A program made the translations under genes and the position numbers. The notes below the pieces were generated by a model. The model worked only from the letters and a program-made list of their open reading frames with translations. It did no database searches and had not been told where the DNA came from. Shown here piece after piece: positions 1 to 26,450 of a DNA stretch of 26,450 nucleotides. Origin of the DNA: a virus. Every line of letters begins with the position of its first letter. Positions within the stretch are counted from its first letter, which is position 1. The stretch is from positions 1 to 26,450 of the IMG/VR virus record IMGVR_UViG_3300031524_000075. One strand, written 5' to 3'.

Positions 1-376
1 CCCCCTCTACCTCAGCGGATACGACCTCAAGGGCATCACCCTCCCCACCAGCGTGGGAGGCTCCCTCTACCTGACCGGATGCGACCTCAAGGGCATCACC
101 CTCCCCACCAGCGTGGGAGGCGCCCTCGACCTGAGGGGATGCGACCTCAAGGGCATCAAGCTCCCCACCAGCGTGGGAGGCTCCCTCGACCTGAGGGGAT
201 GCGACCTCAAGGGCATCACCCTCCCCACCAGCGTGGGAGGCGCCCTCTACCTCAGCGGATGCGACCTCAAGGGCATCACCCTCCCCACCAGCGTGGGAGG
301 CTCCCTCGACCTGAGGGGATGCGACCTCAAGGGCATCAAGCTCCCCACCAGCGTGGGAGGCGCCCTCTACCTCAGC
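1..376 (+). repeat. Tandem 60-bp coding repeats, six full copies plus a partial
   Basis: Units start at 1, 61, 121, 181, 241 and 301, with a partial seventh from 361. Most of each unit is invariant (for example gatgcgacctcaagggcatc in nearly every copy). Changes fall only in the first four bases, bases 8-16 and bases 39-40 of the unit. The first variable position alternates Ser/Ala, giving a hint of a 120-bp higher-order unit. The array continues off the left edge. Near identity at synonymous sites points to recent duplication or ongoing gene conversion. Confidence 0.95.
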
Positions 377-661
377 GGGGAACAGTGGGCGTCTCTGGCG
401 TTCGATCTCATCCAAAGATTTGCCGCGCCGTGGTTCGCGGACACACTGGTGGTAGACGACATCCATAGTGCAACAGGCTGGTGTGAAAGTGGGATCCGCG
501 AGGCGATGGGCGCTTTGGGCTTGGAATGTGGCGACGACGTGACAGAGTATTCCAGCTCCAAAGTTCATGCCGCGCTCCGTCGCGCTGCTGGCGCTGTTCA
601 CGACGACGAGCGGACTTCCATCGCCCTCGTCATCCTGGATCGCGTGGAGGCCGGAAAGTGA
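2..661 (+). CDS. Leucine-rich-repeat protein, 3' part (5' end outside the window)
   Basis: The reading frame is open from the left edge, so the true start lies upstream; the internal GTG at 53 sits inside a repeat and is not a credible start. The visible protein begins with about six 20-residue repeats of consensus xLxLxGCDLKGIxLPTSVGG. The LxLxxCxL core and LP step resemble bacterial LPX-type leucine-rich repeats (IpaH/YopM style), which build curved protein-binding solenoids. Differences between repeats are confined to four positions (Ser/Ala/Pro, Tyr/Asp, Ser/Thr/Arg, Thr/Lys). A non-repetitive tail of about 93 residues follows, with no motif I recognise. It overlaps the next gene by four bases (GTGA at 658-661). 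The role is unknown; a binding function for the solenoid is inference. Confidence 0.72.
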   Translation, partial: PLYLSGYDLKGITLPTSVGGSLYLTGCDLKGITLPTSVGGALDLRGCDLKGIKLPTSVGGSLDLRGCDLKGITLPTSVGGALYLSGCDLKGITLPTSVGGSLDLRGCDLKGIKLPTSVGGALYLSGEQWASLAFDLIQRFAAPWFADTLVVDDIHSATGWCESGIREAMGALGLECGDDVTEYSSSKVHAALRRAAGAVHDDERTSIALVILDRVEAGK

Positions 662-996
662 ATGCTCTGATGCAGATTTTGGCATACCGGGTCAACGGCG
701 GATGGAGCTTCGACGACGATGCCATGGGGCTGGTCGCAGAGCCGTTCGTCGCGGGAATTCCCGAGATGATCGACATCCTCGCGGAGCAGGTAGGCGCGAC
801 GGATCGGATCATTCTCACGTTCGCGCCCACGGAATTCCCGGGTGCGATGATCCGGCTGGACCGCACCAAAGAGGAGCACGGCGGAAACTGGTATGCATGG
901 ATTGGTCGCCACATGCAGGGGTGGCTCTGTCCAGCGCTTCTCCGCTACTTCCCGCAGGCTCCGGAGGTGATCCACATCGCGGCGCAGGCTCCGTGA
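658..996 (+). CDS. DUF6717-like hypothetical protein
   Basis: A 112-residue protein starting at GTG 658, inside the four-base overlap with the preceding stop; ATG 670 is an alternative giving 108 residues. Visible signature segments are NGGWSFDDDAMGLVAEPFV near the N-terminus, PTEFPGAMIRLDR in the middle and GWLCPALLRYFP near the C-terminus. This layout matches my memory of the DUF6717 family, small proteins of unknown function found in phages and bacteria. No catalytic motif is evident. The coupled position between the repeat protein and the nuclease gene suggests one transcript. The family assignment is from recall, not from a search. Confidence 0.6.
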   Translation: MNALMQILAYRVNGGWSFDDDAMGLVAEPFVAGIPEMIDILAEQVGATDRIILTFAPTEFPGAMIRLDRTKEEHGGNWYAWIGRHMQGWLCPALLRYFPQAPEVIHIAAQAP

Positions 997-1424
997 GCAC
1001 CCCTGAGGACATCGACGCCGCCCTGGCCCAGATCCGGGGCGAGCGGAAGCGGTCGAAGATGGGGAACCGCAAGCGCGTCCAGGACGGCGAGGTGTTCGAC
1101 AGCGGGCTCGAACTTTCCCGCTGGAACACCCTGCGCGTCCTTCAGCGGATCGGCGAGATCTCAGACCTTCGGCACCACGTCAAGTTCCCGCTCCTAGTCC
1201 AGGGCGTCGAGATCGGCACCTACACGGCGGATTTCGTGTACCTCAATGGCGGCGTGGAGGTCCGGGAGGACGCCAAGGGTCACCAGACCAAGGAGTTCCG
1301 GCGCACGGCTCGCCACATGGCCGCGATGGGTCTTCCGGTGACGTTGTGGCCGGATCCGAAGCGCGAGCCGCTTGCGCTAGAGGGAGCAGGGAAGTACGTT
1401 CAACCGATCCGCACCCGGGTTTGA
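993..1424 (+). CDS. DUF1064-type phage endonuclease-like protein
   Basis: A 143-residue protein from GTG 993, overlapping the upstream stop by four bases. It has the pattern of the DUF1064 family, small phage proteins with a restriction-endonuclease (PD-(D/E)XK) fold: FDSGLE at residues 35-40 supplies an early acidic residue, YTADF at 77-81 the core Asp80, and EDAKG at 92-96 the D-x-K element (Asp93, Lys95). Related proteins sit in replication or recombination regions and are often labelled possible Holliday-junction resolvases. Here it precedes the antirepressor and replication genes, which agrees. Nuclease activity is inferred from these residues only. Confidence 0.75.
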   Translation: MSTPEDIDAALAQIRGERKRSKMGNRKRVQDGEVFDSGLELSRWNTLRVLQRIGEISDLRHHVKFPLLVQGVEIGTYTADFVYLNGGVEVREDAKGHQTKEFRRTARHMAAMGLPVTLWPDPKREPLALEGAGKYVQPIRTRV

Positions 1425-1457
1425 CGGCCCACTACGGAAGCCATCACGCAACAATTT

Positions 1458-1506
1458 CGGCCTTCTGGGCCGGGGGTGGCCGCAAGGCCGCTGGGACGCG
1501 TGCCCA
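1458..1506 (+). promoter_or_regulatory. Hairpin-rich leader before the antirepressor gene
   Basis: The 116-bp gap between the nuclease gene and the antirepressor can form three small hairpins in a row. CGGCC 1458-1462 pairs with GGCCG 1468-1472. GGCC 1478-1481 pairs with GGCC 1486-1489 around a GCAA tetraloop. TGGG 1492-1495 pairs with CCCA 1503-1506 within a near-palindrome. No T-run follows, so a simple intrinsic terminator is unlikely. The structures end about 20 bases before the ribosome binding site. A regulatory role is inference. Confidence 0.35.
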
Positions 1507-1540
1507 GTCCGTCAAACCCCCGATCCAGGAGGTCTTTTCG

Positions 1541-2314
1541 TTGGAGGAAATTGTGGAATTTCAGCCAGAAAACACCAACCAGGTCCGCATCTGGGATAAT
1601 CCAGCGATTGGGGCCCACATCCGGACCATCGAAAAGGAAGGGGAGCCGTGGTTCGTCGCTGCCGACGTTTGCCGGGCCCTAGACGTCGCGAATCCTCGCG
1701 ATGCAGTCGCACGCCTGGATGAAGATGAAAGGGGGGTCGCTTCAACCGACACCCCCGGCGGGCCCCAACAGGTGACCACGATTTCGGAGGCGGGCCTCTA
1801 CGCCTTGGTCCTTGGGTCCCGCAAGCCTGAAGCGAAGGCCTTCAAACGGTGGATCACCCACGAGGTCCTTCCAGAGATCCGCCGCACCGGAGGCTATTCC
1901 CTGGCCATCCCTCGCACCTTCGCGGACGCTCTCCAGCTCGCGGCCGACCAGCAACGCATCATCGAGGACCAGCGCGGCGCCCTGGCAGAGGCGCAGACCG
2001 CCGTCGAGTTCCGGGACCGGTACGTCCAAGCGAAGACCTCGCAGCCCATCCGCGCGGTCGCCAAGATCCTCGGGATCCGGGAGCGGGAATTTGTGGCCGC
2101 CTTGGAGTCCAGGCGGATCATGTACCGCCTAGGCGGGGACTTGGTGCCGTTTGCTGAACATCTCGACACCGGGCGCTTCGAGGTCAAGGTAGGGGAAGAA
2201 CACGGCCACGCTTTCCGACAGGCGCGGTTCACGCCCGCGGGCATCGCATGGATCGCTGGGAAGGTGACGACCGGGACGCTCGTTCCGGTTGCGGGAGTGG
2301 CGGAATGGAAGTAG
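1541..2314 (+). CDS. Bro-N / KilAC-type phage antirepressor
   Basis: A 257-residue protein. The chosen start is TTG 1541, eight bases after a perfect AGGAGG at 1527-1532; GTG 1553 with GGAGGA at 1543-1548 is a possible alternative. Residues 16-117 are a typical Bro-N domain, including GEPWFVAADVC, NPRDAVARLDEDERG and SRKPEAKAFKRWITHEVLP. A helical linker (about 125-158) leads to a C-terminal antirepressor domain (about 165-243) with QPIRAVAKILGIREREF and FTPAGIAWIAGK. Proteins of this build antagonise phage repressors and bind DNA. A structured leader precedes it. The target repressor is not in the window. Confidence 0.9.
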   Translation: MEEIVEFQPENTNQVRIWDNPAIGAHIRTIEKEGEPWFVAADVCRALDVANPRDAVARLDEDERGVASTDTPGGPQQVTTISEAGLYALVLGSRKPEAKAFKRWITHEVLPEIRRTGGYSLAIPRTFADALQLAADQQRIIEDQRGALAEAQTAVEFRDRYVQAKTSQPIRAVAKILGIREREFVAALESRRIMYRLGGDLVPFAEHLDTGRFEVKVGEEHGHAFRQARFTPAGIAWIAGKVTTGTLVPVAGVAEWK

Positions 2315-2461
2315 ATTGAGGGGACGCAAACCGTGCGGGCTGGGCGTTGTAGCTCTTCGCAGGCCATCGGTGACAAGCGGGGAGAGACCCGTACAATTGA
2401 CGCCGGGCGCACCGGCTGGCACCTCGGGAAGACGGGGAAACCGACGAAAGAAAGAGAGAAC
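2315..2461 (+). other. 147-bp gap between antirepressor and replication module
   Basis: I see no convincing gene here. A GTG at 2333 lies in frame with the following small gene and would add 43 residues, but they show no family pattern and the ATG at 2462 is the better start. A 5-bp hairpin, GCCGG 2402-2406 with CCGGC 2412-2416, is present without a T-run. TTGACG at 2397-2402 has no matching -10 box at the right distance. Confidence 0.4.
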
Positions 2462-2698
2462 ATGGACACGTGCGGATGCTGCGGCACCGAGGCAAGGAAA
2501 ATCCGGCCTTTTCAGCGTATTTGGGGGGACGAATCCTCAGAGGTTGAATTGTGCTCGAATTGCTTCACGGATGCCGTCACGACTGCCAAGGAAATCCGCG
2601 ATCTTTCCGGGACAATCTCCCTCGCGATGCTCAAGGCGAAGGAATTCCGAATCGGTTTGGCGGATGGACGGATAATCTGCGCCCAGGTCACCGAATGA
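2462..2698 (+). CDS. Small CxxC zinc-ribbon-like protein
   Basis: A 78-residue protein from ATG 2462, preceded by the purine-rich segment gaaagaaagagag as a weak ribosome binding site. It carries two cysteine pairs, CGCCG at residues 4-8 and CSNC at about 31-34, spaced as in a small zinc ribbon. The rest is helical in appearance, with no recognised domain. It ends in a four-base ATGA overlap with the initiator-like gene, so it is probably co-translated with the replication module. A nucleic-acid-binding role is plausible but not shown. Confidence 0.65.
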   Translation: MDTCGCCGTEARKIRPFQRIWGDESSEVELCSNCFTDAVTTAKEIRDLSGTISLAMLKAKEFRIGLADGRIICAQVTE

Positions 2699-3405
2699 TC
2701 GAGCGCACCTATTTCGTTCTTCTCAACCTGGACGCATTCAGCGCGGAAATGGCGGGACTCGATTCGACAGAGGAGCGCGGCCAATGGTTGGAGGGGTTTC
2801 AGGTGGGTTCTCATGGGCACACCCTGCGGTTCTCTTGGTCCGAAATCAAGATGGCGGGATACCATTTTGGGGCCGCCTCACTGGCCGAAGCGGAGGCGCA
2901 CCGAGAGAAGAAGGTCCAAGCCGGGAAAAGGTCCGCCCAAATCCGCAAAGACATGAAAGGGAGTGCGCAACCCGAACGATGCTCGAACGATGCTCGAACA
3001 GCGTTCGGCGGGTGTTCCGAACAGACGCCCGAACACCACCCCGAACAGACCGTCGAACAGACTCCGAACCAACCAGTAACCAGTAACCATGAACCAACAA
3101 CCAACATCCAAGATCCAATAACCAAGAAGGAACGAAGGGCGAAATTTGTTCCGCCCACCCATGAAGAGGCGATGGCCTACGCCAAGGAGATCGGGTTCAC
3201 GCGCTGGGAAACTTGGATGGACCACTACAAAGCGAACGGATGGATGACAGGCAAGGTGAAGATGGTCGATTGGCACGCTTGCATGGATAAATGGAATCGC
3301 GAAGGAACGTTGCAAACAAATCAGAAACCACAAAGAAAAGGAGTGCAATTCAATGGATTTGCCACAACGGATTACACCGCAGGACTTGACGAATACAATA
3401 AATAG
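2695..3405 (+). CDS. Phage replication initiator / organizer-like protein
   Basis: A 236-residue protein starting at ATG 2695. Its C-terminal part, from about residue 150, reads FVPPTHEEAMAYAKEIGF, then WMDHYKANGWMTGKVKM and DWHACMDKWNREG. This is the C-terminal pattern seen in phage replication proteins encoded just before a DnaC-like loader. The N-terminal part (1-85) is not a typical winged helix that I recognise. The middle (about 93-145) is a Gln/Pro/Thr/Glu-rich linker whose DNA holds two repeat arrays described separately. Gene order, with the helicase loader directly downstream and overlapping by 53 bases, mirrors lambda O-P. Origin binding is inferred from this context. Confidence 0.7.
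   Translation: MIERTYFVLLNLDAFSAEMAGLDSTEERGQWLEGFQVGSHGHTLRFSWSEIKMAGYHFGAASLAEAEAHREKKVQAGKRSAQIRKDMKGSAQPERCSNDARTAFGGCSEQTPEHHPEQTVEQTPNQPVTSNHEPTTNIQDPITKKERRAKFVPPTHEEAMAYAKEIGFTRWETWMDHYKANGWMTGKVKMVDWHACMDKWNREGTLQTNQKPQRKGVQFNGFATTDYTAGLDEYNK
2973..3126 (+). repeat. Candidate replication origin: CGAAC iterons plus heptamer tract
   Basis: Eight CGAAC motifs start at 2973, 2984, 2995, 3018, 3030, 3042, 3054 and 3065. The steps are 11 or 12 bases except for one of 23, in which an inverted copy (GTTCG at 3003-3007) sits. The 11-base steps shift the codon frame, so this is a DNA-level repeat and not only a protein repeat. Directly after it come eight tandem heptamers of type A(A/T)CCANN from 3071 to 3126, again out of phase with codons and A-rich. 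Iterons beside an easily melted tract inside an initiator gene match the lambdoid origin plan. Confidence 0.6.
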
Positions 3406-4219
3406 TCCGCGTGCGCCAATGGAATTTCCAGTCCATCCAGCCAACATATTCGAGGCGGGAACATACGAATGGACGGAATTCGAGATACGAGAGCTTCGTA
3501 GGAGCCAAAGAGAATTCGATTTCGATCCAGAAAAGGTTGCAAGGCTTCAATGCAGGATTGAAGAGATTTGCGCAACCGAACACGGACGCAAGTTTTTGGC
3601 TCGGGAAGAGGCTATCGAAATTTCGTGCGCATGGGATCGCGCCAAGAGGGAAGGAGGGGTAAAATCCCGGTACATCGGGAAGGGGCTCAAGGAATTCGAG
3701 GCCCCCACGAAAGAACACCAGCGAGCCAAAAATGCAATCGAGCGCATGGCGATGGATCGAAAAAGCTCCGCGATGGTTCTCCTTTTTGGCCCCCCTGGCA
3801 CCGGCAAGACGCATCTGGCAATCGCAGCCCTGCATCACCGCTTCCGGATCGACCAGAACCGATTCGCCGGGGAATACATCACCGCCGCCGAGATCGCCCA
3901 GGAGGTCCGAGAAAGCTACAACGACGAGGACCATGGCACGACGGAGAAAGGGATCTTGGGGCGACTCATGGGGCGCGGGCTCTTGGTTGTGGACGAGGTT
4001 GGTGCTGGCCTGGGCAGCGACCACGAGCGGGCCATGCTGAACGCGGTCGTCTGCGGACGGTACAACAACCTCCTCCCAACGATCCTGATCTCCAACCTGG
4101 GGCTCGACGCGATCAAGTTGGCGGCGGGCGACCGCATCATGGACCGACTCAAGGAGGATCATGGCAGCGCGGCGATCCCGATGGCCTGGGCGTCCTGGAG
4201 AGGAAGGAAGACAGCATGA
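3353..4219 (+). CDS. DnaC-like AAA+ helicase loader
   Basis: A 288-residue ATPase of the DnaC/IstB type that would load the replicative helicase at the phage origin. Walker A is GPPGTGKT at residues 146-153, Walker B LLVVDE at 210-215, a sensor-1 type SNLG at 247-250, and an arginine-finger box RIMDRL at 261-266. The N-terminal 120 residues, which would contact the helicase, are not conserved enough to name. ATG 3353 lies 9 bases after aaaggag. The gene overlaps the initiator-like gene by 53 bases and ends in ATGA with the next one. Its position is equivalent to lambda P. Confidence 0.9.
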   Translation: MDLPQRITPQDLTNTINSPRAPMEFPVHPANIFEAGTYEWTEFEIRELRRSQREFDFDPEKVARLQCRIEEICATEHGRKFLAREEAIEISCAWDRAKREGGVKSRYIGKGLKEFEAPTKEHQRAKNAIERMAMDRKSSAMVLLFGPPGTGKTHLAIAALHHRFRIDQNRFAGEYITAAEIAQEVRESYNDEDHGTTEKGILGRLMGRGLLVVDEVGAGLGSDHERAMLNAVVCGRYNNLLPTILISNLGLDAIKLAAGDRIMDRLKEDHGSAAIPMAWASWRGRKTA

Positions 4220-4428
4220 ACAGCGCACCGACCGCCCCGACGCCTCCTACCCCCTCCGCAGCGCCAAGGAGAGGCATCACTCTTGACGACCTCTCGCGAC
4301 TCCTGGAGGCTTACGAAAAATTGGACCTCGCGTGCCGGTGTATCGACCACTGCCACCCGCCGTACTCGATTCGGCCCGAGCTTGCGGAAATCGAACGGGT
4401 TCGCGAAGAATTGGGGATGCCGCTATGA
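4216..4428 (+). CDS. Small hypothetical protein (70 aa)
   Basis: It starts at ATG 4216 in the ATGA overlap with the helicase loader and ends in another ATGA overlap at 4425. The first 17 residues are Pro/Ala/Thr-rich, followed by PRRGITLDDLSRLLE and a short helical segment with CRCIDHCH (residues 41-48), which could bind a metal. A similar PRRGI segment followed by an acidic helix occurs near the start of the protein encoded just downstream at 4919-5278. No known family is recognised. Confidence 0.6.
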   Translation: MNSAPTAPTPPTPSAAPRRGITLDDLSRLLEAYEKLDLACRCIDHCHPPYSIRPELAEIERVREELGMPL

Positions 4429-4922
4429 TCGCCGCGCTTTTCGTCGAAACGAATGGATGTTATTACGGAATCCCCGAATGCGATCCTTGGGACATCATCC
4501 GGGACGCAAGGTTCTACGATGGATCGGATCCCGTGGTCGCGCATCCTCCGTGCGAGCGATGGGGCGCATTCTCTGACGGCTCGCCAATGCGCAAGAACGC
4601 TGGATTCGTGACGGGCGACGACAGCGGATGTTTTGTCTCTGCTCTCGCCTCTCTCCGGCGCTGCGGTGGCGTCTTGGAGCACCCCGCGAACTCCAAGGCG
4701 TGGCCGGTCTTCGGGCTCCCGAAACCATCGCGCACCGGTTGGACGGAGGGCGCGGGTGGATGGGTCTGTCAGGTCGAGCAGGGGCATTACGGGCATCAGG
4801 CCCGCAAGCGGACTTGGCTTTTCGCGGTCGGGAACAAGCCTCCCGATCTGATTTGGGGGCCGTCCGAACAGCGCCTCCCAGCCAAGCGCCTGGCTGAACG
4901 GGGCTACAAGTCCGCTGCATGA
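4425..4922 (+). CDS. Reduced cytosine-methyltransferase-like phage protein
   Basis: A 165-residue protein coupled by ATGA at both ends. Three segments recall C5-cytosine methyltransferases: HPPCERWGAFS at residues 40-50 (motif IV, Pro-Cys), LEHPAN at 84-89 (in the place of the ENV motif) and HQARKRTWLFAVG at 124-136 (motif VIII-like QxRxR). The usual N-terminal SAM-binding FxGxGG motif is not seen and the protein is less than half of normal length. I recall similar short proteins in other phages, usually labelled hypothetical. It may be a derived fold with another function. Activity is uncertain. Confidence 0.55.
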   Translation: MIAALFVETNGCYYGIPECDPWDIIRDARFYDGSDPVVAHPPCERWGAFSDGSPMRKNAGFVTGDDSGCFVSALASLRRCGGVLEHPANSKAWPVFGLPKPSRTGWTEGAGGWVCQVEQGHYGHQARKRTWLFAVGNKPPDLIWGPSEQRLPAKRLAERGYKSAA

Positions 4923-5278
4923 TGCGGGATCGTGGCCACGCAGAGCCACAAGCAACGCCAGCGGACACCGCACGAATTCCGGGACATCCTGATCCAGATC
5001 GCGAGGGCATCATGATTGAGCCGACCGCACCAGTCCAGCCAAGGAGAGGTATCGGCATCGAGGAGCTACGGCCACGGATCCTCTGGGTGGAGGACGGGGT
5101 GGATCTGGACCGCCTGCAGAAAACCCTTGACTTCCCCGAGCCGCAGTGGTATGTTCAATCCACACCGACGACGCGAACCGCCGGAAATCAAGTCATCCTA
5201 AGCCGTCTGGACTCGCTTCCGCAAGGAATGGTTCGCGCCTCAGAGTCCAGGCGGCGAGGGAGTAAGAGAGAAAAATGA
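4919..5278 (+). CDS. Hypothetical protein (119 aa, or 88 aa from an internal start)
   Basis: The longer form starts at ATG 4919 within an ATGA overlap, but its first 31 residues are Pro/Arg/Asp-rich and look untypical. ATG 5012, with gaggg just before it, would give MIEPTAPVQPRRGIGIEEL and is a credible start. That start resembles the beginning of the 70-residue protein encoded at 4216. The remainder is unrecognised. It ends in ATGA with the next gene. The coding assignment rests mainly on tight packing. Confidence 0.5.
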   Translation: MMRDRGHAEPQATPADTARIPGHPDPDREGIMIEPTAPVQPRRGIGIEELRPRILWVEDGVDLDRLQKTLDFPEPQWYVQSTPTTRTAGNQVILSRLDSLPQGMVRASESRRRGSKREK

Positions 5279-5835
5279 AACTCAACAAAACCGCGCAAAA
5301 ATGGCTCCGAACAAATGAAGCCTGCGAGCCCGGATACAAATGGGCTGCACGCGAATGCGCAAACATCCGCGAAGTTCTCGCAACCGCCAAATCAGATTGG
5401 GCCATCTGGACCTATCTCAGGCCGGGAATTTTGACGGAACGCGAACAATGGGAATTCGCGCTGGATTGTGCCGAACGCGCACTCCCGCATTTCACTGCGT
5501 GGGCACCGAACGACAATCGACCTGCCGAGGCAATCCGGATCAAACGCCTGCATCTGGAAGGAAAAGCGACGGCCGCGGAGTTGGACGCCGCCAGGGCCGC
5601 CGCCTGGGACGCCGCCTGGGACGCCGCCTGGGACGCCGGGTCCGCCGCCGGGTCCGCCGCCGGGGCCGCCGCCTGGGCCGCCGCCTGGGCCGCCGCCAGG
5701 GACGCCGCCTGGGCCGCCGCCTGGGCCGCCGCCTGGGACGCCGCCAGGGCCGCCGCCAGGGCCGCCGCAGAGCTCAAGCAAGCGCAATGGCTCCGCGAGA
5801 ACACCAAGCCGACGCTCCCGGACGAGGCACAATAG
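5275..5835 (+). CDS. Imm-5-like domain protein with Ala-Ala-Trp repeats
   Basis: A 186-residue protein with gagggagtaagagag just before ATG 5275. Residues 1-100, containing EACEPGYKWAARECA, SDWAIWTYLRPG and FTAWAPNDNRPAEAIRI, resemble the Imm-5-like putative immunity domain found in bacterial and phage proteins. Residues 105-164 are about 15 units of a four-residue repeat, Ala-Ala-(Trp/Arg/Gly)-(Asp/Ala/Ser), expected to form a long helix. Such AAW/AAR tails often accompany this domain. The name reflects a toxin-immunity prediction for the family; no toxin gene is visible next to it. Its function in the phage is unknown. Confidence 0.65.
   Translation: MKLNKTAQKWLRTNEACEPGYKWAARECANIREVLATAKSDWAIWTYLRPGILTEREQWEFALDCAERALPHFTAWAPNDNRPAEAIRIKRLHLEGKATAAELDAARAAAWDAAWDAAWDAGSAAGSAAGAAAWAAAWAAARDAAWAAAWAAAWDAARAAARAAAELKQAQWLRENTKPTLPDEAQ
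5587..5766 (+). repeat. 12-bp tandem repeat encoding AA(W/R/G)(D/A/S)
   Basis: About 15 copies of gccgcc-NGG-NNC. The third codon is only TGG, AGG or GGG, and the fourth only GAC, GCC or TCC, so each unit differs by one or two bases. One unit near 5635 lacks an alanine codon, an in-frame deletion typical of slippage. The pattern suggests repeat expansion under selection to keep frame and helix. Confidence 0.9.
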
Positions 5836-5858
5836 CCAGAGATGGCGGAGGGGGAGGG

Positions 5859-6038
5859 ATGAACGACGCAAAGAAAGTTCGGATCGCACTTGCAATGACC
5901 GAGGCGGCATTACCAGCCATCGGATCGGATCGGATCGGGGAACCAAAACTCGATGCAATGTGGGATCGATTCCTCGGAAGGATCAAGGACGCATTGAAGG
6001 AGATTCGAGAGGATTTAGAAAATGAGTATCCAGAATGA
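5859..6038 (+). CDS. Small hypothetical protein (59 aa)
   Basis: ATG 5859 directly follows a very purine-rich ggagggggaggg, a strong though close ribosome binding site. The protein is charged, with a C-terminal amphipathic helix (KLDAMWDRFLGRIKDALKEI). No domain is recognised and there is no signal peptide or membrane segment. It ends in ATGA with the lipobox gene. Confidence 0.55.
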   Translation: MNDAKKVRIALAMTEAALPAIGSDRIGEPKLDAMWDRFLGRIKDALKEIREDLENEYPE

Positions 6039-6541
6039 AACTCACGATCCGATACACCGCAGGGGATCCGCCGAGGGAATGGATTGAAGAGATTCAAGCT
6101 GTTTCAATGGCCTACGACGGGCGCATCTGTCGAATTGAGGCGGTGATGCCCGAAGCGATGGTCCGGCGAATTCATGGATCGTCGGACGCCACCCTCTGGC
6201 AACGCATCAAGTGGTACGTCCCATTTCTTTTTCTCGCCATCGTGCTCACCGGATGCCTCGACGACATCCCGCCGCCCGAGGCAATCACGGGGGAGCCCAA
6301 CTACTACGCCTGTGGGTATTACCAGCCTCCGCTAGCCGATACCGCAGGCTACACCGTCCAGGACTCCACGCGAGCCTGTCCGGACGGGTCGATGCCCCAG
6401 CTTTTCGAGGCGACATGGCTGGACACGGACTACGACTGCCCCGTGATCTGGGGCTACGTCGTGGACGGATCGATCCGCAGGCGGTTCGCGTGCTACTCCG
6501 GGAAAATGGACACGGCATGGCCTCTGACGCACAAGCTCTAG
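6035..6541 (+). CDS. Putative phage lipoprotein with an internal start
   Basis: The open frame from ATG 6035 codes for 168 residues. Residues 59-74 form a hydrophobic stretch ending in a lipobox (IVLTGC, Cys74), preceded by basic residues, but this signal lies unusually far from the N-terminus. An internal ATG at 6146 has GAGG five bases upstream (6137-6140) and would give a 131-residue protein with a normally placed lipoprotein signal. The mature part has four further cysteines (YYACGYY, RACPDG, YDCPV, RFACYSG), suggesting disulphides outside the cytoplasm. It lies just before the terminase genes. A role in superinfection exclusion or lysis is possible but unsupported. Confidence 0.6.
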   Translation: MKLTIRYTAGDPPREWIEEIQAVSMAYDGRICRIEAVMPEAMVRRIHGSSDATLWQRIKWYVPFLFLAIVLTGCLDDIPPPEAITGEPNYYACGYYQPPLADTAGYTVQDSTRACPDGSMPQLFEATWLDTDYDCPVIWGYVVDGSIRRRFACYSGKMDTAWPLTHKL

Positions 6542-6576
6542 CGCATCCCGGCGCGAGAGTGTATGTTTGGGGAACG

Positions 6577-7086
6577 ATGGCACGCCTTAGACCAGACCAG
6601 TGGGCAGACATCCGCGCCGCATGGATCGGGACAGACAAGCCCATCCGGGAGCTTGCAAGGGAGTTCGGGGTGGACCACAAGTCCATCACCGAGCGGGCCG
6701 GGAAAGAGCTTTGGGGGGACCGGAATTCCAGTTTGCGAAAGGCTGAGAAGGTCGCGGCCCGTCTCGCTGGCTCCCCAAAACCCCCCAACGAACCCCCCAA
6801 TGGGGAGGACACGGAGGCGGATCGCGATGTCGAGGTGATGACCATCGCTGGCGACGTGGGCCGATCCATCCTGGAGCGGTGCCGCGATCTCCTGCAAGGC
6901 TCGCTCGATCCGAAGGACCTCAACCAGACGACAGACGCATGGCGCAAGGCAATTGACGGGTACCGGAGGGTGCGCGGCCTTGACCTGCCTGCCCCTCCCG
7001 GCGATGCTGCCCCCCGTGCTTACGCCGACCTGACGGACGAGGACCTTGATCGGAAGATCCGTGAAGCCGAAGCCCAAGGGGGCTAA
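6577..7086 (+). CDS. terS: Terminase small subunit
   Basis: A 169-residue protein from ATG 6577 with gggga just upstream. The N-terminal 45 residues (WADIRAAWIGTDKPIRELAREFGV, quoted as two adjoining parts around residue 18) form a helix-turn-helix of the kind used by small terminase subunits to recognise the packaging site. The middle and C-terminus are helical and charged, fitting oligomerisation and contact with the large subunit. It overlaps the large terminase gene by 26 bases. Identification rests on this domain and on its position. No pac or cos site is apparent by eye. Confidence 0.78.
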   Translation: MARLRPDQWADIRAAWIGTDKPIRELAREFGVDHKSITERAGKELWGDRNSSLRKAEKVAARLAGSPKPPNEPPNGEDTEADRDVEVMTIAGDVGRSILERCRDLLQGSLDPKDLNQTTDAWRKAIDGYRRVRGLDLPAPPGDAAPRAYADLTDEDLDRKIREAEAQGG

Positions 7087-8524
7087 AGCTCTCCTCGCCG
7101 AAAAAGCTTGGAGGTTTGACCAGATGCGCCGCGAATTGGCGCGAAGGTCATTCAAGCAATTCTGTATCCACGCGTGGAATGAGATTCCAGGCGAGCAATC
7201 GACGCCGCTTATCTGGAATTGGCACATGGATATATTCTGCAAGGAATTAGAGGCGCTGGTCCGAGGGAAATCAAAAAAGCGGAACCTCGTTATCAATGTC
7301 CCGCCTGGATCGGGTAAGTCCTCTTTCGTTTCGATTCTCCTCCCGGCGTGGGTATGGCTTTGGAAGCCTGAATGGACATCGCTTTTCGTATCCGGTGCCG
7401 ACGACGTTTCAATCCGCGATTCGATGAAATGCCGGGGATTAATTACCTCGGATTGGTACAAAGGCTTCGGGAATGCGTGGAAGCTCGCGCCTGACCAGGA
7501 CGCTAAGGGGTGGTTCAAGAACACCAAGGGCGGCGAACGGCAGGCGACGACCATCGGGTCCAGGGGCACCGGCAAGCGCGTGGACGCGGTGTTCTTCGAC
7601 GACCCGAACGACACCAAGGACAACTCGGACACCAAGCTCCAGGCTGTCTCGGACGCCTACCGGCTGACGTTCCAAAATCGCCAGAAGGACATGACCAAGG
7701 GCATCCGGTGCCTGATCCAACAGCGAACCCACCTGAAGGACCTGACGGGGTGGATTCTGGGTACGGACCCTGACGCATGGGCGCGGATCTGCATTCGGCA
7801 GGAGTTCGAGGCCAACGATCCCGACAAGCACCCGGATGACCCGCGAACCGAGGCGGGTGAGCTGTTCTTTGAGGCGCGTAACCCCCGCGACGTGGTGGAC
7901 TCGGAGAAACGGAATCTCGGGACTGTCGGGTACGCCGGGCAGCACCAGCAAAGGCCGATTCCGCAGGAGGGTGGGCTTTTCAAGCCAGCCAAGATCATAA
8001 TCGAGGAACTTGCCCCCGCCAACCTCACCGAATGCCGAGGCTGGGACGCGGGCGCATCCGAGGGGAAGGGGGATTTCACGGTCGGCGCGAAGCTCGGGCG
8101 GGCCACGGACGGCGCCTACTGGATCCTCGACATCGCCCGCAAGCAGACCGGCGAGCCCCGGGCGATGGCAAAGCAGCAAGCCCAGCTCGACGGACAGGCG
8201 ACGGTGATCTCCTGGCCACAAGATCCCGGGCAGGCGGGCAAGGACCAGGCGCAGAGCATGGTCAAGGACTTCGCGGGGTGGATCTTCAAAACCTCGCCAG
8301 AGACAGGAGCCAAACGGACGCGGTGGGAGCCGCTCGCCTCGCAGGTCAACGGCGGGAATGTGCGGATGGTCCGGGCTATGTGGAATCGGGCGCTGATCGA
8401 GGAGATGGAGACGGACGGGCAGGTCCACGATGACCAATTAGACGCATTGGCGAGGGCATTCACGGAGATTTCCAGAGATGGGGATGCGATGGACGCTTTC
8501 CTTTCTGGGAAAGCGCGAGCCTAA
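7061..8524 (+). CDS. terL: Terminase large subunit
   Basis: A 487-residue DNA-packaging motor and nuclease. GTG 7061 with ggaag upstream is the preferred start; TTG 7046 is possible. The ATPase domain has Walker A VPPGSGKSS (residues 80-88) and Walker B VFFDDP (177-182). The RNase H-like nuclease domain has GWDAGASEGKGDFTVG around Asp329 and Asp338, and a final HDDQLDA (456-462). This order and length are typical of the Terminase_6 type. The first 400 bases are noticeably less GC-rich than the rest of the gene. Confidence 0.95.
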   Translation: MKPKPKGAKALLAEKAWRFDQMRRELARRSFKQFCIHAWNEIPGEQSTPLIWNWHMDIFCKELEALVRGKSKKRNLVINVPPGSGKSSFVSILLPAWVWLWKPEWTSLFVSGADDVSIRDSMKCRGLITSDWYKGFGNAWKLAPDQDAKGWFKNTKGGERQATTIGSRGTGKRVDAVFFDDPNDTKDNSDTKLQAVSDAYRLTFQNRQKDMTKGIRCLIQQRTHLKDLTGWILGTDPDAWARICIRQEFEANDPDKHPDDPRTEAGELFFEARNPRDVVDSEKRNLGTVGYAGQHQQRPIPQEGGLFKPAKIIIEELAPANLTECRGWDAGASEGKGDFTVGAKLGRATDGAYWILDIARKQTGEPRAMAKQQAQLDGQATVISWPQDPGQAGKDQAQSMVKDFAGWIFKTSPETGAKRTRWEPLASQVNGGNVRMVRAMWNRALIEEMETDGQVHDDQLDALARAFTEISRDGDAMDAFLSGKARA

Positions 8525-8547
8525 TCGAATAATCCTCCACGTTTAAT

Positions 8548-8605
8548 CGATTCTTTCGTATCTTCCATTCTCCGAATTCATCGGAACCAAACGAAAGAGG
8601 AATCG
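8548..8605 (+). promoter_or_regulatory. Leader stem-loop that includes the ribosome binding site
   Basis: The AT-rich gap after the large terminase can form a long hairpin. CGATT 8548-8552 pairs with AATCG 8601-8605 and CTTTCG 8553-8558 pairs with CGAAAG 8592-8597, leaving AGG (8598-8600), the centre of the ribosome binding site, bulged. An inner stem, CCGA 8572-8575 with TCGG 8581-8584, lies in the loop. The following start codon is at 8607. Translational control is inference. Confidence 0.35.
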
Positions 8606-8606
8606 A

Positions 8607-8993
8607 ATGTCCGAACACCTGAAGACCATTCCCACCGAGGACCTGCACGCGGAGATCCTGAGACGCAAGGCAGGAGAAGTCTCTGCCATGCGGGAGGCCA
8701 TCGCGGGCCACCGTTCGGCCATCACTGCGTTGGAAGTCAAGGTCACCGCTCTGACCGGCGCGACGACCCCCAAGGCTGGGCGGACGCGCCACGCGAAGAT
8801 CCCGCACAAGGACGCGGAAACCGCCGTCCTGCAAGCCCTGGACACCTCCGCCACGCCACTGGGGACCTCCGCCATCACTGGCAAGGTCGGATTCGACGGG
8901 ATCCAACTCAAGCAGGCGCTGACCCGGCTCGAAGCATCCAAAGCGATCAAGCGCACCGGCAAGGCTCGCGGCACCGTGTACGGGGTGGCGTAA
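8607..8993 (+). CDS. Winged-helix-like small protein
   Basis: A 128-residue protein with aaagagga before ATG 8607. Residues 1-50 look like a coiled coil (EDLHAEILRRKAGEVSAMRE). Residues 70-128 have the pattern of a winged helix: ETAVLQALDTSATPLGTSAI, then a recognition-helix-like LKQALTRLEASKAIKRTG and a short wing ending RGTVYGVA. It may be a DNA-binding regulator or packaging accessory. No family name is certain. It sits between the terminase and the portal, and is followed immediately by the next gene. Confidence 0.6.
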   Translation: MSEHLKTIPTEDLHAEILRRKAGEVSAMREAIAGHRSAITALEVKVTALTGATTPKAGRTRHAKIPHKDAETAVLQALDTSATPLGTSAITGKVGFDGIQLKQALTRLEASKAIKRTGKARGTVYGVA

Positions 8994-9179
8994 GTGGACC
9001 TCGCCGAACTCCGCTTGAAGTGCCTGGACCTCGCCTTGTCGATCCAGACGCAGAAGACGGCGGCGGAAGCCATCGCGCAGGCGAAGACGCTGGAATCGTG
9101 GGTGACGGCCGAAGAGAAGGAAGAGGCGCCCGCGCCCGAAGGCCAGACACCGAAGGAACGGGTGAGGCGCCAGTACTGA
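8994..9179 (+). CDS. Small hypothetical protein (61 aa)
   Basis: It starts at GTG 8994 directly after the preceding stop codon, with a weak ribosome binding site, so it is probably translated by re-initiation. It is an acidic, helical protein (LRLKCLDLALSIQTQKTAAE) with a Pro/Glu-rich tail. No family is recognised. It is followed by the convergent terminator. Confidence 0.5.
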   Translation: MDLAELRLKCLDLALSIQTQKTAAEAIAQAKTLESWVTAEEKEEAPAPEGQTPKERVRRQY

Positions 9180-9183
9180 AACG

Positions 9184-9221
9184 AAAACGGCGGCGGCTCA
9201 GTCCGTCGAGCACGCCGCCGT
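9184..9221 (-). terminator. Intrinsic terminator for the minus-strand cassette
   Basis: ACGGCGGCG at 9187-9195 pairs perfectly with CGCCGCCGT at 9213-9221 (9 bp, 17-nt loop). On the minus strand the stem is followed by TTTT (complement of 9184-9187, partly within the stem base). It lies between two converging genes, 26 bases past the end of the minus-strand gene, and may also slow + strand transcription. Confidence 0.65.
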
Positions 9222-9246
9222 CCGTTCCTGGGCTCTCCAGGGTGGG

Positions 9247-9675
9247 CTAGTCCTTCGCCGCGATGATCGCTTTGCAGATCGCGTCCACGGCCTCCCTGGC
9301 CTCCGCAGGCCGGTCCAGTGGGATCGCCCGGAGCGCGAAGAGCACGGCGTCGAGAAGTTCCCCGGCCTGAGCCTTCGCCGCTTCGAGGATCGCGTTCGCA
9401 TCTGTGCGGATGGCCTCGATCTCCGGCCATTGGTCCTTGATCCGCCCTTGCAATCCCCGGATCGCCGCGTCCTGCTCCCGCACCGTCCGGAAGATCGCGT
9501 CAGGCTTCACGGGCGCCCAACCGAGGTCCAGGAGCGCGGCCCGGGTGCCCTGGTCGGCTAGGTCCAGAATATGGGACCGGATGCGCTCTGCCGTGTCGCC
9601 AGCCACGCCAGCGACGGCGATCTCAGCGGACAGCGGGGAGAGCTTGCGGAAGCGGGTCTGGAAGGGGTTGGTCAC
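9247..9675 (-). CDS. Hypothetical helical protein of the minus-strand cassette
   Basis: A 142-residue protein starting with GTG (9675-9673), overlapping the stop of the upstream AlpA-like gene by four bases. It is Ala-rich and mostly helical, with a central part (AIRGLQGRIKDQWPEIEAIR) that could be a coiled coil. There is no signal peptide or membrane segment and no family I recognise. It is co-transcribed with the regulator and closed by a terminator. Opposite orientation to the surrounding head genes suggests separate expression, for example in the lysogen. That is inference. Confidence 0.6.
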   Translation of the reverse strand: MTNPFQTRFRKLSPLSAEIAVAGVAGDTAERIRSHILDLADQGTRAALLDLGWAPVKPDAIFRTVREQDAAIRGLQGRIKDQWPEIEAIRTDANAILEAAKAQAGELLDAVLFALRAIPLDRPAEAREAVDAICKAIIAAKD

Positions 9676-9872
9676 GCTTCAATCCACGCCAGCACCTTCG
9701 CAGCCTCCCAGCGCAGGAGCCGAGGCCCCACGCGGATAGGCAACGGGAATCCCTCGGGGGGATTCGCCAAGCGTCGGTCCAAAGTTGCCCGCGAAATGCC
9801 CAAACGGCGGCACATCGTCGCGGAATCCCACATCGTCCCTTCCGGGTAGCCTGACGGCTTATGCTTATCCAT
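9672..9872 (-). CDS. AlpA / excisionase-like helix-turn-helix regulator
   Basis: A 66-residue protein with MCRRLGISRATLDRRLANP as a helix-turn-helix, followed by FPLPIRVGPRLLRWEAAKVL and ending VLAWIEA. This is the AlpA/MerR-like small DNA-binding fold used by excisionases and transcription activators. The start at 9872 lies in a tandem decamer; an upstream ATG at 9882 would read only five codons before a stop. It heads a two-gene minus-strand unit. It could regulate its own promoter or the phage life cycle; no integrase is nearby. Confidence 0.75.
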   Translation of the reverse strand: MDKHKPSGYPEGTMWDSATMCRRLGISRATLDRRLANPPEGFPLPIRVGPRLLRWEAAKVLAWIEA

Positions 9873-9891
9873 GCTTATCCATAAGATAGCA
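9861..9891 (-). promoter_or_regulatory. Probable extended -10 promoter and tandem decamer of the minus-strand unit
   Basis: Reading the minus strand, TGCTATCTT (9891-9883) fits an extended -10 box; the -35 region is poor (TTCCGG at 9911-9906). Immediately downstream are two head-to-tail copies of GGATAAGCAT (+ strand atgcttatcc, 9861-9870 and 9871-9880). Transcription from about 9876 would leave almost no leader before the start codon at 9872. The repeat could be an operator for the encoded regulator. Confidence 0.35.
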
Positions 9892-9931
9892 CAATCCCGC
9901 CCATGCCGGAAGGAAATTCAATTCCCTTGCA

Positions 9932-12061
9932 ATGGCTGAACGCCCTGGCTTCCTGACAAGAGCAAAGAACGCCGTCTCCCTCCTGATGGGCAAGGATTCT
10001 TGGTTCCCAGCCGGACAGCCACTGCAGGGAGTCGCACCGCCTGACGCCGTGGCCGGTCGGCAATTCGACTTCTCCCCGAACGTCAATGCCATTGTGCAGC
10101 CGCGCGGCGAGGACTTCGGCTCCCGATCGATCCGATTCCCACAACTCCGATTCCTAGCCGATTCCGTCGAGGTCCTTCGGCTGGTCATCGAGACCCGCAA
10201 GGATCAGATCTGCGGAATGGAATGGGACTTCCGGGTCATCGGCCAAAAGGGCCAAGCCTCTCGGAACGATCCCCGTGTCCAGTGGTGCCGCAAGTTCTTC
10301 CGCCGCCCGGACGGTGCCCACGACTTCCAGACTTGGCTCCGGATGATCCAGGAGGACCTCAACGTCCTGGACGCCGTAGCGATCCGCTGCCAACGCAACG
10401 ACCAGGGCGACATCCTGGCCTTCGAGCAGGTGGACGGCGCGACGATCAAGCCGCTCATGACCGACATGGGCCGGATCCCTGCGGCGCCCTACGAGGCTTT
10501 CCTCCATGTCCTCCACGGGATCTCCGCGATCTCCTACAGCGTGGACGATTTGATCTACAAGCCCCGGAACCTCCGGATCAATTCGCTTTACGGGTACGGC
10601 CCGGTCGAACAGATCCAGGTGTACGCCAACATCACGATCCGTCGCCAGATGCAGCAGCTCGGGTACTTCACCGACGGCAACCTTCCAGAGGGCATGGTTC
10701 CTGTTTCCGGTACAGCCGAACAGGTCGAGAAGTTCCAGCGCATTTGGGACGCTGGGGAGATCGAGGGGCAGAAGATTGGCCGCGTCCGCTTCGTGCCGGC
10801 CGACACCGCCTCGAAGTTCATCCCCTTCAAAGATGCCGTCCTGGCCGACGCCTTCGATGAATGGATGGCCCGGATCATCTGCTACACCTTCGCCGTCGAG
10901 CCGACGCCATTCATCAAGGCGGTCAACCGGGCGACCGCGGAGACGGCACGCGACCAAAGCTCCAAGGAAGGCGTTTCGGTCCAGCTCAAGTGGGTCAAGA
11001 GCCTCCTGGACGAGATGGTCCAGGAATACCTTGGCTTCGAGGAGATCGAGACCTTCGTCGCGCCGATTGACGAGACGGACCCGATCGATCTCGGGGCGCA
11101 TTGCCAGATCCTGGTCGAATCCGGAATCATGCGCGTGGACGAGGCGCGGGAAAAGCTCGGGCTCGAAGGCGATGCCCCGCTTCTTCCCGCGCCTCCACAG
11201 GCTCCGACCGAAGAGACGCCGGGCGCCCCGGTTCCCGTGGCCGCGCCGAAGCCTCCGGAAGCCCAACAGGTCGCGCACGTTGCCCGCCTGAATCGCGCCG
11301 TGTTCAACGCCAAGCGGTCCCGCGCCCTGGCGGTCAAGCGTGAAACGGCGATCACCGATTCCGTTTTCTCCTACTTCCAGAAGCTCGCGAACCATGCCGC
11401 CGAAGAGATCGGAAAATCGATCCATCGTGTCCAGCGTGCGGACTCCGAGGATGGATTCGATCCGGACACGATCAACCTTCAGGAGGACAATTTCCTCAAA
11501 GCCGTGGGTCCGTCGATTGAATCCATCTTCGGGGATTCCGCATCGATTGCCCTGGACGAAACGGGAGCCGCGGTCAAGCTCGGGTTCAAGGCGGAATCCG
11601 CCGAATGGGCCAAGGAGCGGGGGGCATGGCTGGTCGGGAAGCATGTCACGGACGAAGGCGAGGTCGTGGACGCGATCCGTCCTGAGTACCGGGTGACGGA
11701 CATTTGCCGCCAATCCATCCGCGACGTGACTGCCCAGGCCACCGAAGAGAACTGGACCACCTCGAAGATCGCGGAAGTCCTGAAGGACGACCACGCATTC
11801 AGCCGCGCCCGCGCCCAGACCATCGCATCGACGGAAATCGTCAACGCGGACGAGCAAGGGAAGCTCGCGGGTTGGAAGGCTTCGGGCCTGAAGCTCCAGA
11901 AGCGGTCCATCCTGGGATCCAACGAGAACCACGGAGCGGACGACATCCTCAACGCGGCCGAGGGATGGATCCCGCTGAATGACCCGTACCAGGACGGGAA
12001 TCAGGCTCCTCCTCTGCACCCAAATTGCAGATGTACCTCAGTCGCAAGGAGCATTCCGTGA
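9932..12061 (+). CDS. Portal protein fused to a MuF-type minor head domain
   Basis: A 709-residue protein with ggaagg about 17 bases and weaker purines closer to ATG 9932. Residues about 40-415 have portal features: LRLVIETRKDQICGMEWDF, FEQVDGATIKPL, INSLYGYGPVEQI and a C-terminal clip/crown region ending near EKLGLEGDAP. A Pro/Ala-rich linker (about 416-446) joins a helical region and a final MuF domain (about 626-706) with ARAQTIASTEIVNAD and the hallmark PPLHPNCRC. Portals form the dodecameric DNA entry ring; MuF proteins sit with them inside the head. In most phages these are two genes. The GTGA overlap couples it to the protease gene. Confidence 0.88.
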   Translation: MAERPGFLTRAKNAVSLLMGKDSWFPAGQPLQGVAPPDAVAGRQFDFSPNVNAIVQPRGEDFGSRSIRFPQLRFLADSVEVLRLVIETRKDQICGMEWDFRVIGQKGQASRNDPRVQWCRKFFRRPDGAHDFQTWLRMIQEDLNVLDAVAIRCQRNDQGDILAFEQVDGATIKPLMTDMGRIPAAPYEAFLHVLHGISAISYSVDDLIYKPRNLRINSLYGYGPVEQIQVYANITIRRQMQQLGYFTDGNLPEGMVPVSGTAEQVEKFQRIWDAGEIEGQKIGRVRFVPADTASKFIPFKDAVLADAFDEWMARIICYTFAVEPTPFIKAVNRATAETARDQSSKEGVSVQLKWVKSLLDEMVQEYLGFEEIETFVAPIDETDPIDLGAHCQILVESGIMRVDEAREKLGLEGDAPLLPAPPQAPTEETPGAPVPVAAPKPPEAQQVAHVARLNRAVFNAKRSRALAVKRETAITDSVFSYFQKLANHAAEEIGKSIHRVQRADSEDGFDPDTINLQEDNFLKAVGPSIESIFGDSASIALDETGAAVKLGFKAESAEWAKERGAWLVGKHVTDEGEVVDAIRPEYRVTDICRQSIRDVTAQATEENWTTSKIAEVLKDDHAFSRARAQTIASTEIVNADEQGKLAGWKASGLKLQKRSILGSNENHGADDILNAAEGWIPLNDPYQDGNQAPPLHPNCRCTSVARSIP

Positions 12062-13353
12062 AGCCCCTAGTCATCCCGAAGTCGCTTCCCGCGCTTCGCC
12101 GCGCCAAGCCTTCACGCCGCCTGAATCGTTCGTTCAAAATCTGTCGCGTGGACGCCGAACAGCGGATCGTCGAAGGCATCGCGGCTACGGATCAGGAAGC
12201 GACCGACGGCTACATCATCACCAAAGATGCGATGCTCGAAGCGTGGCCCGAATACATGAAGTTCGGGAACATCCGCGAGATGCACCAGGACATCGCGGCC
12301 GGAGTCGTTCGCCAATGGGAGATGCAGGAAGACGGGATGCACATCTCCGTCTTCGTCGCCGACGACTCCACCTGGAACAAGGTCAAGACGGGCGTCCTCA
12401 AGGCGTTTTCCGTCGGATGCGAAGCCGTCCAAGTCATCGGGAAGATTGTCTCGAAAATCTTCCTCTATGAAATCAGTCTCGTTGACCGCCCCGCCGATCC
12501 TGGCGCCGTGGTCACGATGTTCCGCGCAGCCGCTCGGAACGGGATCCACAACCGGGGCTCCAGCCCCAAGGAGAAAACCATGTCCGGAAAAAGCCGGGAA
12601 GAGCTGGTAGCCGGGAAGCCCCCGGCTGTCGGAGCAGTGGGAGTGACGAGGGACGACGACATGAGCGACGCCGCCCCCGGTACCGTTGGCGGTGCCGCTG
12701 GATCGCCCCAAGAGGAAGCGGAAGAGGTCAACATCTTCGGCCTGCTCTCGCAGCACCTGAAGGCCATCGAAGACCTCGTCTCGACCTTGGACGAGCAGCA
12801 CCAGGACGGGGGAACCACTCCGCAGGTCCTGGCGCATGCCCAGGACGCCCATCGGTGCCTCGGACGAGCCCTGATCGCCCACACCAAGGCCATGACCGCC
12901 TACGATCCCGAGGACGGCGAAGAGACCCCCGAAGGTCTCGACAACCCCGTCGAAGCCGGCGACCCGGAGGCCAAGGTCGAGAAGGACGTTCCCGCCGTGC
13001 CGCCCAAGCGTGCCGACGCTGGCCGTCCTGGCGTCTCTCTCCTCAAGCGCGGATCCAATCGCCGCGTGCAGGAGTTGGAGGCTCGCCTCGCGCAGCTCGA
13101 ACGCCGCGCCCCGCTGACCCGCTCCATCCGTCCCGACGGATACCAGCCCGTCGTGGCCGGTGCCCAGCCGGTGCGGACCCTGGAGAAGGCCGAAGACCAT
13201 GTGGAGATCTCTCGCAAGGATCCCACCGACGATGGATTCCCCAAGCAGGGAACCCCCGAATGGAACGCGCTCCCGGAAGCCATCCGGTTCGAGCGTGCGG
13301 CCATCCGCAACAAGAACCAGGAGCCGATTTTCATCGGCCGGAAGGGAGCGTAA
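12058..13353 (+). CDS. Prohead maturation protease with C-terminal scaffold region
   Basis: A 431-residue protein from GTG 12058, with AAGGAG at 12046-12051. Residues 25-160 match the HK97/S78-type prohead serine protease: His76 in REMHQD, Ser118 in KAFSVGC, and Glu138 in LYEISLVDRPADP. Residues 175-431 form a long acidic and then basic helical region with coiled coil (RRVQELEARLAQLERR), as expected for a scaffold. It would be made with the capsid protein, guide shell assembly, then cut it away. An internal start probably also makes the scaffold alone, as in lambda C/Nu3. Confidence 0.88.
   Translation: MKPLVIPKSLPALRRAKPSRRLNRSFKICRVDAEQRIVEGIAATDQEATDGYIITKDAMLEAWPEYMKFGNIREMHQDIAAGVVRQWEMQEDGMHISVFVADDSTWNKVKTGVLKAFSVGCEAVQVIGKIVSKIFLYEISLVDRPADPGAVVTMFRAAARNGIHNRGSSPKEKTMSGKSREELVAGKPPAVGAVGVTRDDDMSDAAPGTVGGAAGSPQEEAEEVNIFGLLSQHLKAIEDLVSTLDEQHQDGGTTPQVLAHAQDAHRCLGRALIAHTKAMTAYDPEDGEETPEGLDNPVEAGDPEAKVEKDVPAVPPKRADAGRPGVSLLKRGSNRRVQELEARLAQLERRAPLTRSIRPDGYQPVVAGAQPVRTLEKAEDHVEISRKDPTDDGFPKQGTPEWNALPEAIRFERAAIRNKNQEPIFIGRKGA
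12580..13353 (+). CDS. Nested in-frame scaffold protein
   Basis: Within the protease gene, ATG 12580 is in frame and has a perfect AAGGAG (12568-12573) with a six-base spacer. This is as good as any start in the window. A 5-bp hairpin (GGGGC 12554-12558 with GCCCC 12563-12567) sits just upstream. It lies right after the end of the protease domain. The product would be 257 residues, starting MSGKSREEL, acidic at first and with a C-terminal coiled coil. Lambda Nu3 is made in the same way. Production is inferred from these signals. Confidence 0.65.
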   Translation: MSGKSREELVAGKPPAVGAVGVTRDDDMSDAAPGTVGGAAGSPQEEAEEVNIFGLLSQHLKAIEDLVSTLDEQHQDGGTTPQVLAHAQDAHRCLGRALIAHTKAMTAYDPEDGEETPEGLDNPVEAGDPEAKVEKDVPAVPPKRADAGRPGVSLLKRGSNRRVQELEARLAQLERRAPLTRSIRPDGYQPVVAGAQPVRTLEKAEDHVEISRKDPTDDGFPKQGTPEWNALPEAIRFERAAIRNKNQEPIFIGRKGA

Positions 13354-13356
13354 GTC

Positions 13357-14814
13357 ATGTCCGACATCCTCAACCTCACCGACGCGACTCGGGCCATCAT
13401 GCAGCTCCAGCGCGCCATCACCACCTCCACGGGACTGAAAGCCTATGACCTCCAGGCCCCCGCGAAGGAACTGATCCCTCTCGTCACCCCCCTGCGGAAC
13501 ATGATCCCCCGCGTCAAGGGTATTGGCGACGTGGCAACGCAGTGGAAGGCCATCACCGGCGTCAACACCGCGCGGCTGACCCCCGGCATCTCGGAAGGCA
13601 ACCGCAACGCCTCGTCCACCACGGGCGTGACCAACATGAGCGCCGTCTACAAGTCCATCGGCTTCGACGACAGCGTGACCGTGCAGGCCGATCTGGCCGC
13701 TCTGGAGTTCACCAGCCTTCCGGCTGACGTGCAGCGTCGGCTCCTGCTCTCGCTGATGATCTCCGAGGAAGCCGTCCTGTTCGGCGGGCAGTCGTCCTGG
13801 GGCCTTGGCCTTACCCCGACCCCCACCGTCGGAACGTCCACCACGGGCGGAAGCGTTGCCGCGGCCACCTACAACGTCTACGTCGCCGCGCTGACCACCG
13901 AGGGCCTTGCCTTGGCCGGTGGCGTGGGCAACTCGGACACGGCGGACACCACGCTGGCCCTGGTGATCCCCTACACCCGCACGAACATGGGCACCAGCTC
14001 GACCGACACCATCCCCGGTGGCGTGGCGCAGCCTTCTGCTGCGGGCGTCCAGATCACCACGGGCGCCACCAGCACGATCACCTGGTCCGTCCCTCCCGTC
14101 CAGGGTGCAGCGGCCTACGCGCTGTTCGTCGGCGTCGGTGCAGGCGCTCGTCTGTACGGCATCTACACCGTGGCCTCGGGAACCATCCTGCGCGTGCCCA
14201 CCACGTCGCAGACGTTCACCACCATCCCGAACGCGGACAACAGCGCCAACCCGCTGGAGTTCGACGGACTGCTTGGCTTGATCGCCAAGCCTTCCTCGGG
14301 TTCGTACTTCCTGAACGGCACGGGCGCTTCGCTCACTTCCGACGGCGCCGCTGGCATCGTGGAGCTGAACAACGCCTTCAACTGGTTCTGGACGAACTGG
14401 AAGCTGTCTCCGACGGACGTGTGGTGCTCCGGCAACATGGCGCAGTCGATCGACAAGCTCATCGTGGCCAACTCCGGCGCCCCGATCCTGCGCGTCGATG
14501 CGGCTCCTGGTGGCGACCTGTCCATGGGACGCCCCAAGCGCACCACGGCGGTCCTCAACAAGATCACCAACGACGACGTTGTGCTGCACGTTCACCCGAA
14601 CTGCCCGGACGGAACGATCCTGTTCTCCTCGGACAAGGTCCCGTTCCCCTCGGCCAACATGGCGAACCCGGTGGAAGTCCACTACCAGCGCGACTACTTC
14701 GCGATCGATTGGCCCATGACCCGTCTCGCCTACGAGTACGGCGTCTACGCGGTCGAGACCATGGCGATGTACGCGCCCGGTGCCTTCGGCGCGATCCAGA
14801 ACGTCCATCCCTAG
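13357..14814 (+). CDS. Major capsid protein with an Ig-like insertion
   Basis: A 485-residue protein with gggag before ATG 13357. The N-terminal 150 residues and the part from about 300 on carry HK97-fold features (PLVTPLRNMIPRVKG, DVQRRLLLSLMISEEAVLFGG, DVWCSGNMAQSIDKLIV, VEVHYQRDYFAIDWPM). Residues about 152-298 are Ser/Thr/Gly-rich beta strands (ATYNVYVAALTTEG, TITWSVPPVQGAAAYALFVG) that look like a fibronectin/Ig-type domain inserted in the capsid fold, probably exposed on the shell. Its place after the protease/scaffold and a terminator behind it fit high expression. Confidence 0.9.
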   Translation: MSDILNLTDATRAIMQLQRAITTSTGLKAYDLQAPAKELIPLVTPLRNMIPRVKGIGDVATQWKAITGVNTARLTPGISEGNRNASSTTGVTNMSAVYKSIGFDDSVTVQADLAALEFTSLPADVQRRLLLSLMISEEAVLFGGQSSWGLGLTPTPTVGTSTTGGSVAAATYNVYVAALTTEGLALAGGVGNSDTADTTLALVIPYTRTNMGTSSTDTIPGGVAQPSAAGVQITTGATSTITWSVPPVQGAAAYALFVGVGAGARLYGIYTVASGTILRVPTTSQTFTTIPNADNSANPLEFDGLLGLIAKPSSGSYFLNGTGASLTSDGAAGIVELNNAFNWFWTNWKLSPTDVWCSGNMAQSIDKLIVANSGAPILRVDAAPGGDLSMGRPKRTTAVLNKITNDDVVLHVHPNCPDGTILFSSDKVPFPSANMANPVEVHYQRDYFAIDWPMTRLAYEYGVYAVETMAMYAPGAFGAIQNVHP

Positions 14815-14824
14815 TTCAAAACCT

Positions 14825-14857
14825 GGGGCGGTGGACAGCACGCCGCCCCTTTTCCTT
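14825..14857 (+). terminator. Intrinsic terminator after the capsid gene
   Basis: GGGGCGG 14825-14831 pairs with CCGCCCC 14843-14849 (7 bp, 11-nt loop), followed by ttttccttt. It lies ten bases after the capsid stop, so it may lower transcription of the downstream neck and tail genes relative to the head genes. Confidence 0.75.
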
Positions 14858-14869
14858 TCGAGGTGCATC

Positions 14870-15094
14870 ATGGGACAGTTCTACACCACCCCCTCCACGA
14901 CCTACAAGCACGGGGACCAGACATTCGAGTCTCAGTCTTCCGGCGTCCTGACGGTTCCTGACGAACTCGACCCGGTGTTCCGGAACGTCCACGGATTGGC
15001 CTCCTGGTTCCCTGCGTCGGTCCAGAACGGCACGCCGATCCCGGTGGAAACTTCCGTCGCTGTCGAGCCGGCCGAGCACGAGGCGGAAGCCTAG
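14870..15094 (+). CDS. Small hypothetical head protein (74 aa)
   Basis: ATG 14870 with gaggt seven bases upstream. The protein begins MGQFYTTPSTTYKHGDQTFE, contains VPDELDPVFRNVHGLASWFP and ends in an acidic tail. There is no recognised domain. Small proteins at this site, between the capsid and the connector, are often head decoration or connector accessories. That role is positional inference. Confidence 0.6.
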   Translation: MGQFYTTPSTTYKHGDQTFESQSSGVLTVPDELDPVFRNVHGLASWFPASVQNGTPIPVETSVAVEPAEHEAEA

Positions 15095-15097
15095 TCC

Positions 15098-15883
15098 ATG
15101 TCGCTCATGTACCTCTCAACACTGGCGAGGGTTCGCCAGGCCTGCAATCTGGGGGTTTCGACGGTCGCCGCCGATCCCGATTTGATGCAGTGCCTGGCCG
15201 CGGTCTCGACAGCGTTTCAGACGTACATGAGTCGATGGATCCAGGTCACGCAGTACGTCGAGCCCAAATGGGCGAACCCGTCGGGGATTTCCTACCTCGC
15301 TGGGGCGCCCGTTCGCTCGATCTCCAAGTTCGAGTACTTCAACGGCGGTGCCTGGGTCACGCTCAACCCTTCGCAGTACTACTTCGTGGACGAAAACGAG
15401 CTGCACTATCCCCGCTTGTCGAATAGGACCCCGCTTCGGATCACCTACATCGGCGGGATGGCCTATTCCGTGGACACCTCGCTGGAATGCCTCCAATCGG
15501 TGACGGGCACGCCAACGGTCGGCGAGGCGTTCACGTCCGTATCGGGGACCACGGGGAAAATCGTCTCCTTCGATCCCGTGGGCATGACCGCATCGATCCA
15601 GATCGCGACAGGTGGATTGACCTTCCAGGACGTTCTGACGGGATCGACCAGCAGCGCCAATCTGACCCTGGGAGAGACGATCCAGGAAAGCATCCTCTCG
15701 GACTACGCGGACCTCGCCAAAGCCGCCGACATGCAAGCCGCCTACATGTACTCCCGGCGCAATAGTTTGGGCCGCACGGCGACCACCAGCGGCTCCGGGA
15801 CGAGCACCTTCGAGAAGGATTACGCACTCCTGCCTGGCGTCATTCAGATCCTGGAGTACTACGATCCCCAGGCGGTCATCTGA
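15098..15883 (+). CDS. Head-tail connector (gp6/gp15-like adaptor) with inserted beta module
   Basis: A 261-residue protein from ATG 15098 (ggaag upstream; ATG 15107 is possible). The start (RVRQACNLGVSTVAADPDLM, then a helix with QTYMSRWIQ) and the final helices with KAADMQAAYMYSRR are typical of adaptor proteins that form the ring under the portal. Residues about 134-192 (TGTPTVGEAFTSVSGTTGK, LTFQDVLTGSTSSANLTLG) look like a separate Gly/Thr-rich beta module often seen in phage virion proteins. ATGA overlap couples it to the next gene. Confidence 0.72.
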   Translation: MSLMYLSTLARVRQACNLGVSTVAADPDLMQCLAAVSTAFQTYMSRWIQVTQYVEPKWANPSGISYLAGAPVRSISKFEYFNGGAWVTLNPSQYYFVDENELHYPRLSNRTPLRITYIGGMAYSVDTSLECLQSVTGTPTVGEAFTSVSGTTGKIVSFDPVGMTASIQIATGGLTFQDVLTGSTSSANLTLGETIQESILSDYADLAKAADMQAAYMYSRRNSLGRTATTSGSGTSTFEKDYALLPGVIQILEYYDPQAVI

Positions 15884-16524
15884 TGGATTTCCAGTTCGAC
15901 TCTTCGGGAATGGGCAAGCTGGCTCCGGGATTCCGGAACGCCTTTTCCAAGCTCTACAACGCGTCGCACGCATGGGCCATCAATGAGCACCGGACGTTTG
16001 TCCAGACTCACCTTTCGGGCCGTCCTGGCCTCAAGCGGTGGTCCGGTGACCTGACGCGGTCCTTTGTCCCGATCTTCGAGACTGCTCCGGATTCTGTCCG
16101 ATCCGGTTTCCGCTTCCTTCCCCGGATGAAGACGCCCGACGGCGAGATCGCCAACTACGCGGGCATCCATGAGACAGGCGGAACGGTTCGGCCGAAGAGC
16201 GGCAAATGCCTCGCCTGGCCGGTCCAGGATGGCCCCGCCATGACCAGCGGAGGACGCGCGAAGTTCCTCGGGCCTCGCCAGTACCCGGGGAAGCTGTTCG
16301 TCTACCGAGCCAAGACCGGCAAACACGGGCTGTTCCTGGCTGAGTCCGTCGGGAAGGGCAAGAACGAAAAGCTCCGCATGGTCTACAACCTCGCCACCAG
16401 CGTCGAGATCCCGGCGCGGCTCGGGTTTGCGCCGTTCGCCACTGAGGCCAAGGTCCGCGGATCCGATCGGCTCCAGGCCGTGAAGTCCCAAGCCATCGCC
16501 GAAATGAACGCGGGCACGCTATGA
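15883..16524 (+). CDS. Neck / head-tail joining protein (HK97 gp10-like)
   Basis: A 213-residue protein beginning at ATG 15883, whose A is the last base of the previous stop codon. YAGIHETGGTVRPKSGKCLA (about residues 92-111) is the hallmark loop of the gp10/neck family, and VEIPARLGFAPF near the C-terminus matches the conserved IPAR segment. These proteins complete the head-tail interface in siphoviruses. It overlaps the following tail gene by four bases. Confidence 0.78.
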   Translation: MDFQFDSSGMGKLAPGFRNAFSKLYNASHAWAINEHRTFVQTHLSGRPGLKRWSGDLTRSFVPIFETAPDSVRSGFRFLPRMKTPDGEIANYAGIHETGGTVRPKSGKCLAWPVQDGPAMTSGGRAKFLGPRQYPGKLFVYRAKTGKHGLFLAESVGKGKNEKLRMVYNLATSVEIPARLGFAPFATEAKVRGSDRLQAVKSQAIAEMNAGTL

Positions 16525-17021
16525 GTTCGCTTCCCTACATCGAGCAGGTCGCGCAGAACATCGAGACCACGATCACCACCGTGGCACGGGTCGCGAACGG
16601 CTACAACTACGATTGGTTTCCCGAGCAGGTGCTCCAGCTCAAACAGGATCTGGACACCAACTCCCTGGTGGGACCGCTTCGCCCGACCGCTTCCGTGTAC
16701 TGGTCGGAATACGATCAACGCCAGCAGGGGGACGAGGCGAACTACTCGCAGGTGGAGGTGCACGTTCACTTCCACATCGACGTGTGTGTGGCGATCCAAT
16801 CGAGCTTCCGCACGGAGATCACCGCCGCCCTTGCCGACATGGAGAAGGCCATCATGAAGGACATCTCCCAGGGCGGAGCGTGCATCAACACGTTCACCCA
16901 GGGCGCGACGGCGTTCTCCCAAACTCCCAACGGCCCTGCCGACGCATCGCTCCATTTCGACGTGGTGGTCCGGCACGCCGCGAACGATCCTTCCGCCGAA
17001 TACCAGACCACCTACAACTAG
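16521..17021 (+). CDS. Tail completion / terminator-like protein
   Basis: A 166-residue protein from ATG 16521. It has an N-terminal helix (YIEQVAQNIETTI), a beta-rich centre with alternating VEVHVHFHIDV, and ends with HFDVVVRHAANDPSA. The size, the helix-then-sheet plan and the place between the neck gene and the tail tube gene fit a tail terminator that caps the tube. No motif is decisive. Confidence 0.6.
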   Translation: MSSLPYIEQVAQNIETTITTVARVANGYNYDWFPEQVLQLKQDLDTNSLVGPLRPTASVYWSEYDQRQQGDEANYSQVEVHVHFHIDVCVAIQSSFRTEITAALADMEKAIMKDISQGGACINTFTQGATAFSQTPNGPADASLHFDVVVRHAANDPSAEYQTTYN

Positions 17022-17033
17022 GAGAGACAGATC

Positions 17034-18053
17034 ATGTCCGTTTTCCACAAGTCGCGCCGAAACCTGTTTCTCCTCAAGGAGACGACTCCCGGCACATGGA
17101 TGACCGCCGCTTCGGTGTTCACGGCCGCGAATGCCAAGACCCCGTACCGCAACATCAAGATCAAAGCCGGAATCAAGGAGGTGGAGCGCAACATCGACGG
17201 CTCGACGCTCCTGTCTTCCTTCTCCCTGTTTTACGGCGAGAATGCCGAGATCACCTTCGACACCGACGACTACACCTCGGGCGCGGCCGGCACCGTTGTG
17301 GGTACCACCGCAGGCGTTGGAATGGACCTCCTCTGGCAGGCTGGGTTCTTCGGCCCGGCGACCATCGTCGCCTCCACCAGCGTCACGCGCCAGCAGAACA
17401 GTTCTGCGATGACCAAGATGTCTGTGGGCGTCGAGCTGATCTCGGAAGACGGGACGACCTCCTGGCGCATCGGTATCGCAGGCGCTGCGGTCACCGCGAT
17501 CAAGGAGGATTTCACCGTCGGCGCCCAGGGCGTCATCCATTGGACCATCAAAGGAAAGATCGCCTACGAATCCGCCCTCCCGGTGTTCGGCCTGGCTGGC
17601 ACACCCGTGGCGATCACCACGCGGGACACGGTCCTCGGGAACCTTCCGCAGTTCAAGGGCCTTTCGTTCACGGTCGGAGGCGTCTCGCGTCTGATATCCA
17701 AGCTCTCCCTGGATTGGGGAATCTCTGCCGATGAAGAGACGGACATCACCGACCAGACATCGATCCAGCGGTTCATCCTTTCGAGCCTCAAGCCGACGCT
17801 GACCATTGATCCTGAGACGACTCCCAGGGCCACCGCCGACGACTTCACCAAGTTCTTCGCGGGCTCCGCCGAGTCGATCTCGTTCGCCCTCGGAACCGGC
17901 GCAGGCAAGGTCATCACCTACACGCTAGGATCGGCCCAACGGAAGACGGCCACCATCGGGGAGCGGTCCTCGATCACCACGTCGGAGCTTGTCTTCCGGC
18001 TCAACAAGGTCACGGACGCTGGCGACGACGCCATCATCCGGGCGGAAACCTAA
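17034..18053 (+). CDS. Major tail tube protein
   Basis: A 339-residue protein with aggagag before ATG 17034. It is rich in beta strands (LFYGENAEITFDTDDYTSG, VELISEDGTTSWRIGIAG, IHWTIKGKIAYE) and ends ITTSELVFRLNKVTDAGDDA. The position directly before the tail-assembly chaperone pair and the tape measure makes it the tube subunit. The length suggests two tube-type domains or one plus an outer domain. No sheath gene precedes it, supporting a non-contractile tail. Confidence 0.78.
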   Translation: MSVFHKSRRNLFLLKETTPGTWMTAASVFTAANAKTPYRNIKIKAGIKEVERNIDGSTLLSSFSLFYGENAEITFDTDDYTSGAAGTVVGTTAGVGMDLLWQAGFFGPATIVASTSVTRQQNSSAMTKMSVGVELISEDGTTSWRIGIAGAAVTAIKEDFTVGAQGVIHWTIKGKIAYESALPVFGLAGTPVAITTRDTVLGNLPQFKGLSFTVGGVSRLISKLSLDWGISADEETDITDQTSIQRFILSSLKPTLTIDPETTPRATADDFTKFFAGSAESISFALGTGAGKVITYTLGSAQRKTATIGERSSITTSELVFRLNKVTDAGDDAIIRAET

Positions 18054-18062
18054 GAGGCCACC

Positions 18063-18620
18063 ATGGGCACCACGACCCCCCTTCTGTTCGGTGTCGATCC
18101 AGACGAGACATGGGACTACATCCCCGAAGCGGCACGGGAGGCGAAACTCTCTTTGCCATCGTTCACGCTTCGGGCGCCGTCGCTGTCCCTGGCGACCAAG
18201 CGCGCGAGTCTGCTCTCGAAGAAGCGTGCCGCCATCCGCACCGAAGTGCCAGGGGTGGCCGAGGAGCTTTCGGAGCTGTTCGGCGACAAGTGGACCAAGC
18301 CGGGCGACGACGCCGCCGCAGACATCAAGGCCAAGTTCCTGGAACTGGTGGGAGTCTGGGGCAAGGCCTGGGGCAAGGTCACCAATGACATCGAACCCGA
18401 ACAAACCGCCATCGATGCTGAGTACCTCTCGACCTGCGTGGCCGGATGGAATGGACTCCAGTCCAGGACGGAAAAGGATTTGGACTTCGGTCGGCTCAAG
18501 GATCGGATTCCCGAGGTCCTTCGCGGATCGCTCCGGGAGGAGATCATCGGGGCCATCGATCGGGGCGCAACCCTGACCCTTGAGGAAAACGAGGGTTTGC
18601 CCTCTACGCCAGCGTCCTAA
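18063..18620 (+). CDS. Tail assembly chaperone, short form (G-like)
   Basis: A 185-residue helical protein with gagg before ATG 18063. It starts MGTTTPLLFGVDPDETWDYI and has a Lys/Arg-rich region near 55-75. Proteins at this place bind the tape measure and help tube polymerisation without entering the virion. The last codons contain a -1 slippery site (18593-18599), and the stop at 18618 lies in the loop of the stimulatory hairpin. So this short form is the product of ribosomes that do not shift. Confidence 0.8.
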   Translation: MGTTTPLLFGVDPDETWDYIPEAAREAKLSLPSFTLRAPSLSLATKRASLLSKKRAAIRTEVPGVAEELSELFGDKWTKPGDDAAADIKAKFLELVGVWGKAWGKVTNDIEPEQTAIDAEYLSTCVAGWNGLQSRTEKDLDFGRLKDRIPEVLRGSLREEIIGAIDRGATLTLEENEGLPSTPAS

Positions 18621-18895
18621 GCGGCCTCACGCTGGCGGCACCGGGTTTCGTGGTCGAGTGCGAATGGATCGGATCGGAGGGAAAATGGAAGAGCGAAATC
18701 ATGGACCCGACGGAGAAGATCGACGACTTTGCCCGATTGGTCGGGAGCATGTTGCGACGGTGGGAGAAAGCGGGATGCATCGGGGTCGGCGGGTATTGGC
18801 GCGAACCCCCTCGCGCTTTGCGTGCCGTCGAGTGTCTGAGCGGGCTGATGGCGCAATGCAAGAGCCGAATAATGGAGAGGGTTAGCGGTGGCTGA
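18063..18895 (+). CDS. Tail assembly chaperone, frameshifted long form (G-T-like)
   Basis: A -1 shift at 18593-18599 joins 179 residues of the short form to 98 residues encoded in the other frame (continuing FALYASVLSG-like, then GFVVECEWIG) and ending at 18895, a total of about 277. The downstream frame is closed by a stop at 18581-18583 just before the slippery site and has no good start of its own at the junction, as expected of a frameshift-only extension. In lambda, gpG and gpGT are made this way from the same operon position. The long form would connect the tape measure with tube subunits. Confidence 0.78.
18593..18638 (+). promoter_or_regulatory. Programmed -1 frameshift signal
   Basis: The heptamer G GGT TTG (18593-18599) is in the correct phase for X XXY YYZ slippage. 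After an 8-base spacer comes a perfect 9-bp stem: CGCCAGCGT 18608-18616 with ACGCTGGCG 18630-18638, and a 13-base loop that holds the zero-frame TAA. All three elements have canonical spacing. Confidence 0.85.
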
Positions 18896-21071
18896 AGAGC
18901 TGAATTTTCAGATCGTCATCGGCGGCGAAGCAGCGACCCAGAAGGCCATCGAAGACCTGACGGAATCCGTTCAAGGGAACATTGAGAAGCTCCAGGCCCA
19001 AAAAGCCCTCCTGACCGACTCCGGCTTCCAGGCCGCGCAGGCCGAAGCCGCCAAGCTGAAAAACGAGATCGAAGAGATGACCAAGCCCGCCCACGCGACC
19101 GGCTTCCAGGCATTGGGCAGTGGGATCAAGAACGCGGCGAACGAGATCCCTGCACTGTCTTCGGGTATTGGAGGCTTCTCCAGCGCTTTGGGCATCCTAG
19201 CGAACCCGTTGGCCCTCCTGCCTGTCGCCCTCGCTGGTGGGGCCATGGAGATGGCTCACATGGCTTCCGAGAATGCGGAGCTTGTGGTCCACCTCAAGCA
19301 CCTTTCCGCGTCCACAGGCCTGACGGTCAACGAGCTGTATGGCCTCCGTCTTACTGTGAAGCCCCTGGGCATGGACGTGGACCAAGTGGCCGGATCGATC
19401 TCCCGAATGGAGATGAATCTCGGGAAGAACGGGAAGGCCATCCGAGAGCTTGGGATCACATCCAAAGACCCCATCGAGGCTCTTGCCCAGCTTGCCGACA
19501 AGTTCGCGGCCACCGAGGACCCGATGGAGCGGGCCAAGCTCGCGTCCGCCGCCCTTGGCCGGTCGTGGAAGGACTTGGCGCCGCTCCTGGAAGAGGGTGG
19601 CGCATCGCTGCGGTCCATCGAGGGAGAGAACAAGCTCTCTGATGCGGATGTTGCACGATACGAAGGGATACATAATACCCAAATCGAGATGGCGAAGGAG
19701 TGGGAGGAGATCAAATTTGATATCGGGGATCTCGCTTCCGGGCCGTTGCTTGCCACCGAAAAGGGATTCAAGAGCATCCTGGACACCATTCGCGAAATTC
19801 ACAAGAGCGCGAAAGATGATTTGGCGAACGATGTCCATTCTTTGGAAGATCATGAAAATTCATTCTTGACGCGATTGGCTATGCTGGTGTCCCCGAAACT
19901 TCGCGGGGCGATGATCGCGGATATGACCAAGAATCCCACAGAGGGATTGGGTCCGAAAGCAGCCGGCAAAGGTGCTGGGGCTGAAGGACTTTCCGAGGAG
20001 GATCAAAAAGCCATCGACGACGCTGAGGCATTTAAGCAAAAGATGCTCGATGAGCAGGTGATTGCGTCCGCTTCCGCAGATCAAAGGGAAATCGTCGCAG
20101 CGCGGATCAAGTACAAGAATCTCGCGGATCAGTATTCGGATTATGCGGATGTCGTCAAGGCGATTCGGTCGCGTGAATCCCAGGAAATCGCGCAGATCAT
20201 TGCCAAGCAAGGTGCAGCACTCGGAGCGCATGCCGATTCCGAATTCGAGAAGGCCACGGGCGGCACCTACGCCGCATTCCAGCTAGCCAATCCGAACGGA
20301 ATTGAAGCGGACGGTCCTGGGCGCGGGAACAGCGTCACCAAAGGAATGCAGGCCAAGGATGCCGAAGACCAAAAGAAATTCATCATGGAGGCTACGGACG
20401 CCAAAGCGGAGTCCGCCAAGATCACGATGAATTGGGACAAGGCCATCGCCGACGCCCGGAAGAAAGAGCACGACGAGCAGGTCAAGCAGATCACCGAGGA
20501 AGCGAACCTCGTCCAGGGGTTCGCGGCCCGCGAACTCGCGACCGCGATGCAAGGGAAGCTCACCGAGAAGAAGCTGCAGCTGGACCTCCAGAACGAGGCG
20601 ATCCAGCAGATCGCAGAGCGGTCCACCAAGTGGCTCGAAACGCAGATCCTCCAGATGGCATTTTCCGAGACGGCGGCCACCACCTCGACCGCGAACTCCG
20701 TGGCAGATGCGGCGGTCGTTTCGACGGCGTGGGCACCCGCTTCCATGGCAGCATCCATCGGTACGTTCGGGGCGGCAGCAGGCACGGGCGAGGCGTCCTG
20801 GTTCCAGGCTATGGCATCCGGCACGGCATTCGGTGCGCACGCGGCGGGTGGATTCGCGTTCGGCCCCTCGATCTTCGGCGAGCGCGGGCCCGAAGCCGGA
20901 ACGCCTATCGTGCCCATGCAGATCACCACCGCATCGCACACGACCAACAACACGGGGGAGACGCACTTCCACTTCCACGGGTACTCCGTCGAGCAGATCG
21001 CGTCCATCCTTCCGCGCGCGCAGGCCACCCAACTTCGCTCGCGTGGGCAGACGAGCCGGTCCGGCAGATGA
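18888..21071 (+). CDS. Tape measure protein
   Basis: A 727-residue protein from GTG 18888 with ggagaggg upstream, overlapping the chaperone extension by eight bases. The N-terminal 130 residues are helical with a hydrophobic segment (about 98-119), the middle is long charged coiled coil (EEDQKAIDDAEAFKQKMLDE), and the C-terminus is Ala/Gly-rich with FGPSIFGERGPEAGTPIVP, a typical tape-measure ending, then HFHFHGYSVE. At about 1.5 angstrom per residue it predicts a tail near 110 nm. From about 19650 to 20430 the DNA is less GC-rich than its flanks. Confidence 0.9.
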   Translation: MAEELNFQIVIGGEAATQKAIEDLTESVQGNIEKLQAQKALLTDSGFQAAQAEAAKLKNEIEEMTKPAHATGFQALGSGIKNAANEIPALSSGIGGFSSALGILANPLALLPVALAGGAMEMAHMASENAELVVHLKHLSASTGLTVNELYGLRLTVKPLGMDVDQVAGSISRMEMNLGKNGKAIRELGITSKDPIEALAQLADKFAATEDPMERAKLASAALGRSWKDLAPLLEEGGASLRSIEGENKLSDADVARYEGIHNTQIEMAKEWEEIKFDIGDLASGPLLATEKGFKSILDTIREIHKSAKDDLANDVHSLEDHENSFLTRLAMLVSPKLRGAMIADMTKNPTEGLGPKAAGKGAGAEGLSEEDQKAIDDAEAFKQKMLDEQVIASASADQREIVAARIKYKNLADQYSDYADVVKAIRSRESQEIAQIIAKQGAALGAHADSEFEKATGGTYAAFQLANPNGIEADGPGRGNSVTKGMQAKDAEDQKKFIMEATDAKAESAKITMNWDKAIADARKKEHDEQVKQITEEANLVQGFAARELATAMQGKLTEKKLQLDLQNEAIQQIAERSTKWLETQILQMAFSETAATTSTANSVADAAVVSTAWAPASMAASIGTFGAAAGTGEASWFQAMASGTAFGAHAAGGFAFGPSIFGERGPEAGTPIVPMQITTASHTTNNTGETHFHFHGYSVEQIASILPRAQATQLRSRGQTSRSGR

Positions 21072-21904
21072 GCCTCGGTTCCATCGTCTGTTCTGCGGGA
21101 ACGGCCCAATTCGAGGGCATGGAGCGCGACCTCACGCTGACCCCTGACATGGGGATTCTCTGGGGCGATTCATTCGGTGGACCTCCGGTGCCCGTCTCGA
21201 TGTGGGGGACCTCCACTTTTGTCCACGACACGGTGGATTTCCAGTTCACCGCTTGGACCGGGCAAACCAACGGCGGAAATATCGAAGCCTTCCTGCCCGG
21301 ATACGCTCCGGGGTGGAAATTTGACCTCTGGCTCCCCGGCGCCCCCTCTGTCGCGGCCTTCCCTGGATTCGGGAACTACGATGCGACCTCCCAGACTTGG
21401 CAGATCAAAAACGTCACCGGCAAGCCCCTGAACAGCATGGGTCAGAAAGCTCCCGTCGTTCCGCTCTGGGGCTACAAGTTCGACTGCCACGCAGCGGCGA
21501 GCGGCTACGGTTCATGGCTGAATGAGCGGGGAGCCATCTCTCCGGTCGCGACATCCGTCCCTGCGCTCCTGGCTCACAAGTTCGTCGCGCACCAGATCCA
21601 GGATTGGAGCCTTTCGGCCACCCCGCTTCCCATGCAATCCGGCGTCGTCTACACCGGGGTTCAGCACGGGCGTCGTCGCGATGCTGCGGTCATGTTTGAC
21701 CACTGCACGGCGGCGGATATGGACGCGCTGATCCTTTGGTATCGGTACCAGGCCGTAGGTGCGGGTCCGTTCACGCTGGCCACTACCGTTCCGTTCGGCC
21801 CTGGCCTCTCGCCGTACTCCTGCCAGGCGTGGCCCACAAAACTTACCGTGACCCGCGTGGCGGGCTACTGGGAGGCCAAATTGGAGATGTCCCTCTATGC
21901 CTAG
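21068..21904 (+). CDS. Distal tail / minor tail protein
   Basis: A 278-residue protein starting in an ATGA overlap with the tape measure. It is rich in Gly, Trp and Tyr and in beta strands (WGDSFGGPPVPVSMWG, WKFDLWLPGAP). The C-terminus, with DMDALILWYRYQAVGAGPFT and VTRVAGYWEAKLEMSLYA, is like the ends of siphovirus distal tail or lambda M/L-type proteins. The gene after the tape measure normally codes for the ring that starts the tail tip. The assignment is mainly positional. Confidence 0.6.
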   Translation: MSLGSIVCSAGTAQFEGMERDLTLTPDMGILWGDSFGGPPVPVSMWGTSTFVHDTVDFQFTAWTGQTNGGNIEAFLPGYAPGWKFDLWLPGAPSVAAFPGFGNYDATSQTWQIKNVTGKPLNSMGQKAPVVPLWGYKFDCHAAASGYGSWLNERGAISPVATSVPALLAHKFVAHQIQDWSLSATPLPMQSGVVYTGVQHGRRRDAAVMFDHCTAADMDALILWYRYQAVGAGPFTLATTVPFGPGLSPYSCQAWPTKLTVTRVAGYWEAKLEMSLYA

Positions 21905-24900
21905 CGGCGGCCTGCTCATCCAAATCACCATGATCTACGCGCCGTCTGGAATCGGCTTGCCCTGGATCGGATACGGTGGGACCCCGCAGATCATCGGGTT
22001 CACGTCGGCGGACAACGACACCACGCAGACGCTGGACGGGACGAACGCGATCATTTTCCAGCATGGCGTCCTGAACACTGACGCCATCGAGCGCACCAAT
22101 GCTCTCGATATCTCAGGAGGCAAAGGGGGGCTCGCCACGGCGCTTTCCGGGGCAATCTCGATGTGGGACCCCACTGGCACCGCCGCCGCCGCGTGGCTGG
22201 CCGGAACACTCCCCCTCCTGAATGCCACAGTCTACCGGGCGTGGATGAACTCGGCGGGCACGATCTACAAGCAGGATCAAATGATGATCCAAGCCGTGGA
22301 CCCCTCGGGCGGCAAGATCACATGCAAACTCGATTCCTTGCTTTTCGTCAACACGCCCCAGCTTTCCCGGACCAGGGTCGCAACACAGATCTCCGTGGAT
22401 CCCTACGATCCACAGAATCCAGTGGACCCGAATTATCAATTAACAGCACCAGTGACGCAGATTGCCCAAAATGCCGGATTCTCTTTCGGGTCACGGCGCG
22501 TAACGCTCAAATCCATAAATCCGCTCGTCGCACAAAAGATCCCAATGTTTGGATGGGGAGCATATTACTCGGGTCCGCTATCGGCGCTCAACGTGAATCC
22601 TGTTGTAATCACCACTGCGACACTGTATCACAAACCGGGAACGGTGGATGTATATCAACATTCAGGGACATTCGTTTCAACGCTGGCATGGTTGGATTTC
22701 GTATTGGAACCAGACTTCGACAGCTTCAACTATCCAAACGGCTCAACAGATCTCGCCAACCTGAAGGCCAGAATCCTGCAATTTGTGAACGCGGGATATC
22801 GAATCGTGGCATCGGACGGAACGTGGTTTGCTGATTTGAATTGCGCGAACTCCTGGACAACGACGGCCGCAGACTTTCGTTTTGAAAATGGCGCAACATA
22901 TCAAATATGCGGAAACCTTTTGATCGGAGATATGACCGATAATCATTCTCCAACAAATGTGGAACGAACAATCATGCGGGCCATTGCGACAACAATCAAC
23001 CCCGACAATTCCAACGGGCCGTACAATGTACCTCCGAGCGGATTGGATCCCACCCAATGTTGTCTCTACGCCGTCCCGTCGCAGCTTGCGGTTTCCGGGA
23101 ATCAAACGAATTTCCGGGGCCTTGGATCTGATCCTCTGGTTGGCGTTACGAACACTGATACGGCGACATTCGGGATTCAAGCTGTGGTAGACGGATCCTC
23201 TGGTGTAGTGATCGCACAGACGCCCCAAAGCTCGCCGGATGGATACATGGCGGCGGCACCGATCATCAATGCGCACATCAGGATCTATCCGGGGGGACCT
23301 GGATTGACGCCGAACGCACAGAGTTACGCTGATTCGGTATTCATTTGGGCGAATGATGATGCTGTTCTTTCGCTTACGTCTGTGGACGGGATTGGAAATA
23401 CTAGCAACATCAACGAGAACCCGAATACGCTTGCGGCGACTCCGCAACTAACATTCGGTGTTACTGGATTGCATACTCCGGATGCGGAAATAATCATTGC
23501 GCTCATGCTCCAATTCATGGACATTGGGGCACAGTACGACTATTTCCAGGTATCTTCTAGTTTTGTCGCACAACTACAATGTCTAACAGGAGAGACATCT
23601 GGCGTCTATAACATCACGTTTGGGGTGATTGCTCCCGGAGAAACTGGAGATATTTATCAAGGCGGGATTCCTCAAAACAGCATCCTAGTGAGTTTCGTTG
23701 GAGGCGTATCCGGGGAAACGCACAATTTTTCGATTGTAAAACAAGCAAGCCCGCTTCCCGTATTCGATTGGATGAATGCGACAAAGAATTTCTCCGATCT
23801 ACAGGGGAAATGGGGAAATGGTTCAGCCTATACGGGCCGCGCTGGGATCCGGGTCTATTTGAATGAGGATTCCGTCCCGTCCACCGCGCATCTGAACGCG
23901 CACCTCGCTCTCCGGGATATGATTTTGTGGGGATTCAAGAAAATTTCCGGGTCGAATCCTGACGTGGTGGTGTGGCCTTTCGGTGTGACCGATCCCGTCG
24001 TCGGGTTCGCGGACTACGGGGACCCTGCGACGCTCCTAGGGGTTGCGGGGAACAAGACCTACCGAGTGACGCCGATCGATTACGATCTCGCGTGGAACCT
24101 GCTCCAGGACCTCACCAGCGACGCAGACGGCCTGAACACGCTCCAGGGTGTAGCGAGCTTGAAGTGCAACTACGGGCATCCCACAGGCTACGTCGCGGCC
24201 GTCGGGACCAATGACTCCGGAAATGTCTACATCTGGCTCGGGCCGGCGAGTGCGCCGGGCGTGCTGACCAAGATCCCATGCCCCTACACCTACTCCGGAA
24301 CCGTCTCGTTCTTCGGGGGGGACACACCCAACGGGACCACGGGGACGCCTCCAGGAACCGCCTTCTGGGTTGGGTTCTCGGACGGATCGATTGCGAAATT
24401 CATCCCATCCTCCCCAACGGCTGGCACCTGGACGAATCTTGGATCCGCAGTGGCTGGAGCCAAGGTGAACGGGTTGGCGTCAGACGGGTCGAGCGCATGG
24501 CACTTCGTGCTCCAGAACGGGCACATCTACGAGTGGAACGGGTCCAGCGGGTCCAATGTCTCTGTGGACTCCTACCTCAACGGGATTGGGTATGAGATCT
24601 CGACCAGTGCATTCCTGGCGGTCGGTGCGTCTGGCGTCTGGCGGAAGACCTCCGGGGCCTACGCGCTCGTCCATGCGCGGACTTTTGGATTCCCATTCGT
24701 AGCCGCGAACAACGGTGCTGTGGTTGTGATTTCACAGATCCTAATCTCGCAGTCTACAGATGGCGGGGCGACCTGGGTGGACTTGCCGAATTTGATAATG
24801 GAGAACAGTTACGCCGGTTTGGCGGTATTCCAGGGGGCGTCTGGGGCTTCAGGGTATCTTGGTCACACTATCGCCTTCCAGGGGTCATCTTGCGCCCTCT

Positions 24901-25775
24901 CTGCCGCCACGACCGATTTCTCCCGGTGGATTCCTTGCGGCAATACAACCCCAGAGATGGTCCTGGAATGGGTCCGGCAGCGATACCTCGGTGGAGCAAA
25001 TGGGTACAATCCACTCCAGCTAGCATATGGCCTGACGCTTGTGACAGATGGCGTATTCGGTGCAACCTTTGATCCGCCAGCACCAGACCAGGAAGGTGTT
25101 CGTGTTGACCAGGCAATCGAGCAAATCTTCTCGGAGTTTTGGTATTTTGCCGGGGAGAACGCATCGTCCCTGGTGGATGGAAGCGCCGACGTTATCCAAC
25201 AAGCGCTTCCTGATCTGGTCCCCGGTGATCTTGTGGACGTATGCACGCTCTTGACCATCAATTTCCAGAAGTGGGCAGGATCCTACCTCCGACAGGCCTA
25301 CATCCGGAACGTGGATGTGGCGTGGGATCCGACGCGCCCAACCTTCTTTTTCAGCGGATGGGATCCGGATGGGTGGAACGCTCCCGCGAACTCGCCGTAC
25401 ACCTCGACGCAAGGCTATGCGATCTGGCTGGCCTGTCGAACCGCGTACCAGCAAACCGGCATCCTTTTCGAGAAGTCGTTGAATTATGACACGATTCACG
25501 ACCCATGGTCACTCGGGCAATCCTGGAGTGGGACTGTTGGGTTCTTTGGTGCCCGAATCAACTGGCTCTGCAAGCAACCACGGTACCTGAAGATCACCGT
25601 CTTTGGGAATGATTCCGCTTCCGCCCTGGCGAACGCTGGGTGCTTCTACAAAGCAAACCAGACGATGCTTGCCATGCGCGGGCTGTCCGTCCCCACCTAC
25701 GGGATCGTGACGCACGCCAGCCACAACCTGGGAACCGGGATCCACCAACTCGAAATCGCCTTCCAGCCAGCATGA
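21897..25775 (+). CDS. Large tail-tip protein with a BNR-type repeat region
   Basis: A 1292-residue protein overlapping the distal tail gene by eight bases. There is no signal peptide. Residues about 1-180 look like a conserved virion-attached part. Residues about 180-700 are encoded by clearly less GC-rich DNA and match nothing I know. Residues about 748-968 are short beta repeats (NDSGNVYIWLGP, WVGFSDGSIAKF, FVLQNGHIYEWNGS) with a clear Asp-box, STDGGATWVDLP, near 953, suggesting a propeller like those of glycan-binding or sialidase proteins. The C-terminal 300 residues end THASHNLGTGIHQLEIAFQP. It is probably the tail hub or host-recognition protein. Confidence 0.7.
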   Translation: MPSGGLLIQITMIYAPSGIGLPWIGYGGTPQIIGFTSADNDTTQTLDGTNAIIFQHGVLNTDAIERTNALDISGGKGGLATALSGAISMWDPTGTAAAAWLAGTLPLLNATVYRAWMNSAGTIYKQDQMMIQAVDPSGGKITCKLDSLLFVNTPQLSRTRVATQISVDPYDPQNPVDPNYQLTAPVTQIAQNAGFSFGSRRVTLKSINPLVAQKIPMFGWGAYYSGPLSALNVNPVVITTATLYHKPGTVDVYQHSGTFVSTLAWLDFVLEPDFDSFNYPNGSTDLANLKARILQFVNAGYRIVASDGTWFADLNCANSWTTTAADFRFENGATYQICGNLLIGDMTDNHSPTNVERTIMRAIATTINPDNSNGPYNVPPSGLDPTQCCLYAVPSQLAVSGNQTNFRGLGSDPLVGVTNTDTATFGIQAVVDGSSGVVIAQTPQSSPDGYMAAAPIINAHIRIYPGGPGLTPNAQSYADSVFIWANDDAVLSLTSVDGIGNTSNINENPNTLAATPQLTFGVTGLHTPDAEIIIALMLQFMDIGAQYDYFQVSSSFVAQLQCLTGETSGVYNITFGVIAPGETGDIYQGGIPQNSILVSFVGGVSGETHNFSIVKQASPLPVFDWMNATKNFSDLQGKWGNGSAYTGRAGIRVYLNEDSVPSTAHLNAHLALRDMILWGFKKISGSNPDVVVWPFGVTDPVVGFADYGDPATLLGVAGNKTYRVTPIDYDLAWNLLQDLTSDADGLNTLQGVASLKCNYGHPTGYVAAVGTNDSGNVYIWLGPASAPGVLTKIPCPYTYSGTVSFFGGDTPNGTTGTPPGTAFWVGFSDGSIAKFIPSSPTAGTWTNLGSAVAGAKVNGLASDGSSAWHFVLQNGHIYEWNGSSGSNVSVDSYLNGIGYEISTSAFLAVGASGVWRKTSGAYALVHARTFGFPFVAANNGAVVVISQILISQSTDGGATWVDLPNLIMENSYAGLAVFQGASGASGYLGHTIAFQGSSCALSAATTDFSRWIPCGNTTPEMVLEWVRQRYLGGANGYNPLQLAYGLTLVTDGVFGATFDPPAPDQEGVRVDQAIEQIFSEFWYFAGENASSLVDGSADVIQQALPDLVPGDLVDVCTLLTINFQKWAGSYLRQAYIRNVDVAWDPTRPTFFFSGWDPDGWNAPANSPYTSTQGYAIWLACRTAYQQTGILFEKSLNYDTIHDPWSLGQSWSGTVGFFGARINWLCKQPRYLKITVFGNDSASALANAGCFYKANQTMLAMRGLSVPTYGIVTHASHNLGTGIHQLEIAFQPA

Positions 25776-26450
25776 GGCACCCTATGAAAATCCTTCTCCT
25801 CCTGACTTCTGCGGCTCTCGCCGGAAACATCTGCAATGCGCCGATCGTCTGCACGGGGAACGAGATCTCCCACAGCACCCGGGACGGTGACCTCCATGTT
25901 CCTCCGACGTTCGGCGTGGCAACTGGTTGGGTCCTGACGAACCAGGGAGGGAGCGGGGCTGCCGCATGGGCGCCTCCCGACTCCTCCGGAGGCCTCGACA
26001 GCAACGCGGTGAACGGGTTGATCGGGGACTCAATGACCATCGAGCGTGCCCGGGTGCCGGACAGCGCCCGCGCCTCCCACATCGCGGACACGGCGAAACG
26101 CTCGGGGTGGGCGCTCTATGCGGACTCGGCTCGCGTATCTGGTGGCGGGGGAGGCGGCGGATCGGGCGGTGCGATCTACTCCAGCTCGACGCCGATCACG
26201 GTCGCCACAACCACGCTGACCAGCCTCACGCCCTCCATTCCGACGATCCCGAGCGCGAACCAGGGGCCCGGCTTCGTCTACGCGCTTGAATGGGATGGTA
26301 CTGGATCCTGGGCCACGCTCGCTAACACGCTGAACCAGACCGTTTCCATGGGCGGCACGACACTGGTCTCCTGGACGCTTGCCGGGACCACGGTTCCCTA
26401 CCTGCAAGCGGGCGGTGCGGTGAAATTCCGGACGGACCTCCGCGTCTTCG
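25772..26450 (+). CDS. Tail-fibre-like protein with N-terminal signal sequence (3' end outside window)
   Basis: The frame is open from ATG 25772 (ATGA overlap with the preceding stop) to the right edge, at least 226 codons. ATG 25784 is the likelier start, because MKILLLLTSAALAG is a good signal peptide. Then follow FGVATGWVLTNQGGSGAAAW, a motif I know from phage fibre proteins, a DSAR-rich stretch, a Gly-rich linker and a beta-rich region (TLVSWTLAGTTVPYLQAGG). A fibre or receptor-binding role fits the position after the tail hub; an export signal is unexpected for a virion protein. Alternatively it is an exported surface protein. Confidence 0.65.
   Translation, partial: MRHPMKILLLLTSAALAGNICNAPIVCTGNEISHSTRDGDLHVPPTFGVATGWVLTNQGGSGAAAWAPPDSSGGLDSNAVNGLIGDSMTIERARVPDSARASHIADTAKRSGWALYADSARVSGGGGGGGSGGAIYSSSTPITVATTTLTSLTPSIPTIPSANQGPGFVYALEWDGTGSWATLANTLNQTVSMGGTTLVSWTLAGTTVPYLQAGGAVKFRTDLRVF

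Follow-up and report, generated by a model that had tools for sequence, protein, structure and literature searches.

A second protein, started inside the head maturation protease gene, is very probably encoded by the phage DNA described here. The gene at positions 12058-13353 of the window (the whole 26450-base stretch analysed, an IMG/VR virus record) appears to specify, besides the protease precursor, a nested scaffold that is translated on its own, has the C-terminus of the precursor and works in the manner of lambda C/Nu3. A lambda C/Nu3-like nested scaffold start had been proposed in a preliminary description of this DNA, and the proposal is supported by a site conserved in nine contigs and by a family-wide excess of strong internal starts. 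The head genes of the window are arranged in the order large terminase, portal-MuF fusion, protease-scaffold, major capsid protein, head-tail adaptor and tape measure, and the features that bear on the nested start are as follows.

9932..12061, + strand: portal-MuF fusion gene, directly upstream of the protease-scaffold gene (Pfam Phage_portal and Phage_Mu_F; PHROG portal, 2.2e-64)
12046..12051, + strand: AAGGAG ahead of GTG 12058 at a six-base spacing, for the start of the full-length protease-scaffold gene (sequence)
12058..13353, + strand: full-length protease-scaffold gene, 431 aa, whose GTG start overlaps the portal stop codon (PHROG head maturation protease, 1.5e-11)
12106..12492, + strand: predicted folded protease domain, about residues 17-145 (AlphaFold2 model; VIA-align to T4 gp21)
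12502..12711, + strand: predicted linker, about residues 149-218, containing the nested start (AlphaFold2 confidence, nearly all pLDDT below 50)
12554..12567, + strand: stem-loop GGGGC-TCCA-GCCCC, immediately 5' of the Shine-Dalgarno sequence (sequence)
12568..12573, + strand: AAGGAG, Shine-Dalgarno sequence of the nested start, with a six-base spacer (sequence and relatives)
12580..13353, + strand: proposed reading frame of the nested scaffold, beginning at Met175, 257 aa (sequence and family statistics)
12733..12900, + strand: predicted helical scaffold core, residues ~226-281 (AlphaFold2 model)
13357..14814, + strand: putative major capsid protein gene, directly downstream of the protease-scaffold gene (PHROG phrog_13692, unnamed, 3.2e-104)

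The PHROG match of the capsid gene at 13357-14814, phrog_13692, is listed as of unknown function, and a homologue from Alicyclobacillus phage MMB025 carries the annotation "major head protein"; judged by gene position and the annotation of this homologue, phrog_13692 appears to be a major capsid family. Two other parts of the window also deserve mention. AAGGAGGATC stands ahead of ATG 4161 (window 4151-4286), where a frame of 41 codons begins that overlaps the helicase-loader-like gene 3353-4219 at its end and possibly is a small gene, and a 1292-residue frame at 21897-25775, after the tape measure gene, is without a PHROG match at 1e-3.

The nested ATG at 12580-12582 is in frame as codon 175, counted from GTG 12058, and is preceded by AAGGAG at 12568-12573 across the spacer AAAACC; from it the frame is open to the stop at 13353 and yields 257 residues beginning MSGKSREEL. 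The perfect AAGGAG at six bases ahead of an in-frame ATG, as first described, is thus present in the sequence. The window has a single copy of the exact arrangement, AAGGAGNNNNNNATG, where 0.19 are expected, and 18 of 100 shuffles have one or more; looser AGGAG-N3-9-ATG sites are at the chance level in the window, with 6 found and 5.45 expected. A six-base Shine-Dalgarno match stands before three (3353, 12058 and 12580) of 31 candidate starts picked by the analyst from the open reading frame list, some of which surely are not genes, so that the description of 12580 as a better start than many real ones holds in a loose sense. When synonymous codons are shuffled with the amino acids fixed, the six-base match at the inner site is retained in 42.6% of shuffles; the site alone is therefore no strong evidence, and the sequence by itself is undecisive.

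The protein within which this start lies is a predicted two-part molecule. An AlphaFold2 model built on a 40-sequence alignment is confident to about residue 145, nearly all of residues 149-218 or so fall below pLDDT 50, and helices are predicted downstream of this linker at 226-281, 333-350 and 407-420. Residues H76, S118 and D143 are invariant in 40/40 aligned sequences; together with the match to phrog_9427 (1.5e-11) they place the gene among the phage head maturation proteases of PHROG. Aligned with VIA-align, model residues 17-145 match the T4 prohead protease gp21 over 128 residues (Z 14.0, 2.5 A), and the protease domain matches herpesvirus proteases with Z 5-8; most of the modelled domain thus appears to have the fold common to T4 gp21 and the herpesvirus proteases. 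A Foldseek search of the model against the PDB gives no match under E 0.001 (best E 0.02). Peptidase_S78_2 (XkdF-like) scores 17.5 bits in Pfam, below the curated cut-off of 24, and the gene has no Pfam match above cut-off. The lambda gpC family is absent from the Pfam matches at E 0.1; the structural list is headed by T4 gp21, and absence from that list proves nothing. Helical VIA-align rows covering residues ~215-285 are not taken as relatives.

Because the confident domain stops near residue 145, the model puts some 30 residues between the protease and Met175, which falls within a linker predicted to be disordered and ahead of the helical part. The earlier description, which set the start right at the protease domain end, is accordingly in need of some refinement. 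The helical C-terminal part is probably the scaffold, as suggested by the place of the gene and the predicted helices. One frame thus joins an N-terminal protease to a C-terminal helical part ahead of the capsid gene at 13357 and has an in-frame internal start with its own Shine-Dalgarno sequence at the junction, both of them features of the lambda C/Nu3 kind.

Conservation of the site has been followed through the closest relatives. The protease-scaffold gene is found at 99-100% identity on seven IMG/VR contigs, and the next lineages among the matches listed are L019 and L020, with protease-scaffold identities of 50% and 48%, respectively, and a capsid protein identity of 58%; among these matches the close clade of the window consists of only the three lineages. 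Loss of the ATG or of the AAGGAG in relatives with the same protein, which would have spoken against the nested start, was looked for with a degenerate pattern for DPGAVVTMF, a stretch outside the site, that was scanned over IMG/VR and found nine contigs. The ATG is present in 9/9 and AAGGAG is kept in 8/9, with AAGGA in the ninth (L254, the same contig as L019), and the spacing is six bases in all. L019 and L020 retain the ATG at the equivalent codon, L020 behind AAGGAG; in L019 three base changes in the hexamer convert Lys-Glu to Lys-Gly and the five-base match AAGGA is still there. Between the window and L020 the patch NNRGxSPKxKxMxG has identical codons at 9/9 shared residues, against 102/185 gene-wide; since the preceding EISLVDRPADPGAVVTMFR block also has identical codons at 17/21, codon conservation at the site is suggestive only. 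An IMG/VR pattern scan for the hairpin, Shine-Dalgarno and ATG block found seven contigs and no clade members beyond those already found, and a scan of contigs of named bacterial genomes gave 96 matched stretches and no relatives.

Family-wide statistics were drawn from a sample of relatives (the best 80 listed per search) comprising 241 protease loci, of which 15 were dropped for lack of the motif or for an open end. The 226 complete genes with an SLVDxPA-type motif reduce to 151 at 80% clustering and, after a further 14 are dropped, to 137 in which the motif is followed by 180 codons or more. As the null, synonymous codons were shuffled within each gene, leaving the protein unchanged. Shine-Dalgarno spacings of 4-11 were allowed in the range and clade tests and of 4-10 in the whole-scaffold test and the 50%-clustering and codon tests; the ranges and thresholds were chosen by the analyst (eight ranges by two thresholds by two start sets, and nine clade-range pairs). 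At +5 to +35 codons, counted from the protease motif, 24/137 genes have an ATG preceded by a match of at least 5, against 10.1+-2.3 in shuffled genes, and in ranges of the same test that lie inside the protease domain the counts are below their own null. The EISLVDRPAN-type group, taken without the clade of the window, gives 16/69 against 4.9+-1.5.

Over the whole scaffold part, an in-frame ATG behind a match of at least 6 is found in 43/137 genes against 19.3+-3.1 shuffled, and behind a match of at least 7 in 21/137 against 5.8+-2.1. There is no excess in the other two frames of the scaffold part (5 against 10.1 and 0 against 1.0), in frame in the protease domain (0 against 2.4), or in the usable controls, 88 capsid genes (2 against 2.1) and 71 portal genes (0 against 4.5). 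With one gene per 50% cluster, 9/25 have a match of at least 6 against 2.8+-1.5, a count reached by 0/200 shuffles; at a match of at least 7 there is no excess, the 2/25 being reached by 46/200 shuffles. A strong match precedes 49/860 ATG codons (5.7%) against 313/34694 (0.9%) for all other codons, the top rate among codons with more than 100 occurrences; for GTG the figure is 10/503 (2.0%) and for TTG 1/336 (0.3%). In 94/137 relatives there is no site with a match of at least 6. Read across relatives, the nested start is borne out as a gene- and frame-specific excess of strong internal starts, but not as a site in every relative. A separate scaffold gene was also sought in 115 non-redundant capsid-bearing loci; a gap of more than 120 bases is present in 10, and in none of them is a separate scaffold convincing.

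The site also occupies different places in different clades. Among the 31 genes of the ELSLVDN-type group none has it at +10 to +36, and a match of at least 6 occurs at +36 to +100 in 11 against 3.7+-1.6; in 10/31 the site is AAGGAGG(T) or AGGAGGT, 7-8 bases ahead of an ATG at +91 to +95, and in the wider ELSLVDN group, near-copies counted, such a site is found in 22/44 loci (L121 at +96 included). In L143, L161, L168, L139 and their relatives, 91-95 codons after the motif, TCCT or a similar CCT stands directly before the ATG (AAGGAGG..TCCTATG); by pairing with AGGA, this CCT could weaken initiation. In ten other genes (L124, L125, L226, L231, L232, L234, L242, L245, L246 and L249) a strong site stands before a recurring MDxE- or MNIE-type scaffold core, and a start there would leave about 106-143 residues to the C-terminal end. 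Four of these genes, L231, L232, L234 and L245, carry another strong site farther upstream and could conceivably give more than one nested product.

On a protease-domain tree, which has few columns and many open forks, the trait of a site at +10 to +36 requires 21 changes against 25.9 in shuffles, a number as low being reached in 2/500. Site-positive genes on the tree are those of the window, L019, L020, L217, L187, L202 and L198, and sisters of positive genes, L203 and L207, are without the site. Streptomyces phage Karp has no strong site. In Thermoanaerobacterium phage THSA-485A (L016), a named phage with a named host, the protease gene Tsac_2860 contains AAGGAGGT-9-ATG at +18 codons. Since related phages keep or move the signal, the nested signal looks real and not accidental.

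It could be argued that Lys-Glu codons of an unstructured linker give rise to the hexamer incidentally, that Met175 is an ordinary methionine and that only the fusion is made. The survival of the six-base match in nearly half of the synonymous shuffles fits this explanation, and several of the matches counted in relatives resemble codon accidents, e.g. GGAGG in Pro-Glu-Ala at the domain end, at +7. However, the excess outlasts synonymous shuffling, is confined to the reading frame and to the scaffold part and is strongest before ATG, and the match is retained in L019 despite the amino-acid change; a codon by-product is thus an improbable account of the site. Still less probable is that NNRGxSPKxKxMxG is kept for its amino acids, e.g. 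as a self-cleavage site, with free scaffold arising by proteolysis in place of a second start. Maturation proteases do cut themselves, and the patch is conserved as protein amid divergent flanks in the window, L019 and L020, but proteolysis predicts neither the excess of ATG with Shine-Dalgarno sequences in relatives whose linker residues differ nor the identical codons at all nine shared residues of the patch. Proteolytic cleavage and a nested start may coexist.

The small hairpin behind which the start was said to lie is only in part what it seemed. A stem of 5 bp (GGGGC 12554-12558 and GCCCC 12563-12567) with a 4-base loop is visible in the computed fold, and the stem is identical in the window, L019 and L020 with a differing loop. 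The 71-base stretch around it folds no better than shuffles in these three (z 0.43, 0.60 and -0.64), and upstream stretches of the listed positive relatives, inspected by eye, have no comparable stem. The stem is thus present, but with folding at the shuffle level and the stem absent upstream in relatives it was rejected as a regulator, and no claim is made for the hairpin as a working element. Stems and internal Shine-Dalgarno sequences do stimulate frameshifting and pausing, and the stem at the site would allow that these elements drive ribosomal frameshifting or pausing, not initiation. This is hardly credible, as no standard slippery heptamer is seen near the site (read by eye, without a scan), the ATG stands at unchanged spacing in all nine contigs, and in relatives the Shine-Dalgarno sequence and ATG come with other upstream sequences; frameshifting at the nested site was consequently set aside.

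For the nested scaffold start, the reading preferred here, the following scheme may be drawn. Initiation at GTG 12058 would yield the 431-residue protease-scaffold fusion, and initiation at ATG 12580 a 257-residue scaffold without the protease. Since both starts have an equal AAGGAG at six-base spacing and the inner ATG is stronger than the outer GTG, more scaffold than protease is expected to be synthesised. Free scaffold and the product of the adjacent capsid gene would assemble together, a few fusion molecules would enter the procapsid through the shared C-terminus, and the fusion protease would later digest the scaffold. We infer in this scheme the synthesis of both proteins, their ratio, their role in assembly and the recruitment of the protease by the shared C-terminus from the position and conservation of the site, the gene- and frame-specific excess of starts and the predicted domain boundary. 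For tailed phages with a T4/herpesvirus-like head protease generally, the odds lean slightly toward the nested scaffold being a recurrent device that sets the scaffold-to-protease ratio, gained, lost or moved several times (~15-30 codons or ~91-95 codons after the motif, or before the ~106-143-residue core). Because gene callers report one protease, annotation may miss the free scaffold, a major component of the procapsid, in a large group of phages, and phages with the device at different places, kept or lost, would form a natural series in which scaffold dosage can be tested against head assembly.

The nested protease-scaffold plan itself is already known. A passage in PMC8508860 places the lambda protease and scaffold in a single gene, and for the overlap of C and Nu3 that paper cites Shaw and Murialdo 1980. 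As in lambda C/Nu3, the gene of the window combines an N-terminal protease and a C-terminal scaffold in one frame between the portal and capsid genes; unlike lambda C/Nu3, its modelled protease matches T4 gp21 and the herpesvirus proteases in fold. In lambda too the scaffold is started inside the protease gene, and lambda gpC belongs to another protease class. The layout of the capsid module also differs from that of the Mu-like phages (KS10 gp28/gp29), whose protease family is different from that of the window. The gene is like the XkdF-like (Peptidase_S78_2) proteases in its weak Pfam match, its PHROG head maturation protease matches and its position before the capsid gene, and for this protease family the open-licence literature searched yielded no description of a nested scaffold start. 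What is new is therefore the T4/herpesvirus-like class of the protease and the family-wide relocation of the start, and the nested protease-scaffold plan is thereby extended to a class of phage proteases with a fold also found in herpesviruses. Herpesvirus protease-scaffold genes (UL26/UL26.5 and UL80/UL80.5) make their nested product from a separate transcript; unlike UL26.5 and UL80.5, the product proposed for the window would arise by internal initiation of ribosomes on a single message, and the nested scaffold, if real, would be the ribosomal counterpart of the herpesvirus nested scaffold transcript.
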